Of a DNA stretch of 64,000 bases, positions 1 to 64,000 are shown piece by piece. Each line of letters opens with the position of its first letter. Positions within the stretch are counted from its first letter, which is position 1. The stretch spans positions 1-64,000 of the forward strand of contig JAPLDQ010000015.1 in the NCBI GenBank assembly GCA_026391675.1, given 5' to 3'. Position numbers and translations under genes: made by a program. The notes beneath the pieces were generated by a model. That model saw only the letters and a list, made by a program, of their open reading frames with translations. It had not been told where the DNA came from and made no database searches. This stretch comes from Bacteroidota bacterium. Lineage in GTDB: Bacteria > Bacteroidota > Bacteroidia > Bacteroidales > JACABE01.

Positions 1-146
1 ACAATTTCAAAATAAGGCTCAAGATTCTCCTCCGAAAAAATATTATCAAATAAAGAATTTTTATATCTGATAATTCCCCAAAAATAGAAAAGTGCCGGAA
101 TATGCGGCAACTCAGGAATTCGTTCAGCAACAAAAACTTTAGTCAT
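1..146 (-). CDS. Partial hypothetical protein (N-terminus only)
   Basis: An ATG at 146 on the minus strand opens a frame that stays free of stops for 48 codons to the window edge. The protein begins MTKVFVAERIPELPHIPALF and is rich in aromatic residues. I do not recognise the family and only the first quarter or less is likely present. It is divergent from the methyltransferase gene starting at 221, with a short shared intergenic region. It belongs to the left-end segment whose composition differs from the rest of the window. Confidence 0.45.
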   Translation of the reverse strand, partial: MTKVFVAERIPELPHIPALFYFWGIIRYKNSLFDNIFSEENLEPYFEI

Positions 147-220
147 ATACAGTTCAATTGTCTTTATACTATCGCACATTCAACCAATTTGCAACGTAGC
201 GTACTCATAAACATTGTGTT

Positions 221-874
221 ATGATTGTTCATACTTATTTTATGCAAACAATTTTTCGCAAACTTACTCATAAAGCATTATCAGACCATAAACTTTCTGG
301 AGAAATTATTGATTTGGGAGGGACAGGACGGGCAGAATACGCGGTCTTTCTAAAAGGATCATTCAAACGTTACAGCGTTAATATGGATGAAAAATCAAAG
401 CCTGATTTTGTCGCAGATCTTGAAAAACCACTCAAATTTGAATCAGAAAAATTTAATGGGGCACTACTCATAAACGTACTTGAACACATCTATCATGCAC
501 ATCAGTTAGTACAAGAAACCGCTCGTGTTTTAAAGCCGGGTGGAACCGCAATTGCAACAATTCCATATATTATGGCAATCCATCCATCGCCTCGAGACTT
601 TTACCGATTTTCAGATGATGCCTTGACCCTGATGTTTACAGAAGCAGGCTTTACAGAAGTTCACGTAAAACCAATCGGAAGTGGTGTTTTTATTGCACGC
701 CACATGCTACTCAGTCGACTTGTGCCACACGTAATACAGATCATCACAGAATACCCTCTACGAGCACTCGCAATAACGCTCGATAAAATTTGGTACAAAA
801 TAGCGAAAGTTCTCAGAAAAAAATATTCGCCCGCAGACTATCCACTCGGATACATCGTTACTGCAAAAAAATAA
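221..874 (+). CDS. Class I SAM-dependent methyltransferase
   Basis: A 217-residue protein of the Methyltransf_11 type. Motif I is IIDLGGTG (residues 29-36), the post-II segment is INVLEHI (84-90), and LKPGG (104-108) precedes the strand ATIPY. This fold transfers a methyl group from S-adenosylmethionine; the acceptor cannot be read from the sequence. The C-terminal 60 residues are basic. Met1 is used here but Met8 (position 242) is an equally good start. It converges with the methyltransferase at 877-1521, with two bases between the stop codons. It lies in the non-Bacteroidota left segment. Small methyltransferases of this kind are common in surface-polysaccharide loci, but no glycosyltransferase is visible to support that. 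Confidence 0.8.
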   Translation: MIVHTYFMQTIFRKLTHKALSDHKLSGEIIDLGGTGRAEYAVFLKGSFKRYSVNMDEKSKPDFVADLEKPLKFESEKFNGALLINVLEHIYHAHQLVQETARVLKPGGTAIATIPYIMAIHPSPRDFYRFSDDALTLMFTEAGFTEVHVKPIGSGVFIARHMLLSRLVPHVIQIITEYPLRALAITLDKIWYKIAKVLRKKYSPADYPLGYIVTAKK

Positions 875-876
875 TC

Positions 877-1521
877 TTATTCATTAGCTGCAACCACAAC
901 TAACGTCTCAAGAAATTTTGTTGTGAATTTACTTAGAAAAAAATAAATGGTGTTCAATACTTTTTTATTAAAGCTTTCAGCGTGAGCTGGGTGTAACGTA
1001 TAGATATAACCGATTTGTGAAATATCCATATGCATTTTTCCAAAAAACTGTCGCAGCACGCGCGAATTGTAGTAACAAACATGATCACTGTTTGTCGTTG
1101 GTTCGTATTTAGTTATTTTTTCGGCAAGATTAAATAAATTGAAAGCGTTCGGCGTTGTGATTACCAACTGACCACCCGGTTTTAAACTTTTTTTACACTG
1201 CAAAATGAATAAACCCGGATTTGGGATATGTTCAATTAAATCACCTGCAAAAATAATATCAAACTTAACATCAAAATAAAAGGATTCTGCACTCTTTTTT
1301 TTATAGTGCGTTTCATCAGTAAACACTGATCGATCAAAATCAAGATCGATTCCGTATAACTGTTTTTTTGGATCATTCAGGCGCTTCTGCAAAAGTCTGT
1401 GTACCCATCTTGGATTCGTTATTGATGTGCCCTGACCAAAAAAACCTACATCTAAAATAACGCAATCCTGTTTTACAACAGCTTTAATAAGCGCCTCTTT
1501 ATCAAAATAAATTTTATACAT
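877..1521 (-). CDS. Class I SAM-dependent methyltransferase
   Basis: A 214-residue protein with a SAM-binding motif ILDVGFFGQG (22-31), then AGDLIEHIP near residue 91 and the typical LKPGGQLVITTPNAF segment near 112-126, all diagnostic of Methyltransf_23/11-type enzymes. The substrate is unknown. The gene lies downstream of fusA on the same strand, 67 bases away, with a GC-rich hairpin between them. In Bacteroidota fusA is normally followed by rpsJ and the S10 operon, so a methyltransferase here is a further sign that this end is from another lineage. Confidence 0.8.
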   Translation of the reverse strand: MYKIYFDKEALIKAVVKQDCVILDVGFFGQGTSITNPRWVHRLLQKRLNDPKKQLYGIDLDFDRSVFTDETHYKKKSAESFYFDVKFDIIFAGDLIEHIPNPGLFILQCKKSLKPGGQLVITTPNAFNLFNLAEKITKYEPTTNSDHVCYYNSRVLRQFFGKMHMDISQIGYIYTLHPAHAESFNKKVLNTIYFFLSKFTTKFLETLVVVAANE

Positions 1522-1540
1522 AATATGTTATCAGTATAAC

Positions 1541-1566
1541 ATAAAGCCCCCAAACGGGGGCCTTAT
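1541..1566 (-). terminator. Hairpin after fusA
   Basis: An 11-bp stem (one A-C mismatch) with the loop AAAC, including five consecutive C-G pairs, sits between the end of fusA and the next gene. It is followed on the minus strand by a weak U-rich stretch. A second small hairpin occupies 1526-1541. It probably ends the str operon transcript. Confidence 0.6.
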
Positions 1567-1588
1567 GTTCAATGTACCTCCGTACATT

Positions 1589-3667
1589 TTATTTCTTTCG
1601 TCCCTCAATAACTTCCTTCGCAACATTCTGCGGAACTTCCGCGTAATGTCCAAATTCCATTGAGTATGATGCACGACCTTGCGTCATTGAACGCAATTCT
1701 GTCGCGTAACCAAACATTGAAGCCAACGGGATTTCTGAATCAACAACTTTCGTTCCCATGCGGTCACGCATTTCTTTCACAACGCCGCGCTTTGACGAAA
1801 TGTTACCGATAACATCACCCATGTTTGACTCAGGAGTCAAAACTTCAACTTTCATCACTGGTTCAAGCAACATCAAACCTGCTTTGGTACATGCTTCACG
1901 GAATGCCATCGAACCTGCAATTTTAAACGCAGCTTCAGATGAATCAACTTCGTGGTATGAACCATCGAACACAGTTGCTTTAATGTCGAGCATTGGATAC
2001 CCAGCGAGCACACCGCGGTCCATAGTTTCCTTGATACCTTTTTCAATTGGCGCGATATATTCTTTTGGAATTGATCCACCTTTTGTTGCATCAACGAATT
2101 CGAATCCAGCACCTTTTTCGAGCGGTTCAACTTTCAACCAGCAATGGCCATATTGACCACGACCACCTGACTGTTTGATGTACTTACCTTCTGCTTCTGC
2201 TTCACCGCGAATCGCTTCCTTAAACGCAACCTGTGGCGCACCAACGTTTGCTTCCACTTTAAATTCGCTTTTCATGCGATCAACGATAATGTCGAGATGC
2301 AATTCACCCATACCTGCGATAATCGTCTGCATGGTTTCGTCATCTGTATGCACGCGGAATGTTGGATCTTCTTCAGCCAACTTCTGCAATGCCATACCCA
2401 TCTTTTCCTGATCCTGTTTTGTCTTTGGTTCAATTGCCAAAGAAATAACTGGTTCTGGGAAAGAAATCTTTTCCATGAGTACTGGTGAATTTTCATCACA
2501 CAATGTGTTACCCGTTGTAGTTGATTTCAAACCAACTGCAGCCGCAATATCACCTGCGTAAACCTCTTCCACATCTTCACGTGTATTTGCATGCAAACGC
2601 ACGATACGACCAAAACGTTCTTTTTCACCGGTCGAAGAATTCAACGCGTATGAACCTGCTTTTAATGTACCTGAGTACACGCGGAAAAAAGTAAGCTTAC
2701 CCACGAATGGATCTGCTGCAACTTTAAACGCAAGCGCAGTAAACGGTTCTGAATCATCTGAGTGGCGGAAAATAACTTTTGTTTCATCATCCGGATCAGT
2801 ACAGCGAACTGGTGGCACGTCAAGTGGCGAAGGAAGATAATCAACGATTGCATCGAGCAAGAATTGAACACCTTTGTTCTTCAATGCTGAACCACAGAAC
2901 ACAGGCACAAATGCACCAGCGATTGTTGCTTTACGGATAATCACTTTCAATTCTTCAACTGGAATTTCTTCACCAGCCAAATAGCGATTCATCGCGCTTT
3001 CATCATTTTCAACAATCTTTTCAACCATGTTTGCGCGATATTCTTTCGCCTTTTCCATCATGTCTGCTGGCACATCTTCGTGGCGAAAATCTTGACCCAT
3101 TTCGTCGTAATAGACTTCAGCTTTCATGTGCAAGAGATCGATAATACCTTTGAAACCACCTTCTTGTCCGATTGGTAATTGCATTGGAATCGCGTTCTTG
3201 GTCAAACGATTGTGAATTGAATCCACATCCTTGTAAAAGTCAGCGCCGGTACGATCGAGCTTGTTGATGAAACACAAACGTGGAACGTTGAGTTCGTCAG
3301 CATAGCGCCAGTTAGTTTCTGATTGAGGTTCCACACCTGCAACACCATCGAAAATAACAGCAGCACCATCGAGCACGCGGAGCGAGCGTTTAACTTCAAC
3401 TGTAAAGTCAATGTGACCTGGAGTATCAATCAAGTTCATGCGTGTATCTTTCCAGAAACACGTTGTCGCAGCTGCGGTAATGGTAATACCGCGTTCGCGT
3501 TCTTGTTCCATCCAATCCATGGTCGCAGCACCTTCGTGAACTTCACCAATCTTATGTTTTTTACCGGTATAGAACAAGATACGTTCTGACACGGTTGTTT
3601 TACCTGCATCAATATGCGCAATAATACCGAAATTGCGTGTGTGCAAAAGAGAATAATCTCGTGGCAT
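1589..3667 (-). CDS. fusA: Elongation factor G
   Basis: Full-length EF-G of 692 residues, the GTPase that drives ribosomal translocation. The G1 motif AHIDAGKT is at 17-24, followed by the G2 segment [14 protein letters not shown] and NKLD; domains II-V continue to the C-terminus. It is the third gene of rpsL-rpsG-fusA. The N-terminus ([20 protein letters not shown]) and the string [17 protein letters not shown] resemble EF-G of Patescibacteria-like lineages more than Bacteroidota EF-G; this is judged by eye. Arginine is almost always CGT/CGC here, unlike genes beyond 4.4 kb. Confidence 0.97.
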
Positions 3668-3678
3668 AAGAAGAGCGA

Positions 3679-4146
3679 TTAGTAAGCGAAGTGAGCGAAC
3701 GCGCGGTTCGACTCAGCCATTTTGTGAACGTCTGCACGTTTTTTCATTGCATCACCTTCACCTTTTGCAGCAAGCATCAATTCTTCCGCAAGTTTTTCAG
3801 TCATTGAGCGTCCTTTTTTTGCACGAGCTGCGTTAATAATCCAACGCATTGCAAGTGAGCTTTTACGTTCTGGTTTGACAGGGATTGGTACCTGGTAGTT
3901 TGAGCCACCAACACGTTTGGTTTTAACTTCAACCGCAGGACCAACATTGTTCAAAGCTGCTTCGAAAATTTCCATTGCATCTTTGTCTTCTTTTTTCTTG
4001 ATAATATCAAATGCACCGTACACAATTCCTTGTGCAGTGTTTTTCTTACCACTCAACATAATGAAGTTAATAAACTTCGCGAGTGTTTGGTTGCTATAGA
4101 CTGGATCTGGCGCGATATCGCGCTTTGGAGCTTGTTTACCTCGCAT
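3679..4146 (-). CDS. rpsG: 30S ribosomal protein S7
   Basis: 155 residues, the normal length for S7, which nucleates assembly of the 3' domain of 16S rRNA. It begins [15 protein letters not shown] and contains the conserved [11 protein letters not shown] segment. The start lies two bases after the rpsL stop and the end is 11 bases before fusA, so the three genes form one transcription unit. Sequence and codon use match fusA and the C-terminal half of rpsL, not the Bacteroidota part of the window. Confidence 0.97.
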
Positions 4147-4147
4147 A

Positions 4148-4564
4148 TTATTTCTTTTTCTTCTTAGCCTTACCTACAGCTTTTACCGCTGGAGTTTTAG
4201 GACGTTTCATACCGTACAATGAGCGGCTACCACGACGGCCCGCAACTCCTTGTGCATCAAACACACCGCGAACGATATGGTAGCGCACACCTGGAAGATC
4301 TTTCACACGACCACCACGAATCATAACGATTGAGTGTTCCTGCAAGTTGTGACCTTCACCCGGAATGTAAGCATTTACTTCTTTTCCGTTGGTTAATCTT
4401 ACCCTTGCTACTTTACGCATAGCTGAATTAGGTTTTTTTGGTGTAGTAGTATAAACTCTTACACAAACACCTCTTCTTTGTGGGCAAGAATCCAATGCTG
4501 GAGACTTACTTTTCTCTGTTAATTTATTTCGTCCTTTACGAACTAACTGTTGTATTGTAGGCAT
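4148..4564 (-). CDS. rpsL: 30S ribosomal protein S12, apparently chimeric
   Basis: A 138-residue S12, part of the decoding centre. The first ~60 residues ([48 protein letters not shown]) match the Bacteroidota pattern. From about residue 81 the protein reads [20 protein letters not shown], then [23 protein letters not shown] with a Lys/Ala-rich tail, which is not Bacteroidota-like. Of eight Arg codons up to residue 56, five are AGA/AGG; of eight from residue 83 on, all are CGT/CGC. The change therefore falls in the universally conserved segment around residues 60-82 (about 4321-4387). The reading frame is intact across it. Confidence 0.95.
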
Positions 4565-4620
4565 ATTCCGTTGATTGTTTTAATATCAAGTTGATTAACA
4601 ACCCCAATTTTTTGGGACTG

Positions 4621-4628
4621 CAAAGGTA
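4621..4628 (-). promoter_or_regulatory. Bacteroidota -7 promoter element of rpsL
   Basis: TACCTTTG on the minus strand fits the Bacteroidota consensus TAnnTTTG exactly, about 57 bases before the rpsL start. The upstream -33 box is weak (ATTGC around 4648). It lies on the Bacteroidota side of the rpsL junction. Confidence 0.7.
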
Positions 4629-4673
4629 ATACTTTATTTTAAAATAGCAATAGCTGAATTAAAAAAAATTAGG

Positions 4674-4681
4674 TATTTTTG
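4674..4681 (+). promoter_or_regulatory. Candidate -7 element of the HAD gene
   Basis: TATTTTTG fits TAnnTTTG and stands 50 bases before the GTG start at 4731. No clear TTTG box is visible at the -33 position. Confidence 0.45.
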
Positions 4682-4730
4682 CATTTTCTTTGAAAAAAGT
4701 TTTATATTAAACATAAACCCATCAAAATCA

Positions 4731-5429
4731 GTGCGTAAATACAAACATATTTTTTTTGACCTCGACAGAACCCTTTGGGATTTCGACAGCAATTCTCTGG
4801 AAACATTTCACGACATATACATTATATATAATATTGCAGAAAAATTAAATTGCGATTTTAATTCCTTTCATCATACCTATATAAAGCACAACACTCAGCT
4901 GTGGGATGCTTATCGTAAAACTGAAATTGCCAAGGATTATTTAAGTCTCCACCGTTTCCTTTTTACGCTGAACGATTTTGGCTGCAATGATATTGAAATG
5001 GCTGCAAACATGGCTAAAGATTATGTAAGAATCAGTCCTCAGAAAAAGATATTATTGCCTCATGCCATCGAAATCCTGGATTTTCTTAAACCCAATTATC
5101 AATTGCACATCATTACCAACGGTTTTGTTGAAGTACAATATACAAAACTTAAAAATTCAGGCCTGGAAAAGTATTTTACTAATACTATTATCTCAGAAGA
5201 AGCCGGATACCAGAAACCGGATGCAGCCATATTTGCCTATTCGCTGGAAAAAGCATCAGCAAAAGCTGAAGAAAGCCTGATGATAGGCGATGATTTAAAA
5301 GTAGATGTAATTGGAGCAAGACAGGTGGGTATGGATCAGATTTTTTACAATACAACAGGCATCAGCCATGATGAAAACATCACTTTCGAAATACGTTCCT
5401 TATTGGAGTTAAAGTATATATTGAATTAA
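4731..5429 (+). CDS. HAD-superfamily hydrolase, YjjG-type pyrimidine nucleotidase
   Basis: A 232-residue HAD phosphatase with all four motifs: DLDRTLWDFD (residues 11-20, nucleophile and acid/base Asp), TNGF, QKPD (Lys) and GDDLKVDVIGA. Family knowledge: YjjG-like enzymes dephosphorylate noncanonical or pyrimidine 5'-nucleotides in the cytosol; the cap lies between motifs I and II. The start is a GTG at 4731, giving the expected N-terminus MRKYKHIFFDLD; no upstream ATG fits. It is divergent from rpsL, sharing a 166-base promoter region. Exact substrate is uncertain. Confidence 0.85.
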   Translation: MRKYKHIFFDLDRTLWDFDSNSLETFHDIYIIYNIAEKLNCDFNSFHHTYIKHNTQLWDAYRKTEIAKDYLSLHRFLFTLNDFGCNDIEMAANMAKDYVRISPQKKILLPHAIEILDFLKPNYQLHIITNGFVEVQYTKLKNSGLEKYFTNTIISEEAGYQKPDAAIFAYSLEKASAKAEESLMIGDDLKVDVIGARQVGMDQIFYNTTGISHDENITFEIRSLLELKYILN

Positions 5430-5926
5430 TATAATAGGATAAAGAAGTTGGACTAATTATCAACGATGCTTTGCATTTCCATATAAAAAAACACCATCAA
5501 GTTATTTTCCATCCGGATAAAGACCACCATTTATTGATTTTAATAATTTTATGAAATTTCTTGAATAATCAGGACTTATATTACTTGCTGCTACGTTATT
5601 TGCAGTTAGAATTCTAATATTGAAAAAGAGGTTAAAAATAAAAGTATTCAATTTTAACAAAATAAAATCACAAAGAATCAATTTAATTTTTAATTTTAGC
5701 ATTTATATACCTAAATGAACAATAATTTACATTTAGGGTTATAAATAACATACACAATATGAGCATACTAAAATTGGTTTTTTATTAAATAACAGTAGTA
5801 AAAATCACAGCTTAGGTCATGCTTATTGTGAAGCACAATTTTTATAATACAGTTTAAATTTCGTTAAGGAGGAATCCGAAAATCCTTTAAATGAGTAGGA
5901 ATATTTTTAATTTAATACATTTTATT
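5430..5926. other. AT-rich intergenic region without a convincing gene
   Basis: About 500 bases between the HAD gene and the SnoaL-like gene. A minus-strand frame at 5502-5702 codes for 66 low-complexity residues ending in SINGGLYPDGK; I do not recognise it, and it may be a gene remnant or chance. Near the right end, AAGGAGG at 5867-5873 resembles a strong Shine-Dalgarno sequence but is too far from either possible start to pair normally, and it can fold back on TCCTTTAA at 5883-5890. Confidence 0.4.
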
Positions 5927-6418
5927 ATGAAAAAAATCATGTTATCCTTAATTTCTGTTGCAATGCTTGCAACAAGCTTTACTTCGTGCACAAAATCAAA
6001 AAGTTCAGTTATTTCAGAAGCTGAAAAAGCTGCAATTACCAAATCAGCCATTGACATTAATCAGGCATTTAATGAATCCAAGGATTTCAAAGCCTATGTA
6101 AATTCTTATTATGCCGAAGATGCAACAGTTTTATACCCCAATAATGATGCCATTAAAGGTCGTGATGCTATTACAGCAGCGCTTTCATCTTTCGGCAGTG
6201 ATCTTAATGTAACACCTACTATTGTTGATATTAATGGCAGTGATGAGCTAGCCTATGTTTATGGTACTGTAAAAATGGAAACAAATGCCAAGGTTGAACT
6301 TGATCATGGAAAATATATTGAAATCTGGAAAAAACAAAAAGATGGAAAATGGCAGGTAATCTATGATATTTTCAATACAAGTGTGGCAATGCCAAAAGAT
6401 ACCACCAAAATGAAATAG
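5927..6418 (+). CDS. SnoaL-like (DUF4440) lipoprotein
   Basis: 163 residues from the ATG at 5927. A lipoprotein signal MKKIMLSLISVAMLATSFTSC ends in a lipobox Cys, so the mature protein should be membrane anchored. The rest is a single NTF2/SnoaL-like cone domain: the helical part with SYYAEDATVLYPN, IKGRDAITAAL, then strands ending KWQVIYDIFNTS. This fold binds small hydrophobic ligands or acts as a weak enzyme; the ligand is unknown. An upstream in-frame ATG at 5891 would add 12 residues and spoil the signal peptide. It is followed 29 bases later by a second protein of the same fold. Confidence 0.8.
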   Translation: MKKIMLSLISVAMLATSFTSCTKSKSSVISEAEKAAITKSAIDINQAFNESKDFKAYVNSYYAEDATVLYPNNDAIKGRDAITAALSSFGSDLNVTPTIVDINGSDELAYVYGTVKMETNAKVELDHGKYIEIWKKQKDGKWQVIYDIFNTSVAMPKDTTKMK

Positions 6419-6447
6419 TTCTATTCTTTAACTTCATAAAACAAACA

Positions 6448-6927
6448 ATGATAAAAAATATAATCTTACTTAAATTAGTCTTTTTAATTTTATTTTCAGT
6501 TAGCATTAATTCTTTATTTGCACAAGAATCAACTGATAAGATTAAAAATGAAATAAGCGAAACGTTGAAAAGCTGGAACATGGCAGCTAAAAATGCGGAT
6601 GTTAATCAGGCAATGTCATTGTTTGATACTACAGCAACTATTATTTTAATTGGATCTGATAGCGGAGAAGTATATAAAGGAAAAGAGCAAATTAAAAAAT
6701 GGCTGGGTCAACTTTTTGAAGTTGGGAGTTTCTCCTGGGAGATGAATAGAATTGATATTGACAACAATGGAAATACTGCCTGGGTATTTATGGATGGGAA
6801 GATGATTGTTAACTTTCATAATGGGAAAAGGAAAATAACCCCCTATCGGTTTACTGGCATTATGGTAAGGAAAAAAGGGGAATGGAAATGGAGATTATTT
6901 GACGGTTCTGTTCCTAAAGGTGAATAG
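6448..6927 (+). CDS. Secreted SnoaL-like protein
   Basis: 159 residues with a signal peptide (MIKNIILLKLVFLILFSVSI, cleavage after LFAQ). The mature part is a SnoaL_3-type domain: NEISETLKSWNMAAKNADV, LFDTTATIILIGSD, YKGKEQIKKWL, then WVFMDGKMIV and WRLFDGS. It has no lipobox, so it is probably periplasmic. It forms a likely operon with the lipoprotein upstream, and the two may be diverged duplicates. Function is not known. Confidence 0.78.
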   Translation: MIKNIILLKLVFLILFSVSINSLFAQESTDKIKNEISETLKSWNMAAKNADVNQAMSLFDTTATIILIGSDSGEVYKGKEQIKKWLGQLFEVGSFSWEMNRIDIDNNGNTAWVFMDGKMIVNFHNGKRKITPYRFTGIMVRKKGEWKWRLFDGSVPKGE

Positions 6928-6994
6928 TTATCAATTGATTTAATTCTTGGTTTGTCTAATAACAGGCTAGTTGCTGCATCTTTTGCCCGATCTG

Positions 6995-7067
6995 CCAATT
7001 TCTATCTGATCATTTATATAATATATTAATGATCAGATAGAAATTGGTGTTTTGCATAACACCAATT
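6995..7067. repeat. Two mutually exclusive hairpins
   Basis: The first stem is a perfect 20-bp inverted repeat (6995-7014 pairing with 7028-7047, 13-base AT loop). The second is a 10-bp stem, AATTGGTGTT (7042-7051) with AACACCAATT (7058-7067). They share bases 7042-7047, so only one can form fully. No long U-tract follows on either strand. It could be a bidirectional terminator, an mRNA stabiliser or an attenuator-like switch before ugd. Confidence 0.7.
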
Positions 7068-7190
7068 GCCTTTTACAGCTAACTAATAAGCTGAGTTCGG
7101 ATTATTAATATTGTTCTTTATTATTATACGATAGTATAATTAATCACAAGTAAAACAAGTATTTCCAAAAACCAAAAAAAAATCCTTTCA

Positions 7191-7225
7191 TTTGGTTGTG
7201 ATTATAGGGTAATTTCCTAATTTTG
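7191..7225 (+). promoter_or_regulatory. Promoter of ugd
   Basis: TTTG (7191-7194), 23 bases, then TAATTTTG (7218-7225), an exact match to TAnnTTTG; the spacer is a little longer than the usual 19-21. The start codon follows 27 bases after the -7 box. Confidence 0.6.
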
Positions 7226-7251
7226 TCAAAAATTTAAATTAAGTATTTTTT

Positions 7252-8574
7252 ATGAAGATAACTATAGTTGGAACCGGTTATGTAGGATTGGTAACAGGCA
7301 CCTGTTTTGCAGAAGTTGGCATACATGTCACCTGTGTTGATATTGACAAACTAAAAATCGATAACCTTAATAAAGGTATTTCTCCTATTTATGAACCAGG
7401 CTTAGACCCCATGATTGAACGCAATGTTCAAAAAGGACGTTTAAGTTTTTCAACTGATTTGGCTGCCTGTCTGCCAGAAACTGATGTAATTTTCAGTGCA
7501 GTTGGTACACCACCTGATGAAGACGGCAGTGCCGATTTGCAATACGTTCTGGATGTTGCCCGTACCGTTGGTAAACACATGAATCATTACATCCTCATGG
7601 TTACCAAAAGCACAGTACCTGTTGGTACAGCAAAAAAAGTACGTGATGCCATTCAGAGTGAACTTGACAAACGTGGCGTTAACATTGAATTTGATGTAGC
7701 CTCCAATCCTGAATTCTTAAAAGAAGGTGATGCTATTAACGATTTCCTTAAACCTGACAGAATTGTAGTTGGCGTTGAATCAGCCAAAGCGGAAGAAATC
7801 ATGACTGCCCTTTATAAACCATTTACCTTAAATGGTCATCCAACCATTTTTATGGATGTTCCCTCAGCTGAAATGACCAAATATGCAGCCAACTCCATGC
7901 TGGCCACCAAAATCAGCTTTATGAACGATATAGCCAACCTTTGCGAAATTATGGGAGCTGATGTAAATATGGTTCGCAAAGGAATTGGCAGCGACAGCAG
8001 AATCGGAACCAAATTCATTTATCCTGGTATCGGATACGGCGGTAGTTGTTTCCCTAAAGATGTAAAAGCTTTAATTAAAACAGCCGATCAGTTTGGATAT
8101 AATATGCGTGTTTTAAAAGCGGTTGAAGATGTGAATGACGACCAGAAATCTGTATTATTTACCAAATTACACAAGCATTTCAAGGGTGAATTAAAAGGCA
8201 AAACGATAGCCTTATGGGGACTTTCATTCAAACCACAGACCGACGATATGCGCGAAGCACCATCACTCGTTCTGATTAAGAAATTATTGGAAGCCGGTTG
8301 TAAAGTTAAAGCCTATGACCCTGTTGCCATTCATGAAACACAACGTAAAATCGGTGATTCAATAATTTATGCAAAGGATAGCTATGATGCATTGATTGAT
8401 GCAGATGCATTGATGCTGGTTACCGAATGGACTGAATTCAGATTCCCCGACTGGGATAAAGTTAAAAAATTAATGAAACAGTCTGTTTTATTTGACGGCC
8501 GGAATATATTCGACTATAAAGAAATGAAAAAACAGGGGTTTGATTATTATTGCCTGGGTATAAGAACGAAGTAG
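7252..8574 (+). CDS. ugd: UDP-glucose 6-dehydrogenase
   Basis: 440 residues, the usual length. It oxidises UDP-glucose to UDP-glucuronate with two NAD+. The Rossmann motif GTGYVGLVTG is at 7-16, the central domain contains the sugar-binding NPEFLKEGDA, and the catalytic Cys266 is in GGSCFPKD. The third domain (from about 318) begins with KTIALWGLSFKPQTDDMREAPS. Together with the UDP-glucuronate decarboxylase at 11888 it gives a route to UDP-xylose, separated only by the regulator and TonB receptor genes. Start ATG 7252 is fixed by the conserved N-terminus. Confidence 0.97.
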   Translation: MKITIVGTGYVGLVTGTCFAEVGIHVTCVDIDKLKIDNLNKGISPIYEPGLDPMIERNVQKGRLSFSTDLAACLPETDVIFSAVGTPPDEDGSADLQYVLDVARTVGKHMNHYILMVTKSTVPVGTAKKVRDAIQSELDKRGVNIEFDVASNPEFLKEGDAINDFLKPDRIVVGVESAKAEEIMTALYKPFTLNGHPTIFMDVPSAEMTKYAANSMLATKISFMNDIANLCEIMGADVNMVRKGIGSDSRIGTKFIYPGIGYGGSCFPKDVKALIKTADQFGYNMRVLKAVEDVNDDQKSVLFTKLHKHFKGELKGKTIALWGLSFKPQTDDMREAPSLVLIKKLLEAGCKVKAYDPVAIHETQRKIGDSIIYAKDSYDALIDADALMLVTEWTEFRFPDWDKVKKLMKQSVLFDGRNIFDYKEMKKQGFDYYCLGIRTK

Positions 8575-8610
8575 TTATAAGTTATAAATTATAAGTTCTA
8601 AACTGAGTTT

Positions 8611-9375
8611 TTATATCAATCCTATAGAATTAGCATATTTAATAGCTTCAATGGAATTATCAGCATTGAGTTTTTCAAGTATTCTCTGACGGTGTGTATT
8701 AACTGTATTTATACTGATATACAATTTGTCTGCAATTTCTTTGCTTAATAAGCCTTTTGAAATAAGCTGCAATACTTCAGTTTCGCGTGCAGTAAGTATG
8801 CTTTCTTTATCCTTAGGCGGAAATAAATAAACCTCATGTTTCTTTAAATCAATCAAACGGCTTTTAAAAACATCATTATCTGATTTTTCCGGTGATAAAT
8901 CCATAATACCTAAACTCAACCAGATATTGCCATGCTTATCAAACTCCAGACAAAGCTGTTGCTCAATAATCTTTATATAATCCCCCTTTTCGTTCTTAAG
9001 CCGGTATTCGTTGATAAGTTTATAATCCTTACGTTTATCCTGTGAAATTGTAAACGCATATTGAAGAAAATATAAGCCGGCTTCCATTAATTTCAGGTAA
9101 TCATCAGGATGAATTCGCTGGTCAAGATAATCAGTTGCACCTTCAACTTTATCCAGATCAAGTTTAAAAATGTTAGAAATATTTTTAGATACAAAAACAT
9201 GCTGCCTTTTAAACATATCAAAAACCATGATAACACTATTGCTTATTTCACCAATTTTTTCCAGATAAGTGATATGATTCTTTAAAATACTGTAATCCAG
9301 ATCATCTTCAATAAACGATTGAGAATCTAATAATTGATTATATTTACGCCATAAATTTTCAATTTCTGTATTCAT
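8611..9375 (-). CDS. PAS-domain LuxR-family transcriptional regulator
   Basis: 254 residues from the ATG at 9375. The central part (about 60-170) is a PAS_3-like fold (SNVFKLDLDKVEGATDYLDQRIHPDDY-type sequence and a second-half EYRLKNEKGDYIKI). The C-terminus (about 190-254) is a LuxR/GerE helix-turn-helix: LTARETEVLQLISKGLLSKE, then INTVNTHRQRILEKL. A 33-base longer frame exists, but its start lies inside the promoter box at 9406-9413, so 9375 is preferred. It is divergent from the TonB receptor, 76 bases apart, and is a candidate regulator of it; that is inference. Confidence 0.88.
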   Translation of the reverse strand: MNTEIENLWRKYNQLLDSQSFIEDDLDYSILKNHITYLEKIGEISNSVIMVFDMFKRQHVFVSKNISNIFKLDLDKVEGATDYLDQRIHPDDYLKLMEAGLYFLQYAFTISQDKRKDYKLINEYRLKNEKGDYIKIIEQQLCLEFDKHGNIWLSLGIMDLSPEKSDNDVFKSRLIDLKKHEVYLFPPKDKESILTARETEVLQLISKGLLSKEIADKLYISINTVNTHRQRILEKLNADNSIEAIKYANSIGLI

Positions 9376-9405
9376 AATATAGTTATTAATCAGTATTGCA
9401 GACAG

Positions 9406-9413
9406 CAAAAATA
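9406..9413 (-). promoter_or_regulatory. -7 element of the PAS-LuxR gene
   Basis: TATTTTTG on the minus strand, 30 bases before the ATG at 9375. It overlaps the longer possible start at 9408 and so favours the shorter protein. Confidence 0.6.
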
Positions 9414-9451
9414 AATAAGAATTTTGTAAAATAATTCTAATTTAAAATTTT

Positions 9452-11788
9452 ATGAAAATAAAAATTTATTTATCACTGCTTTTATGCATTTTATTTTGTA
9501 ATGCCAATACACAAAACTTAAGTCAGAACATCAAAGGAAAAGTTGTTGATGCAGAATCAGAATCACCGATTACCGGAGCAACAGTCGTAATTGAAAACAC
9601 CAATCCTTTGCAGGGGGCAGTAACAGGTATAAACGGAGATTTCAATATCAAGAATGTCAATGTTGGCAGGTATAATCTTAAAATCAGCTTTCTTGGTTAT
9701 GAAACGATTCAATTAACTGAAATTCTGGTAAGTTCTGCTAAAGAAGTTGTATTAAATATCAGGATGAAAGAAAGCTTAAAGAAAATGGATGAAGTTATCA
9801 TAAAAGCGGATAAAAATCAAGCCATTAATTCCATGGCAACCTTAAGTGTCAGACAATTCAGTGTGGAAGAAGCCCGCAGATATGCCGGAGGTATGGACGA
9901 CCCGGCCCGTCTGGCATCTTCCTTTGCCGGTGTTTCAGGCAATCTGGGAACCAATGGTATTGTAATCAGGGGAAATGCTCCAAAAGGTTTATTATGGATG
10001 ATGGAAGGTATTGAAATCACAAATCCAAGCCATTTTGCCAATGTAAGTTCTCTGGGATCAGGAGCCATAACAGCTTTAAGCAGCCAGATGCTAGCCAATT
10101 CTGATTTTTATACAGGAGCTTTCCCTGCAGAATATGGCAATGCTTTATCAGGTGTTTTCGATATTAAATTACGTACCGGCAATAACGAAAAAAGAGAAAA
10201 TACTTTTCAATTGGGCTTGATTGGTATTGATGCTTCATCCGAAGGTCCGTTTGTAAAGGATAAAAAAGCTTCTTACCTTTTCAATTACAGGTATTCTACC
10301 CTTTCTTTACTGGCACCGATATTGCCACCTGAAATGGGAAAACTGAGATATCAGGATTTATCCTTAAAACTTAATTTTCCAACAGAAAAGGCAGGAATTT
10401 TCTCAGTATGGGGATTAGGTGCTTTGGATTATCAGGGCAGGGATGCGCTTACAGACAGTCTGAAGTGGGAGAAACAAACGGACAAAGAACAATATTATAC
10501 TGATTTGTTTATGGTGGCTGCAGGTATAAATCATAAAATTTTAATCAATACCAAAGCTTTTATTAATACATCAATAGCAGCATCAGGCAACGGTTTGCAG
10601 TTGAATCAGCAGGAATTAAATTCAAATAAGACTTTGTTGCCAAATCAGAGAATTAACAACAATGTATGGAAATATACATTCACATCTTATATCAATTATA
10701 AATTCAGTGCCCGGCACAGCAACAGAACCGGATTTAATATAAACCGCCTGCAATATAATATGCACATTGAAAAAGCCGACAGCAACAATGTATTAAAAGA
10801 TTATACCAATACCAGCGGTTATAGCTATCTGATACAGGCATTTTCACAATCCAGAATCAATATTACAGAAAAGTTTGCATTAAATCTGGGCCTTCATTCA
10901 CAACTATTTGCATTGAACAATCACTACAGTTTAGAGCCACGCATAGGGTTAATTTATGATATTACACCCAAACAAAGCCTCAGGTTTTCCTATGGAATTC
11001 ACAGCCAGCTGGAGCCGCTAAATTTTTATTTTGTTCAGAAGAAAATAGGTAACTCTATTATTGAACCAAATAAAAAACTCGATTTTTCAAAAGCGCATCA
11101 TTTGGTATTATCCTATGATTTAAAATTCAACGAAAAAACTCATCTGTGTATTGAACCCTATTTCCAATATTTGTTTAATATTCCTGTAATTCCGGATTCC
11201 TATTTTTCACTGCAGAATTTGGAAAACACAATATTTTTTAATGATTCGCTGGTAAATAAAGGAAGCGGAAGAAATATCGGAATTGATATAACATACGAAA
11301 GGTTTCTTAATCAAGGCTTTTACTATCTGATTACGCTATCGGTATTTGATTCTAAATATACCGGAGGAGACGGTATACAACGCAATGCCAGGTTTAACAA
11401 GCATTATGTTGTTAATCTCCTTTGCGGGAAAGAATGGAAAGTTGGCAAAAACAAAAACAATTTATTGGGAATAAATGCCAAATTATGTCTAATGGGTGGT
11501 GATTATTTGAATCCGGTGGATTATGCACAGACCTATGCAAATAAAGATATAGTAGAAGATGTTGCCAAAGCTTTTAGTGTTCAGAAACCGGATGCACAGG
11601 TACTTTCATTTTCACTCAATTACAGGATAAATAAAGCTAAACACTCAAGTGTTTGGTCCATAAACTTTGTTAATGCTTTATTTTACAGCGATTTAAACAA
11701 ATATTATTTCGACACATTTAAAAAATCTGTTGAAAAAGATGTAAACGAACTGGTAATTCCTAATATCAGTTATAAAATTGAGTTTTAG
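9452..11788 (+). CDS. TonB-dependent outer-membrane receptor
   Basis: 778 residues. A signal peptide (MKIKIYLSLLLCILFCNANT) precedes a carboxypeptidase-regulatory-like domain (about 28-115: IKGKVVDAESESPITGATVV, GINGDFNIKNVNVGRY), a plug domain (about 130-245, with GNLGTNGIVIRGNAPKGLLW) and a predicted 22-strand barrel ending NISYKIEF with a C-terminal Phe. Such receptors import siderophores, cobalamin or glycans using TonB energy. No SusD partner follows, so a glycan-uptake pair is not supported; the ligand is unknown. It is divergently paired with the PAS-LuxR regulator. Confidence 0.92.
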   Translation: MKIKIYLSLLLCILFCNANTQNLSQNIKGKVVDAESESPITGATVVIENTNPLQGAVTGINGDFNIKNVNVGRYNLKISFLGYETIQLTEILVSSAKEVVLNIRMKESLKKMDEVIIKADKNQAINSMATLSVRQFSVEEARRYAGGMDDPARLASSFAGVSGNLGTNGIVIRGNAPKGLLWMMEGIEITNPSHFANVSSLGSGAITALSSQMLANSDFYTGAFPAEYGNALSGVFDIKLRTGNNEKRENTFQLGLIGIDASSEGPFVKDKKASYLFNYRYSTLSLLAPILPPEMGKLRYQDLSLKLNFPTEKAGIFSVWGLGALDYQGRDALTDSLKWEKQTDKEQYYTDLFMVAAGINHKILINTKAFINTSIAASGNGLQLNQQELNSNKTLLPNQRINNNVWKYTFTSYINYKFSARHSNRTGFNINRLQYNMHIEKADSNNVLKDYTNTSGYSYLIQAFSQSRINITEKFALNLGLHSQLFALNNHYSLEPRIGLIYDITPKQSLRFSYGIHSQLEPLNFYFVQKKIGNSIIEPNKKLDFSKAHHLVLSYDLKFNEKTHLCIEPYFQYLFNIPVIPDSYFSLQNLENTIFFNDSLVNKGSGRNIGIDITYERFLNQGFYYLITLSVFDSKYTGGDGIQRNARFNKHYVVNLLCGKEWKVGKNKNNLLGINAKLCLMGGDYLNPVDYAQTYANKDIVEDVAKAFSVQKPDAQVLSFSLNYRINKAKHSSVWSINFVNALFYSDLNKYYFDTFKKSVEKDVNELVIPNISYKIEF

Positions 11789-11840
11789 GTTAAATTCGGT
11801 TAAAAACACATTATTATTTTTATTTTTCGCATTTTTAAAT

Positions 11841-11848
11841 TATTTTTG
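11841..11848 (+). promoter_or_regulatory. Candidate -7 element of UDP-xylose synthase
   Basis: TATTTTTG fits TAnnTTTG, 40 bases before the start at 11888. No clear -33 box at the expected distance. Confidence 0.4.
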
Positions 11849-11887
11849 GTTGATTTTTAATCCAAACAGATACGAATTAATAATATT

Positions 11888-12826
11888 ATGCGAAAAAAGG
11901 TATTGGTTACCGGAGGTGCCGGCTTTTTAGGTTCCCACCTGTGTGAAAGGCTGCTCAACGATGGTCATGAAGTAATATGTCTCGACAACTACTTTACAGG
12001 TCAAAAGCAAAATGTGGTTCATTTATTGAATAATCCATATTTCGAGATTATCCGCCATGATGTTACCATGCCTTTCTTTATTGAAGTGGATGAAATTTAC
12101 AATCTGGCTTGTCCCGCTTCTCCTATTCATTATCAGTATAATGCTATAAAAACAGTTAAAACATCGGTTATGGGAGCCATTAATATGCTGGGTCTGGCAA
12201 AAAGGATAAAAGCCAGGATATTGCAGGCATCAACCAGCGAAGTCTATGGCGATCCTGAAATTCACCCACAGACTGAAGATTACTGGGGCCATGTTAATCC
12301 TATCGGAATACGTGCCTGTTATGACGAAGGGAAACGCTGTGCAGAAACACTTTTTGTTAATTATCACCGTCAAAATAATATTGATATAAAAATTGTCCGC
12401 ATATTTAATACTTATGGTCCTAAAATGCACCCTCATGACGGCAGGGTAGTTTCAAACTTTATAGTTCAGGCACTGCAGAATCAGGATATTACTATTTTTG
12501 GCGATGGTTCTCAAACCAGGAGTTTTCAATACGTAGATGATCTTATAAATGGTATGATTAAAATGATGGCTACCGGCAGCGATTTTACGGGACCCGTTAA
12601 TATTGGCAACCCAAACGAGTTTACCATACTTGAACTGGCTGAAAAAGTTATTAAATTAATCGGATGTAAATCAAAGATTGTATTTGAACCTTTACCGGCT
12701 GATGATCCTTTACAACGACAACCGGATATTTCATTGGCTAAAGAAAAACTGAACTGGGAACCAAAAATTGAGTTGGAAGAAGGACTTACAAAAACAATAG
12801 CCTATTTTAAATCCATTATCAAATAA
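11888..12826 (+). CDS. UDP-glucuronate decarboxylase (UDP-xylose synthase)
   Basis: 312-residue extended short-chain dehydrogenase. NAD-binding GGAGFLGSH is at 9-17, the Ser/Thr motif is STSEVYGDP (116-123) and the catalytic YxxxK is Y145-K149. The segments [29 protein letters not shown] and [14 protein letters not shown] are characteristic of UXS, which turns UDP-glucuronate into UDP-xylose. The substrate is made by ugd at 7252. Ten bases separate it from rfbD, so the two are probably co-transcribed. Product could be used in exopolysaccharide or O-antigen. Confidence 0.92.
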
Positions 12827-12836
12827 TTATTCAAAT

Positions 12837-13700
12837 ATGGCAGCGATTTTAGTTACAGGAAGCAACGGACAATTAGGCAACGAAATAAAAGTTTTGGCTG
12901 AAGCATACCCACAGTATAATTTTATTTATACAGATATTGACGATTTAAATATTACGGATTATCAGCAAATCGATCATTTCTTTACCATTCACAATATTCA
13001 ATACGTCATCAACTGTGCCGCCTATACTGCTGTGGATAAAGCAGAACAGGAAACTGACCTGGCACGTTATATCAATGCAAATGCTGTAAAGTATTTATCG
13101 CAGATTGCTAAAAAATATCATGCTTATATGATACATATATCTACAGATTATGTATTTGACGGCAAGAACTATAAACCGTATACAGAAAATGACCCCATTT
13201 GTCCTACATCTGCTTATGGAAAAACCAAAGCAGAAGGCGAAAATGAATTAAAAATTCATGCCGAAAAAGGTATTATTATCCGTACTTCATGGTTATACTC
13301 CAGCTTCGGACATAATTTTGTAAAAACTATTTTAAAGTATGGAAAAGAACGCGGAAATCTGAATGTTGTCTTTGATCAGATCGGCTCTCCCACTTATGCC
13401 CGTGATCTGGCAAAAGTAGTTTTGGAAATCATTCCTCAGCTTGCCAATCAGAATACTATAGAAACATATCATTTTTCGAATGAAGGTGTCAGTAGCTGGT
13501 ACGATTTTGCAAAAGTAATTGTAGAATTGAAAAATATTGAATGTGATATTCATCCTATCAGAACTGAAGATTATCCATTACCGGCACCCCGCCCCCATTA
13601 CAGCGTGCTGGATAAAGCTAAAATAAAGAAGGATTTTAATATAGAAATCCCTTACTGGAAAGACAGTTTAAAACGCTGTTTAGAATTAATAAAAGATTAA
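12837..13700 (+). CDS. rfbD: dTDP-4-dehydrorhamnose reductase
   Basis: 287 residues of the RmlD family. N-terminal TGSNGQLGNEIK (7-18), INCAAYTAVDKAE, STDYVFDG, the YGKTKAEGE catalytic motif, and GSPTYARDLA are all typical. It catalyses the last step of dTDP-L-rhamnose synthesis. The other rml genes (A, B, C) are not in the window. It directly follows the UDP-xylose synthase gene, forming a small sugar-nucleotide operon. Confidence 0.93.
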   Translation: MAAILVTGSNGQLGNEIKVLAEAYPQYNFIYTDIDDLNITDYQQIDHFFTIHNIQYVINCAAYTAVDKAEQETDLARYINANAVKYLSQIAKKYHAYMIHISTDYVFDGKNYKPYTENDPICPTSAYGKTKAEGENELKIHAEKGIIIRTSWLYSSFGHNFVKTILKYGKERGNLNVVFDQIGSPTYARDLAKVVLEIIPQLANQNTIETYHFSNEGVSSWYDFAKVIVELKNIECDIHPIRTEDYPLPAPRPHYSVLDKAKIKKDFNIEIPYWKDSLKRCLELIKD

Positions 13701-13707
13701 GAATATG

Positions 13708-13775
13708 CCACAAAGACACAAAGACACAAAGACACAAAGAATAAATTAAAATTTTGTGCTTTCGTGTCTTTGTGG
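13708..13775. repeat. Octamer tandem repeat with inverted arm
   Basis: Four perfect copies of CACAAAGA (13709-13740). The 12-mer CCACAAAGACAC at 13708-13719 is matched in inverted orientation by GTGTCTTTGTGG at 13764-13775, so the spacer between rfbD and the phosphohexomutase gene can form a hairpin. Similar CACAAAG strings are common in Bacteroidota intergenic DNA. Confidence 0.8.
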
Positions 13776-13789
13776 ATAAATAAAAAATT

Positions 13790-15526
13790 ATGGAAATGAT
13801 GGACAAAACTATAATAGAAAAAGCAACAAAATGGCTGGGAAATGATTACGATGCTGAAACCCGCGAAAAAGTACAGTATTTAATAGATAATGATGAAACA
13901 GAATTAACTGAATCTTTTTATCGTGATCTGGAATTTGGTACCGGTGGTTTACGTGGTATTATGGGCGTTGGGTGCAACCGCATGAATAAATATACCGTCG
14001 GCATGGCCACCCAGGGTCTGGCAAATTATATACTTAAAATGTTCGCCACAAAAAATGATTGTAAAATAGCCATCGCATACGATTCAAGAAACAACAGTAA
14101 GTATTTTGCACAGATTACTGCTGATGTTATGTCGGCAAACGGTATAAAAGCATTTTTGTTTGAAGAACTTCGTCCTACTCCTGAATTATCCTTTGCTATC
14201 CGTCAATTGGGTTGTCAGAGTGGTGTTGTAATAACGGCTTCACACAATCCGAAAGAATACAATGGATATAAAGCCTACTGGGATGACGGTGGACAGCTTA
14301 TAAGCCCGCATGATACCAATGTAATCGATGAAGTAATGAAAATTACCGATATCAGTCAGGTAAAATTTGCAGGAAATCCAAAACTGATTGAAAAGATTGG
14401 CGAAAACATTGATAAAATTTATCTTGAAAAGCTAAATTCACTTTCTTTATCTCAGGAATTAATTAAAAAACATAAGGATTTAAGTATCGTCTACACTCCT
14501 TTGCATGGAACAGGCATAACACTTGTTCCTAAGGCTTTGAAGGATTTTGGATTTGAAAACATCCATATCGTGGAAGAACAGGCTATTGCAGATGGAAATT
14601 TCCCCACAGTAAAATCGCCCAATCCTGAGGAAAAAGCTGCCATGGAAATGGCAATTGCTTTAGCTCAAAAAGTAAATGCGAATCTGGTATTAGCTACTGA
14701 TCCTGATGCCGACCGTGTTGGAATTGCTGTTAAAAACGATAAAAATGAATATATCTTATTAAATGGTAACCAAACCGGATCTGTTTTAATTTATTATCTG
14801 ATTAATCAATGGAAAGCCAAAGGCAAACTTACCGGAAATGAATTTATCGTTAAAACCATAGTAACATCTGAATTATTAAAAGATATTGCTTTAAAAAATG
14901 GTGTTGAGAGTTACGATGTGCTTACCGGTTTTAAATTTATTGCTGAAATTATTCTAAAACTGGAAGGGAAAAAGCAGTTTATAGGTGGAGGCGAAGAAAG
15001 TTACGGTTATCTGGTTGGTGATTTTGTAAGGGATAAAGATGCCGTAATATCCTGCTGTATGATAGCTGAAATGGCTGCATGGGCTGCCGATAGTGGTAAA
15101 ACTTTCTATGATATACTGATTGATTTGTATACTGAATACGGTTTTTATAAAGAAGATTTACTTTCAGTAACAAAAAAAGGAAAATCAGGTGCAGAAGAAA
15201 TTCAGTCCATGATGGAAAATTACAGGAAAACACCACCTGTAAGCATTAATAATTCTAAGGTTGTATTAATTAAAGATTATCAGAAACAAAACTGTTTTGA
15301 TTGTATCAAAAATACAAAAACTCCTATTGATTTACCTAAATCCAATGTATTGCAGTTCTTTACCGAAGACGGCAGCAAGATTACCGTACGCCCTTCCGGT
15401 ACAGAACCAAAGATAAAATTCTATTTCGGCGTAAAGGAAAACCTGGTTTCAAAAGATGATTTTGAAAAGGTAAATCAGCAGTTAAATGCAAAAATCAAAG
15501 CAATAATAGAGGATATGAAATTATAA
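13790..15526 (+). CDS. Phosphoglucomutase/phosphomannomutase
   Basis: 578-residue alpha-D-phosphohexomutase. The phosphoserine loop TASHNP has Ser151, the metal-binding motif is DPDADRVG, the sugar-recognition loop is GGGEESYGY and the phosphate-binding loop RPSGTEPKIKFYF is near the C-terminus. Length and the FGTGGLRGIMG segment (49-59) fit the PgcA-type bacterial phosphoglucomutase. It interconverts hexose-1- and hexose-6-phosphate and supplies glucose-1-phosphate for UDP- and dTDP-sugar synthesis, in keeping with its neighbours. Substrate specificity (glucose, mannose or both) cannot be decided here. ATG 13790 or 13799 could be the start. Confidence 0.93.
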   Translation: MEMMDKTIIEKATKWLGNDYDAETREKVQYLIDNDETELTESFYRDLEFGTGGLRGIMGVGCNRMNKYTVGMATQGLANYILKMFATKNDCKIAIAYDSRNNSKYFAQITADVMSANGIKAFLFEELRPTPELSFAIRQLGCQSGVVITASHNPKEYNGYKAYWDDGGQLISPHDTNVIDEVMKITDISQVKFAGNPKLIEKIGENIDKIYLEKLNSLSLSQELIKKHKDLSIVYTPLHGTGITLVPKALKDFGFENIHIVEEQAIADGNFPTVKSPNPEEKAAMEMAIALAQKVNANLVLATDPDADRVGIAVKNDKNEYILLNGNQTGSVLIYYLINQWKAKGKLTGNEFIVKTIVTSELLKDIALKNGVESYDVLTGFKFIAEIILKLEGKKQFIGGGEESYGYLVGDFVRDKDAVISCCMIAEMAAWAADSGKTFYDILIDLYTEYGFYKEDLLSVTKKGKSGAEEIQSMMENYRKTPPVSINNSKVVLIKDYQKQNCFDCIKNTKTPIDLPKSNVLQFFTEDGSKITVRPSGTEPKIKFYFGVKENLVSKDDFEKVNQQLNAKIKAIIEDMKL

Positions 15527-15651
15527 ATACAGGATTTTTAAGATATTAAGTTAGTCTATTGATTAAGAAACAGAGGAAATCATTTTTTCTTAAACACCCT
15601 ATATTTTTGGCATATTTCAAGTTATTTTTTATTCCTTCATGATATTTTGAT

Positions 15652-15659
15652 TAATTTTG
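15652..15659 (+). promoter_or_regulatory. -7 element of the toxin-antitoxin operon
   Basis: TAATTTTG, an exact TAnnTTTG match, lies 15 bases before the antitoxin ATG at 15675. This gives a very short leader. Confidence 0.5.
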
Positions 15660-15674
15660 TAAAAAATATTATAT

Positions 15675-15872
15675 ATGACAACTTTAGTTATTAAAGAAAA
15701 ATCAAAAGCAGCTAAAGCATTTTTAGAATTTGTAAAAAATCTAAGTTTTGTCACAGTTGTTGAAACAGATGAAATACCAAATGATACTACTAAAAAAGCT
15801 ATTATTGAAGCCGGAAAGGGTAAAACTGTAAAGTGTGAAAATTTTGAAGATTATTTACAAAAAGTTAAATAA
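15675..15872 (+). CDS. Antitoxin of a YafQ-type module
   Basis: 65 residues. The N-terminal half has MTTLVIKEKSKAAKAFLEFV and the C-terminus carries an AIIEAGKGKTVKCENFEDYL tail, a pattern seen in small Bacteroidota antitoxins whose tail wraps around a RelE/YafQ toxin. I see no clear ribbon-helix-helix DNA-binding domain. Its TAA stop shares a base with the toxin ATG (TAATG), the usual translational coupling of such pairs. Identity rests mainly on the toxin next door. Confidence 0.78.
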   Translation: MTTLVIKEKSKAAKAFLEFVKNLSFVTVVETDEIPNDTTKKAIIEAGKGKTVKCENFEDYLQKVK

Positions 15873-16144
15873 TGTATCAACTTGAATTTACCCATCAATA
15901 TCTGAAAGATTTAAAATTAGCCAGAAAGCGTAATTTAAATGAAGATAAATTAAACGAAATTATCAAAATTCTAATTACAGGAAAAACTTTACCAGAAAGA
16001 TATAAAGACCATCCATTAAAAGGTAATTATTTTAATTACAGAGATTGTCATATTGAAAGTGACTGGATTTTGATTTATGAGAAAAACAAAAGTATTAAGC
16101 TAATTACACTCATCAGAACAGGAACTCATTCCGATCTGTTTTAA
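15872..16144 (+). CDS. YafQ-family mRNA interferase toxin
   Basis: 90 residues of the RelE/ParE superfamily, closest to YafQ, which cleaves mRNA in the ribosomal A site. The residues known to matter in E. coli YafQ all have counterparts: His47 in KDHPLKG, His60 and Asp64 in CHIESDWILIY, His86 and Phe90 in TGTHSDLF. The toxin therefore looks intact. Start overlaps the antitoxin stop by one base. No mobile element flanks the pair. Confidence 0.92.
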   Translation: MYQLEFTHQYLKDLKLARKRNLNEDKLNEIIKILITGKTLPERYKDHPLKGNYFNYRDCHIESDWILIYEKNKSIKLITLIRTGTHSDLF

Positions 16145-16160
16145 ATTAATGGAGCTTTTT

Positions 16161-16628
16161 TTATTTCGCTTCTTCTATTTGCTTTATTAATGATTTGTCC
16201 CAATATTTATGTCTGGTATACTTCTTATATAGACTTAATGTTTCCTTTGCCTTATCAATCTGTTTTGTGTCAATATATATTAAAGCCAGATTATTATAGG
16301 CTGCAGTATTTTTCTTATTCAAATGTATACACCTGAGATTATAATTAATGGCTTCAGTAAAATATATTACCCGTTTTTCTTTATAATACACTCCTTTAAA
16401 GTTGTACATCAGCGCCAAATCGTAATAATACTCCTCTAATCCTTTTGTTATGCTGGCAGTATCAATTTTAAGCAGATTCACTAATGTAGAATCAACATTT
16501 GTTTTGTTGACATTCATACATGAAACTCCATATATGTCCTTTTTTAATTTAATATAATCAATAGTTTCCTGTGAATATATATTTAAAACTATTAATGTCA
16601 TAAATATCAATAGAATATTTTTTTTCAT
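16161..16628 (-). CDS. Secreted TPR-like protein
   Basis: 155 residues from ATG 16628. A signal peptide MKKNILLIFMTLIVLNIYSQ is followed by two or three TPR-like helical pairs, for example YNLRCIHLNKKNTAAYNNLA and LIYIDTKQIDKAKETLSLYK. TPRs mediate protein contacts; no further function can be read. A seven-residue longer frame begins at 16649, inside the promoter box 16647-16654, so it is not used. The gene converges with the toxin gene. Confidence 0.72.
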   Translation of the reverse strand: MKKNILLIFMTLIVLNIYSQETIDYIKLKKDIYGVSCMNVNKTNVDSTLVNLLKIDTASITKGLEEYYYDLALMYNFKGVYYKEKRVIYFTEAINYNLRCIHLNKKNTAAYNNLALIYIDTKQIDKAKETLSLYKKYTRHKYWDKSLIKQIEEAK

Positions 16629-16646
16629 TTTTGAATTATTTAATTG

Positions 16647-16654
16647 CAAATATA
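16647..16654 (-). promoter_or_regulatory. -7 element of the TPR gene
   Basis: TATATTTG on the minus strand, 18 bases before the ATG at 16628; it excludes the longer start at 16649. Confidence 0.55.
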
Positions 16655-16715
16655 AACAATATGTTCAAAAACATGTTATTAGATGACATACAATTTATGA
16701 CATTTTACAAAATAC

Positions 16716-17363
16716 ATGGAATTACACAAGCAAATTATTACTTCAAATCAACAGATTGCCCCTAATACCTATATATTAAGCTTTAAACGTGATTTTATCT
16801 TTGCACCCGGACAATGGATAGCAATAAGTCTGCATCTGAATGACACACCCCGTTTATACAGCATTGCCAGCGGAATCAGTAATGATGAAATAATGATTTT
16901 GTTTGATATAAAAGCAGGAGGAGAACTCACACCCAATATGGCTACACTTAAAAAAGGAGACGAAATCTTTATTTCCAATCCTCAGGGCAGTTTTTTCGGC
17001 AAATCAGGAAAAGGCTGGTGGATAGCCACCGGAACCGGTATAGCTCCATTTAAAGCCATGCTGGATTCGGGTTTAGGAAAAGATAAAAAATTATTACACG
17101 GAGGAAGAACATTGGATTCATTTTATTTTGAAAATCAATTTTCTGAAGCATTGGGCGAAAATTATATCCGTTGCTGTACCAGAGAAAAAGGGGATAATGT
17201 ATTCGAAGGCAGGATAACTGAATATTTAAAAAAACAAAATCAGCTGCCACCCGACGAAAAGTATTACCTTTGCGGAAGTTCGGAAATGGTGGTTGAAACC
17301 AGAGATATTCTGGTAGACAAAGGAGTTCCTTACGAAAACATTAAAGCAGAAATATATTTTTAG
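16716..17363 (+). CDS. Ferredoxin/flavodoxin-NADP reductase-like flavoprotein
   Basis: 215 residues, a compact FNR-fold enzyme. The FAD-binding motif RLYSIAS is near residue 46, KAGGELTPNM and NPQGSFF continue the FAD domain, and the NAD(P) domain has GTGIAPFKAML (about 107) and YYLCGSSEMV near the C-terminus. It should pass electrons between NAD(P)H and a ferredoxin or flavodoxin. Its stop codon is immediately followed by the rlmN ATG with no spacer, suggesting co-translation. Because RlmN is a radical-SAM enzyme needing low-potential electrons, this reductase could serve it; this is inference. Confidence 0.85.
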   Translation: MELHKQIITSNQQIAPNTYILSFKRDFIFAPGQWIAISLHLNDTPRLYSIASGISNDEIMILFDIKAGGELTPNMATLKKGDEIFISNPQGSFFGKSGKGWWIATGTGIAPFKAMLDSGLGKDKKLLHGGRTLDSFYFENQFSEALGENYIRCCTREKGDNVFEGRITEYLKKQNQLPPDEKYYLCGSSEMVVETRDILVDKGVPYENIKAEIYF

Positions 17364-18392
17364 ATGTTAAAAGAAAAACTTTTCGGGAAAAATCCTGACG
17401 AAATAAAATCCATTGTTAATGAGTTGGGAATGCCTGCATTTACAGCCAAACAGATACTGGACTGGTTGTATAAGAAAGATATCAATACAATTGATGAAAT
17501 GTCAAATATCTCAGCAATAAACCGTGCGTTGCTGAACGAAAAATATGAATTTGGCATTGATTTGCCTATAAAACATCAGGAATCAAAAGACGGAACAAAA
17601 AAATACCTATACCCTGCCGCTAACGAAAGATTTATTGAAGCAGCTTATATACCAGACGAAAGCAGGAATACACTTTGTATTTCAACACAGGTGGGTTGCA
17701 AAATGGGATGCTTGTTTTGCATGACAGGTAAACAGGGTTTTCAGCAACAATTAACCGCCGGTGAAATTGTAAACCAGATCCGCAGTTTACCCGAACGGCA
17801 TCAAATTACCAATATCGTTTACATGGGTATGGGTGAACCTTTTGACAATCTGACAGAGTTGATGAAAAGTCAGGAAATACTCACTTCAGAATGGGGTTTT
17901 GCCATGAGTCCGCGAAGAATTACTGTATCTTCCATTGGCATTATACCGGCCATGATAACATTTCTTGAAGAAAGTCAGTGTCATTTAGCCATTAGTATGC
18001 ATTCTCCATTTGATGAAGAGCGCAATAAACTCATGCCGATTCAGCATGTATATGCTATAAATGATGTGATTAAAACATTGAAAGAATACAACTGGCATGG
18101 ACAACGCAGGATTTCTTTTGAATATATTATGTTTAAAGGCATTAATGACACTGAACAGCATGTAAAAGAGCTGGCCAGATTATTAAACGGGATGATCTGC
18201 AGGGTTAACCTGATTAAATATCATGCCATTCCCAATACTCCACTTGAAGGAAGTGACAGGGAAACAATGTATAAATTCAGGGATTCATTAACCGCTAAAG
18301 GAATATTTTGCAGCATCCGCCAATCGAGGGGTGAAGATATTTTTGCTGCCTGCGGTTTACTTTCAACCAAGGAATTAGTGAAAAAGAACTAA
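17364..18392 (+). CDS. rlmN: 23S rRNA (adenine2503-C2)-methyltransferase / tRNA A37 methylase
   Basis: 342 residues. The radical-SAM cluster is C112-x3-C116-x2-C119 (CKMGCLFC) and the second catalytic Cys is C330 in AACGLLSTK, which together with the first methylated Cys is needed for the RlmN mechanism. YMGMGEPFDN, the S-adenosylmethionine-binding GEP motif, and YHAIPNTPLEGSD are also typical. It methylates C2 of A2503 in 23S rRNA and A37 in some tRNAs. Its start abuts the reductase stop at 17363. Confidence 0.96.
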   Translation: MLKEKLFGKNPDEIKSIVNELGMPAFTAKQILDWLYKKDINTIDEMSNISAINRALLNEKYEFGIDLPIKHQESKDGTKKYLYPAANERFIEAAYIPDESRNTLCISTQVGCKMGCLFCMTGKQGFQQQLTAGEIVNQIRSLPERHQITNIVYMGMGEPFDNLTELMKSQEILTSEWGFAMSPRRITVSSIGIIPAMITFLEESQCHLAISMHSPFDEERNKLMPIQHVYAINDVIKTLKEYNWHGQRRISFEYIMFKGINDTEQHVKELARLLNGMICRVNLIKYHAIPNTPLEGSDRETMYKFRDSLTAKGIFCSIRQSRGEDIFAACGLLSTKELVKKN

Positions 18393-18397
18393 ATAAA

Positions 18398-18424
18398 AAA
18401 GGATTGCCAGAATGACAATCCTTT
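18398..18424. terminator. Bidirectional terminator between rlmN and the T9SS protein
   Basis: A 9-bp stem AAAGGATTG / CAATCCTTT with a 9-base loop, flanked by A-rich and T-rich sequence, lies between two convergent genes. Confidence 0.75.
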
Positions 18425-18444
18425 AATATTTCTTTTTGAAGAAG

Positions 18445-19506
18445 TTACTTTATTACAGAAAACTTTCCTGTATCAAGAACTTCACTATTTTTATTAAAGA
18501 TTTGATAAATATACATTCCATCTTTCAATGCTGAAATATTCAATGAAGTTCTGGATGACATTATTAATTTAGTTGCCACAATTTTCCCATTCATGTCAAA
18601 TACTAATATTACCGAATTTTGAGGTACATTAATAATGTTAATATTATCTTTTACCGGATTTGGATAAATTCCAATTTTATTTTGATATTGATTCCCATCA
18701 CTAACACCAACTCCGTTTCCTGATGATTGTAAATAAGTTGCCTTAGTAAGTGCTCCATTTGCATCAGTTTCAATATCTGCTATGATAAAATTTTTCTGAT
18801 TTGAAAACCAAATATAATCAATTGTAGTATCTTTTTGAGGCGTTCCATAAGGAGCCCATCCGGTTATAGAAGAATGTGCATATATTGTGACAATAGTATA
18901 CGTTGCATTTTTCTGACGTAAACAGGGTAAATTTGAAGAAGCAGGTGTAGTTACCGTTCCCCATCCATCAACAATAACGTTATAATTTGTTGATATGTTA
19001 AGTTTTACAGAATCAACCAACGGGAGTTGAGTAAACGGAGCTTTAACATCAAAACCATAAGTTCCGTTATACGATGTTTGATAAGTAGAAGGAAACTGAA
19101 CATATTTGTAAGTAGGATTGAAAACGGCATATTTAATGCCAATGATAGGAAAACTACCATAAAAACCCTGCATTTCCAAAGCTGTTGAACTAAGTTTTAA
19201 ATATGTATCCCTACTACCATCAGTATTGGTATTTGCCAATGTTGCAGTTGGGAATAACGAAGCACCTGCTAAACTAGAGGGAAGAACCCAATTGGATGAT
19301 TCTACATAAGATGTTGCAATATTACTTAGATTCCACGACTGACTAGCTCCTGCATTTCCAATGGACACTCCTGTACAAAATGTATCGATAACATCAATTT
19401 CATAAGTATTAACAACAGGCATATTGCTTGAGGTTATTGTAATCTGAGCTCTGGTTGAAAATATCAATAACAAAACTCCAGCTAATAAAAAAGTAATTTT
19501 TTTCAT
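18445..19506 (-). CDS. T9SS-exported protein, 'SSNMP' family
   Basis: 353 residues from ATG 19506. Signal peptide MKKITFLLAGVLLLIFSTRA, then a beta-rich domain starting ITITSSNMPVVN and containing SQSWNLSN and VDGWGTVTTP, then a type-A Por sorting domain (about the last 75 residues: IGIYPNPVKDNIN, VFDMNGKIV, LKDGMYIYQI). It should be exported across the outer membrane by the type IX system. Two paralogues lie at 26998 and 47121. An ORF extending to 19575 runs through a promoter box (19540-19547), so 19506 is the start. Function of the main domain is unknown. Confidence 0.85.
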   Translation of the reverse strand: MKKITFLLAGVLLLIFSTRAQITITSSNMPVVNTYEIDVIDTFCTGVSIGNAGASQSWNLSNIATSYVESSNWVLPSSLAGASLFPTATLANTNTDGSRDTYLKLSSTALEMQGFYGSFPIIGIKYAVFNPTYKYVQFPSTYQTSYNGTYGFDVKAPFTQLPLVDSVKLNISTNYNVIVDGWGTVTTPASSNLPCLRQKNATYTIVTIYAHSSITGWAPYGTPQKDTTIDYIWFSNQKNFIIADIETDANGALTKATYLQSSGNGVGVSDGNQYQNKIGIYPNPVKDNINIINVPQNSVILVFDMNGKIVATKLIMSSRTSLNISALKDGMYIYQIFNKNSEVLDTGKFSVIK

Positions 19507-19539
19507 AAGTTCTTTTGTTTTAATGAATACTAATTTCTT

Positions 19540-19547
19540 CAAAGATA
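19540..19547 (-). promoter_or_regulatory. -7 element of the T9SS protein gene
   Basis: TATCTTTG on the minus strand, 33 bases before ATG 19506, with an ATTG box 19 bases further upstream. It rules out the longer frame. Confidence 0.6.
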
Positions 19548-19613
19548 CAACAAAAGTAAATAAATTCAATTTCAAGATAGTTTCTTACTGTTAATTTTTA
19601 AAAAATATTAACA

Positions 19614-19649
19614 AAAAAGCGGAGAAAGACCTTATTTTCCCCGCTTTTT
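19614..19649 (-). terminator. Terminator after the AsmA-like gene
   Basis: AAAAAGCGG (19614-19622) pairs with CCGCTTTTT (19641-19649), with some inner pairing. On the minus strand it lies about 20 bases past the AsmA-like stop and ends in a T-run. Confidence 0.75.
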
Positions 19650-19670
19650 ATAAATTAAGAATTAAAGTAC

Positions 19671-22520
19671 TTATTTAGTTTTATCCTGTGCAGATTTAAT
19701 CAATTGATCACCCTGAGTTTTTGCATTGCTAACCAGGCCATTTGCTTTCTGGTCAGCTTCAGCATTTAACTTATTGGATTTATTTACAGCTTCATTATGC
19801 AATTTTTCAGCAGTTTTTTTAGCTGCAATTTTTGTAATCGGATTGGATGCTCCATCAACTAATTTTTGTCCCTGTGCGTCTGCTTCAGCAACTAGCTGGT
19901 CACCCGCTTTTTTTGCTTCAGCTCTTATGGTATTGCCTTGTTTTTGTGCTTCAGCTACTAACTGATCCGCTTTTTTCTGGGCATCAGCAATAGCTTTATT
20001 TGCTTCGTCCTTGGCTTTATTTGTAAGTTCTTCTTTTTTCTTGTCAAATTCTTCCTTTGCCTTGTCTTTTATATCATTAACAGCATTATCCTTTACATCA
20101 TTCAACCCGGTTTTAATCACAGGATTTTTAAATGTACCGCCAATTCTCACATCAAATTTCATGATATCTGCTAACTTCACTCCAACACCTTTATCTTTTG
20201 CTTTAGCGGCTAAACCTTCCATAACATTATTTGCAGCACCACCTATTTCCTTGCGGGGAACTTCCATTTTCATAAGGTAATCAATGGATTCATCAAAACC
20301 TGTAGAACCGGATACTTTGGCTTTAGTATTATCTATTTTTATATCGAAAGGACTTGTAATAACCTTGCCATCAGCAATTAAGAATGCAATGTTTAATTTA
20401 TCAAGGTTTAGTTTTTTAAGCTTATTGTATTTTAAAGCATCAGCCACTTTGTTTAAGGATTCTGAATTTTCAATAACAATTTTAGATGTGGAAAGATTAC
20501 CACCGCCTTTCATGCTATTGGTAACAGGACTCATTGTTTTATCGAGTAATGTATTAACTTTAAACTTGGTAGAGAATGAACCACTAGTTTTTTCAGCAAT
20601 TGGCACCATTTTACCCATGGTAGCAAAGGTTTTCATGGCTTTCTGAATATCAAAATTATTGATATCAAGCATGAAATCAGCTTCAGGCTTTTCGGGATTT
20701 TTACTGGAATAGGCACCTGTAACTGTCATTTTACCATTCAGCATATTCATACTCAGGTTTTTCATGGCAAGTTTTTCATCTTTCACTTCTATAACACCAT
20801 TCACATTTTCCATTTCCATTTTGTCGTAAATCAATTTTGCAAAATCAGCCGACATATAAAAATCGATATTTGCAGGAATTTTTAACACTGACATGGTTGG
20901 AGCAGGGGCAGTTTTATCTGTTTTTTTAGCTGCAGCACTGTCTTTTGGAGCCATGGCCATCAAATCATTCATATTAAAATATTTTGATTTTGTTTCCAGT
21001 CTTCCTTTTATGGTTTCACCTTTTAACCAATAGGCAATATAATTTTCAATTTTTCCTTTGGCTGAGAAATCATTTTTACCCATCAGCATATCAAATTGAG
21101 CCAGTTCAAGAAACTGTGGTGAAAAGTTGAAACGGGCTGCTTTTATATCTATGCCCTGGGCAAAATCTTTACTTTTATATTTCATGTTTTGTAAATCAAG
21201 ATAACCCTGGGCAACAAATTCGTTATATTTTTCCTTTTTAATGGACGACATTTTACCTTTCATCGTAACATCAGCTTTAAAGCTTCCTGTTAAATCCTGT
21301 CCTTCTTCCAGCGGATAAACCTGTTTTACAGTAGCCATATCCAATGCACCTTTAATGTTCATATTGATTGCAGGGTCAGAAATCGGGGTACTGAGAAACA
21401 TGCGCATATCAATTGTATTGCCGGCCAGTTCGATATGGAAATTGGAAATATCAATGGTGGTATTATCGGCAGAACCGCCTTTGTTGTTGATTTTGCAAAC
21501 GACATTTGTATTATTTACTTCTTTAGGCATGCTTGGATATTTGAACATACCGTTAATAACCTGAAAGTTCAGCGCAAATGCAGGCAAGGTATTCAAATCT
21601 TTATAAATGCCTTTGAAAAATCCGTCAAATACCAGTTTTCCCTTGGCTTCAATTTTATCAAAATCTTTTGCATATAAAGCAGGCACCATAGATAAAATGT
21701 TTTTGAAATCGGTTTTATCGGTTTTCATTTTAATATCCATATCATAACCACCTTCTTTTAACATGGTAAAGAATCCTTCGAACTGGAAAAACAATTGATT
21801 TAAACGGCTGTTGTTTTCCTCAAAAGTAAACTTCATGTTTTTCATATCCATGCCCAGATCAAGTTTGATTTCAGCATCAGATTTACTTAAATACTTAACA
21901 CCACCATATACTACATCAAGTTGTTTGATGGTAGTTTTGGTTTTAAGTGTGGTGATATCGGCCGTCATATCGCCTTTGGATGTATGATTTAAACCATCCA
22001 GCATCATATAAAAGCCTAATGAAGCATCATCATACACAATATGTGCATTGTTGATCTGTATTTTCTGGAAAGCCATTTTAAATGTAGAAGGTTCAGCCGG
22101 AGTTGTCGGCACTTTGGACGTATCCTTTTTGGTAATATCCCAGTTCACTTTACCGCTTTTTAATCCTTTTAATAAAATCCGGGCATCATCAGCCTGAATT
22201 TTTTTGATTTTATATTCAGAGCCTTTAAAAACACTCATTAAATCAATTGTAATATACAATTTTGGAACTGAAGCCAGGGTATCTTCTTTAAATTCATCAA
22301 CACCAACAACACTCAATCCATCCAGACTTAATGAAAAATTAGGAAAACTTCTGAACAGTGATAAACCAAAATCGTTAAAATCAATTTTAGCATTAAGACT
22401 TTTGTTGGTTTCCTCTTTAATTTTTTTGACAATAGTACCTTTAAATGCAAAAGGTAAAATGATTAATAACAAGATAATTACACCTAAAGTGATTCCTGTA
22501 ATTTTTAAAATTTTCTTCAT
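19671..22520 (-). CDS. AsmA-family protein with long Ala/Lys-rich coiled-coil tail
   Basis: 949 residues. One N-terminal membrane segment (about 5-26) is followed by an AsmA-type domain (SLNAKIDFNDFGLSLFRSFP, LSVVGVDEFKEDTLASVPKL) and further repeating beta-groove blocks, with AsmA_2-like sequence around 600-800. The last ~150 residues (from about 800) are a highly charged helix of repeating DEANKAIADAQKKADQLVAE-type units resembling LEA or apolipoprotein amphipathic helices. AsmA-like proteins bridge inner and outer membranes and are implicated in phospholipid transport; the tail could be a periplasmic coiled coil. It stands as a single gene with its own promoter and terminator. Confidence 0.88.
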   Translation of the reverse strand: MKKILKITGITLGVIILLLIILPFAFKGTIVKKIKEETNKSLNAKIDFNDFGLSLFRSFPNFSLSLDGLSVVGVDEFKEDTLASVPKLYITIDLMSVFKGSEYKIKKIQADDARILLKGLKSGKVNWDITKKDTSKVPTTPAEPSTFKMAFQKIQINNAHIVYDDASLGFYMMLDGLNHTSKGDMTADITTLKTKTTIKQLDVVYGGVKYLSKSDAEIKLDLGMDMKNMKFTFEENNSRLNQLFFQFEGFFTMLKEGGYDMDIKMKTDKTDFKNILSMVPALYAKDFDKIEAKGKLVFDGFFKGIYKDLNTLPAFALNFQVINGMFKYPSMPKEVNNTNVVCKINNKGGSADNTTIDISNFHIELAGNTIDMRMFLSTPISDPAINMNIKGALDMATVKQVYPLEEGQDLTGSFKADVTMKGKMSSIKKEKYNEFVAQGYLDLQNMKYKSKDFAQGIDIKAARFNFSPQFLELAQFDMLMGKNDFSAKGKIENYIAYWLKGETIKGRLETKSKYFNMNDLMAMAPKDSAAAKKTDKTAPAPTMSVLKIPANIDFYMSADFAKLIYDKMEMENVNGVIEVKDEKLAMKNLSMNMLNGKMTVTGAYSSKNPEKPEADFMLDINNFDIQKAMKTFATMGKMVPIAEKTSGSFSTKFKVNTLLDKTMSPVTNSMKGGGNLSTSKIVIENSESLNKVADALKYNKLKKLNLDKLNIAFLIADGKVITSPFDIKIDNTKAKVSGSTGFDESIDYLMKMEVPRKEIGGAANNVMEGLAAKAKDKGVGVKLADIMKFDVRIGGTFKNPVIKTGLNDVKDNAVNDIKDKAKEEFDKKKEELTNKAKDEANKAIADAQKKADQLVAEAQKQGNTIRAEAKKAGDQLVAEADAQGQKLVDGASNPITKIAAKKTAEKLHNEAVNKSNKLNAEADQKANGLVSNAKTQGDQLIKSAQDKTK

Positions 22521-22567
22521 GTTTTATTTTGGTTTTATGGATTTAATTAAACAATCTAATTATTTAG

Positions 22568-22575
22568 CAAAAATA
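22568..22575 (-). promoter_or_regulatory. -7 element of the AsmA-like gene
   Basis: TATTTTTG on the minus strand, 47 bases before ATG 22520, downstream of the preceding gene's terminator. Confidence 0.5.
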
Positions 22576-22610
22576 GAGCAAAAAAACAGATTATTTTAAA
22601 AAAAATTAAA

Positions 22611-22650
22611 AATAATAAAGGCTATCTCTTATGAAATAACCTTTATTATT
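22611..22650 (-). terminator. Terminator after the small outer-membrane protein gene
   Basis: An 11-bp perfect stem AATAATAAAGG / CCTTTATTATT just past the stop of 22670-23167. In the minus direction it is followed by a long U-rich run, so it is a standard intrinsic terminator. Confidence 0.8.
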
Positions 22651-22669
22651 TAATGAAAAAAATAAGATT

Positions 22670-23167
22670 TTAAAAATTATAGAAGAAGCCAAATTCTATA
22701 GCTAAAGCGGTTTCATAATCATGTAAAACATCTTTAATTGCATAACCAATCATAAACTGATATACAAACATACCTTCACCCCCTCTAAGGCCGGGACCTA
22801 TACCAATATTATAGATTGTTTTTGGCTTTTCAGTAACATTGTAATTACCATAATTCAATACTGCGACTCCTTCTGTTTCGAAAATATTAGTCAAATGATT
22901 ACCAAAAAAAAGAATTAAATTTACTTTATTTCCTGTAGTAAGATTTCTTAAATAAGTTAAAGCAAAACTATACCTTTTTTCGTCTTTGCTTAATAATGGC
23001 AGAAATGTAATCTGAATTCCGTTTTTCTTTGGCCAGTATTCATAGGATAATCCTAAGCCGGTTGTATAACCTGCATTTAAACCCAGATTATGTTTACCCA
23101 ATTCTTTTTGTGCCTGTGAACCATAAAAAAACAATACACAAACAAATAAAATACCTATTTTTTTCAT
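22670..23167 (-). CDS. Small outer-membrane beta-barrel-like protein, copy A
   Basis: 165 residues with signal peptide MKKIGILFVCVLFFYGSQAQ. The rest alternates hydrophobic and polar residues like a small barrel: LGLNAGYTTGLGLSYEYWPK, YSFALTYLRNLT, IYNIGIGPGLR, and it ends ...IEFGFFYNF with a terminal Phe, as expected for insertion by BAM. It is a clear paralogue of the next gene upstream (23285-23752). Function unknown. Confidence 0.75.
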   Translation of the reverse strand: MKKIGILFVCVLFFYGSQAQKELGKHNLGLNAGYTTGLGLSYEYWPKKNGIQITFLPLLSKDEKRYSFALTYLRNLTTGNKVNLILFFGNHLTNIFETEGVAVLNYGNYNVTEKPKTIYNIGIGPGLRGGEGMFVYQFMIGYAIKDVLHDYETALAIEFGFFYNF

Positions 23168-23190
23168 AAAGTTTGATTTAAAGTTTATTA

Positions 23191-23198
23191 CAAAATTA
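23191..23198 (-). promoter_or_regulatory. -7 element of barrel copy A
   Basis: TAATTTTG on the minus strand, 23 bases before ATG 23167. Indicates copy A has its own promoter rather than being an operon with copy B. Confidence 0.5.
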
Positions 23199-23284
23199 AT
23201 TTATTATTAACCAATATTTCATTTAATTTATTCACCTCTCTTTTGTATCAAGAGTTTTAGCTATTAAGTAATTTAATTAAAAAT

Positions 23285-23752
23285 TTAAAAATTATAAAAA
23301 ACACCAATTTCTAATGCTACGGATGTATTACAATCACCCAAAACATCTATCATTGCATATCCGAACATAAACTGCCAGACAATTTGATCTTCATTATATT
23401 TAAGCCCGGGACCTATTCCAAAATTATAAATTGTATGTGGGTTATTCCCGGGATTATCTTTTGTAAGAATATTCGTTATATGATTTCCCATAAAAAGGAA
23501 TAAATCAACACTTTTTCCAATTGTCAGGTTTCTGAAATAAGTAAATGCAAAACTAAATCTGGTATTTTCTTTAGAAATCCATGGCAGGAAAGTAATCTGA
23601 AATCCATCTTTTTCGGGCCAGTATTCATACGAAAGACCTAAACCTGTGGTAAAACCGGCATTTATGCCCAGATTATTAGCTTCTATTTTTTTTTGTGCAA
23701 TTGAACTATTTATTAACATTACAAATACAAGTAAAAAAAATATTTTTTTCAT
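23285..23752 (-). CDS. Small outer-membrane beta-barrel-like protein, copy B
   Basis: 155 residues from ATG 23752 with signal peptide MKKIFFLLVFVMLINSSIAQ. It aligns end to end with copy A: NLGINAGFTTGLGLSYEYWP, FQITFLPWISKEN, FSFAFTYFRNLT, IYNFGIGPGLK, and the C-terminal GVFYNF. This is a tandem duplication. The ORF can be opened to 23776, but that lies in the promoter box, so the shorter start is used. Function unknown. Confidence 0.75.
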   Translation of the reverse strand: MKKIFFLLVFVMLINSSIAQKKIEANNLGINAGFTTGLGLSYEYWPEKDGFQITFLPWISKENTRFSFAFTYFRNLTIGKSVDLFLFMGNHITNILTKDNPGNNPHTIYNFGIGPGLKYNEDQIVWQFMFGYAMIDVLGDCNTSVALEIGVFYNF

Positions 23753-23775
23753 ATATGTAATTTTAAAGTTCATCA

Positions 23776-23783
23776 CAAATATA
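23776..23783 (-). promoter_or_regulatory. -7 element of barrel copy B
   Basis: TATATTTG on the minus strand, 23 bases before ATG 23752, the same distance as in copy A. Confidence 0.55.
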
Positions 23784-23859
23784 ATATATTAAAAAGCAAA
23801 ATTTAACAATTTTTTAATATATCTTAATTTTGTTAAAAATTACAGTATGCTGCTCATTC

Positions 23860-26127
23860 CTATTTCGCCGTTATTTCGTCAACAAATATCCAGGATTTAC
23901 TTCCCCTGTATGCATGCCATGCAGGAAGGGTTTTAGTGGCATTCAGCACAAACTTTACAAATCTTAGTTTTTTATTATTAAGATTGAATGTAAATTCTTT
24001 GATTTCAGTAGTGTACTTCAGATTGGGGTCGGATTTTTGCTCTTCCACCAGCGAATAATGTATCCCATCTATTGAAATAAGGCAGCTGACTGAAACAGGA
24101 TGTAATATCCAAACATCCGGTAAATGCAAAGTACTGATACTTATCTCATTTAATTTGCTTACGCTATCAAAATCAATTACTATAGCTGCATCCATATCTT
24201 CCCAGCCCAACCATTTAATTTTATAATCTTCATTCCCTCTTACACCATTGGTAAGCGTTTGAGGACCAATGCCTGTGTATTTTTTATCAGGAGCCGGATC
24301 GCAGTTCACTTTTTTCCTAAAAGCCAGATTTCCTTCAACCTTTACATCAATGGTTCGCAATGTATTATTATAAAATAATTCAGGTGATAATTTCTTTTCG
24401 TTAAGGGATTCAATCTTGTTTTTCTTACATAATGAATAAAAATCTTCCAGTATCTGATTCATTTCAGGCTTTTGGACATATTTACCATTTACTTCATTAT
24501 ACCAGCCTCTTGGACCAAATAAATCCGTTTTGGCAATTTCTATGGCTGAAAACAGTATGGGCATACGTGCTGACCTTACCCTGTCATAAACCGCTGTATC
24601 TGACAATACAGCTTTTTCGGCTTTATCAAACAATTCATTATAGATTTTCATATTGTCTGCCGATAATATATTATCAGCAAAAAATACAGGACTGCCATAT
24701 ATATCAAGATTTACATTGTAATTTTTACATTCAGAGTGCAGCAAATCAAAATACTGACGGATAAAAGGCGCAGCATCACCATAAAATCCCTTCATAAAAT
24801 CATTAATAATGGCGTTAACATCTGCATTTGGATTCCAGAGTAATTTACTGAGCAAATAGCTTTTCATTTCACCGAAATTTTCACTGTGTCTGGCATTGCA
24901 TTGCTGGAAATGTGCAATAACATGATTTTTTGTAAAGAACTGAATATTGGGTTGTAAGGTGTTATACAAAGGAAAAGGTCCGAAACTATTGGTAAACTGT
25001 GTTTCGTAATCCCACAGCATGATTTTGCTGCAGATTTTACTCCAGTCCTTCATTTCCTGGACAAAGCCACTGCCACTGCTATCGGATTCTATGGGTTTAT
25101 TCCTTGGTAATTCGATAGTACAGAGCGTAATCATAACATTATCCAGTGGTTTTGTTATTAATGGAGGTTTGCGTGTGTACTGATAAGCAAGTGTAGTAAT
25201 GATTTTATCTGGAAAAGCCTTTGCCACTTCATTAACAAAACGCACCATCAATCCGGAAGCAGAGCCTTCTTCTTTATCAATGGCCTTACATTTTTCACAT
25301 TCACACTGGTAGTAATTATCGCTCTGGCTTACCGACCAGTATTTTAATGAAGGGTGTTTTGCCATTTGATCCTTTAAATCAGCTATAACAACCTTAAGCA
25401 CTTCAGGATTACTCAGGCAGTACTGACCGTAAGGCACACGTTGACCGTTAATTAAGGCAAAATATTCAGAATGTGATGCAAAATAAATATCAGCAGGAAT
25501 AATCCGGGGTAAAGTGTGAACATAATATCCATGGAAATCGCCATCATTCCAGATATCTTTAGTTTCAACAATTTTACGAAAATATTCATAAGCGGTGTCT
25601 TTTGTAAATTCACCATGCACTATCCTGATTTCTGCAGGAGGAATCTGGGTATCATCCAGTTGAGGGAGGCTTATATTTTCTGTTACAGGAACAAATTCAT
25701 ACCATGGTGTGTACTTACGGCAATGCAAATAATCTTCAAGCAAGCCGGTAACACCGTATATAATACCTCTACCACTGCCTCCAAGTATCAAGAGCTTTTC
25801 ACCACTTACATATAAATAATAACCATCTTGTTTCAGGCTTTTTTGCTTGGTTTTGATAATATCATCTCTGGTACGGTTGGTTAAACCTATCAGTATCTCT
25901 GTTTTTTTGGATTTTTCCCTGTCATAAACAATGGGCAGTTCACATTGACTTATCTTTTTTATATATTGCTGTAGTAGCTTTGCTGCAATGTTTTCATTGG
26001 AAGTAGCCGATACAGGTAAAACAATACGGTAATCGCTTTTGCCTTTACTCACCAGTGAAAGATCCTGGGAAAATACATATTGTATTCCTAACAAAAACAG
26101 CACGGAAATAAATAGTTTTTTAATCAT
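23860..26127 (-). CDS. Secreted DUF4838 (GH163-like) glycosidase with discoidin-like domain
   Basis: 755 residues with a signal peptide (cleavage after YVFS, residue 20). Residues ~30-140 resemble the N-terminal domain of GH67/GH20-like enzymes (AAKLLQQYIKKISQCELPIV, GGSGRGIIYGVTGLLEDYL). The central domain is DUF4838, including SVSQSDN (265-271) and Cys275/277/280 followed by KAIDKEEGSASGL. The C-terminus (about 610-755) is an F5/8-type carbohydrate-binding module. DUF4838 proteins include the GH163 endo-beta-N-acetylglucosaminidases that act on N-glycans; activity here is inferred from family only. No other glycan-use genes surround it. Confidence 0.8.
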   Translation of the reverse strand: MIKKLFISVLFLLGIQYVFSQDLSLVSKGKSDYRIVLPVSATSNENIAAKLLQQYIKKISQCELPIVYDREKSKKTEILIGLTNRTRDDIIKTKQKSLKQDGYYLYVSGEKLLILGGSGRGIIYGVTGLLEDYLHCRKYTPWYEFVPVTENISLPQLDDTQIPPAEIRIVHGEFTKDTAYEYFRKIVETKDIWNDGDFHGYYVHTLPRIIPADIYFASHSEYFALINGQRVPYGQYCLSNPEVLKVVIADLKDQMAKHPSLKYWSVSQSDNYYQCECEKCKAIDKEEGSASGLMVRFVNEVAKAFPDKIITTLAYQYTRKPPLITKPLDNVMITLCTIELPRNKPIESDSSGSGFVQEMKDWSKICSKIMLWDYETQFTNSFGPFPLYNTLQPNIQFFTKNHVIAHFQQCNARHSENFGEMKSYLLSKLLWNPNADVNAIINDFMKGFYGDAAPFIRQYFDLLHSECKNYNVNLDIYGSPVFFADNILSADNMKIYNELFDKAEKAVLSDTAVYDRVRSARMPILFSAIEIAKTDLFGPRGWYNEVNGKYVQKPEMNQILEDFYSLCKKNKIESLNEKKLSPELFYNNTLRTIDVKVEGNLAFRKKVNCDPAPDKKYTGIGPQTLTNGVRGNEDYKIKWLGWEDMDAAIVIDFDSVSKLNEISISTLHLPDVWILHPVSVSCLISIDGIHYSLVEEQKSDPNLKYTTEIKEFTFNLNNKKLRFVKFVLNATKTLPAWHAYRGSKSWIFVDEITAK

Positions 26128-26150
26128 TTGAAAAAGATTTTGATATTATG

Positions 26151-26158
26151 CAAATATA
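26151..26158 (-). promoter_or_regulatory. -7 element of the DUF4838 gene
   Basis: TATATTTG on the minus strand, 23 bases before ATG 26127. Confidence 0.5.
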
Positions 26159-26174
26159 AAATTAATAAAAAAAT

Positions 26175-26191
26175 CAAGGGAAAACCCCTTG
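26175..26191 (-). terminator. Terminator of the pentapeptide-repeat gene
   Basis: CAAGGG / CCCTTG stem with a 5-base loop, followed on the minus strand by a run of seven Ts. It lies nine bases past the stop codon. Confidence 0.75.
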
Positions 26192-26199
26192 TTATGATT

Positions 26200-26772
26200 T
26201 TAATCGATATCAAGGTCATATTTTCTCAATAAACCGGACAATGATGCAACAGCAAATTTTGCTTTTCTGATACGGTTTATTTCGGGGTCAATTCCAATGT
26301 TGAACGAAGTCCTGAAGTCAGTTTTTTCGATGATGGAATGATCAAATATGGCATTGCTTAAATCACAGTTATCAAACAATGAATCACTTATATCACATTC
26401 AGTAAAATCCACTTCCTGCATTTGTGAACTTTTGAATTCCGTTTTCTTGATTTTTGTTTTATAAAATGAGGAATAGTTCAGTAAACAGTTTTCAAAACTA
26501 AAGGAAAGTCCGAATGGATTACAATGCTCTAAATGAAGTCCCAGCATCTTACAGTCTTTGAAAATAATATCCCTGAAAGCAGTTTTATTCAATTTTGCCA
26601 TGCTGAAATTACAGCTTATAAAAATACAATCTGTAAATATTACTTCAGATAAATCAACTTCAGAAAATACACAAAGATTAAATTTACAGTTTTCGTATTC
26701 TCCCTTTTCTAATAAAGTAGTTGTGAAATCAATTTTATTATAATTAATATTTTCAGCAGAAAAATTTCCCAT
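26200..26772 (-). CDS. Pentapeptide-repeat protein (Qnr/McbG-like)
   Basis: 190 residues from ATG 26772. The body is built of A(D/N)LxF-type pentapeptides (for example CNFSM AKLNK TAFRD, CDISD SLFDN CDLSN AIFDH), which fold as a right-handed quadrilateral helix. The Qnr-like hallmarks CNPFGLSF in the middle and FRTSFNIGIDPEINRIRKAKF at the end are present. Qnr proteins protect DNA gyrase by mimicking DNA; chromosomal relatives in many bacteria have no proven resistance role. A longer frame to 26808 overlaps a promoter box, so the shorter start is preferred. Confidence 0.88.
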   Translation of the reverse strand: MGNFSAENINYNKIDFTTTLLEKGEYENCKFNLCVFSEVDLSEVIFTDCIFISCNFSMAKLNKTAFRDIIFKDCKMLGLHLEHCNPFGLSFSFENCLLNYSSFYKTKIKKTEFKSSQMQEVDFTECDISDSLFDNCDLSNAIFDHSIIEKTDFRTSFNIGIDPEINRIRKAKFAVASLSGLLRKYDLDID

Positions 26773-26805
26773 ATTAAAATTACAATTTTTTTGTGTTTGC
26801 TTGTG

Positions 26806-26813
26806 CAAAGATA
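26806..26813 (-). promoter_or_regulatory. -7 element of the pentapeptide-repeat gene
   Basis: TATCTTTG on the minus strand, 33 bases before ATG 26772; it overlaps the alternative start at 26808. Confidence 0.55.
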
Positions 26814-26997
26814 AAATTATTGAATTGAAAAATGGAGAAAATGCATTGAAAACTGCACAATAACTGAAAGATGAACAATTATTTTCAACACTTGTTTATT
26901 AACAATGATTTAACATTTGAATCAGATCAATTGAATGCGAAAAATAAAAACACAAATACCTGATTAACAAATTATTATTAATTTAAACATTTACATT

Positions 26998-27975
26998 ATG
27001 AAAAAAATATTACTTACTTCTATTTTTGTTTTTGCCATTACAGCTTTGTTTGCACAGGCCAATTTCACCAGTGCTGATATGCCGAATATAGGCGATCATG
27101 ATACGGTTAATTATCTGAATTATCAAACCATTACCAATAATCTGGATGCTGAAACCGGAAACGGATACAATTGGAATTTTACTACCCTGCCCTTTAGTAC
27201 TTATCCGAATTTTTATACTGTTGATTCATTCCGGGTAAAAACCCATACAGTAAGTCAGCCCTTTACCAATGCCAGTATTGAAGAATATGTGTATGACGGG
27301 ACTGCAGGTGATGTCAATCTCTTCAGCTACAGTAATGACACGCTCTATTTTCACAGATTAGGCTCTGTACTTAACGGATCTGCTTATATTCCACCTATTG
27401 CTTACATTGCGTTCCCTATACAATTCAATCACACTTCTGTCATAAAATCCAACTTTTATCAGGGAAGTGTAATATTGGGCATGAGAACTACAACTACTTT
27501 ATATGATGGCTTCGGTACTTTACAAATGCCAAATAACAAAACATTTACCAATGTATTCAGAATCAAAAAAATTGAAAAAGATACATCCTATTTAACAAAT
27601 ACTTCAAATACAGCAATATCATATATCTGGTATAAACAAGGCGGACAGATTCCTTTGCTGAGACTTGCGTTTTCCGGAAGTACCAATCTTTATTTTGTGT
27701 TTGGCAGCAGGGCTAAAAATACGTCAACCGTAATCATTGAAAACAATAACCCAATGAATTTCAGTATTTATCCTAATCCTTCCAATGGAATATTCAGTAT
27801 TTCAGAATTAAATTCTGTACCCGACAATATTGAAGTTTATAATATTGTTGGTGAAAAAATTATTCAACTGCATAAATCCATTGAAATCAATCTGACAGAT
27901 TTCCCAAAAGGCTGTTATTTTGTAAAAATATTTCAGGGAAACACCTCAGTTACAAAAAGAATTATTCTACAATAA
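26998..27975 (+). CDS. T9SS-exported protein, 'SADMP' family
   Basis: 325 residues. Signal peptide MKKILLTSIFVFAITALFAQ, then ANFTSADMPNIGDHDTV, NGYNWNFTTLP, YDGFGTLQMP, VFRIKKIEKDT and ISYIWYKQGG, which parallel the proteins at 18445 and 47121. The last ~70 residues are a type-A Por sorting domain (FSIYPNPSNGIFSI, EVYNIVGEKII, FPKGCYFVKI). It should be a cell-surface or secreted protein. The main domain is of unknown function. It is a single gene facing the aroC stop. Confidence 0.85.
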   Translation: MKKILLTSIFVFAITALFAQANFTSADMPNIGDHDTVNYLNYQTITNNLDAETGNGYNWNFTTLPFSTYPNFYTVDSFRVKTHTVSQPFTNASIEEYVYDGTAGDVNLFSYSNDTLYFHRLGSVLNGSAYIPPIAYIAFPIQFNHTSVIKSNFYQGSVILGMRTTTTLYDGFGTLQMPNNKTFTNVFRIKKIEKDTSYLTNTSNTAISYIWYKQGGQIPLLRLAFSGSTNLYFVFGSRAKNTSTVIIENNNPMNFSIYPNPSNGIFSISELNSVPDNIEVYNIVGEKIIQLHKSIEINLTDFPKGCYFVKIFQGNTSVTKRIILQ

Positions 27976-27986
27976 GCATTTGGAAT

Positions 27987-29057
27987 TTATTTCTTACTAT
28001 ACATCTTCCATCTCAACCAAAAATCTATAATTACAAGCGCTGCCATGGCTTCAACAATTGGAACAGCCCTAGGAACCACACATACATCATGTCTGCCTTT
28101 GCCTTCCAGCGTTACTGAATGGCCTTCCTTATTTACAGTTTGCTGGTTCTGCATTAAGCTGGCTATGGGTTTAAATGCAACCCGGAAATAAATTTCTTCA
28201 CCATTGGAAATACCGCCCTGTATACCTCCGGAATGATTAGTTTTGGTGGAAAAATCGGGATTTAAGATATCATTGTGTTCAGAACCCAGCAATTCCACTC
28301 CGGCAAAACCACTTCCATATTCAAAAGCCTTGGCAGCATTGATGCTGAGCATAGCTTTGGCCAGTTCTGCCTGTAATTTACCGAAGACTGGTTCACCCAG
28401 ACCTGCAGGACAGCCTTTAATGGAACAATAAATAATACCACCCAGTGTATCGCCTTTTTCTGTAATTTCTTCAATCAACAGCATCATCTTTTTTGATGCA
28501 TCTTCATCAGGACAGCGAACGGGGCTGCTTTCAATTTTTTCTGTTGTATAATTACTGTGCTTTTCGGCTTTTACCCTGCCGATTTGCTGCACATAAGCCT
28601 GAAAATATATGTTTTCTTTTGATAATATCTGTTTTGCAATGCTTCCGGCAACAACTCTTGCTATGGTCTCTCTTGCCGAAGCCCTGCCCCCGCCCCGGTA
28701 ATCGTAGTTGCCATACTTGGCATGATAGGTAAAATCGGCATGAGACGGACGAAAAGCTGTTGAAAGCTGATCATAATCCGCCGAATGCTGGTCAATATTT
28801 TTAATGATAAAGGCAATGGGAGCTCCGGTGGTTTTGCCATTGAAAATGCCGGATAAAAACTCAACTTCATCGGCTTCATTGCGCTGTGTGGTATAAACTG
28901 ATTGTCCCGGACGACGGCGGTTTAATTCCATTTGTATCTGATTGAAATCAAGTTCAAAGTTAGAAGGACAGCCATCTATTACACCGCCAATAGCTGCACC
29001 ATGAGATTCACCAAAACTGGTCAAACTGAATAATTTCCCGAATGTATTTCCAGCCAT
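27987..29057 (-). CDS. aroC: Chorismate synthase
   Basis: 356 residues, normal length. It converts 5-enolpyruvylshikimate-3-phosphate to chorismate using reduced FMN, the last common step to aromatic amino acids. FGESHG (15-20), RRRPGQS (48-54), [11 protein letters not shown] and the C-terminal [17 protein letters not shown] are the family signatures. It converges with the T9SS gene at 26998. The start ATG 29057 gives the expected [20 protein letters not shown]. Confidence 0.97.
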
Positions 29058-29078
29058 GTTGTTAGTTATGAGTTAACT

Positions 29079-29111
29079 AACCCTGACAGGGTTTAAAACC
29101 CTGTCAGGGTT
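29079..29111. repeat. 33-bp near-perfect palindrome
   Basis: Two 16-bp arms (29079-29094 and 29096-29111) around a single base; each arm itself contains the palindromic core ACCCTGACAGGGT. The same motif is familiar as a dispersed intergenic repeat in Bacteroidota genomes. It lies just upstream of aroC and just downstream of the ModE-like gene and can act as a terminator hairpin for the latter. Confidence 0.8.
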
Positions 29112-29120
29112 GATACTAAA

Positions 29121-29486
29121 TTACTTTTCTAATTCATTTTTAAATTCCTGAAACGCCTGCTGAACAAAAGTGTCAAATTTCAGGTGAAAATGATCAAATG
29201 CTTTTACAATTTTTTCGCCTTCTGCTGTTAGGCAGGTTTTGCCACCATCTGCACCACCACGCTGTGTATCCAGTATAGGAAAACCAAGGCGTTCTTCAAT
29301 TTGCTGCAGGTTATTCCAGGTTTTGCGATAGCTCAGATTCAGCTTTTCCATGGCCAGCTTGAGTGAACCGGTTTCGCTGATAGCTTTAAGCAACTGCCAC
29401 TTGCCGTCACCCAATATGCCCAACTCATCTTTTGTTTCCAGCCAGATCTTATAATTTAAGCGGATGTTTTCATATTTAGATTGCAT
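29121..29486 (-). CDS. ModE-like winged-helix transcriptional regulator
   Basis: 121 residues from ATG 29486, only the N-terminal DNA-binding part of ModE. LETKDELGILGDGKWQLLKA, ISETGSLKLAMEKLNLSYRK, TWNNLQQIEERLGFPI and RGGADGGKTCLT are close to the ModE/LysR-type winged helix. ModE controls molybdate uptake genes; without the molybdate-binding domain this version may sense nothing or act with partners. No mod transport genes are nearby. The alternative start 29504 touches the promoter box. Confidence 0.85.
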   Translation of the reverse strand: MQSKYENIRLNYKIWLETKDELGILGDGKWQLLKAISETGSLKLAMEKLNLSYRKTWNNLQQIEERLGFPILDTQRGGADGGKTCLTAEGEKIVKAFDHFHLKFDTFVQQAFQEFKNELEK

Positions 29487-29505
29487 ATGCTCAGAATTTA
29501 TCAAA

Positions 29506-29513
29506 CAAAGATA
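29506..29513 (-). promoter_or_regulatory. -7 element of the ModE-like gene
   Basis: TATCTTTG on the minus strand, 19 bases before ATG 29486. Confidence 0.6.
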
Positions 29514-29969
29514 ATATATTTTTCTATAAAATATTTTAATTGTTTTATGGAGAAACTTTCTTTGTCATTCCGAGTGATAGCGAGGAATCTCAATAAAAAA
29601 GGTTATTGGTTATTAAGTTATTAAGTTATTAAGTTATTTGCTGCAGTGTTAATTGCTTTGTCATTCTGAGTTTTAACATTTAGAAAAATGCTTGAAGGTA
29701 CGATGACAAAAATATAAAATCATTGCTTTTTCAATCTCTGCGGTACAGTTCGACAAGCTCACTGCATCGCTTTGCGCCTTCTTTGCGGCTCTCAGCGGTA
29801 AAAAAGTTTAACCGCAGAGTGCCGCGGAGTTTTACGCGGAGAACCGCAAAGATTAAAGAATCAACTAGTTTTAATTTCATTGTCATGTTTCTTATATATA
29901 CTTAAAAATCTAACTTAATAACTTAATAACTTAATAACTATTAACTAAATTACTGCTAACTGTTAACTG
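29514..29969. other. Repeat-rich intergenic region
   Basis: About 450 bases with no convincing gene. It contains TCATTCCGAGTGATAGCGAG (29563-29582), two arrays of an octamer in opposite orientation at 29609-29636 and 29911-29938, and several CGCAGAG / GCGGAG strings (29735-29850) that can fold back on each other. All resemble widespread Bacteroidota intergenic repeats. Confidence 0.6.
29609..29938. repeat. Block bounded by 28-bp perfect inverted repeats
   Basis: 29609-29636 and 29911-29938 are exact reverse complements, each three copies plus of the octamer TTATTAAG / CTTAATAA. They enclose 274 bases of GC-richer sequence with internal inverted repeats (CTCTGCGGT near 29736, ACCGCAGAG near 29811). 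There is no ORF of note inside. It could be a non-autonomous MITE-like unit or two independent repeats. Confidence 0.65.
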
Positions 29970-31208
29970 CTAACTGCTAACTGAGCCTGCCAACCAAGCC
30001 GTAGAAAAGGCAATCTGCAGATTATATCCTCCGGTATCTGCATCCAGATCCAGCACTTCACCGGCAAAAAACAAGCCTTTCACCAGTTTGGATTCCATGG
30101 TTTTTGAGTCCACTTCGTTTAGATCGATGCCACCGGCAGTGATAATGGCTTCAGCAAAGGAGCGAGAACCTGTAATTTCAAAACGGAAATCCTTTAACCA
30201 AAGGCGTATTTTCCTGCGTTCTTCTGCAGAAATCTGATTGCCTAATTTTTCACCTGAAATATGCAGCAAATCAGCAGCTATTAAGGCTAATTTACCAGGT
30301 AACCACTTCCTGAGCACAGAATGAAATTTCATCTTACCATGTTCATTCAGGTCTCTGAGCAGGCGGGCATCCAGAATATTATCGTCCAGTGCGGGTTTGA
30401 GGTCAATGGAGCAAATCATGGGCTGGCGTGCCTGTATTTCCTGCGAAAACTTACGGCTTAAGGTTAATACGATAGGACCGGTAATGCCGAAATGGGTAAA
30501 CATCATTTCACCGAAGGCATCACCTTTCTTTTTGCCATCTATCCAGATGCTGGCTTTTACATTTTTAAGGCTTAATCCCTGAAGTTCCTGAGCGGTATTT
30601 CCTTTTGTTTCCAGAGGGACAAGGGCAGGACGTATCTTGGTAACACTGTGGCCCAGACTTTTGGCGAGTTTATAGCCATCGCCTGTGGAGCCGGTGGCAG
30701 GATAGGAACAACCACCTGTTGCCAGTATCACCTTAGACGCATAAAAGAGCTGGCTGTTGTTCACCTCCACCCCTTCTATAATGCCATTATCTGCTAATAT
30801 TTTAGTAACACTGCTTTCTTTTCTTATATCAACTTTTAATTTCTCCACCCAGCGGATCAAAGCATTGAAAATATCCTGTGCCTGCTCACTTGTAGGAAAA
30901 GCCCTGGCACCGCGTTCCACAGTAATAGGCACGCCTTTGTTTTCGAAAAAAGCAATGAGTTCAGAAGAAAAAAATGTGGAAAAAGCAGGCCTTAAAAATC
31001 TGGCATTTTCACCAATATGATCCATAAATTCCCGCATAGGGGCAATATTGGTTAGGTTGCAGCGTCCTTTACCGGTAATGCGCAATTTCCTGCCCGGCTG
31101 ATTCATTTTTTCAAGCAACAGCACCGTTGCACCCTGTTCTGCCGCCCTGCCGGCTGCCAGCAGGCCTGCAGCACCACCACCTATAACAATAACATCGTAT
31201 GGATTCAT
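29970..31208 (-). CDS. BaiN/HI0933-family FAD-dependent oxidoreductase
   Basis: 412 residues. FAD-binding VIGGGAAGLLAAGRAAEQG (8-26) and the family motif RKLRITGKGRCNLTN (about 40-54), later ATGGCSYPATGSTGDGY and FFAGEVLDLDADTGGYNLQ, identify the YhiN/BaiN family. Members are flavoproteins with a Rossmann fold and an inserted domain; one branch reduces bile-acid enones, but most have unknown substrates. It is 15 bases downstream of hflX on the same strand, probably in one transcript with it. Confidence 0.9.
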   Translation of the reverse strand: MNPYDVIVIGGGAAGLLAAGRAAEQGATVLLLEKMNQPGRKLRITGKGRCNLTNIAPMREFMDHIGENARFLRPAFSTFFSSELIAFFENKGVPITVERGARAFPTSEQAQDIFNALIRWVEKLKVDIRKESSVTKILADNGIIEGVEVNNSQLFYASKVILATGGCSYPATGSTGDGYKLAKSLGHSVTKIRPALVPLETKGNTAQELQGLSLKNVKASIWIDGKKKGDAFGEMMFTHFGITGPIVLTLSRKFSQEIQARQPMICSIDLKPALDDNILDARLLRDLNEHGKMKFHSVLRKWLPGKLALIAADLLHISGEKLGNQISAEERRKIRLWLKDFRFEITGSRSFAEAIITAGGIDLNEVDSKTMESKLVKGLFFAGEVLDLDADTGGYNLQIAFSTAWLAGSVSS

Positions 31209-31223
31209 GTAAAAATTATCTGA

Positions 31224-32408
31224 TTAAAACAAAAAATTATTGTAGGGATAGCGTTTGATATGTATGCGTTTTACTTCTTCATAAAGGAAATCGCGGAAAG
31301 CTTCTATGTTTTGCTTTTCTTTTGCTGAAATAAAGAGGCTTGCTGTGTTGGACTTGGCCATCCATGAGTTTTTCAACTCATCCAGCGTCAGGTTTTCTTT
31401 GGTGGAAGGTGTAAGGTCATCGTCATCCTTCTGCACAAAGCTGTAGGCATCTATTTTGTTAAAGAGGGTAATATAGGGTTTGTCGCCGGCCTTGATATCG
31501 CTCAGGGTTTGTTTTACAACATTTATCTGTTCCTCAAAACCGCTGTGTGATATGTCCACCACATGTATAAGAATATCAGCTTCACGTACTTCGTCCAAAG
31601 TAGATTTAAAGGATTCCACCAGATCGTGGGGCAGTTTACGGATAAAACCAACGGTATCTGTCAGCAGGAAAGGCAGGTTGCCGATTACCATTTTCCTTAC
31701 AGTTGTATCGAGCGTGGCAAAGAGTTTATTTTCAGCAAATACTTCTGATTTACACAACATATTCATAATGGTGGATTTGCCCACATTGGTATAACCTACC
31801 AGAGCAACCCTTACCATATCCTCACGGTTCTTGCGTTGGGTAGTCATCTGCTTGTCAATATCCTTAAGCTTTTCCTTGAGCAATGTAATTTTATCACGTA
31901 TAATACGGCGGTCGGTTTCAATTTCTTTTTCACCGGGCCCGCGCATCCCCATACCACCGCGCTGTTTGGTTAAGTGGGTCCACATACGGGTAAGGCGTGG
32001 CAGTAAATACTGACATTGAGCCAGTTCCACCTGTGTTTTGGCGTGTGAAGTCCGGGCACGGCTGGCAAAAATATCTAAAATAAGATTGGTTCTATCCAGT
32101 ATTTTGCACTGCAGTTCCTTTTCGATATTACGTATTTGCGAAGGACTTAATTCATCATCAAAAACCGCAACATTGATACTTTCGGCTTCTACATATTCCT
32201 TTATTTCGGCCAGTTTACCCGAACCAACAAAAGTGCGGGAATCGGGTCTTTCGAGTCGCTGTACAAAGCGTTTGACGGCCACACCTCCGGCAGTATCCAC
32301 CAGAAATGCCAGTTCATCGAGGTATTCGTTTACCTTTTCCATTTCCTGATTCTGGTAAATCAAGCCGATTAATACAGCGGTTTCCTGTTTTTTAGCCGTT
32401 TCGTTCAA
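31224..32408 (-). CDS. hflX: GTPase HflX
   Basis: 394 residues. An N-terminal HflX nucleotide-binding domain (KRFVQRLERPDSRTFVGSGK) and coiled linker with RGGMGMRGPGEKEIETDRR precede the G domain: G1 GYTNVGKST (about 205), DTVGFI (G3) and FNKID (G4). HflX splits stalled or hibernating 70S ribosomes. The first in-frame start is a TTG at 32408; no ATG is available upstream of the conserved region, so the exact start is uncertain. It lies between trpS and the BaiN-like gene, all on the minus strand. Confidence 0.95.
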   Translation of the reverse strand: MNETAKKQETAVLIGLIYQNQEMEKVNEYLDELAFLVDTAGGVAVKRFVQRLERPDSRTFVGSGKLAEIKEYVEAESINVAVFDDELSPSQIRNIEKELQCKILDRTNLILDIFASRARTSHAKTQVELAQCQYLLPRLTRMWTHLTKQRGGMGMRGPGEKEIETDRRIIRDKITLLKEKLKDIDKQMTTQRKNREDMVRVALVGYTNVGKSTIMNMLCKSEVFAENKLFATLDTTVRKMVIGNLPFLLTDTVGFIRKLPHDLVESFKSTLDEVREADILIHVVDISHSGFEEQINVVKQTLSDIKAGDKPYITLFNKIDAYSFVQKDDDDLTPSTKENLTLDELKNSWMAKSNTASLFISAKEKQNIEAFRDFLYEEVKRIHIKRYPYNNFLF

Positions 32409-32441
32409 AATATAATATGGGTATTTGTATGTATGAGTTTA

Positions 32442-33437
32442 TTAAAATGCTCTGAAACCAATGATTTCACGCACTTCTTTAATGGTTTTTGAGGCACTTT
32501 CGCGTGCTTTTTCTGCTCCCTGTGTTGCTACCTTATGCAGATAGGCATTGTCATCGCTGAGTTCAAGTATTCTTTCGCGGAAAGGGGCTGTAAAAATCAC
32601 AAGATCTTCTGCCAGTTGTTTTTTCATATCGCCATAACGAATCTGGCATGTATTGTATAAGTCGTTAAAATGATTCAGCGTATCTTCAGCTGAAACCGCT
32701 TTCATGAGATTGAAAAGGTTTTCAACAGCCTGTGCCTTGGGTTGATTGGGTTCTGTAGGACCCTGGTCAGAAACAGCCTTCATTACCTTCTTGCGAATGG
32801 CTTCTGCTGAATCGCCTAAATAGATGCAGGAGTTTTCATTGTCTGATTTCGACATTTTGGTACTGCCATCCAATCCGGGAATTTTTATCAGTTCTTCACC
32901 AAAGTTATAAGCTACTGGTTCAATAAAATAATCCACTTTATACAATCTGTTGAAACGATTGGCAAAAGTACGTGCCATTTCGAGGTGTTGTTCCTGATCT
33001 TTACCAACAGGTACTTTATGTGCCTTATGTATGATAACATCAGCAGCCATCAGGGTTGGATAAGTTAGCAATCCTGCATTCACATTATCAGGTTGTGTAC
33101 GTATTTTTTCCTTAAAGGAAGCTACCCTTTCCAGTTCTCCCTTATAGGCATTCATATTTAATAACAAATACAGCTCAGTCACCTGAGGAATATCGCTTTG
33201 TACATAAATGCAGGCAGCTTCAGGATCAAGTCCTGCTGCCAAGTAATTTACCAAAACCCTCTTAACATTACCGTGTAAATCGGCAGGTGTAGGATGAGTG
33301 GTTAATGAATGATAATCGGCGATAAAAAAATAACAATTATTCTCATACTGCATTTTTAAGAAATTCTTGAGTGCTCCGAAGTAATTTCCTAAATGTAAAT
33401 CGCCAGTGGGTCTGATTCCGCTTACTACTATTTCCAT
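32442..33437 (-). CDS. trpS: Tryptophan-tRNA ligase
   Basis: 331 residues, class I synthetase of the short bacterial type. The HIGH-like motif is DLHLGNY (13-19), KMSKS is at 194-198, and GKDQEQHLEMAR binds tryptophan/ATP. It charges tRNA-Trp with tryptophan. The conserved MEIVVSGIRPTGDLHLG fixes the start at 33437. A strong promoter box ends only five bases before this ATG, so the transcript is likely leaderless or nearly so (see the promoter entry). Confidence 0.97.
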   Translation of the reverse strand: MEIVVSGIRPTGDLHLGNYFGALKNFLKMQYENNCYFFIADYHSLTTHPTPADLHGNVKRVLVNYLAAGLDPEAACIYVQSDIPQVTELYLLLNMNAYKGELERVASFKEKIRTQPDNVNAGLLTYPTLMAADVIIHKAHKVPVGKDQEQHLEMARTFANRFNRLYKVDYFIEPVAYNFGEELIKIPGLDGSTKMSKSDNENSCIYLGDSAEAIRKKVMKAVSDQGPTEPNQPKAQAVENLFNLMKAVSAEDTLNHFNDLYNTCQIRYGDMKKQLAEDLVIFTAPFRERILELSDDNAYLHKVATQGAEKARESASKTIKEVREIIGFRAF

Positions 33438-33441
33438 GCTG

Positions 33442-33472
33442 CAAAATTAAGGAAAATTTCGCTTTTATGAAA
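33442..33472 (-). promoter_or_regulatory. trpS promoter giving a leaderless or near-leaderless mRNA
   Basis: On the minus strand TTTC (33469-33472), 19 bases, then TAATTTTG (33442-33449). Transcription normally starts about 4-7 bases after the -7 box, which would be at or within a few bases of the ATG at 33437. Confidence 0.6.
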
Positions 33473-34070
33473 TAAGAATTTTGATTTCATATCAGTAACG
33501 TTTATAGCACGCGGATAACGCGGATTTCATCCCGCTTTCAGCGGATATGAAAGTGCGGATTTTTTAAATTTTAAAGTATAAGAAATTATTGATAAAATAT
33601 TGAAATCTTTGTAACTTTTGATGAAGATTCAAACCACTAAGGCACTAAGAACACTAAGTTACACTAAGAAAAAGTGCATTTCTTATACCCGGGTGATTAT
33701 TTCTTTCACCCAAGAGTGAATCATTTGCACCCAAATGCATATATTTTGCTGCCTAGTGAGTATCTTTTATACCCAAGTGCATATATTTTGCACCCAAGTG
33801 TATATCTTTTGCACCCAAGTGCATATATTTTGCACCCAAGTGCATATATTTTACACCTAAGTGCATATCTTTTGCACCTAAGTGCATATCTTTTGGACAT
33901 GAGTGTTTATATTTTGCAACCAAGTGCATATATTTTGGACCTGAATGAATATTTCTTTCACTTAAAAGCAAATGATGCCAATCCGGCTACGAAATAAATT
34001 AACTTAGCCTTAATTTTTCCCTGAATAAAGGCTAAAGCCATATTATAGTATGTCTAAATGGTAAAAAAAA
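33473..34070. other. Non-coding region with interspersed repeats and a 21-bp array
   Basis: Left part holds ACGCGGAT-type repeats (33510-33560) and CACTAAG repeats (33635-33668), both typical of Bacteroidota spacers. The centre is the tandem array listed separately. The frames that stay open on both strands across the array reflect its 21-base period and do not look like proteins. Confidence 0.6.
33676..33967. repeat. 21-bp tandem repeat array (13 full units plus one degenerate)
   Basis: Thirteen 21-base units run from 33695 to 33967, preceded by a 19-base degenerate unit. The consensus is close to GCATATATTTTGCACCCAAGT with most variation at the edges and near identity in the middle (33779-33841). 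The junction of adjacent units gives an imperfect inverted repeat GTGCA-N7-TGCAC in each period. The multiple-of-three length leaves frames open on both strands; a heptad translation (HPSAYIL-like) is probably incidental. Confidence 0.85.
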
Positions 34071-34757
34071 TTAATCTTTTAGTAATTCTTCAATTAACAG
34101 AGGTATTCCGATGCCCGCTTTTTCCTTGATAATACTAAGGTTACGGACATAATAATTATCCTTTGCATTGGGGTCGATAAGATATTTAATGCAGGATGAA
34201 GGAGCGTAGGAAAGCAAGCCTGCTGCAGGATAAACATTCATTGAAGTACCGATAACCATAAAGATATCCGCTTTTTCTGCCAGCCTTGATGCCGGCACTA
34301 TCTGTGGCACGGCTTCGCCAAACCAAACGATATGCGGCCTTAATTGGGAGCCTTTTTCACATAAATCACCTTTCTTCAGCTCCCAGCCTTTTAATTCATA
34401 AATCAGGTTTTCATCCACTGTGCTTCTTACTTTTTTTAATTCGCCATGCAGATGCAATACATTTGTTGAACCTGCCCTTTCGTGCAAATCGTCCACATTC
34501 TGGGTAATAATCTGAACATTGAATTTCTTTTCGAGTTCAACCAGGGCATAATGTGCAGCATTCGGTTGGACTTCATATAATTGTTTGCGACGTTGATTAT
34601 AGAATTCCAAAACCAGCTCCTGATTGCGCTGCCAGGCTTCAAATGTAGCGACATCTTCCACGTGATGTTCTTCCCAGAGGCCATCACTGTCTCTGAAAGT
34701 TCTGATACCGCTTTCGGCACTGATGCCGGCTCCAGTCAAAACGACTATGGTTTTCAT
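34071..34757 (-). CDS. cobB: Sirtuin NAD-dependent protein deacylase (CobB, class III-like)
   Basis: 228 residues. GAGISAESGIRTFRD (9-23), QNVDDLHERAG (86-96) and the catalytic His104 in HLHGE are present. Tyr53 and Arg56 in the EFYNQRR segment are the pair that marks class III sirtuins, which favour succinyl/malonyl lysine. The structural zinc site normally made of four Cys is missing: only one Cys (GDLCEKGSQLRPHIVWFGE) remains in that region. Zinc-less sirtuins with this sequence pattern are found in Bacteroidota. Single gene on the minus strand. Confidence 0.92.
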   Translation of the reverse strand: MKTIVVLTGAGISAESGIRTFRDSDGLWEEHHVEDVATFEAWQRNQELVLEFYNQRRKQLYEVQPNAAHYALVELEKKFNVQIITQNVDDLHERAGSTNVLHLHGELKKVRSTVDENLIYELKGWELKKGDLCEKGSQLRPHIVWFGEAVPQIVPASRLAEKADIFMVIGTSMNVYPAAGLLSYAPSSCIKYLIDPNAKDNYYVRNLSIIKEKAGIGIPLLIEELLKD

Positions 34758-34792
34758 GTTTGCAAATTTGGGTGTAAAGATAGTGAAAACTC

Positions 34793-34834
34793 GAATTATG
34801 AGTTATGAGTTATGAATTATGAATTATGAATTAT
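34793..34834. repeat. Heptamer tandem repeat
   Basis: Six 7-base units GAATTAT / GAGTTAT in a row lie in the spacer upstream of the sirtuin gene. Similar TTATGAATTATGA strings occur at 8577-8600. Confidence 0.75.
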
Positions 34835-34885
34835 AAGTTAAAAACGAAAAGTGATTTGATTTGAATAAAAATTCAGAATAAAAAA

Positions 34886-34904
34886 AGCCGCTCAATGAGC
34901 GGCT
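34886..34904 (-). terminator. Terminator of hsp20
   Basis: AGCCGCTCA / TGAGCGGCT hairpin with a tiny loop; on the minus strand it is followed by seven Ts. It lies 41 bases past the hsp20 stop. Confidence 0.85.
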
Positions 34905-34944
34905 CTAATCAACAAATCAACACTTATTAATTATTAATTTTTAA

Positions 34945-35379
34945 TTATGAAATACTTATCTGTCTTGCAGGTTTTTCTTTGGCTTCTTCCCTTTTAGGAA
35001 TTTCGATATTCAGTATACCGTTTTTATGGGTAGCTGAAATATTATCGTAATCAACCAATTCAGGTAATGTAAAGCTTCTTTTAAAGCTGTTGAAGCCGAA
35101 TTCGCGACGTATCGTTCTTTCGTCATTTTCTTCTTTGCTTTCTTTTTTCTCTGCTGAGATAATCAGCAAATTGTTCTGAACATCAACCTTGATGGCATCT
35201 TTTTCGTAACCGGGAGCAGCTACATTTATTTTATAACTGTCCTTGGTTTCAACCACATTTACAGCAGGTACTGAATTTTCAGTTTCATTTTCCAGAAAAT
35301 GGAATAAAAAATCTTTTCCAAAAAAATCATTCCTGTAATTAGGTGCATAACATTGTTTTCTTAACATTGGTAACATCAT
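34945..35379 (-). CDS. Small heat-shock protein Hsp20
   Basis: 144 residues. An alpha-crystallin domain covers about 40-135: VVETKDSYKINVAAPGYEKD, LLIISAEKKE, RREFGFNSFKRSFTLPE and KNGILNIEIPK. The C-terminal ARQISIS contains the I-x-I-like anchor used in oligomer assembly. It is an ATP-independent chaperone holding unfolded proteins. The ATG at 35379 is chosen because GGAGG (35385-35389) stands five bases before it; such a clear Shine-Dalgarno is unusual in this genome. A TTG four codons upstream would include that ribosome-binding site inside the gene. Confidence 0.93.
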   Translation of the reverse strand: MMLPMLRKQCYAPNYRNDFFGKDFLFHFLENETENSVPAVNVVETKDSYKINVAAPGYEKDAIKVDVQNNLLIISAEKKESKEENDERTIRREFGFNSFKRSFTLPELVDYDNISATHKNGILNIEIPKREEAKEKPARQISIS

Positions 35380-35384
35380 TTTGT

Positions 35385-35389
35385 CCTCC
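35385..35389 (-). promoter_or_regulatory. Strong Shine-Dalgarno of hsp20
   Basis: GGAGG on the minus strand, five bases before ATG 35379. Most genes in the window have no such sequence; it decides the start and suggests high translation. Confidence 0.7.
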
Positions 35390-35564
35390 AAATTTTAAAG
35401 TTTATAAATTATTTTTAACTGGAGAGCCTGTATCAAGCAATATGCCAGAATCAAAAATCAGATTTACCCAATTAAAATTAATGACATAATGACCGATTTA
35501 TATTAAAAACAAAGATTTTAAGGAAATTATCATGTCAAAATGACCGATAAATGAGAAATAAATT

Positions 35565-36833
35565 TTATATAAAACTAATTAACAACTTAATATTCAACAA
35601 AGTAACTATTGAACCTACCAGAATCAAAACAAAAGTCGTTCGCTTTTTATTTACATATTTACCCATAACTTGCTGTGATGAAGTAAGATAAAGCTGTAAA
35701 AAAATGGTAAATGGCAACTGTATGCTTAATATCATCTGCGAAATGATGAGTCCTTTAAACGGATTACTGATCAGACAAATAATAATCAAGGCAACAACCA
35801 GGGAAATACCCACTCCTATTTTGGAATGTATATCCTTTAAATCATAAGGTTCGCCATAAATACCTGCAAAAATGGAACCACCGGCCATTCCTGAAGTAAT
35901 GGTGGAAGAAATCCCGGCAAACAGCAGCGCAATGGCAAAAATACTGGATGCATTGTTACCAAGCAATGGCACCAATATACTTTTCGCTTCCTGTAATTCA
36001 CCAACTATAATGCCGCTTTTAAAAAAGACAGTTGCAGCCAGTAATATAATGGCACTGTTAATTGCCCAACCTACAATCATCGACAATAAGGTATCAAACA
36101 ATTCGTAGTCCAGTTGTTTTTTAATTATTTTATCGTTTTCGAGGTTCCATTTGCGGCTTTGAATAATTTCTGAATGTAAAAACAGATTATGTGGCATTAC
36201 TACCGCACCCAAAACACTCATTACAATGACCATACTTCCTTCGGGTATTACAGGTTTTACCCAGCCTATACCTGCTTCAGCCCAGTTAATATGAACCAGC
36301 GTTAATTCATATATAAAGGATAAGCCGATAATGGAAACAAACGCAATTATCCATTTCTCCATTTTACGGTAGGAATTGCTCAGCAGCATGATAAATACAA
36401 AAATCACCACCAATAATGCACCAATAGGAATGGGAATATTGAACAACATCTGCAAGGCAATGGCACCGCCTAAAATCTCAGCAAGTGAAGTGGATATAGA
36501 CGCTAATACAGCGGTTGATAACACAGGCTTTGAAATCCATTTAGGAGTGTATAAATTGGCGGCTTCTGCCAGACATAAACCTGTAGCAATACCCAGGTGG
36601 GCAACATTATGCTGGAGTATAATCAGCATGATGGTCGACAGGCTTATCATCCATAGCAAAGTATATCCGTAATGTGAACCGGCTGCAATATTGGAAGCCC
36701 AGTTGCCCGGGTCAATAAAGCCTACTGTAACCAATAAACCTGGCCCGATATATTTCAGTATATCGAGACCTCCCAACTGTGGTTTATGATCTTTTCGTTT
36801 TAAATCGTTAAGAAAATCCTTTACAAAATGCAT
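35565..36833 (-). CDS. Nramp-family divalent metal transporter
   Basis: 422 residues and about eleven membrane helices. DPGNW (41-45) in helix 1 and MPHN (213-216) in helix 6 are the metal-binding motifs of Nramp proteins, which import Mn2+ or Fe2+ with protons. The sequence is close to MntH-type bacterial transporters; whether Mn or Fe is preferred cannot be told. It is a single gene; I see no MntR/Fur box I would defend. Confidence 0.92.
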   Translation of the reverse strand: MHFVKDFLNDLKRKDHKPQLGGLDILKYIGPGLLVTVGFIDPGNWASNIAAGSHYGYTLLWMISLSTIMLIILQHNVAHLGIATGLCLAEAANLYTPKWISKPVLSTAVLASISTSLAEILGGAIALQMLFNIPIPIGALLVVIFVFIMLLSNSYRKMEKWIIAFVSIIGLSFIYELTLVHINWAEAGIGWVKPVIPEGSMVIVMSVLGAVVMPHNLFLHSEIIQSRKWNLENDKIIKKQLDYELFDTLLSMIVGWAINSAIILLAATVFFKSGIIVGELQEAKSILVPLLGNNASSIFAIALLFAGISSTITSGMAGGSIFAGIYGEPYDLKDIHSKIGVGISLVVALIIICLISNPFKGLIISQMILSIQLPFTIFLQLYLTSSQQVMGKYVNKKRTTFVLILVGSIVTLLNIKLLISFI

Positions 36834-36888
36834 TATCGGTAATTAAGTTTGCAATGATAAACAAATCTAACTAAAAATGGTTAAAAAA

Positions 36889-36917
36889 AAAAGACTGTTC
36901 TTGCGAAACAGTCTTTT
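36889..36917 (-). terminator. Terminator of the plsX-fabH operon
   Basis: AAAAGACTGTT / AACAGTCTTTT, 11-bp stem with a 7-base loop, 22 bases past the fabH stop and followed by a T-run on the minus strand. Confidence 0.85.
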
Positions 36918-36938
36918 AAAAATTAACTAATAAATTAA

Positions 36939-37934
36939 CTATCCGTTATACGCCCATTTGAGCCAAATAGCACCCCAGGTGAAACCTGCGCCAAAAGTGG
37001 CTAAAATAAGGTTGTCGCCTTTTTTTAATTTCTTTTCGTAATCCCATAATAACAAAGGAAGTGTTGCTGCAGTGGTATTTCCGAATTTCTGAATGTTAAT
37101 CATTACTTTATCGCTGGATAAATTCATACGTTTACCTGTAGCATCAATAATACGCATATTGGCCTGATGAGGAACAAGATAAGCTATATCATCGGCTGTA
37201 AGATTATTTTTCTCCATTAGTTCCACTGAAGTGTCAGCCATATTGGAAACAGCTGCTTTAAAAACAGGCTGTCCTTCCTGATAAATAAAATGTTCTCTTG
37301 CATCTATTGTTTCATGAGAAGCAGGTTTAGCTGAACCGCCGGCTTTTTGATGCAAATGTACCCTACCGGCACCATCAGTACGGAGTAACATATCCATTAC
37401 TCCAAATTCTTCAGTTGTAGGTTCCAGCATTATTGCGCCGGCACCATCTCCAAAAATCGGACAGGTTGCTCTGTCGGTATAATCAACAATTGATGACATT
37501 TTTTCAGCACCAACAACTATCACTTTTTTATAATTTCCGCTTTCAACATATTGAGTAGCTGTTGCTAATGCAAATAAAAAGCCTGAACAACCTGCATTTA
37601 AATCGAAACTGAATGCATTTTTTATCCCTGCTTTATCGCTGATAATATTTCCTGTAGCTGGAAATTGCATATCAGGTGTTACCGTTGCACATATTAATAA
37701 GTCAATGTCTTCGGGTTTGGTATTGGTTTTTTTCAATAAATCCAATACAGCACCTGCGCCCAGTTCACTTGATCCTCTTCCTTCTCCTTTTAAAATTCTT
37801 CTTTCTTTGATTCCGATACGGGTCATAATCCACTCGTCGGTTGTATCAACCATTTGGCTTAATTCGTCATTGGTTAGTATATATTCAGGTAGATAAGCAC
37901 CTACGCCTGTAATGGCTGCTCTGATTTTAGTCAT
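36939..37934 (-). CDS. fabH: 3-oxoacyl-ACP synthase III
   Basis: 331 residues. The catalytic triad is Cys116 (NAGCSGF), His256 (VPHQAN) and Asn286 (FGNTTAA). It condenses acetyl-CoA (or branched acyl-CoA) with malonyl-ACP to start fatty-acid synthesis. It is the last gene of the operon yceD-rpmF-plsX-fabH, 23 bases after plsX, and is followed by a good terminator. Confidence 0.97.
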
Positions 37935-37957
37935 TCTTTTGCATTTTTTTAATCATT

Positions 37958-38914
37958 TTAATTAGGCTGAGCATATTTTGACATGGCTGCTTTTATCTTT
38001 TGCGGAAGTTTTGTTAAATGAACCTCACGTGAAAGCAACAACATGTTTTTGATTGCGATATCATTGGAAATGCCATGTCCAATAAGCACTGAAGAATTAA
38101 CTCCTAAAATCGGACTTCCTCCGAAATTTTCATAGTTAAATCTTTTAAAATAGTCATCAAGCAATTTATGCTTAACTAATAGAGAATATAGTGCTTCAGT
38201 TTGTTTAACAATTACATTGCCAATAAATCCGTCGCATACAAAAACGTCAACATTATTCTTAAACAAATCACGACTTTCAACATTACCAACAAAGTTAAAA
38301 TCTTTGGTGTCTTTCATTAATTGAAAGGTAGCCTGACATTGTAAATTTCCTTTTTCTTCTTCTTCGCCGATATTAAGCAAGCCAACTTTGGGGTTTTTAA
38401 TTCCCATTACATTTTTGGCATAAATATTTCCTAAAATGGCAAACTGATATAAAACATCAGGTTTACTATCAGGATTAGCGCCAATATCAAGAATAAGACT
38501 TAATCCTCCGTTTTCTTTAGGAAAAAATCCTGAAACACAAGGACGAATAACACCGGGTATAGTATTAACACTATACATAGCTCCAACCAATACAGCTCCT
38601 GTATTACCTGCACTGGAAAATGCATCAATTTTTTTGGTTTTCAGCAACTTAAACCCGACACCAATACTTGAGTGAGGTTTTTGAGTAAATGCCTTAATAG
38701 GTTTTTCGCCCATACCGATTACATCAGGAGCATGGACAATATCAAAATCATCAACATTAGCTTTAAGTTCTTTTAATCGTGATGTAATAATTTCTTCATC
38801 ACCTATTAAAACAATTCTGTCTGATTTTGAAATTTCTTTCTGAGCTAAAATAGCACCTTTTAAAGTTGCATCGGGGGCATAATCGCCTCCCATTACATCT
38901 AATCCGATTTTCAT
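37958..38914 (-). CDS. plsX: Phosphate acyltransferase PlsX
   Basis: 318 residues. MKIGLDVMGGDYAPDATLKG at the N-terminus and SAGNTGAVLVGAMYSV, DIGANPDSKPDVL and CDGFIGNVIVKQTE identify PlsX, which makes acyl-phosphate from acyl-ACP for phospholipid synthesis by PlsY/PlsC. It lies between rpmF and fabH in the conserved order. Confidence 0.97.
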   Translation of the reverse strand: MKIGLDVMGGDYAPDATLKGAILAQKEISKSDRIVLIGDEEIITSRLKELKANVDDFDIVHAPDVIGMGEKPIKAFTQKPHSSIGVGFKLLKTKKIDAFSSAGNTGAVLVGAMYSVNTIPGVIRPCVSGFFPKENGGLSLILDIGANPDSKPDVLYQFAILGNIYAKNVMGIKNPKVGLLNIGEEEEKGNLQCQATFQLMKDTKDFNFVGNVESRDLFKNNVDVFVCDGFIGNVIVKQTEALYSLLVKHKLLDDYFKRFNYENFGGSPILGVNSSVLIGHGISNDIAIKNMLLLSREVHLTKLPQKIKAAMSKYAQPN

Positions 38915-38954
38915 TAACTTAAATTTTAGTTTAAGAAATGTAAACTGATATTAA

Positions 38955-39140
38955 TTATGCGTTTGCTTGTTTTTCTACTGCAAGTTTTCCTTTGTAGTAA
39001 CCGCATTCAGGGCATACTCTGTGATAAAGGGTTGGTGCACCGCAATTAGAGCAAAGTGCCGTAGTTGGTGCTTCTGCTTTGTCGTGTGTTCTTCTTTTTG
39101 CTGTTCTCTGTTTTGAGAATCTATGTTTAGGATGTGGCAT
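38955..39140 (-). CDS. rpmF: 50S ribosomal protein L32
   Basis: 61 residues. Basic N-terminus MPHPKHRFSKQRTAKRRTHD is followed by a zinc ribbon, Cys30-x2-Cys33 and Cys43-x2-Cys46, so this is the zinc-binding (C+) form. It lies 26 bases after the yceD-like gene and 40 before plsX. Confidence 0.97.
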   Translation of the reverse strand: MPHPKHRFSKQRTAKRRTHDKAEAPTTALCSNCGAPTLYHRVCPECGYYKGKLAVEKQANA

Positions 39141-39166
39141 AAAGATTATTTATTAATGTTTATATT

Positions 39167-39685
39167 TTAATTATCTGTTATTAAACCTTTCAGGCTATCC
39201 CAACGCGGGTCGGGTTCCGGAGCCGAAAGTTGATTTATTCTTTTAATTATTTCCGGATTACAAGTAGTATTTCCATTTTCATCATCGGGATGCGTTTTTT
39301 TCATGGGTAACATCAATACAACATATTCAAATAAATATATTGATAAATCCAGCTGATGGACATTTTCAGGGATGACTACAATTTCATCATCGTCTTCTTC
39401 CCTTTCTTCGCCTATCTTTACAATCAATCTTTCCTGTCCATCCATTGAAAAATCAAAGTTATCCAGACAACGATCGCACATAACATTGACTATTCCTTTA
39501 ATTGCAAAATTGAATATCATCATCCGCTCCTGCTTTTCTAGGTCTATATCAACACCAATGCGTGCTTTCTCGAATTCATTGAATTCAAATTCGGCAAAGA
39601 ATTTTTCATCCAGATCAAAGTGAAATTGATGAAATCCTAAGCTTAATCCACTGAAAGGCAATATGTACTGCTTTAATTGTCCCAA
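39167..39685 (-). CDS. YceD-family (DUF177) protein
   Basis: The frame extends to a TTG at 39745, but that start overlaps the -33 box of a perfect promoter (39712-39742). The first suitable start downstream of transcription initiation is the TTG at 39685, giving 172 residues beginning MGQLKQYILPFSGLSLG, close to the usual N-terminus of the family. The conserved region has MCDRCLDNFD (a Cys pair) and a very acidic stretch EEREEDDDE. YceD-like proteins accompany rpmF in most bacteria and act in 23S rRNA/L32-linked ribosome biogenesis; mechanism poorly known. Confidence 0.85.
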   Translation of the reverse strand: MGQLKQYILPFSGLSLGFHQFHFDLDEKFFAEFEFNEFEKARIGVDIDLEKQERMMIFNFAIKGIVNVMCDRCLDNFDFSMDGQERLIVKIGEEREEDDDEIVVIPENVHQLDLSIYLFEYVVLMLPMKKTHPDDENGNTTCNPEIIKRINQLSAPEPDPRWDSLKGLITDN

Positions 39686-39711
39686 AGCATCTCTTTTTTC
39701 AAACAAGGGGG

Positions 39712-39742
39712 CAAAATTACAAATATTATTCTTATCGACAAA
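39712..39742 (-). promoter_or_regulatory. Promoter of yceD-rpmF-plsX-fabH
   Basis: On the minus strand TTTG (39739-39742), exactly 19 bases, then TAATTTTG (39712-39719): a textbook Bacteroidota promoter. Confidence 0.75.
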
Positions 39743-39801
39743 CAATTATGGATTGATTTTTGTTAAAAAAATACAAACGTCTGATATTAATCGGTTTATG
39801 T

Positions 39802-41166
39802 TTAACCAAATAATTTTGAAAAGACCTGTTCAACATTGGTCACAGCAACAATCTCGATATTGTATTTTGATAAATCTATTCCTTTTAAATTATATTTTGA
39901 TATAAAAATCCGCTCAAAACCAAGTTTATCTGCCTCAGCAATACGCTGTTCAACGCGGTTAACCGGACGAATCTCACCAGAAAGACCCACTTCTGCTGCA
40001 AAACAATCTTTTGGACTAATGGCAATATCTTCATTTGATGATAAAACAGATGAAATAACAGCTAAATCTATAGCCGGGTCATCTACCCTGATACCACCGG
40101 CTATATTTAAAAATACATCTTTAATCCCCAGCCTGAAACCGTGGCGCTTTTCAAGCACAGCCAACAGCATACCTAATCTTTTCGTTTCGAAACCAGTTGA
40201 TGAACGCTGTGGTGTTCCATAAGCTGCAGAGCTCACCAATGACTGGGTTTCGATAAGCATGGGGCGTAATCCCTCAATTGTTGCGGCGATGGCTGTACCG
40301 CTCAGGTTTTCGTCACGCTGCGACAATAATATTTCAGAAGGATTGGAAACCTCCCGCAATCCGCTGCCCTGCATTTCGTAAATGCCAAGTTCTGAAGTTG
40401 ACCCAAATCGGTTTTTAACTGAACGCAGTATGCGGTAGCCGTAATTCCGGTCGCCTTCAAACTGTAATACAGTATCCACCATATGCTCCAGCAGTTTTGG
40501 GCCTGCAAGATTGCCGTCTTTTGTTATATGTCCGATTAAAAACACAGGAGTACCGGTAAGTTTGGCATATCGTTGCATTTCGGCAGCACATTCCTTTATT
40601 TGTGATATACTTCCTGCGGATGAATCAATAATATTGGTCTGCAGGGTTTGTATGGAATCAATAATCAGTAAATCGGGTATAATTTCAGCAATATGCTGGA
40701 ATATCTGTTGTGTTGAAGTTTCAGTTAAGATATAACATTCATCATTTCCAAGTCCTACCCTTTCAGCACGCATTTTAATCTGTTGTTCACTCTCTTCGCC
40801 GCTCACATAAAGTACTTTGCAGTTCTTTATCTGTAAAGCAATCTGCAAAAGCAGGGTTGACTTACCTATACCAGGTTCACCACCCACCAATACTAAGGAA
40901 CCGGGAACCATACCTCCACCCAGTACCCTGTTTAATTCAATATTATTGGTATCAATCCGTGAATCCTGATCATATTTTATTTCTTTGATAAGTATGGGTT
41001 TGCTTTGCTTACGCTCCGTCTGACGATTCCACTTCTGGTCTTTATCACGTTCAACAATTTCTTCATCATATGTATTCCATTCACCACATGACGGGCATTT
41101 ACCAATCCATTTCAGGGATTGTGCCCCACAGTTCCGGCAAAAGAAAAGGGTTTTAGTTTTTGACAT
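39802..41166 (-). CDS. radA: DNA repair protein RadA
   Basis: 454 residues. Zinc finger Cys10-Cys13-Cys24-Cys27, RecA-like ATPase with Walker A GEPGIGKST (96-104), the RadA-specific KNRFGS motif (about 254), and a C-terminal Lon-like domain. It promotes branch migration of recombination intermediates. It is divergent from nusB and has its own promoter at 41189-41218. Confidence 0.97.
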   Translation of the reverse strand: MSKTKTLFFCRNCGAQSLKWIGKCPSCGEWNTYDEEIVERDKDQKWNRQTERKQSKPILIKEIKYDQDSRIDTNNIELNRVLGGGMVPGSLVLVGGEPGIGKSTLLLQIALQIKNCKVLYVSGEESEQQIKMRAERVGLGNDECYILTETSTQQIFQHIAEIIPDLLIIDSIQTLQTNIIDSSAGSISQIKECAAEMQRYAKLTGTPVFLIGHITKDGNLAGPKLLEHMVDTVLQFEGDRNYGYRILRSVKNRFGSTSELGIYEMQGSGLREVSNPSEILLSQRDENLSGTAIAATIEGLRPMLIETQSLVSSAAYGTPQRSSTGFETKRLGMLLAVLEKRHGFRLGIKDVFLNIAGGIRVDDPAIDLAVISSVLSSNEDIAISPKDCFAAEVGLSGEIRPVNRVEQRIAEADKLGFERIFISKYNLKGIDLSKYNIEIVAVTNVEQVFSKLFG

Positions 41167-41188
41167 TGAGTTGAATAATTTTAGTTTT

Positions 41189-41218
41189 CAAAGTTAATCA
41201 TTTTACAAAGATTGCAAA
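41189..41218 (-). promoter_or_regulatory. radA promoter
   Basis: On the minus strand TTTG (41215-41218), 18 bases, TAACTTTG (41189-41196); the ATG follows 22 bases later. Confidence 0.7.
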
Positions 41219-41255
41219 TAAACTTTAAATAATGATATAAGTTTTTGAAAATAGA

Positions 41256-41288
41256 TTTGAATTTTTTGAATTAAAAATTGTAATTTTG
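41256..41288 (+). promoter_or_regulatory. nusB operon promoter
   Basis: TTTG (41256-41259), 21 bases, TAATTTTG (41281-41288); nusB ATG at 41333. It is back to back with the radA promoter. Confidence 0.7.
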
Positions 41289-41332
41289 CAAACTTGTTTA
41301 AAAGCTGAATTTTATTAACGCTCATTATAATT

Positions 41333-42301
41333 ATGCTGAACAGACGATACTTACGTACCAAGGTAATGCAGGCATTGTATGCTTTTTTTCAATCTAACGA
41401 CGACCGTGTAGATATTGCTGAAAAAAACCTGATGAAAAGTATCGATAATTTATACGAATTGTATATTTATCAGCTTTCTATCCTTGTTGAACTGGGAGAT
41501 TTTGCCAAACTCCGGATTGAAGAAAATAAATTTAAACATATTCCTTCTGCTGAAGATCTTAATCCAAATTACAGATTTGTTGAAAACAGATTTATAAAAC
41601 AACTTCAGGAGAATAAAAGTTTTTTATTATTAACTGAAAAATATAAAATTAACTGGTCGCAGGAACAGGATTTATTGCGTCATTTTTATCAGAAAATAAA
41701 AGACAGTAAAACATTTAATGATTATATGAATGCTGAGGAATCCAGTTATGCTATTGATAAAAAAATAATTATCAATATTTTAAGAAAATTCCTGATTGCT
41801 GATGATGGTTTACAAAATTATTTTGAAGATAAAAATATTTACTGGGCTGATGATTATTTAACTGTTGCCATGATGGTGCTTAAAACCATTGAAGGTTTTA
41901 ATGAAAACGACAATGAAATTACAGCTTTACCTGAATTGTATAAAAACGAAGACCGTTCTAATACCGATGATGATAAAAACTTTGTCATTGATTTATTCAG
42001 AAAAACAATTGTAAATAGCGATAAATACGAAAAATTAATAGCAGAAAAAACAACAAACTGGGAAGTTGACAGAATTGCAGTAGTTGACAATATTCTGATA
42101 AAAATGGCATTGGCTGAATTACTTGAATTTCCATCAATTCCTGTAAAAGTTACCTTGAACGAATATATTGAAATCTCAAAAGGATATAGTTCTGAAAAAA
42201 GCAAGGTATTTATAAATGGTGTACTTGATAAATTAATAGATGATTTAAAAGCCAGTAAATCAATTAAAAAGATTGGCAGAGGTTTAATTGAAAATAATTA
42301 A
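41333..42301 (+). CDS. nusB: Transcription antitermination factor NusB (long Bacteroidota form)
   Basis: 322 residues, about twice the length of E. coli NusB. It starts MLNRRYLRTKVMQALYAFFQ, as Bacteroidota NusB does, has a long middle insertion, and ends with the NusB core (NWEVDRIAVVDNILIKMALAE, PVKVTLNEYIEISKGYSSEK, FINGVLDKL). NusB binds BoxA RNA with NusE/S10 during rRNA transcription. It leads a likely five-gene run with DUF1573, yajC, ybbR-like and coaE. Confidence 0.94.
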   Translation: MLNRRYLRTKVMQALYAFFQSNDDRVDIAEKNLMKSIDNLYELYIYQLSILVELGDFAKLRIEENKFKHIPSAEDLNPNYRFVENRFIKQLQENKSFLLLTEKYKINWSQEQDLLRHFYQKIKDSKTFNDYMNAEESSYAIDKKIIINILRKFLIADDGLQNYFEDKNIYWADDYLTVAMMVLKTIEGFNENDNEITALPELYKNEDRSNTDDDKNFVIDLFRKTIVNSDKYEKLIAEKTTNWEVDRIAVVDNILIKMALAELLEFPSIPVKVTLNEYIEISKGYSSEKSKVFINGVLDKLIDDLKASKSIKKIGRGLIENN

Positions 42302-42304
42302 TCA

Positions 42305-42359
42305 GTTTCTAAAGTTTGTAAAGTTATAAAGTTCATAAAGTTATAAAGTTTATACATTT
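42305..42359. repeat. ATAAAGTT-type repeat cluster
   Basis: Imperfect repeats of AAAGTTTATAAAGTT lie between nusB and the DUF1573 gene. The same kind of cluster recurs at 43189-43228 between yajC and the ybbR-like gene. Confidence 0.6.
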
Positions 42360-42365
42360 AAAAAA

Positions 42366-42830
42366 ATGAAAATAAGAATTAATTTTTTAATAATCAGCAT
42401 TCTAATATTAACAGCAACAGCTTGTCATCAGAAATCAGATGAAAAATTATCTACTGATTTAATAACTAACCCAAATTCAGCTTCAGGAATTCAGGATACT
42501 ACAAAACTTCCAAAATTTCAGTTTGAATGTGACATGCACGATTTTGGCAAAGTAATTGAAGGTGAAAAACTGAGCTATAGCTTTAAATTTAAAAATATTG
42601 GCAATTCAGATCTTGTAATTGCTGCTGCAAATGCAAGTTGCGGATGTACTGCATCTGAATTTACCAGAGAACCGATACATAAAGGTGGCGATGGCATTGT
42701 AACTGTTACCTTTAATACAGAGGGCAAAAATGGTTTTCAGCACAAAACCGTAACGCTTGCTGCCAATACACAACCCAATAACTTTGTTTTACATATCAAA
42801 GCAATGGTAACTTCACCCGAAAAAAATTAA
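42366..42830 (+). CDS. DUF1573 lipoprotein
   Basis: 154 residues. The signal peptide ends in a lipobox with Cys20 (LTATAC). The mature domain is DUF1573, an Ig-like fold: FECDMHDFGKVIEGEKLSYS, FKNIGNSDLVIAAANASCGC and VTVTFNTEGKNG. Such proteins are widespread Bacteroidota lipoproteins of unknown role. It sits in the conserved nusB-yajC neighbourhood. Confidence 0.9.
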   Translation: MKIRINFLIISILILTATACHQKSDEKLSTDLITNPNSASGIQDTTKLPKFQFECDMHDFGKVIEGEKLSYSFKFKNIGNSDLVIAAANASCGCTASEFTREPIHKGGDGIVTVTFNTEGKNGFQHKTVTLAANTQPNNFVLHIKAMVTSPEKN

Positions 42831-42850
42831 TAACTAAATAATAACAAACA

Positions 42851-43189
42851 ATGAGTAATTTATCAAATATTTTATTAATGGCTCAGCCACAAGGTGGTGC
42901 AGCAAATAGCGGAAGCGGATTCCAGTCTTTATTTTTTCTTTTGGCTATTTTTGCCGTTTTCTATTTCTTTATGATTCGTCCTCAAATGAAAAAAACCAAA
43001 GAACAAAAGAAATTCAGAGAACAATTGGAAAAAGGGCAAAAAATTGTTACCATTGGTGGCATTCACGGAAAAATAGTTGAAATCCAGGAAACTACTGTTA
43101 TAATTGAAGTTGAAGGACAGAACAAATTAAAAATTGAAAAGTCAGCTATTGCTCTGGATAATTCAGCTCAATTACAGGAAGCAAAATAA
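42851..43189 (+). CDS. yajC: Preprotein translocase accessory subunit YajC
   Basis: 112 residues. One membrane segment (about 25-43, LFFLLAIFAVFYFFMIRPQM) carries the RPQ motif, followed by the cytosolic part KKTKEQKKFREQLEKGQKIV, TIGGIHGKIVE. YajC associates with SecDF next to SecYEG. SecDF is not in the window. Confidence 0.95.
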   Translation: MSNLSNILLMAQPQGGAANSGSGFQSLFFLLAIFAVFYFFMIRPQMKKTKEQKKFREQLEKGQKIVTIGGIHGKIVEIQETTVIIEVEGQNKLKIEKSAIALDNSAQLQEAK

Positions 43190-43228
43190 GTTAATAAAGT
43201 TAATAAAGTTTATAAAGTTCATAAAGAT
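43189..43228. repeat. TTAATAAAGTT repeat cluster
   Basis: Short imperfect copies of GTTAATAAAGTT / TTTATAAAGTT following the yajC stop, like the cluster at 42305. Confidence 0.55.
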
Positions 43229-43310
43229 AAAAGTAAAATGAACTGACTTTAATTAAATCATATTAAATCTCAATCAGCAATGGTTGAGATTTATTTTTTA
43301 AATTTTAAAT

Positions 43311-44306
43311 GTGGAAACGGAATTTAAAACTTTAGCAAATAAGGTTATCAACAGCAAGAATATAAGAAGCAGAAGACGGCTGCTTATTTTTTCTTTGTGT
43401 CTGACTGTTGCCTTATTTTTCTGGTTACTGATTAAATTCTCAAAAAATTACCAGCTTACGGTAGATTGTCCTGTTTCATTTGTAAATCTTCCGCTTGACC
43501 GGGTTTTGATGAATAATGCCGATACCACTCTGAAAATCACAATAAAATCGAAAGGCTTTAATTTACTGTATTACCAGATTTTTAAACACAAAATCCATTT
43601 TAATATTGATGCATCGCAATTAAAATTAAATGATACTCAAAATGACAGCGTATCATTTATAGGTGCTGCACAGTTTTCCAGAATATTTAACAGACAACTG
43701 GATTTTGATTTTGAAATTTTAAATATTCAACCCGATACTTTCGCATTACACTGGGAAAAAGCATATATAAAAAAACTGGCAGTTAAGCCTAATCTTGTAA
43801 TGAATTTTGCCAAACAATACCAGTTATATGATAGTATCCGTATTCAGCCCGACAGTATTCTGGTAAGCGGAACCAAATCTGATATTTCAAAAATTGAATT
43901 TCTTAACTGCAAGCGGACAACGTTGAATAATCTTTCAGCATCGCAGCAAGCTATTGCTGATATTCTTTTACCAGCAAACTTAAGCAAACTTAAATTGTTT
44001 ACTCAAAAAGTAAAAATAAACATATCGGTTGAAAAATTTACTGAAGCCGAAATGGAAATCGACGTTAAACCTTCAGAAAATAATAATTTAAAAAATATTA
44101 AGTTATTTCCTGATAAGGTTAAAATAACATATCTGGTAGCGCTCAAAGATTTTAAAAAAGTGAACCGCGAAAGCATTGAAGCCAAAGCTGATATAAATAC
44201 CAATAAGAATGATTTAAGTGCCAGCGTTCAATTGACTAAGTTTCCTTCATATATTAAAATCAGTAAAATCTATCCCGAACGACTCGAATACATAATTTTT
44301 AAATAA
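43311..44306 (+). CDS. YbbR-like domain protein
   Basis: 331 residues from a GTG at 43311. One N-terminal membrane helix (about 25-43, LLIFSLCLTVALFFWLLI) is followed by YbbR-type beta repeats (VDCPVSFVNLPLDRV; KKLAVKPNLV, SIRIQPDSILVSGTKSDI; IDVKPSENNN, KLFPDKVKITYLV). In Firmicutes YbbR (CdaR) controls the c-di-AMP synthase CdaA and is encoded beside it. Here CdaA is 15 kb away at 59149. The gene is 7 bases from coaE. Confidence 0.85.
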   Translation: METEFKTLANKVINSKNIRSRRRLLIFSLCLTVALFFWLLIKFSKNYQLTVDCPVSFVNLPLDRVLMNNADTTLKITIKSKGFNLLYYQIFKHKIHFNIDASQLKLNDTQNDSVSFIGAAQFSRIFNRQLDFDFEILNIQPDTFALHWEKAYIKKLAVKPNLVMNFAKQYQLYDSIRIQPDSILVSGTKSDISKIEFLNCKRTTLNNLSASQQAIADILLPANLSKLKLFTQKVKINISVEKFTEAEMEIDVKPSENNNLKNIKLFPDKVKITYLVALKDFKKVNRESIEAKADINTNKNDLSASVQLTKFPSYIKISKIYPERLEYIIFK

Positions 44307-44312
44307 TTATAA

Positions 44313-44900
44313 ATGCTTAAAATCGGATTAACAGGAAATATTGGAAGTGGGAAAACCACTGTAGCCGGAATTTTTAATATTTTAGGTGTTGATGTTTACC
44401 ATGCAGATACTGAGGCGAAAAAGTTCTTACAGTACCTGGAAGTTATCGAAAAACTGAAGGGCAATTTTGGTGATAAAATAATAACAAACCATACAATTGA
44501 TAAGATAAAACTGGCAAATCTGGTTTTTAATGATAAACTTGCTTTAAATTTTTTAAATCAAACCATACATCCTTATGTAAAAACTGATTTTGAGCAATGG
44601 ATGACTACGCTAAATCCATCAAAAAAATATGTTGTGCAGGAGGCTGCTATATTGTTTGAAAGCGGTTTTGATAAATATGTTGATAAAACAATATTGGTAA
44701 CAGCACCACAGTCTATCCGTATGCAGCGCGTAACAGAAAGAGATAATATAAGCGAAGCCATGTTTTTACAACGCGATAACAATCAATGGCCGGAAGAAAG
44801 AAAAATAGAAATGGCTGATTATGTCATTGTAAATGACGATACAATATCAGTTATTCCACAAATTATTGAATTACACAGTAAATTACTGAAGTTAAAATAA
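44313..44900 (+). CDS. coaE: Dephospho-CoA kinase
   Basis: 195 residues. Walker A GNIGSGKT (8-15), YHADTEAKK, and the lid/CoA-binding segments typical of CoaE, including VVQEAAILFESGF and RMQRVTERDN. It phosphorylates the 3'-OH of dephospho-CoA in the last step of CoA synthesis. Last gene of the nusB run. Confidence 0.95.
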   Translation: MLKIGLTGNIGSGKTTVAGIFNILGVDVYHADTEAKKFLQYLEVIEKLKGNFGDKIITNHTIDKIKLANLVFNDKLALNFLNQTIHPYVKTDFEQWMTTLNPSKKYVVQEAAILFESGFDKYVDKTILVTAPQSIRMQRVTERDNISEAMFLQRDNNQWPEERKIEMADYVIVNDDTISVIPQIIELHSKLLKLK

Positions 44901-44910
44901 AACTTAAAGT

Positions 44911-45270
44911 TTATTCTTCCGTTTTTATTTCCTTCTTTTTAAGTGACCTTACAATTAACAACACAAGGTTTCCCAATACTGCAACAGGATAAGGAAGCAT
45001 AAGTATTCCCCACCACCATGAAAGTGCTCCCTCACCTAGTCCACCAAGTGATGATATATAAAACAGGAAGAAAACACCTATCAGCATCAGTATAAAGTTA
45101 ATAAGGAATATTTTCTGATGCCGGTCTTTTGCGATATATGTTGTTATGGCTGTTAATGCACAACCCAACAAGATTACAACAGAGCCTTCCATAGGGTCAA
45201 GAAGACCGATAATTGATAATACAACGCCTACAATGTAAACGATACGTACCCATTTTGCCTGATCTTTCAT
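44911..45270 (-). CDS. Small membrane protein, unknown
   Basis: 119 residues with four predicted membrane helices (about 8-25, 28-46, 52-70, 83-108) and a charged C-terminal tail (LKKKEIKTEE). I do not recognise a family. It converges with coaE, 10 bases away. A single-gene unit. Confidence 0.65.
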   Translation of the reverse strand: MKDQAKWVRIVYIVGVVLSIIGLLDPMEGSVVILLGCALTAITTYIAKDRHQKIFLINFILMLIGVFFLFYISSLGGLGEGALSWWWGILMLPYPVAVLGNLVLLIVRSLKKKEIKTEE

Positions 45271-45353
45271 AATTTATGTATTTTGCTGCTTAATTATTTT
45301 TTGCAAAAATATATTATAAAAAACTTAAATAATTAATAAATCAAAAAAAATAC

Positions 45354-46490
45354 TTATTTTTTCCATCTTTCGCGTAAATCCATCACAGGCTTTTCATAAT
45401 ATTTATAGAGCAGGGTTGATAAAGCTATTGTCAGAACCCAATATATTGCATAAAATGTCCAGGCTGAATGTGGTCCCCAGGGAGGAAAATTTTTAATGAT
45501 TATTTCAGCAATAATTGCCAGATTCAATAAATACATAGAATAAGAAATCAGGCTTATATGTGTAACTGTTTTTGTAATAAATGATGGTGCTTTTTTAATA
45601 TTGTCAAATTTTGGTAATAAGAAAAAACAACCTATACTCTGAATTAATAATTTAAAAACTTTAGTAGCATATTCATTTGGTAACCATTTAATATAAAGCA
45701 CTGCATAACATATAATTACACCTGATATAAAACTAATATTCCTGTATTTATACCAGATTCCGGGATACCAGTTTTTGATAAATGCTGCTAATAAGCCCAG
45801 GGCTATGCCATCAAACCGAAAAATAACCACTTTATTTATTTTTACGCCCAGATAAAATTCATCTACATCAAATCCTGCAGCTATAAAAGTCCTGAGGAGT
45901 AAAGGTATTAATAAGAAAATAAAGATAGACCATAGGAAAATATTTTTTTTATTTATTTTCAAGCGTTTTAATACAATATAAAAGACACTCAAAATAACGG
46001 GAAAAAGCAGATAAAACCATTCTTCGATACTCAGACTCCATGATTCCCAGAAGAATCCTGTGAAAGGACCAGAAAAATTCTGAAGAAAAAACAGAAACTT
46101 CCAGTTAAACTGTAAAAAATCTTCTTTTATTATTCCAAAATAAACGATTATAATATTAAGGATAAGTACCAGATAATAATTGGGTAATGTCCTGAACCAT
46201 CTTCGAATCCAAAAATTTCCTATCGTTTTTATTCCAAATTCTGTTTTGTTTTGAAAAATTTTTATTAGAATCCCACCAATTAAAAACCCACTCAGAACAA
46301 AAAACAGTTCCACACCATCAATTAACGGTATCCATGGGAAGTTTGTATTTGCTTTGTCTAATAAGGCTCCCCCATGTCCCATAACCACAAAAATAATAGC
46401 CAATGCTCTCATCAGATCAAGCCCGAAAACCCTGTTATCATAATCGGGATGTAAACGGAAGAAATTGATTATCTTGCTTATAAATGCCAT
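45354..46490 (-). CDS. Acyltransferase 3 family membrane protein
   Basis: 378 residues and about ten membrane helices. The motif RALAIIFVVMGHGGALL (catalytic-type His) near residue 29 and ELFFVLSGFLIGGILI near 61 are typical of the OafA/YrhL acyltransferase 3 family, which O-acetylates or O-acylates polysaccharides and glycolipids. SWSLSIEEWFYLLFP also matches. The acceptor is unknown. It stands alone. Confidence 0.9.
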   Translation of the reverse strand: MAFISKIINFFRLHPDYDNRVFGLDLMRALAIIFVVMGHGGALLDKANTNFPWIPLIDGVELFFVLSGFLIGGILIKIFQNKTEFGIKTIGNFWIRRWFRTLPNYYLVLILNIIIVYFGIIKEDFLQFNWKFLFFLQNFSGPFTGFFWESWSLSIEEWFYLLFPVILSVFYIVLKRLKINKKNIFLWSIFIFLLIPLLLRTFIAAGFDVDEFYLGVKINKVVIFRFDGIALGLLAAFIKNWYPGIWYKYRNISFISGVIICYAVLYIKWLPNEYATKVFKLLIQSIGCFFLLPKFDNIKKAPSFITKTVTHISLISYSMYLLNLAIIAEIIIKNFPPWGPHSAWTFYAIYWVLTIALSTLLYKYYEKPVMDLRERWKK

Positions 46491-46543
46491 TAAATAAGAT
46501 AGTTGTTTAGATGTTAAATTAATTTGCAGTACTTTGGAGTTAT

Positions 46544-47035
46544 TTATTTCTCATTGTACGCATTTTTTATCTTTTCAATATCAAATTTCTTCATTTGAAA
46601 AACAAGCTGAGAGATCCTGCTGCGTTTTACTGCATCTTTATCTGTTAAATATTGAGATAAAATGCTTGGAACAATTTGCCATGAAACTCCATATTTATCT
46701 TTAAGCCAGCCACAGGGGCCTTCTTCGCCTTCTTCTGTTAAACTGTACCAATAATGGTCTATTTCATCCTGAGTATCACAACTAATCATGATAGATATGG
46801 CTTCGTTGAATTTAAAAATGGGACCACCGTTTAGGGCTATAAATTTCATTTGATTGAGTGTGAAATTTACCGCCATTGCTGTACCTTCCGGTTTACCATG
46901 GTGTTCAAATCCTTCTTTACCAAAGCGGCTGACTTCACCAATTGATGAATCCCTAAAAATAGATGTATAAAATTGAACAGCTTCTTCTGCATCGCTGTCA
47001 TACCATAAACAAATTGTCATTTCCTGATGTTTCAT
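46544..47035 (-). CDS. VOC-superfamily (PhnB-like) protein
   Basis: 163 residues. TICLWYDSDAEEAVQFYTSI, NGGPIFKFNEAISIMISCD and CGWLKDKYGVSWQIVP are typical of the PF06983 group, often called 3-demethylubiquinone methyltransferase-like, of the glyoxalase/VOC fold. Most members have no proven activity. Single gene. Confidence 0.85.
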   Translation of the reverse strand: MKHQEMTICLWYDSDAEEAVQFYTSIFRDSSIGEVSRFGKEGFEHHGKPEGTAMAVNFTLNQMKFIALNGGPIFKFNEAISIMISCDTQDEIDHYWYSLTEEGEEGPCGWLKDKYGVSWQIVPSILSQYLTDKDAVKRSRISQLVFQMKKFDIEKIKNAYNEK

Positions 47036-47120
47036 AATAATTTATATTATTTACACTAGCATTTTAAATACTAAGTAATTGATTTTAAAAAAATTAAAAT
47101 AAATTTGTTCGAAACTGAAT

Positions 47121-48110
47121 TTATTCTTTAATAAACTTTAGTTCGAAAGATTGCATTGAATCATCAACTCTGATAATATACAACCCTTTGGGGAAGAAAC
47201 GAATATCTAAAGTTCCCGAACTTGAAAAATCTATCAGTTTTTCAGCAAAGATTTTTTCACCTTTACTATCATAAACTGATAGTTCAGTCCTGTTATTTAT
47301 TTTTAAACCATCAAAACTTAGATTTACTAAATCTTTTGCGGGATTAGGCCAGATATTAAAAATAGTTGTTGCCTCTATATTTTCTATACCACTTGCAGCA
47401 GTATTGTCAAATAATACATATTTTTTGTATAAGGCATGATTAATGATAACTGAACTGATAACCAGCAAAGGTTCTTTTTTATTTGCCTGATACCAGGCAT
47501 ATTCTGTAGTAAGCGAATATGAATTTATGGTTGAATCTCCGATGTATAATACTGATTTTGTTCTCAGAACATTTGAAACTGTTTTATTCGGCAATTTAAT
47601 ACTGCCCCAGGCATCGGCATTAAAATAATACTTTCCGGGACCGATAATATTACCGGGGTTAGTAACTGCAGAAACACTGTCAACATAAGCATTACCAAAA
47701 GAAATCGGAAATTTATAATAACTGATTGGCAGATTATTGTAATGTTGTGTATAATTATTAGGTTCAACAAATCCGTAACATACAGATTTGCTGCTGTTGC
47801 TGTTGTTCCAGTATGAATAGGCAGAACCTATACCATCTGTCCTGCATAACACTGCAGATGGAAATGTAGCACTATAAGGTGTATTGGCCGGACTTAGGTA
47901 AATCCGCTGAAAATAAAAATCCTGATGCAAAACTGCAGAAAAATCCCAGTTAACATTTGCACCACTAACACCGGCTGAAATCAACGTTGAATCGAAGGAC
48001 ATCAGCATAGTATCACCGACTACAGGCAGAACATTAGCCGTAATTACGGGTTGTGCCTTCAGATTATAGGAAATTATCAATATAAATAAAAAGAAATAAA
48101 GCTTTTTCAT
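47121..48110 (-). CDS. T9SS-exported protein, third 'SADMP'-like family member
   Basis: 329 residues from ATG 48110. Signal peptide MKKLYFFLFILIISYNLKAQ, then PVITANVLPVVGDTMLMSFD, ANVNWDFSAV, ADAWGSIKLP, NVLRTKSVLYIGDS and YAWYQANKKEPLLVI, paralleling the proteins at 18445 and 26998. The C-terminal ~70 residues are a type-A sorting domain (FNIWPNPAKDLVNLSF, VYDSKGEKIF, FFPKGLYIIRV). A longer frame to 48176 has a hydrophobic but unlikely N-terminus and would run through the probable promoter. Confidence 0.83.
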   Translation of the reverse strand: MKKLYFFLFILIISYNLKAQPVITANVLPVVGDTMLMSFDSTLISAGVSGANVNWDFSAVLHQDFYFQRIYLSPANTPYSATFPSAVLCRTDGIGSAYSYWNNSNSSKSVCYGFVEPNNYTQHYNNLPISYYKFPISFGNAYVDSVSAVTNPGNIIGPGKYYFNADAWGSIKLPNKTVSNVLRTKSVLYIGDSTINSYSLTTEYAWYQANKKEPLLVISSVIINHALYKKYVLFDNTAASGIENIEATTIFNIWPNPAKDLVNLSFDGLKINNRTELSVYDSKGEKIFAEKLIDFSSSGTLDIRFFPKGLYIIRVDDSMQSFELKFIKE

Positions 48111-48333
48111 ATGAATAGTATTGTTGATAAAAAAAGAGATTAGATGGCATAAAATTATAAAAATATTCAACTTCAAAGCTTAATATTTTGGAAGAATTAA
48201 TATACCATAAGAAATGATTAATATTTTGTCATTAAATTATAAACTTACTATCTGTTATCTCATTAAATACCAGGTAGTAAGAAATAAATCTAATATAATA
48301 AAAAAGAGTTATAAAAATCAGAGTATATTAGTA

Positions 48334-49227
48334 TTATAAATTCTGAGTTTTATCTTTCTTAATATCCAATGGCAAAACTCCGGCCATTTCACCAATAACA
48401 TTTACAATTTCAGTACCAGCAGGCAATACTATTTTGGCATTTGTTTTAAGGGATGCTTCAACTGTTTCCAGTTTCTTTAACAATTGTGCATTTCCTGTAA
48501 AATATTTATCAGCGGCTTCGTTAACCAGTTTAATAGCTTCTGCTTCGCCTTCTGCATGCAGTATCTTTGATTGTTTATAGCCTTCAGCTTCTTTGATCTT
48601 AGCTCTTTTAACACCATCAGCAACAGTTTCTGCAGCAGTTGCATAGTCGATGGCGGCAATTTTTTCATTTTCTGCCTTTACCACTTTATTCATGGTTTCC
48701 TGTACATCTTTTGGTGGGTCTATTTCCTTTAATTCAGTACGGACGATTTCTATTCCCCAGCTTTTTGTTTCTTCGCAAAGGGTTTTGTGCAATTCGGCAT
48801 TTATCTTTCCACGTTCGCTGTTGGCTGATTTAAGTGTAAGCGTACCAATTATATTACGTAAAGTAGTACGGGCAAGGTTAACAATCTGCCATTTGTAGTT
48901 GTTCACATTGTACTGTGAATTCTTAACAGAGTCTTCACTCTCAGTAACCTTAAAATATACCTGGGCATCAACCCGGGCATTAAGGTTATCATTGGTTATA
49001 ATTTCCTGAGGTTCGGCATCTACCATTTGTTCGGTAGTATTTACCAGAAACATTCTGTCGATAACGGGAATAATCCAGTGAAAACCCGGATTGGCATAAT
49101 TATGATATTTCCCGAGCCGTTCAATTAAGCCTCGGTGAGTAGGACGAATAATTCTAACGCCCAATAATAAGAAAAATAATACTGCCAAAACAATGATTAA
49201 AACGGTAAATTGCATTTGTGATTCCAT
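48334..49227 (-). CDS. SPFH/Band-7 (stomatin-like) membrane protein
   Basis: 297 residues. An N-terminal membrane hairpin (about 7-25) precedes a Band-7 domain: RIIRPTHRGLIERLGKYHNY, NPGFHWIIPVIDRMF, NARVDAQVYFKV, RTELKEIDPPKDVQETMNKV. The C-terminal half is a coiled coil with AEGEAEAIKLVNEAAD. It resembles QmcA/stomatin proteins that assemble ring-like membrane microdomains. The usual NfeD partner is not adjacent. Confidence 0.93.
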   Translation of the reverse strand: MESQMQFTVLIIVLAVLFFLLLGVRIIRPTHRGLIERLGKYHNYANPGFHWIIPVIDRMFLVNTTEQMVDAEPQEIITNDNLNARVDAQVYFKVTESEDSVKNSQYNVNNYKWQIVNLARTTLRNIIGTLTLKSANSERGKINAELHKTLCEETKSWGIEIVRTELKEIDPPKDVQETMNKVVKAENEKIAAIDYATAAETVADGVKRAKIKEAEGYKQSKILHAEGEAEAIKLVNEAADKYFTGNAQLLKKLETVEASLKTNAKIVLPAGTEIVNVIGEMAGVLPLDIKKDKTQNL

Positions 49228-49251
49228 GATAATAAATTTTTAATTTTTTAT

Positions 49252-49259
49252 CAAAGTTA
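49252..49259 (-). promoter_or_regulatory. -7 element of the Band-7 gene
   Basis: TAACTTTG on the minus strand, 24 bases before ATG 49227. Confidence 0.5.
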
Positions 49260-49343
49260 ATATTTTTTTATTCTCCAGTGTTTATTTGTTAACAATTTAT
49301 TAAATACAAATAAAAATTTTTGATTTTAAAAGGATAAAATAAA

Positions 49344-49370
49344 AAACCCGGAAAGCTTACTTCCGGGTTT
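49344..49370 (-). terminator. Terminator of gatE
   Basis: AAACCCGGAA / TTCCGGGTTT, 10-bp stem with a 7-base loop, 43 bases past the gatE stop and followed by TTTTTTATTTT on the minus strand. Confidence 0.85.
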
Positions 49371-49413
49371 GAATAATTTTAGATTTAATTTATGAAATAT
49401 GAAGCAGAAATAT

Positions 49414-51384
49414 TTAACTGATTTCTACTAAAGTTTTAAGTTCAGTTAGATTAATATTACCTAATGCATTATGATGCAACTGTCCCATAATCCAGTTTAT
49501 TTCATTGGTTTTGATATCGTTATATCTTATTTTAGCAAATTTTTCTTTTAAGAATGGAATATGTTTTGTAATTTCTTCTTTGCTGTGTTGTTTAAACTTA
49601 ATACTGATCAGTATGGATTCCATGTCCATTTTTGGATGAACATATAGAATAGGTATCATCTTTTTTGCCAGTTTCAGATCATAGTTGTTTTTTAAAAGAT
49701 AAACTAACAAATCGTAAATCATTTCGTAGTTAAACTCACGTCCTTTTTTATGGTGTCCTTCAACATATTTCATGTAATGGCCAAAGAATGTACCAACTTT
49801 TACAGGATTTATTTTTAAATCATTGATTATCTTTTCAATCAATGGAAACAGATTTTTCTTAAAAATGTAAGTATAAGTATCTTCAGGTATATTCCAGGTT
49901 TTAAGCTGATTGTATCTGGAAACTACTTCAGTTGGAACGTTTTTCTTTAAATCATCTATATATGATTCTTCCAGTGGAATGGGTTTTGAATCCGTATCCG
50001 GATACATACGGTCGGCACCCGGTAAAACGCGTTCAAATATTGTAGTGCCATCAGCAAAAGATTTACGGGTTTCCTGAGGAACGCCTATAAATGCCATACG
50101 GCAGCGTTCTTCAATGGTTTCAATAGCTGTTTTTATATCAGCTTCTGGTCCCCAGAAAATTATCTGAGCATCATCATCATTGGTATTGAATAAATTACGG
50201 ATATAGTCCTGATCATCAGCAGCAATCAAAGCATAAAATTCTTCAGAATGCGTCATATTGGGTAAATCAATACAGGCAATTACTTTTAAACGTTCACTGA
50301 TTTCATTGGCAAACATTTTACCAGGTTGTGTAAAATAGGATAAAACACCCCTGAACTCAGGTAAATTAACAGCATACATTTTCATTCCGGCATTCTTGGC
50401 TGCTTTTATAGCGTCACACGGGAATTGCAGCGCATAGAAATCCAGTTCTTTAACATCCATTTTCCATTCAGCGGTATTTTTTATTCTATGCAGTAGCATT
50501 TCGCGAATCTGTAACAATGCCCATTGACGGAAACATTCATTATGGGTAAGTTCAGGTATCCATTTGGTATGAGATACGCCTTTAATTTCAACACGTGTTC
50601 CTCCTTTGCAGCTTACATTTACATCCTGTCGTCCCGCTCCGATACCGGTTCTTACCTTATTGGTAGAACGATTGAGAAAACGGATATAATTACAGGCTTC
50701 CATTACTTCATCCGGATTAAGCATATCAGGATAAGTAACGGTTTCAATCAAGGGCATACCAAGGCGGTCAGTACGATAAATCCTGACATGACCGATATCA
50801 GAAACTTCCCTGCATGAATCTTCTTCAATGCTTAATTGTATCAAACGTACTTTTTTATTTTTAAGCGGAATTTCACCTTCAACACCTATAATAGCTGTAC
50901 GCTGAAAACCGGCAGGAATACTGCCATCCAGATATTGTTTACGGGTAATATGAACTTCACCGACAAGGCTTAGCTTTGATAACATTGAAATTTCGATGGC
51001 TATTCCCAAAGCTTCGCGATTAAGCAAAAAAGGAGGTGTATCATCTACATCATAAGTGCAGGTTGTTTCGTTTTTTACGCGATAAATAATTTCTTTTCTG
51101 GTTCTGAATTCCATTAATGCAGTTCCGTCATATTCTCCTAATTCACTAAGTGTCGGGCGCATATGGCGAACAACTTCGGCATCATAAACATTAGGTTTCT
51201 GGAAAACACCTGCAGGACAATGGCAAAATAGTTTTTCTTTGGTAAGCAACTGCTGGTGTACCTCCAGACCTGACATAAAGCCAATACTGTTATAGGTTTC
51301 CTGTGTTGCAAGTTTGCGGGTTACATATCCAACTTTACGTTTTGATTCTTCGTAGTTCTGTTTAGGATCGAAATTATTGTTCAT
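49414..51384 (-). CDS. gatE: Archaeal-type Glu-tRNA(Gln) amidotransferase subunit E
   Basis: 656 residues from ATG 51384. The catalytic GatB/GatE kinase-like core starts IGFMSGLEVHQQLLTKEKLF (GLEVHQQ at 39-45), with HMRPTLSELGEYD, RKQYLDGSIPAGFQRT, LSIEEDSCRE, YRTDRLGMPLIE and IRQDVNVSCKGGTRVEIKG-like segments (here GAGRQDVNV). A GAD-type insertion (about 335-430) and then GVPQETRKSFADGT and RMYPDTDSKPIP follow, a layout specific to GatE; bacterial GatB lacks the GAD insertion. The C-terminal ~150 residues are a YqeY-like tail. GatDE turns Glu-tRNA(Gln) into Gln-tRNA(Gln) in archaea. No gatD is in the window. Confidence 0.88.
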   Translation of the reverse strand: MNNNFDPKQNYEESKRKVGYVTRKLATQETYNSIGFMSGLEVHQQLLTKEKLFCHCPAGVFQKPNVYDAEVVRHMRPTLSELGEYDGTALMEFRTRKEIIYRVKNETTCTYDVDDTPPFLLNREALGIAIEISMLSKLSLVGEVHITRKQYLDGSIPAGFQRTAIIGVEGEIPLKNKKVRLIQLSIEEDSCREVSDIGHVRIYRTDRLGMPLIETVTYPDMLNPDEVMEACNYIRFLNRSTNKVRTGIGAGRQDVNVSCKGGTRVEIKGVSHTKWIPELTHNECFRQWALLQIREMLLHRIKNTAEWKMDVKELDFYALQFPCDAIKAAKNAGMKMYAVNLPEFRGVLSYFTQPGKMFANEISERLKVIACIDLPNMTHSEEFYALIAADDQDYIRNLFNTNDDDAQIIFWGPEADIKTAIETIEERCRMAFIGVPQETRKSFADGTTIFERVLPGADRMYPDTDSKPIPLEESYIDDLKKNVPTEVVSRYNQLKTWNIPEDTYTYIFKKNLFPLIEKIINDLKINPVKVGTFFGHYMKYVEGHHKKGREFNYEMIYDLLVYLLKNNYDLKLAKKMIPILYVHPKMDMESILISIKFKQHSKEEITKHIPFLKEKFAKIRYNDIKTNEINWIMGQLHHNALGNINLTELKTLVEIS

Positions 51385-51410
51385 GCTATTGCTGCTTTTA
51401 ATTGAAGCTG

Positions 51411-51441
51411 CAAAGCTAATCAATTTCTATTTATTCTCAAA
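51411..51441 (-). promoter_or_regulatory. gatE promoter
   Basis: On the minus strand TTTG (51438-51441), 19 bases, TAGCTTTG (51411-51418). It overlaps a longer frame to 51423 and so fixes the start at 51384. Confidence 0.72.
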
Positions 51442-51519
51442 AAGAGTTTTGAAGAAGTCAGAAGTTTGAAAACCGGATTTCTAAGTTAAGAAATTGTATT
51501 TATTGCTATAATAAAAATA

Positions 51520-51557
51520 AAAGTGACTGATAATTATTTATAATTACCAATCACTTT
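51520..51557 (-). terminator. Terminator of the PepSY-like gene
   Basis: A 17-bp stem (51520-51536 with 51541-51557) around a 4-base loop. In minus-strand RNA its two mismatches become G-U pairs; a U-rich stretch follows. Confidence 0.75.
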
Positions 51558-51583
51558 CAAACAAAAAACTTAGAAATAAAAAA

Positions 51584-52039
51584 TTATTTCGCAGGTTTTA
51601 CTGTTTCGTCAATTTTTAAAAAATTATTGCTTATATCGAAAATAAGGATTTTTGTATCCTTTTTTTTCAGAGTGATTATTGCTTCATTAACTCTTTCGCC
51701 ACTGCTTTTATCAACAAAAAAGACTTCTGTAATTTTATATCCGGCATAAAATTTGGCAACATAATCTTTTATTTTCTGAGGTGTATATTCCTTAAGAATA
51801 CCCCATTTGGTTTGCATAGGAATATTATTTTGATAATCAATTTCCATTTTATTGCCATCATTTATAAAAGTAACTTTAATAATAGCAATATCCTTTTCCC
51901 ATACTGCTTTTTCTGCATTAGGAAATCTGGCTTTAAAATCGGCAAAAGCCTGTGCAGGAACTTCTGTTGTAGCTAACTTCTGCGCAAACATTACAGTAGA
52001 AATTAACATCGTAATCAATAATAGACTAATTTTTTTCAT
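51584..52039 (-). CDS. Secreted PepSY-like protein
   Basis: 151 residues. Signal peptide MKKISLLLITMLISTVMFAQ; the mature part has VPAQAFADFKARFPNAEKAVWEKD and repeats of the PepSY-like (PF11396) fold with KMEIDYQNNIPM. Such small periplasmic proteins are common in Bacteroidota and have no settled function. Confidence 0.8.
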   Translation of the reverse strand: MKKISLLLITMLISTVMFAQKLATTEVPAQAFADFKARFPNAEKAVWEKDIAIIKVTFINDGNKMEIDYQNNIPMQTKWGILKEYTPQKIKDYVAKFYAGYKITEVFFVDKSSGERVNEAIITLKKKDTKILIFDISNNFLKIDETVKPAK

Positions 52040-52065
52040 GTGTTATTATTTTTAAATAAGTAATG

Positions 52066-52073
52066 CAAACTTA
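52066..52073 (-). promoter_or_regulatory. -7 element of the PepSY-like gene
   Basis: TAAGTTTG on the minus strand, 26 bases before ATG 52039. Confidence 0.5.
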
Positions 52074-52111
52074 CATGTTTTAGAATTAATATGCACTCTT
52101 TTTAAGATTTT

Positions 52112-52894
52112 TTATAAAAAAGATTTAAAAAGTGTTTTAAAATCAAATATCCCAAAAAGTTGAGCGGAAGTTATAAGTATAATGATGATGATTACCCAGC
52201 GAACAAAATTAGCGCCCCAGCTTACGGCAAATTTTGAAGCAATAAAAGCACCAATTATATTACCAATGGCATGAATCAGGCCATATTCATAATTAATCTG
52301 CTTGTTGTAAATAAAGACCAATAAGGTAAAAGGAGCATATAAAAGCACAATAAAAACTTTTAAAGCATTGGCTTTTACCAGATCATAACCGGCATTCAAT
52401 ACCAGTCCTGCTAAAATAAAATACCCAACGCCAACATGAATAAATCCACCATATAAACCAATTAAAAAGAAGATAAAATATTGAAGTACTGAAGTTTTCC
52501 TTTCAATCAGATGTTGTTGTCCCTTGAGCCATTGCTGAGGCTTATAAATAATAAAAAACAACATAACCAACATTATGATGGCCATTGCTTTTTCAAATAT
52601 TTTTTCATCAATATCTACAGCAATCTCAGCTCCGATAATTGAACCAATGGCAGTTGGTATTCCTAACATTAATCCTTTTCGTGTATCCAGTACTTTTTGT
52701 CTTTTAAAACTTGCTGAAGAAGTAAGGGTTTGTAATATTACAGCTATGCGGTTAGTACCATTGGCAACACCGGCAGGCAATCCCAAAAACATAAATAACG
52801 AAATGGAAATAATAGTGCCACCGCCGGCCAGTGTATTGATAAAACCAACCAGTAAACCCGAAACAATTAATGCAGTAACTATTATAAAAGACAT
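52112..52894 (-). CDS. TSUP-family (TauE/SafE) permease
   Basis: 260 residues, about eight membrane helices. The N-terminal GFINTLAGGGTIISISLFMF and the second-half FIHVGVGYFILAGLVL are the paired hallmarks of the TauE/SafE family, proposed to export sulfite, sulfoacetate or other small organic anions. The substrate is unknown; no sulfur-metabolism gene is adjacent. It lies between the PepSY-like gene and the amino-acid permease, all on the minus strand. Confidence 0.9.
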   Translation of the reverse strand: MSFIIVTALIVSGLLVGFINTLAGGGTIISISLFMFLGLPAGVANGTNRIAVILQTLTSSASFKRQKVLDTRKGLMLGIPTAIGSIIGAEIAVDIDEKIFEKAMAIIMLVMLFFIIYKPQQWLKGQQHLIERKTSVLQYFIFFLIGLYGGFIHVGVGYFILAGLVLNAGYDLVKANALKVFIVLLYAPFTLLVFIYNKQINYEYGLIHAIGNIIGAFIASKFAVSWGANFVRWVIIIIILITSAQLFGIFDFKTLFKSFL

Positions 52895-52938
52895 TTAAAT
52901 TAATAATTTATATATTATCTTTATTCCCTTTTTAAAAT

Positions 52939-52987
52939 TCCTAATTCCTAATTCCTAATTCCTATTGCCTAATTCCTATTGCCTAAT
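52939..52987. repeat. CCTAATT/CCTATTG tandem repeat overlapping a gene end
   Basis: Imperfect 7-base units TTCCTAA and TTGCCTA repeat about seven times. The stop codon and last three or four codons (RIRQ) of the permease gene at 52976-54718 fall inside this array. Confidence 0.7.
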
Positions 52988-54718
52988 TCTCAACTTACTA
53001 TGTTTATTTCCATAAGCAAAATATAAAATCAAACCTACCACCAACCATATTATAAAACGCATCCAGTTCGTAATTCCTAATTCAGTCATTAAATAAAGAT
53101 TTGTTAATAATCCCAGTACAGGTATAAGTGAGAAATTCTTAATTAATGCCAGAATACTTACCACTGTTGCAATAATAATATATCCAAGCATTGGAATCTG
53201 GTGCTTAAATATATTCCAGAACCCATTTGTTTTATAATGTGCTCCGTTAAAATTAAAAAAACGGAATACGGCTTCTGAGTTAAAGTAAAACAAAGAAAAT
53301 AAAACAATAAACCATATTATAGGTAGAAAATATCTGCTGTTGACATAAGGAACACGATAGCTTCCCCCCTGCTGCAATGTATTACCACCTTTTTTAGTAT
53401 CCATTATCAGTACACCACCCGATACCAGAACAAAAGCAAATAAGGTTCCAATGCTTGTCAGATCAGTTACTTCGGTCAGGTTTAAGAAAAGTGAAGGGAA
53501 AGCAACGATAATACCTGCTATAATAGTTGCAAAAGCAGGTGTTCTGTATTTCGCATGTAATTTTGAAAAGCGTTTAGGTAACAAACCGTCCCTGCTCATA
53601 CTCATCCATATTCGTGGTTGACCTACCTGAAAAACCAGTAAAACGCTTGCCATAGCAATAATAGCACTTACTGCAATAATTCCTGATAATTTAGTAAGAT
53701 GAAGTTTTTCGAAAGCATAAGCCAGGGGATCACCCACACCTAATTCGCTGTAACTTATCATTCCTGTTAACACCAGACTTATCATTACATACAAAACAGT
53801 TGTAATTGCAAGGGCATATATCATTGCCCGGGGTAAATCTTTTTTTGGATTTTTACATTCTTCGGCAGTGGTAGAAATAGCATCAAATCCTATATAAGCG
53901 AAAAAAACACCGGCAACACCCTTTAGAACGCCACCAACACCGTTTGGTGCAAAAGGTGACCAATTGGCCGGATTTACATAAAAAGCGCCCACACCAATTA
54001 CCAGCATGAGTATTGCTAATTTTAGCAATACCATAATATTACTGGCTACTTTGGTTTCATAAATCCCTTTATAAACCAGATAACTGATAAAAACAACAAT
54101 TGAAAAAGCAGGAATATCAGCAATTAACCGAACGCCAAAAAGCTGAGGCGCATTTTGCCATGCGATATAGGCTTCCTGTATATTTCCGCTTAACTGACTA
54201 ATGGGTAAACCACTCTGAAAGCTCTCCAATGCTTTATGATACCCCCGGGAAGCACTCAGAAAATCAGTACTCATATATTCAGGTATTTTCAAACCAATCC
54301 CCTGCATGAATCCGGTAAAATAATCTGACCATGAAATAGCCACTGCAATGTTTCCTACAGCATATTCCATAATCAAGTCCCAGCCGATAATCCAGGCTAT
54401 TAATTCACCAAAACTAACATAAGCATAGGTATATGCACTTCCGCTAATAGGAATACCTGATGCAAACTGGGCATAGCACATGGCAGAAAACCCACAGGCT
54501 ATGGCAGTAAATATAAAGAGGACAGAAACTGCAGGTCCGCCATTTACAGCAGCAGTTCCAATGGTACTGAAAATACCGGCTCCAATAATAGCAGCAATTC
54601 CCAGTGCTGTTAAATCTCTTACACCCAGACTTCGCTTCATGCCCGAAGATAATTTTTCTTCGATATCAGCATGATGCAGTATCATTGCAATTGTTTTTCG
54701 GCGGAAAAGATTTCTCAA
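52976..54718 (-). CDS. APC-superfamily amino-acid permease
   Basis: 580 residues with 12-14 membrane helices. SLGVRDLTALGIAAIIGAGIFSTIG (helix 1), then GPAVSVLFIFTAIACGFSAM, and FAYIGFDAISTTAEECKNPKKDLPRAM are characteristic of the cationic amino-acid transporter (CAT) branch. The start is a TTG at 54718, supported by the family-like N-terminus LFRRKTI; ATG 54685 is the alternative. A -7 box TATTTTTG is at 54739-54746. The C-terminus ends in intergenic repeat sequence, so it may have been altered by repeat insertion. Confidence 0.9.
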   Translation of the reverse strand: MRNLFRRKTIAMILHHADIEEKLSSGMKRSLGVRDLTALGIAAIIGAGIFSTIGTAAVNGGPAVSVLFIFTAIACGFSAMCYAQFASGIPISGSAYTYAYVSFGELIAWIIGWDLIMEYAVGNIAVAISWSDYFTGFMQGIGLKIPEYMSTDFLSASRGYHKALESFQSGLPISQLSGNIQEAYIAWQNAPQLFGVRLIADIPAFSIVVFISYLVYKGIYETKVASNIMVLLKLAILMLVIGVGAFYVNPANWSPFAPNGVGGVLKGVAGVFFAYIGFDAISTTAEECKNPKKDLPRAMIYALAITTVLYVMISLVLTGMISYSELGVGDPLAYAFEKLHLTKLSGIIAVSAIIAMASVLLVFQVGQPRIWMSMSRDGLLPKRFSKLHAKYRTPAFATIIAGIIVAFPSLFLNLTEVTDLTSIGTLFAFVLVSGGVLIMDTKKGGNTLQQGGSYRVPYVNSRYFLPIIWFIVLFSLFYFNSEAVFRFFNFNGAHYKTNGFWNIFKHQIPMLGYIIIATVVSILALIKNFSLIPVLGLLTNLYLMTELGITNWMRFIIWLVVGLILYFAYGNKHSKLRIRQ

Positions 54719-54738
54719 ATTAAATAGTTTTTTTAAAG

Positions 54739-54746
54739 CAAAAATA
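54739..54746 (-). promoter_or_regulatory. -7 element of the permease gene
   Basis: TATTTTTG on the minus strand, 20 bases before the TTG start at 54718. Confidence 0.5.
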
Positions 54747-54771
54747 GTTTTTTTTAGATAAGTAAAAAAAA

Positions 54772-54806
54772 ACTGCCTTAAATGTTATAAACACATTTAA
54801 GGCAGT
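54772..54806 (-). terminator. Terminator of the 1140-residue T9SS gene
   Basis: A perfect 13-bp stem ACTGCCTTAAATG / CATTTAAGGCAGT with a 9-base loop, 22 bases past the stop and followed by nine Ts on the minus strand. Confidence 0.88.
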
Positions 54807-54828
54807 CAATTGAAAATCAGAAAAATTA

Positions 54829-57800
54829 TTATTGAATGATAAGTTTTTCAGTAATGGTTTTGCCATTAGATTTATTAAGCATATTTACAAAATAAATTCC
54901 TTTGCCAAATCCTGATAAATCAATGTTAATAAACTGCTGCATGCTTTCTTGCTTTAATAATAAACTACCTACCAAAGAATAAATTTTTATTTCAGCATCC
55001 ATTGGTCTTTCCATGGTAATTGTAATTTTTCCGTTTGCCGGATTTGGATAAATTCTGAAAGCATTCATATTGTTTTCATTTATACCGGTAGCATTAACCA
55101 AATCATTACTATCACGTGGAATAAGCACATAACCTGATAAATAAGGAGAAGTAGCATCAATCTGACTAACAATTCCTGTCAGGTTAAACGGATAGGTTGG
55201 TGCAGCTTTTGACTGTAAGTTACAATTTGTATATAATCTCAGCGTAATGGTATCAATACCTCTTAAGGCAAGCACATTAACAGTTGTAGTACCGGCTGAA
55301 GTTGGCCAGCCACTCAGATAAGTTAAAGCTGTCATTTTTACAAATTGCGATTCGTTTGATTCGCTCATTGCTGTGATGGTAAGTGGATTATGTAAAGGAC
55401 GGGCCTGAGAAATCAATACTATTGAATCAGGAACAATTTCAGTTAAACCACTAACCTGAGCAATTTTACCTATAACACGGATTGAATCACCTTCAGTTGG
55501 AGTATAGGTTAAACTGGTGTTTCTATAAACATTTATACCAGCAGTAGGATCCAAAATATAAAAATTATACCCGGTTGAAACAGTATATTGTTTAAAATTA
55601 ATACCATGTACTACACCCAACAATTTGCAGTTAACATTTATAGAGTCAGCTACACCGGTTGTTGCATTAATGGTTCTAACCTGAGCAATGTTATATACTA
55701 CAGGTAATTTCTTTGTTGTAAATGCAATTTCATTACCGTAGCCAATACCAACAGCATTAATAGCATAAGCTTTTACATAATAATTGGTATTATCAGTTAA
55801 TGTTGTTACTGAAGCAGTATAACTTCCGGTACTGCCTGAAACAGTATTCATAGAATCAGCTATTGTAGGATTGGTAGTTTTTTTCCAGCAGAAACCTCTT
55901 GATAAAATCGTATCACCACCATCACTGATAACTGTACCGGATAAAGTTGCATTTGTATATCCGATAACAGTTGGAGTATTTGTTGTAACAGCAGGAACTA
56001 CTGGATTTGCAGTTGTTGTGAATACAGAATCAGCACCATAATATATTGGTCCTAATGAACTAACAAAATATGCTCTGTAATGATAAGTTGTACTTAAATT
56101 CAGATTTGTAAGATTAACAGTATAAGCACCGGTAGTAACGGTTGAAGTCCTGATTGAATCTAAAGTAGTAGGATTCGCGGTAGTTCTATAACAAACACCT
56201 CTGGATGTGATGGTATAACCTCCATCTGAAGTTATGTTTCCAGCACAGGTAGCTGTATGCTGTGCAATATTGGTTGTACTACCGGTAATAATCACAGGGG
56301 TTGTATAATTCAAAATCAAATCAGTAGTATTTCTGGGTAATACCTGATAACCGGTAGTGTAAGGAGATGTGGTACATACCTGACTAACTATACCTTTGAT
56401 TGAGAAACTTACTGTTGGAGCAGGTGTTCCCTGTAAATTACAGTTTGAATAAATTCTAAGCACCACTGTATCTGTACCATTTTTAACGGTATAAACAGTT
56501 TTAGTTGAACCAGCTGTAGTAGGCCATCCGCTCAGGTAAGTCAAATTATCAATTTTTACTAATTTGGATTCCAGGGTATCATTATTCGGTAAATTAACAG
56601 TAATAGGATTAAACAAAGCATTTCCACTTGAAAGCAATACCAATGAATCTGGTAAAAGCTCAATTAAGCCGTTAACCTGAGCTGTTTTACCAATTATCCT
56701 GAGTTTATCACCTTCTGTCGGTGTATAACTTAAAGTTGATGTTTTATATACATTTATACCTGCAGTTGAATCAACAATAAAGAATGAATAGCCGGATGTA
56801 GCATAATTCAATCCGTGTACAACACCGGAAAGTTTACAATTTACATTCAATGAATCTGCAACTCCCAAGCTGTTTACCGTTCTAACCTGTCCTATTTTAT
56901 AGGAAGGAATAATCATTTTAGTTGAAAAGCTTAATTCACTACCGTATGCAGTTCCAACACTGTTTATAGCAAATGCCCTGGTATAATAAGTTGTATTAGG
57001 TGTTAAATTTATAAGATTACATACATAAGCACCTGTAGTACCAGTTGAATATTTTACAGAATCTAAAGTAGTAGCTCCTGCAGTCAACTTCCAGCAAACA
57101 CCTCTTGAAGTTATTGCAGAACCGCCATCGTTGATAACTTTGGCTGCAACACTTGCCAGATTTGTACCGATTAAATAAACAGAATCAGTAGTAACTGAAG
57201 CTAACATAGCACTGGCAGCAGTTGTAAATGTTGAATCGGCACCATAGGCAACACCCATGGTATTTCTGGCATAAGCTCTGTAGTGGTAAGTAGTTCCGAT
57301 AGATAATCCACTTAACGGATTACTGAATGCACCTATATTTGCTACATCTGTAGTGTGGGTTGCACTTGTATCAGGATTTAAAGATGTACTGTAACAAATC
57401 CCCCTTGAAATCATAGTCAGACCACCATTTGAAGTAACATTTCCGCTACATATGGCTGAATTGGTAGAAATACTGGCAACCCCGACAGTAGTAACCTGAG
57501 GGATGGCTAAATAGCCAACTGCCAGATTCCATGAATTAGCCACTCTTATTTCGTCAACATTTACATAAGTTGTGTTTGCTGTAGTTCCTTGTCGTAATGC
57601 TATTGAATAAGCTGAATCCAAATCAGCATTAGCCAGATCAGTTGAAGATATTCTGACTGTTGGACTTCCTTCATTTCCAATTACAGGATTAATAAATAAC
57701 GATATACTATCATTGGTTAATGTACCAGTCATAAAAGTATATTTTAAAACCAATAAAAAGGTAGAATCAATGGAATAAGACAAAGTAGAATATGTAGCAC

Positions 57801-58251
57801 CTGAACTCCCTTTTTGAACACCAAAATAAATTTGAGTAGCATCTGTTGTACTTTTTTTAACGTAAATACGTCCTGGAAAAGTAGTTGCTGTTTTTAAATA
57901 ATGCATAAAGTAATCTCCTGTGGTGGTTGTAGAATCAACTTTTACCAAGGCAGCTAAATAAACGCTTCCGGATGTTTGTCCGGGAAATGTTTTATTAATA
58001 TCATTACCGGTATTTTTGATATATGCACTGTTACCTGCAGATGCCGGATACTGAGTATAGGTTAAATTTCCACTTTTTACTAAAATCGTATTTGGAGTTG
58101 TACCGGTACTATGTACAACCCACCCATGAGCGATAAGGGAATCACCAACAGGATAATTAAATTGTTCGTTCAACAGCAATGTTTGAGCCTGCAGTGAAAA
58201 CAGCAGCATGCATACTATTGAAATAAAAAAAGAAAGTGTAATTTTTTTCAT
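54829..58251 (-). CDS. Large T9SS-secreted multidomain protein (duplicated Fn3-Fn3-OB module)
   Basis: 1140 residues. Signal peptide (cleavage after LQAQ, residue 23), then a ConA-lectin-like domain (about 24-245). Two similar modules follow, 250-645 and 652-1055: each has two Fn3-like repeats (TSNGG..ISRGICY, INDGG..TSRGVCW; TSDGG..TSRGVCY, ISDGG..LSRGFCW) and one OB-like domain (QVRT..ADSLNVNCKLSGVVHG; QVRT..ADSINVNCKLLGVVHG). The last 75 residues are a type-A Por sorting domain (FRIYPNPANGKITI). It should be exported to the cell surface. Binding or enzymatic role unknown; the OB domains resemble those found next to secreted nucleases, but no nuclease domain is present. Confidence 0.88.
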   Translation of the reverse strand: MKKITLSFFISIVCMLLFSLQAQTLLLNEQFNYPVGDSLIAHGWVVHSTGTTPNTILVKSGNLTYTQYPASAGNSAYIKNTGNDINKTFPGQTSGSVYLAALVKVDSTTTTGDYFMHYLKTATTFPGRIYVKKSTTDATQIYFGVQKGSSGATYSTLSYSIDSTFLLVLKYTFMTGTLTNDSISLFINPVIGNEGSPTVRISSTDLANADLDSAYSIALRQGTTANTTYVNVDEIRVANSWNLAVGYLAIPQVTTVGVASISTNSAICSGNVTSNGGLTMISRGICYSTSLNPDTSATHTTDVANIGAFSNPLSGLSIGTTYHYRAYARNTMGVAYGADSTFTTAASAMLASVTTDSVYLIGTNLASVAAKVINDGGSAITSRGVCWKLTAGATTLDSVKYSTGTTGAYVCNLINLTPNTTYYTRAFAINSVGTAYGSELSFSTKMIIPSYKIGQVRTVNSLGVADSLNVNCKLSGVVHGLNYATSGYSFFIVDSTAGINVYKTSTLSYTPTEGDKLRIIGKTAQVNGLIELLPDSLVLLSSGNALFNPITVNLPNNDTLESKLVKIDNLTYLSGWPTTAGSTKTVYTVKNGTDTVVLRIYSNCNLQGTPAPTVSFSIKGIVSQVCTTSPYTTGYQVLPRNTTDLILNYTTPVIITGSTTNIAQHTATCAGNITSDGGYTITSRGVCYRTTANPTTLDSIRTSTVTTGAYTVNLTNLNLSTTYHYRAYFVSSLGPIYYGADSVFTTTANPVVPAVTTNTPTVIGYTNATLSGTVISDGGDTILSRGFCWKKTTNPTIADSMNTVSGSTGSYTASVTTLTDNTNYYVKAYAINAVGIGYGNEIAFTTKKLPVVYNIAQVRTINATTGVADSINVNCKLLGVVHGINFKQYTVSTGYNFYILDPTAGINVYRNTSLTYTPTEGDSIRVIGKIAQVSGLTEIVPDSIVLISQARPLHNPLTITAMSESNESQFVKMTALTYLSGWPTSAGTTTVNVLALRGIDTITLRLYTNCNLQSKAAPTYPFNLTGIVSQIDATSPYLSGYVLIPRDSNDLVNATGINENNMNAFRIYPNPANGKITITMERPMDAEIKIYSLVGSLLLKQESMQQFINIDLSGFGKGIYFVNMLNKSNGKTITEKLIIQ

Positions 58252-58405
58252 AAATTTATTGTTTTTTTGTTTATAATTTTAATTATAAGTAACCAACAAA
58301 TATCTGAATATATTTCACATAAACAATACATTAAAATGTTAAAATTTGCAAAAATATGGAAATTTTAAATTAATGCTAATGATTCCATCATCAAGAAATT
58401 TAATG

Positions 58406-58413
58406 TAATTTTG
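58406..58413 (+). promoter_or_regulatory. -7 element of the YwqK/TonB-C gene
   Basis: TAATTTTG, 22 bases before ATG 58436. Confidence 0.5.
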
Positions 58414-58435
58414 TTACATATAAAAATCATATAAA

Positions 58436-59122
58436 ATGAGAATTCTATTATTAATAGTATTTAGCTTAATCATCAGTTATTCTGCATATTCCCAGGAAGA
58501 CAAAGCAGATATAAATGATGAATACTGGAGTTTTGGAACAAGAGATGTTGCAGAATTTAATAATCCGGACATGCTGAGTGAAAACATTCAGTACCGGGTA
58601 AAAATTACTTACTTACCTATTGAAGCAAAAATTGATGGAAGAGGTAAATATGTCAATGATAAGAAAGACAGCATCTGGAATGGCTTTTATAATAATGGGA
58701 AACCTTATTTTACCGAATGGTATAACAAAGGGAAACTTAAAAATGGTATGAGTTATGATGCTTCAGGGAAAACATATATTTACAAAAAAGAAATACAATT
58801 TGCCAAACCTATAATAGGATGGGATGATTTTATATTTTTTGCTCAGCGGTATTGGATGAAAGTTGCCGACTTTATTGAGGCTAAATATCCCGATAATTAT
58901 CAATTTCTGAAAAACAAAGAAATTGCCGTTAGTTTTGAAATCATTGTAAAAGAAAATGGAACTATCGATATAGGCGAAATTGCAAACGGCAGAAATTATG
59001 GATTTGATAAGGCAGCAGCCCGAAAAATGCTGTCAGTATATAATGGGAAATGGATGGCTGCACTTTTAAAAGGGCAAGCTGTAGAATCAAAAGTAAAATA
59101 TACTGTCTTTGTTAAGTTTTAA
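58436..59122 (+). CDS. Secreted protein with MORN/YwqK-like and TonB C-terminal-like domains
   Basis: 228 residues. Signal peptide (cleavage after AYSQ, residue 20). Residues ~60-115 have GRGKYVNDKKDSIWNGFYNN and GKPYFTEWYNKGKL, similar to YwqK/MORN-type repeats. The C-terminal ~75 residues (EIAVSFEIIVKENGTID, NYGFDKAAARKMLS, GKWMAALLKGQAVESKVKY, TVFVKF) match the TonB C-terminal fold. It has no transmembrane anchor beyond the signal peptide, so it is not a normal TonB. It is 26 bases upstream of cdaA on the same strand. Confidence 0.75.
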   Translation: MRILLLIVFSLIISYSAYSQEDKADINDEYWSFGTRDVAEFNNPDMLSENIQYRVKITYLPIEAKIDGRGKYVNDKKDSIWNGFYNNGKPYFTEWYNKGKLKNGMSYDASGKTYIYKKEIQFAKPIIGWDDFIFFAQRYWMKVADFIEAKYPDNYQFLKNKEIAVSFEIIVKENGTIDIGEIANGRNYGFDKAAARKMLSVYNGKWMAALLKGQAVESKVKYTVFVKF

Positions 59123-59148
59123 CCGAATAATACCAAAAAACTGTTTTT

Positions 59149-59949
59149 ATGCTTACCTTATTTATTGAACAATTACCTCATTTAAGAATTCTCGATATTA
59201 TTGATATTGTTTTGGTTGCCTATCTTTTTTATGAACTTTATAAACTCATAAAAGGTACTGCTGCTATCAATATTTTCATAGGAATTATTTCCATTTACCT
59301 GATGTGGAAATTGGTAAGAATACTGGAAATGGAATTACTTACTGAAATTTTGGGCCAGTTTATCAGTGTAGGTGTTATCGCACTCATCGTTGTATTTCAG
59401 CCGGAAATCCGTCGTTTTTTACTTTTATTGGGTACTCCCGGATTTATCAGTAAAAAATCAAAACGATTTCTATTCTGGCGTATTTATATGGGAAATGAAA
59501 GCAGTTTAAATATTGACCCGATAATACAGGCCTGTCAGAAAATGTCGCAATCTAAAACCGGAGCTTTACTGGTAATTGCCAATAAAAATGAATTACAGAC
59601 ATTTGTGAATACAGGTGATCTAATTGAAGCCAATATTTCTATGCAATTATTGGAAAATATTTTCTTTAAGAACAGCCCTTTGCATGATGGTGCTGTTATT
59701 ATAGTTAATAATCGTATCAGAGCTGCTAGGTGTATCTTACCTGTTTCAGGAAACAGAAATATTTCCCATGACTTAGGATTACGGCATCGTTCAGCAATGG
59801 GCATAACTGAACAGTCAGATGCAATAGCCATTGTTGTTTCCGAGCAATCCGGGAAAATTTCGTATTGTAAAAAGGGAGAACTTACATTAGATATCCAACC
59901 TTCCCAGTTAAAAGACTTTCTGGATGAAGAGTTTAATGTAATCAGCTAA
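59149..59949 (+). CDS. cdaA: Diadenylate cyclase CdaA
   Basis: 266 residues. Three membrane helices (about 14-34, 38-56, 68-86) precede the DisA_N/DAC domain with DGA (180-182, PLHDGAVI) and RHR (212-214, GLRHRSAMG), the two motifs needed to make c-di-AMP from two ATP. c-di-AMP controls potassium uptake, osmolyte balance and cell-wall stress in other phyla. The regulator CdaR (ybbR) is not adjacent; a YbbR-like gene is at 43311. Confidence 0.95.
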   Translation: MLTLFIEQLPHLRILDIIDIVLVAYLFYELYKLIKGTAAINIFIGIISIYLMWKLVRILEMELLTEILGQFISVGVIALIVVFQPEIRRFLLLLGTPGFISKKSKRFLFWRIYMGNESSLNIDPIIQACQKMSQSKTGALLVIANKNELQTFVNTGDLIEANISMQLLENIFFKNSPLHDGAVIIVNNRIRAARCILPVSGNRNISHDLGLRHRSAMGITEQSDAIAIVVSEQSGKISYCKKGELTLDIQPSQLKDFLDEEFNVIS

Positions 59950-59956
59950 AAAATAA

Positions 59957-61894
59957 CTAGTTGATTAATGTTACTGTTCCTATTTTTTCAAATGGGTCTT
60001 CGTAACCATTATCTATCTTTAAGTAATAAATATAAGCTCCTGCCTGAACATATTCACCGTTGAACCTTCCATCCCAACCCTGATTGATATCAGTGGTTTC
60101 AAATAAAAGTTGTCCCCATCGGTTATAAATAGCAAAGTAATATGATTTTGTAATTACAATTTCTCCTATAGGTTTAAAAACAGAATTATATCCTAAGGGA
60201 GTAAATGAATTTGGTACATAAATAACATTGCAATTTCTTACATTTTGCTGAATGCTTAAATTCTCTGAACAGATGGTATTGTTCAGACTATTTGCAACAG
60301 TAACAGTATATATAGATGTTAATAAAGGTCTTACTGAAATTGTAGGTGAAATATCTCCTGTGCTCCATGTATAGGAAGAACCTCCTGTGGCAGTAATTGT
60401 TGTATAAGCACCTTTACAAATGGTATCTTTTTCAAGCGAAATAGTTGGTATAGGTAGCGGTGCAGTATAAACGGTAACAGAAGCTGAATCAAAACAATTA
60501 TTTATATCCGTTACACCCACAGTATAAATAAAAGATGTATAAGTCGGACTTACTGTTATTGCAGATGTTGTATCATTTGTGGGTGTCCATAAATATTTTA
60601 TTCCACCGCCAGCAGTTAACGTTGCCGATCCACCCAAACAAATGGTTGTATCCTGTGATAAGATTATACTAGGTAAAGGATTTATGCTTACATGTGAAGT
60701 TGCTGTATTTAAACAATTATAAACATCTCTGCCAACAACAACATAATTCGTATCATGAGGCGGACTTACAGAAATTGTGTTTGCTGTTATTCCATTTCCC
60801 CATAAATATGATAATGCTCCGCTTGCAGTTATTGTAGCAGTATCATATATACAAATTGTTGGATTATTAACAGTTACAACAGGTAAAGGTCTTACAGCAA
60901 TGGTTGCTGTGGTTGTATCCTTACAGCCCAATGCAGTCCCGATAACAGTGTAATTTATATTGGCAGCTGGCTTTATTTTTATAGAATCTGCTGTTGACCC
61001 ACCGGGAGACCATTTATAAGTAGTTGCTCCGGTGGCCTTTAACACGGCTGAATCTCCCAAACAGACGGTATCGTTAGCTACTATTACATTAGGTTTTGGT
61101 TTAACTACCACCGGAATTGATATTTCAGGGCTGATTTCGTTACAAGCAGTAATAAGTAAATAATAGGTACCCGATTGAGATGGTGTAGCATTTGGTATTT
61201 TTGGGTTCTGAACAAAAGATTGCCAGTTATTCGGCCCTGACCAGTAATAACTTGCTCCGTTTACTGTACCTGCAGTTAATTTCAATGTATCACCTTCGCA
61301 AACCGGTCCATTACTTGAAATCTGCGGTGGCATAACAAGACCACTGGTACTTCCTGAACCGGGTTGTCCGGCATTGGTTTGGGAGAAGATTATATTCTGA
61401 ACCTGATTGGAGAAATTTGTTATTATCAATATATAATACTGTCCGGCAACTGCATTTGGGATATAACACCATTCCTGATAACTGGGGTCATAGCTGCAGT
61501 CTATCATATTGGGAACAGGATAACCACCTCCGGGGCCTGGTGCATGATGGTTAGGTGTTGGGGTTCCGGCTGTTAATAATGCCGTACAGGGTGTTGTTGG
61601 TGATGTAAAAGGTCCCCAGCAGGCAAAATCAATATCATAATTACCCGATCCATGCATTTCTATTTCAATATTACCACCTGTACATACTTTTAAGAAATAC
61701 CATGCAGGATTTGGTTTTGTGCCCAAACAACCATAATTAGGTCCCGGTTCACCGGCAGTTGCATTAACACCGGCAGGAAAATTATATGTTGTGCCTGTTG
61801 TAAATGGTAATGCAGTATTACATAAGTTCTGAGCAATCGTATTTACACTAAAACCAATTAACAGAACAAGAAAGATTATTCCAATTTTTTTCAT
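59957..61894 (-). CDS. T9SS type-B secreted protein with Ig-like repeats
   Basis: 645 residues. Signal peptide MKKIGIIFLVLLIGFSVNTI, then a beta-sandwich (about 25-180) and repeated Ig/PKD-like units of about 80 residues (VCLGDSAVLKATGATTYKWS, ICIYDTATITASGALSYLWG, ICLGGSATLTAGGGIKYLWT, ICKGAYTTITATGGSSYTWS). The C-terminal ~85 residues are a CHU_C (gliding-motility-associated) sorting domain: VIYVPNSFTPLGYNSVFKPI, YNRWGQLLFET, GWDGRFNG, AGAYIYYLKI. It is expected to be exported by the type IX system, likely as an adhesin-type surface protein. It directly follows 61897-62310 on the same strand. Confidence 0.87.
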   Translation of the reverse strand: MKKIGIIFLVLLIGFSVNTIAQNLCNTALPFTTGTTYNFPAGVNATAGEPGPNYGCLGTKPNPAWYFLKVCTGGNIEIEMHGSGNYDIDFACWGPFTSPTTPCTALLTAGTPTPNHHAPGPGGGYPVPNMIDCSYDPSYQEWCYIPNAVAGQYYILIITNFSNQVQNIIFSQTNAGQPGSGSTSGLVMPPQISSNGPVCEGDTLKLTAGTVNGASYYWSGPNNWQSFVQNPKIPNATPSQSGTYYLLITACNEISPEISIPVVVKPKPNVIVANDTVCLGDSAVLKATGATTYKWSPGGSTADSIKIKPAANINYTVIGTALGCKDTTTATIAVRPLPVVTVNNPTICIYDTATITASGALSYLWGNGITANTISVSPPHDTNYVVVGRDVYNCLNTATSHVSINPLPSIILSQDTTICLGGSATLTAGGGIKYLWTPTNDTTSAITVSPTYTSFIYTVGVTDINNCFDSASVTVYTAPLPIPTISLEKDTICKGAYTTITATGGSSYTWSTGDISPTISVRPLLTSIYTVTVANSLNNTICSENLSIQQNVRNCNVIYVPNSFTPLGYNSVFKPIGEIVITKSYYFAIYNRWGQLLFETTDINQGWDGRFNGEYVQAGAYIYYLKIDNGYEDPFEKIGTVTLIN

Positions 61895-61896
61895 TC

Positions 61897-62310
61897 TTAT
61901 TTCTTTTTATGATTTTCTAAATAAGCGGCTTTTTCTTCATTTGTAAAATTATAATTGGCAGTAAATGCCATTTTTTTCATCATTGCCATAAAATGGCGGT
62001 AATCTTCAATAGCGTAACGTTTTGGTACAGCTATCATTGCAGTTCCGTTCTCAATACTATATTCCTTAATATTAGTATGAAAAACATCCTGTTCGATATA
62101 ATAATATTTTAAATATATTTTCTCAAATTCGGTTGCTATCTGATTAAGATCTAATTTAAAATAATTAGTATCACCAACAGTGGATGAAACCAGACAAAAA
62201 GTTCCCCAATCATCGGGTTTTGGTCTGTAAGGTGCATTATTTTCCTGAGCCTGTATTGCAGTTATACCTATAAATGCAAGAAAAAGAACAAAAAGAAGTA
62301 TTTTTCTCAT
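61897..62310 (-). CDS. Small secreted protein, unknown
   Basis: 137 residues from ATG 62310 with signal peptide MRKILLFVLFLAFIGITAIQ and cleavage after QAQ. The mature part has no domain I recognise. A longer frame to 62334 would begin only a few bases after the expected transcription start, so 62310 is preferred. It lies two bases upstream of the type-B T9SS gene and is probably co-transcribed, so a role with that surface protein is possible. Confidence 0.7.
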   Translation of the reverse strand: MRKILLFVLFLAFIGITAIQAQENNAPYRPKPDDWGTFCLVSSTVGDTNYFKLDLNQIATEFEKIYLKYYYIEQDVFHTNIKEYSIENGTAMIAVPKRYAIEDYRHFMAMMKKMAFTANYNFTNEEKAAYLENHKKK

Positions 62311-62345
62311 TGTATTTCGATTATAAAGATTCATTATTTAAATTA

Positions 62346-62380
62346 CAAAGATATTAAAACTACGACAATTCTAAAACAAA
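62346..62380 (-). promoter_or_regulatory. Promoter of the 62310-59957 operon
   Basis: On the minus strand TTTG (62377-62380), 23 bases, TATCTTTG (62346-62353). The ATG at 62310 follows 35 bases later. Confidence 0.55.
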
Positions 62381-62560
62381 TTAGGTTGCCTCTATGTTTA
62401 AAATTTAATTATTTTTAATATAATTATTTTTTTTCGTCAATAGTAAATATTTCGTAAGCTTTATATTTAAGTTCAGCAGGAATATTTACATTTTAAATTG
62501 CTAAAAAGTCTGCTAATTTAATTAATTTTCTTTTATTTTGCTCTGTTATTTTATTAACAG

Positions 62561-62576
62561 TGTTACATTTGTAACA
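62561..62576. promoter_or_regulatory. Palindromic candidate operator TGTTACATTTGTAACA
   Basis: A perfect 7-bp inverted repeat with a 2-base centre. Its core TACAnnTGTA equals the site bound by BlaI/CopY-type repressors. It lies 29 bases upstream of the pstS -7 box and 125 before the start. Confidence 0.5.
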
Positions 62577-62604
62577 ATAAATCTTGTTTTTAAAAAATCT
62601 TCAT

Positions 62605-62612
62605 TATATTTG
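62605..62612 (+). promoter_or_regulatory. -7 element of pstS
   Basis: TATATTTG, exact TAnnTTTG match, 89 bases before ATG 62702. The leader would be long. Confidence 0.5.
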
Positions 62613-62701
62613 TATAAAATTTTGAGAACAGAATTAATGAAATAAACAATTGATTTTCTGTTAATTAAAAAATAAGAATAATAAAATTTAAGTATAAAAA
62701 G

Positions 62702-63676
62702 ATGAAAAAAGCTATTATTTTAAGTTGTACTTTTATGTTGCTGATATTGGTTTTGGCAACTTCATGCAATCATAATGCAAATAAAAATAAGGATGGAAAA
62801 GACAGTTTAACCGGGCATATTAGTATTTCGGGTGCATTTGCATTATATCCGTTAACAGTAAAGTGGGCAGAAGAATATATGAAATTACACCCCAAAGTAA
62901 TCATTGATATTTCAGCAGGTGGTGCTGGAAAAGGAATGACTGATGCACTTTCAGATATGGTTGATTTAGGTATGTATTCTAAAACTGTAAGCAACGAAGA
63001 AAAACAAAAGGGTGCCTGGTGGATAGCCGTTACTAAAGATGCAGTTTTACCAACTATAAACGTAAAAAATCCTGAAATAAAAACAATACTATCAAAAGGG
63101 ATTACAATGGAAACGTTTTATGAAATTTTTATTACAAATAACATTAAAAAATGGGGAGCTTCATTAGGGACAAAAAATAATGATAAAATAAATGTTTATA
63201 ACCGTTCTGATGCTTGCGGTGCTGCAGAAATGTGGGCGAAATTTCTCAAAAACAAAAAACAGGAAGATATTCAGGGAATCGGAATTAACGGAGATCCCGG
63301 TGTAGCAGAAGCAGTAAAAAAAGATATCTGTGGTATCGGATTTAACAATATTGCTTACGTTTATGATATTAAAACACGGAAAAAATATGATGGAATAGAA
63401 GTAGCTCCGATAGATATCAATAAAAACGGTAAAATAGATGCAGAAGAAAATTTTTACAATAGTCTAGATGATATTATGGCAGCGATTAAAGATGGCAGAT
63501 ATCCTTCACCTCCTTCCAGGGAATTATTTTTTGTTTCAAAAGGAAAACCTCAAAAAGCGTTGGTAAAGGGTTTTATCAACTGGATTTTAACTGACGGACA
63601 AAAATTTGTAAATGAAGCCGGTTATGTGCTCCTTTCTGAAGAATCTATCAAGAATGAAATGGCAAAACTGAAGTAA
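62702..63676 (+). CDS. pstS: Phosphate-binding lipoprotein PstS
   Basis: 324 residues. Lipoprotein signal with Cys22 (LVLATSC). The ligand-binding region has ISISGAFALYPLTVKWAEEY and SAGGAGKGMTDAL, as in phosphate-binding PBP2-type proteins, with NRSDACGAAEMWAKFL (the second phosphate-binding segment) and GDPGVAEAVKKDICGIGFNN. It should catch phosphate outside the inner membrane for the Pst ABC importer. The next gene, cut at the window end, looks like pstC. Confidence 0.9.
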   Translation: MKKAIILSCTFMLLILVLATSCNHNANKNKDGKDSLTGHISISGAFALYPLTVKWAEEYMKLHPKVIIDISAGGAGKGMTDALSDMVDLGMYSKTVSNEEKQKGAWWIAVTKDAVLPTINVKNPEIKTILSKGITMETFYEIFITNNIKKWGASLGTKNNDKINVYNRSDACGAAEMWAKFLKNKKQEDIQGIGINGDPGVAEAVKKDICGIGFNNIAYVYDIKTRKKYDGIEVAPIDINKNGKIDAEENFYNSLDDIMAAIKDGRYPSPPSRELFFVSKGKPQKALVKGFINWILTDGQKFVNEAGYVLLSEESIKNEMAKLK

Positions 63677-63820
63677 GTCGGAAGAATTAAAAATTAATAA
63701 TTATCAAAATAAGAATTGTTGATTAATAGAATTTAAATTAAAATATATAGAAAGACGAAAGTCAAATTATTGAAGTAATGATAACATAACTTCTGACATC
63801 GGACTTCAAACTTTAAATCC

Positions 63821-64000
63821 ATGATTGTATTATTTTATAACCGGAAAACAAAAAATCGTATAAGTACAGCATGGATGTATATTGCAATATCCTTTGTTGT
63901 GCTGTTGCCATTTATTCTGGGTTTGGGTCTGTATTTTAAATCAAGTCTGTTGTTTTCGGAAAATTCCTTAGGTGATTTATTGTTTTCAAAAGTATGGAAA
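63821..64000 (+). CDS. pstC: Phosphate ABC transporter permease PstC (partial, 5' end)
   Basis: An ATG at 63821 opens a frame running to the window edge (60 codons, no stop). It has a basic N-terminus (YNRKTKNRISTAW) and one membrane helix (about 17-37, WMYIAISFVVLLPFILGLGL), then FSENSLGDLLFSKVWK, which matches the periplasmic loop after helix 1 of PstC. The position directly after pstS supports this. Only the first fifth is present. Confidence 0.72.
   Translation, partial: MIVLFYNRKTKNRISTAWMYIAISFVVLLPFILGLGLYFKSSLLFSENSLGDLLFSKVWK

Follow-up and report, generated by a model that had tools for sequence, protein, structure and literature searches.

An archaeal-type GatDE amidotransferase in Bacteroidota and other bacteria, encoded mostly alongside GlnRS

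Does a bacterium carry the archaeal enzyme for making Gln-tRNA(Gln), and if so, what might that enzyme do there? The question arises from one open reading frame in a 64,000-nucleotide stretch of DNA from a Bacteroidales genome, called the window in what follows, which an initial annotation had identified as archaeal-type GatE. In the archaeal enzyme, the GatD subunit liberates ammonia from glutamine or asparagine; in GatE, ATP activates the glutamate side chain on tRNA(Gln) and the ammonia is added to give Gln-tRNA(Gln).

In those portions of the literature available to us, GatDE is stated to be restricted to archaea (PMC9499178) or, in 2021, to occur 'only in archaea missing AsnRS' (PMC8007984). 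The lack of GlnRS in all archaea is in turn tied to the co-evolution of GatDE with archaeal tRNA(Gln) (PMC9499178, available portion). On the bacterial side, a 2014 survey of GlnRS, GluRS and gatCAB found no gatCAB in Bacteroidetes, from which it took the indirect route to be defunct and GlnRS to be essential; the accessible part of that survey never mentions GatDE (PMC3927822).

The open reading frame encodes GatE

The gene and two parts of its product are located as follows.

49414..51384, minus strand: gatE, 656 residues, archaeal-type Glu-tRNA(Gln) amidotransferase subunit E (based on profiles, PDB matches and fold)
50080..50475, minus strand: GAD (AspRS-type) insertion, GatE residues about 304-435 (VIA-align and alignment)
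49417..49593, minus strand: C-terminal YqeY-like part, residues about 598-656 (YqeY 8xjg and Pfam GatB_Yqey)

The frame, strand and coordinates originally given for the gene are all correct. Its start at 51384 is an ATG; the frame can also be read from a TTG at 51423, which makes it longer. The protein passes the GatE profile TIGR00134 clearly (393.1 bits, cut-off 319.55) and NF003107 narrowly (461.7 bits, cut-off 456). The two top-scoring GatB models, by comparison, give it just 115-120 bits where 315-338 are required; for example, under TIGR00133, whose cut-off is 314.8 bits, it scores 114.9. By sequence, the nearest PDB structures are the archaeal GatE chains 2d6f_C and 1zq1_C, and identity to two archaeal GatE fragments is 31-36%. 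The GatE motifs quoted in the initial annotation are found in the protein. Residues E41 and H43, which from GatB structures we presume to be metal-site residues, are among the invariant columns of a 48-sequence alignment of bacterial GatE. The gene is under strong purifying selection, with a dN/dS of about 0.03-0.07 against four close relatives (dS saturated).

An AlphaFold2 model built from a 48-sequence alignment (mean pLDDT 86.4) has two archaeal GatE as its top structural matches (Z 30.7 for 2d6f, and 27.6), while any GatB scores 24.6 or less. In VIA-align comparisons, bacterial AspRS matches residues about 304-435 of the model with its GAD domain, at Z values as high as 10.8; archaeal GatE can be aligned over this region too. 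The two lines agree on the GAD insertion that had been claimed. A Pfam scan of the protein fired no GAD model and returned a GatB_N match and a sub-threshold YqeY match only. The C-terminal part matches YqeY 8xjg with a Z of 7.0 over 53 residues, which is weak alone, and Pfam GatB_Yqey with 16.4 bits, below its cut-off. GatB of bacterial GatCAB thus shares with this protein the GatB_N catalytic domain and a YqeY-like tail, but the protein falls far below the cut-off of the GatB profile and carries the GAD insertion; we know of no GatB that has one. Profile scores, alignment, fold and the tree described below all bear out the reading of this frame as GatE and not GatB.

A GatD partner is encoded on another contig

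Whether a GatD exists elsewhere had been left as a question. It does, in the same genome on a different contig and with its catalytic motifs intact:

L021:1426-2811, minus strand: gatD of the window's genome, 461 residues from an ATG start (472 from a TTG start)

This gene is on contig 16 (493.4 bits, cut-off 324) and gatE on contig 36. Its product has GatD_N and both asparaginase domains, and its best PDB matches are archaeal GatD (1zq1_A and 2d6f_A). One more match in this genome proved to be an ordinary type I asparaginase. Of 94 aligned GatD sequences (93 bacterial, one archaeal), all have the motif HGTDT, 93 have TGGT and 92 have RKMH; three rows depart from the motifs, two of which are cut at their start or at a contig end (L312 and L311) and one frame-shifted (L307). 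From the roles of these motifs we take the T/T-D/K residues to be catalytic. What is expected of the GatD of GatDE, namely GatD_N, the asparaginase domains and the T/T-D/K motifs, is therefore met in the window's genome.

The system shares with archaeal GatDE (Methanothermobacter 2d6f, Pyrococcus abyssi 1zq1) both subunits, the domain order with the GAD insertion, the GatD_N and asparaginase domains and the active-site motifs. It differs in its bacterial host, in the GlnRS encoded alongside, in a tRNA(Gln) with U1-A72 and in a GatE of 31-36% identity.

Promoter and terminator of gatE

Two signals flank the gene.

51411..51441, minus strand: promoter-like TTTG-19-TAGCTTTG, exact match, upstream of gatE
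49344..49370, minus strand: intrinsic-terminator-like hairpin after gatE (shuffle test and T run)

The promoter-like element (TTTG, 19 nt, TAGCTTTG) spans 57 to 27 bases ahead of the gatE ATG and is exact to TTTG/TAnnTTTG, presumably the Bacteroidota promoter consensus. Because the pattern occurs eight times in the window, counting both strands, the match alone is weak evidence. At the other end, the 56-nt stretch 3' of the stop codon (49330-49385) folds with -15.9 kcal/mol (z -4.58, none of 200 shuffles equal), and a T run directly follows the hairpin. Of the perfect promoter and terminator reported at first, the former is exact but carries little weight by itself, and the latter is supported. 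The accompanying claim that gatE is native to the genome is supported: the gene is present in all four genomes of the genus, in one other sampled member of the family and in named related Bacteroidales strains.

GatDE is widespread in bacteria

Bacterial GatDE is widespread and not a private acquisition of the window's organism. A profile search of 59 genomes of the order found GatE in 27 (22 above the cut-off, the others at 349-455 bits) and GatD above the cut-off in 29. GatE was in no case found without GatD among these 59. GatD alone was found in two, G050, where gatD is cut by a contig end, and G016, where the search for GatE gave no match. Across 395 genomes of the phylum, GatE is above the cut-off in 30, which are the window's genome and 29 of other classes; carriage in these 29 is based on the GatE search only.

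Among named genomes, at least 567 relatives of GatE were confirmed, and we analysed the loci of the best 80. These best 80 of at least 567 are mostly Bacteroidales metagenome-assembled genomes (MAGs), and they include Marinifilum flexuosum DSM 21950, two Labilibaculum (one of them Labilibaculum euxinus A4) and Perlabentimonas gracilis M08_MB. The same 80 contain MAGs that their records label Cloacimonadota, Zixibacteria, Aminicenantes, Planctomycetota, Calditrichota, Acidobacteriota and WOR-3.

Of these best 80 loci (out of at least 567), 70 have a gatD match after gatE and on its strand; in 64 the distance is 150 bases or less. Ten loci have none downstream: seven of these have 728 bases or fewer after gatE, L304 has 1,770, and L239 and L265 have 5,000 each. 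The GatE of L239 is 83% identical to that of the window, and no gatD match lies in the 5,000 bases after its gene. In the window's own family, gatE and gatD are unlinked: each of the five genomes (G000-G004) has them on different contigs. A survey of the flanks after gatE (78 loci) and after gatD (67) revealed no third conserved operon gene, the commonest neighbour family being present in 10 of these best 80 loci. In G043, glnS, gatE and gatD are adjacent on one strand (contig 78, 20808-25811). A 1,102-residue frame in L308 was considered as a GatE fusion; Pfam shows GatB_N alone, and we read it as an unstopped frame.

Most carriers also encode GlnRS

The window's genome encodes a GlnRS that scores 778.5 bits, and a GatB search of the same genome found none above the cut-off. 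It had been proposed that, given a GatD, this bacterium could make Gln-tRNA the archaeal way. Both subunits are indeed present, but so is GlnRS, and the organism does not depend on GatDE alone. The absence of GlnRS, which is a trait of the known GatDE hosts and not of the enzyme, is not met here.

Within the order, GlnRS is above the cut-off in 54 of 59 genomes and is kept in 25 of the 27 that have GatE. The five genomes without it are G013 (GatDE and GatB), G018 (GatB), G038 (GatDE only), G050 (GatD, no GatB) and G015 (61% complete, none found). Of the 29 GatE genomes from other classes, 26 have GlnRS above the cut-off, and the remaining three (G309, G345 and G372) have GatB. Fifty genomes were searched among the best 80 of at least 567 named GatE loci, and GlnRS is above the cut-off in 47; in G462 it is in fragments, and G482 and G491 have neither GlnRS nor GatB.

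In G038 (96% complete) and G482, GatD and GatE are intact, GlnRS is not above the cut-off and GatB was not found, so that GatDE looks like the only route found to Gln-tRNA(Gln). G482 is small (1.4 Mb) and has no completeness value, and its absent genes may reflect missing sequence. The gatD of G491 (L307, 6980-8261) splits into two frames near a contig end; it looks frame-shifted, by an assembly error or as a decaying gene, and owing to this break G491 was left out of the count of GatDE-only genomes.

We conclude that the bacterial GatDE branch is real, widespread and shares most of its cells with GlnRS. It is apparently unreported: a search of open-licence papers, judged by title and the start of the abstract, recognised no report of bacterial GatDE. 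As far as gene content goes, this branch contradicts the archaea-only statement as it stands in the available portions of PMC9499178 and PMC8007984, and it makes the co-evolution explanation for the absence of GlnRS (PMC9499178, same portion) directly testable. For carriers, it also undercuts the view of a defunct indirect route, as worded in the accessible part of PMC3927822. An amidotransferase is likewise kept beside direct synthetases in Bdellovibrio and Deinococcus, bacteria that have GlnRS as well; that enzyme is GatCAB and not GatDE, and the Bdellovibrio paper, of which only part was available, has a title on AspRS and tRNA(Asn) (PMC4206432).

Proposed function of bacterial GatDE

The gatE product would be the E subunit of a bacterial two-subunit tRNA-dependent amidotransferase, GatDE, with its D subunit encoded elsewhere in the genome. 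GluRS is inferred to charge tRNA(Gln) with glutamate first. GatD would then release ammonia, and GatE would amidate Glu-tRNA(Gln) to Gln-tRNA(Gln), a chemistry assigned by homology to archaeal GatDE. The pathway may run parallel to GlnRS, as a second supply line or as a rescue of Glu-tRNA(Gln) made by GluRS.

We think it probable that bacterial GatDE is a working Glu-tRNA(Gln) amidotransferase parallel to GlnRS, with its activity, the mischarging by GluRS and the parallel running all inferred. The subunits are full length, conserved and co-travelling, they keep the known motifs, and they form the sole route found in two genomes. Several points weigh on the other side. The window's genome and most of the carriers encode GlnRS, so a need for GatDE is not shown; the genome's own tRNA(Gln) have U1-A72; GluRS keeps Arg358 (see below); and gatE and gatD are unlinked in the window's family. 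The genomes with neither GlnRS nor GatB have weaknesses of their own, such as the size of G482, the frame-shifted gatD of G491 and the cut GatD without GatE of G050. The genes of named cultured strains are available for testing.

One possibility, which we entertain tentatively, is that GatDE just rescues Glu-tRNA(Gln) produced by an imperfect GluRS, with GlnRS supplying nearly all Gln-tRNA(Gln). The retention of GlnRS in nearly all carriers fits such quality control, as does the patchy occurrence of GatDE in the order, with at least 12 changes on the GlnRS tree. GluRS gives a similar picture: all 20 sequences compared, those of G038 and G482 among them, retain Arg358 (T. thermophilus numbering), a residue of the discriminating type, and no sign of a non-discriminating GluRS was seen at this position in these 20 sequences. 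As a mark of discriminating versus non-discriminating GluRS, Arg358 was set aside as uninformative, with all 20 keeping it. In H. pylori GluRS1, mutation of the equivalent residue had no effect, according to the available part of PMC3927822. Against mere rescue stand G038 and G482, where neither GlnRS nor GatB was found and most Gln-tRNA(Gln) would thus have to come through GatDE.

Two classes of tRNA(Gln)

ARAGORN verified 107 tRNA(Gln) genes from 66 genomes; the pattern-based finding of these genes misses some. Their 1-72 pair is U1-A72 in 105, A1-U72 in one and degenerate in one. The two tRNA(Gln) of the window's genome (CUG on contig 15, UUG on contig 22) both have U1-A72, and the A1-U72 pair, a trait of the substrate and not of the enzyme, is not met by them. 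Archaeal GatDE reads A1-U72 of tRNA(Gln), as stated in the available portion of PMC9499178. Because nearly all checked tRNA(Gln) have U1-A72 and not A1-U72, recognition by bacterial GatDE must differ from the archaeal one. The single gene with the archaeal mark among the 107 is the UUG gene of G415.

The genes come in two shapes. Class I has a 4-nt variable loop and a shorter D loop, class II a 5-nt variable loop; in the window's genome the CUG gene is class II and the UUG gene class I. The class II rule for the D loop was 7 or more, which places the UUG genes of G009 and G017 (5/7) in class II; the CUG gene of G051 (4-nt variable loop, 8-nt D loop) fits neither class. The class II gene of G031 (L203) is degenerate, with a U1-U72 mismatch, and a normal class I UUG gene lies elsewhere in that genome. 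The class II CUG gene adjoins glnS in G054, G028, G009, G044, G052, G010 and G036. Its sequence in Bacteroidales closely resembles that in other classes of the phylum (L136, L165, L208 and others). Families f88 and f70 (L162, L164, L168, L172) have a different UUG type with the D arm GCCAAGNGG...GGC, which we take to be E. coli-like, plus a class II CUG gene.

Such shapes could mean that GlnRS charges one tRNA(Gln) class and GluRS with GatDE another, a division of labour that we consider unlikely. The two classes do recur, with one of each in the window's genome, and class II is found in 17 of 23 GatDE genomes versus 5 of 24 without GatDE (Fisher p 0.0004; verified genes only, one genome per family, G001-G004 dropped). 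The seven class II CUG genes beside glnS point the same way, as does G038, which has GatDE and no GlnRS and shows class I (UUG) only. However, when the GlnRS tree is taken into account, only four independent pairs with branch support remain behind the association of class II with GatDE, which is then not significant. This tree retains the row of G012, which is probably in the wrong reading frame (branch length 10). A tie between GatDE and one tRNA(Gln) class therefore remains suggestive and fails the tree-corrected test. Further against the division, G050, with GatD and without GlnRS or GatB, shows class II only, as do four genomes that combine GlnRS with GatDE (G009, G043, G044 and G016, where GatE was not found), and five genomes without GatDE have class II. 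Because class I alone was found in G038 and class II alone in G050, both classes may be GatDE substrates.

More broadly, bacteria of several phyla could hold two complete and chemically distinct Gln-tRNA routes per cell, GlnRS and GatDE, with tRNA(Gln) split or retuned between them and loss of GlnRS leaving GatDE alone in some; for now this is a speculative extension. If true, GatDE would not be an archaeal enzyme, and the idea that GatDE and GlnRS are mutually exclusive would be wrong.

A quite different reading, that GatDE has changed its substrate and acts on, for example, Asp-tRNA(Asn) or an acid not carried by tRNA, appears very unlikely to us. The presence of GlnRS does make the usual role dispensable in most carriers, and the tRNA(Gln) do lack the archaeal A1-U72 mark. 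Yet the archaeal pattern is kept in the catalytic and GAD regions, some carriers have neither GlnRS nor GatB, and no widely conserved third gene accompanies gatE and gatD.

Origin of bacterial GatDE

A tree with five GatB as outgroup has a supported branch (SH-aLRT 95) that sets off 78 bacterial GatE, with two archaeal GatE as their neighbours. Fifty of these rows, from Bacteroidales and other phyla, make up one clade (support 100), 27 from the other classes make up a second (92), and G415 stands by itself on a long branch. The tree comes from a quick search that gave a long-branch warning. Because it holds just two archaeal GatE, both fragments, the donor and the antiquity of bacterial GatDE are undecided.

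Archaeal contamination, which the 48 contigs and 2.48% contamination of the window's genome and the description of GatDE as archaeal (available portions of PMC9499178 and PMC8007984) might bring to mind, is ruled out by the tree placement and by gatE in the Marinifilum, Labilibaculum and Perlabentimonas strains named above, with relatives carrying the same gene at 81-88% identity, and a bacterial GatB misread as GatE is equally ruled out by profile scores, fold and the position of bacterial GatE apart from GatB on the tree; we give either hardly any credence.

Two further sequences stand out. G415 (L099) has a divergent GatE, 33-34% identical to that of the window. The GatE of G214 (L100), a genome from another class, belongs to the Bacteroidales clade and differs in this from the GatE of four other members of its family, which suggests a transfer between classes.
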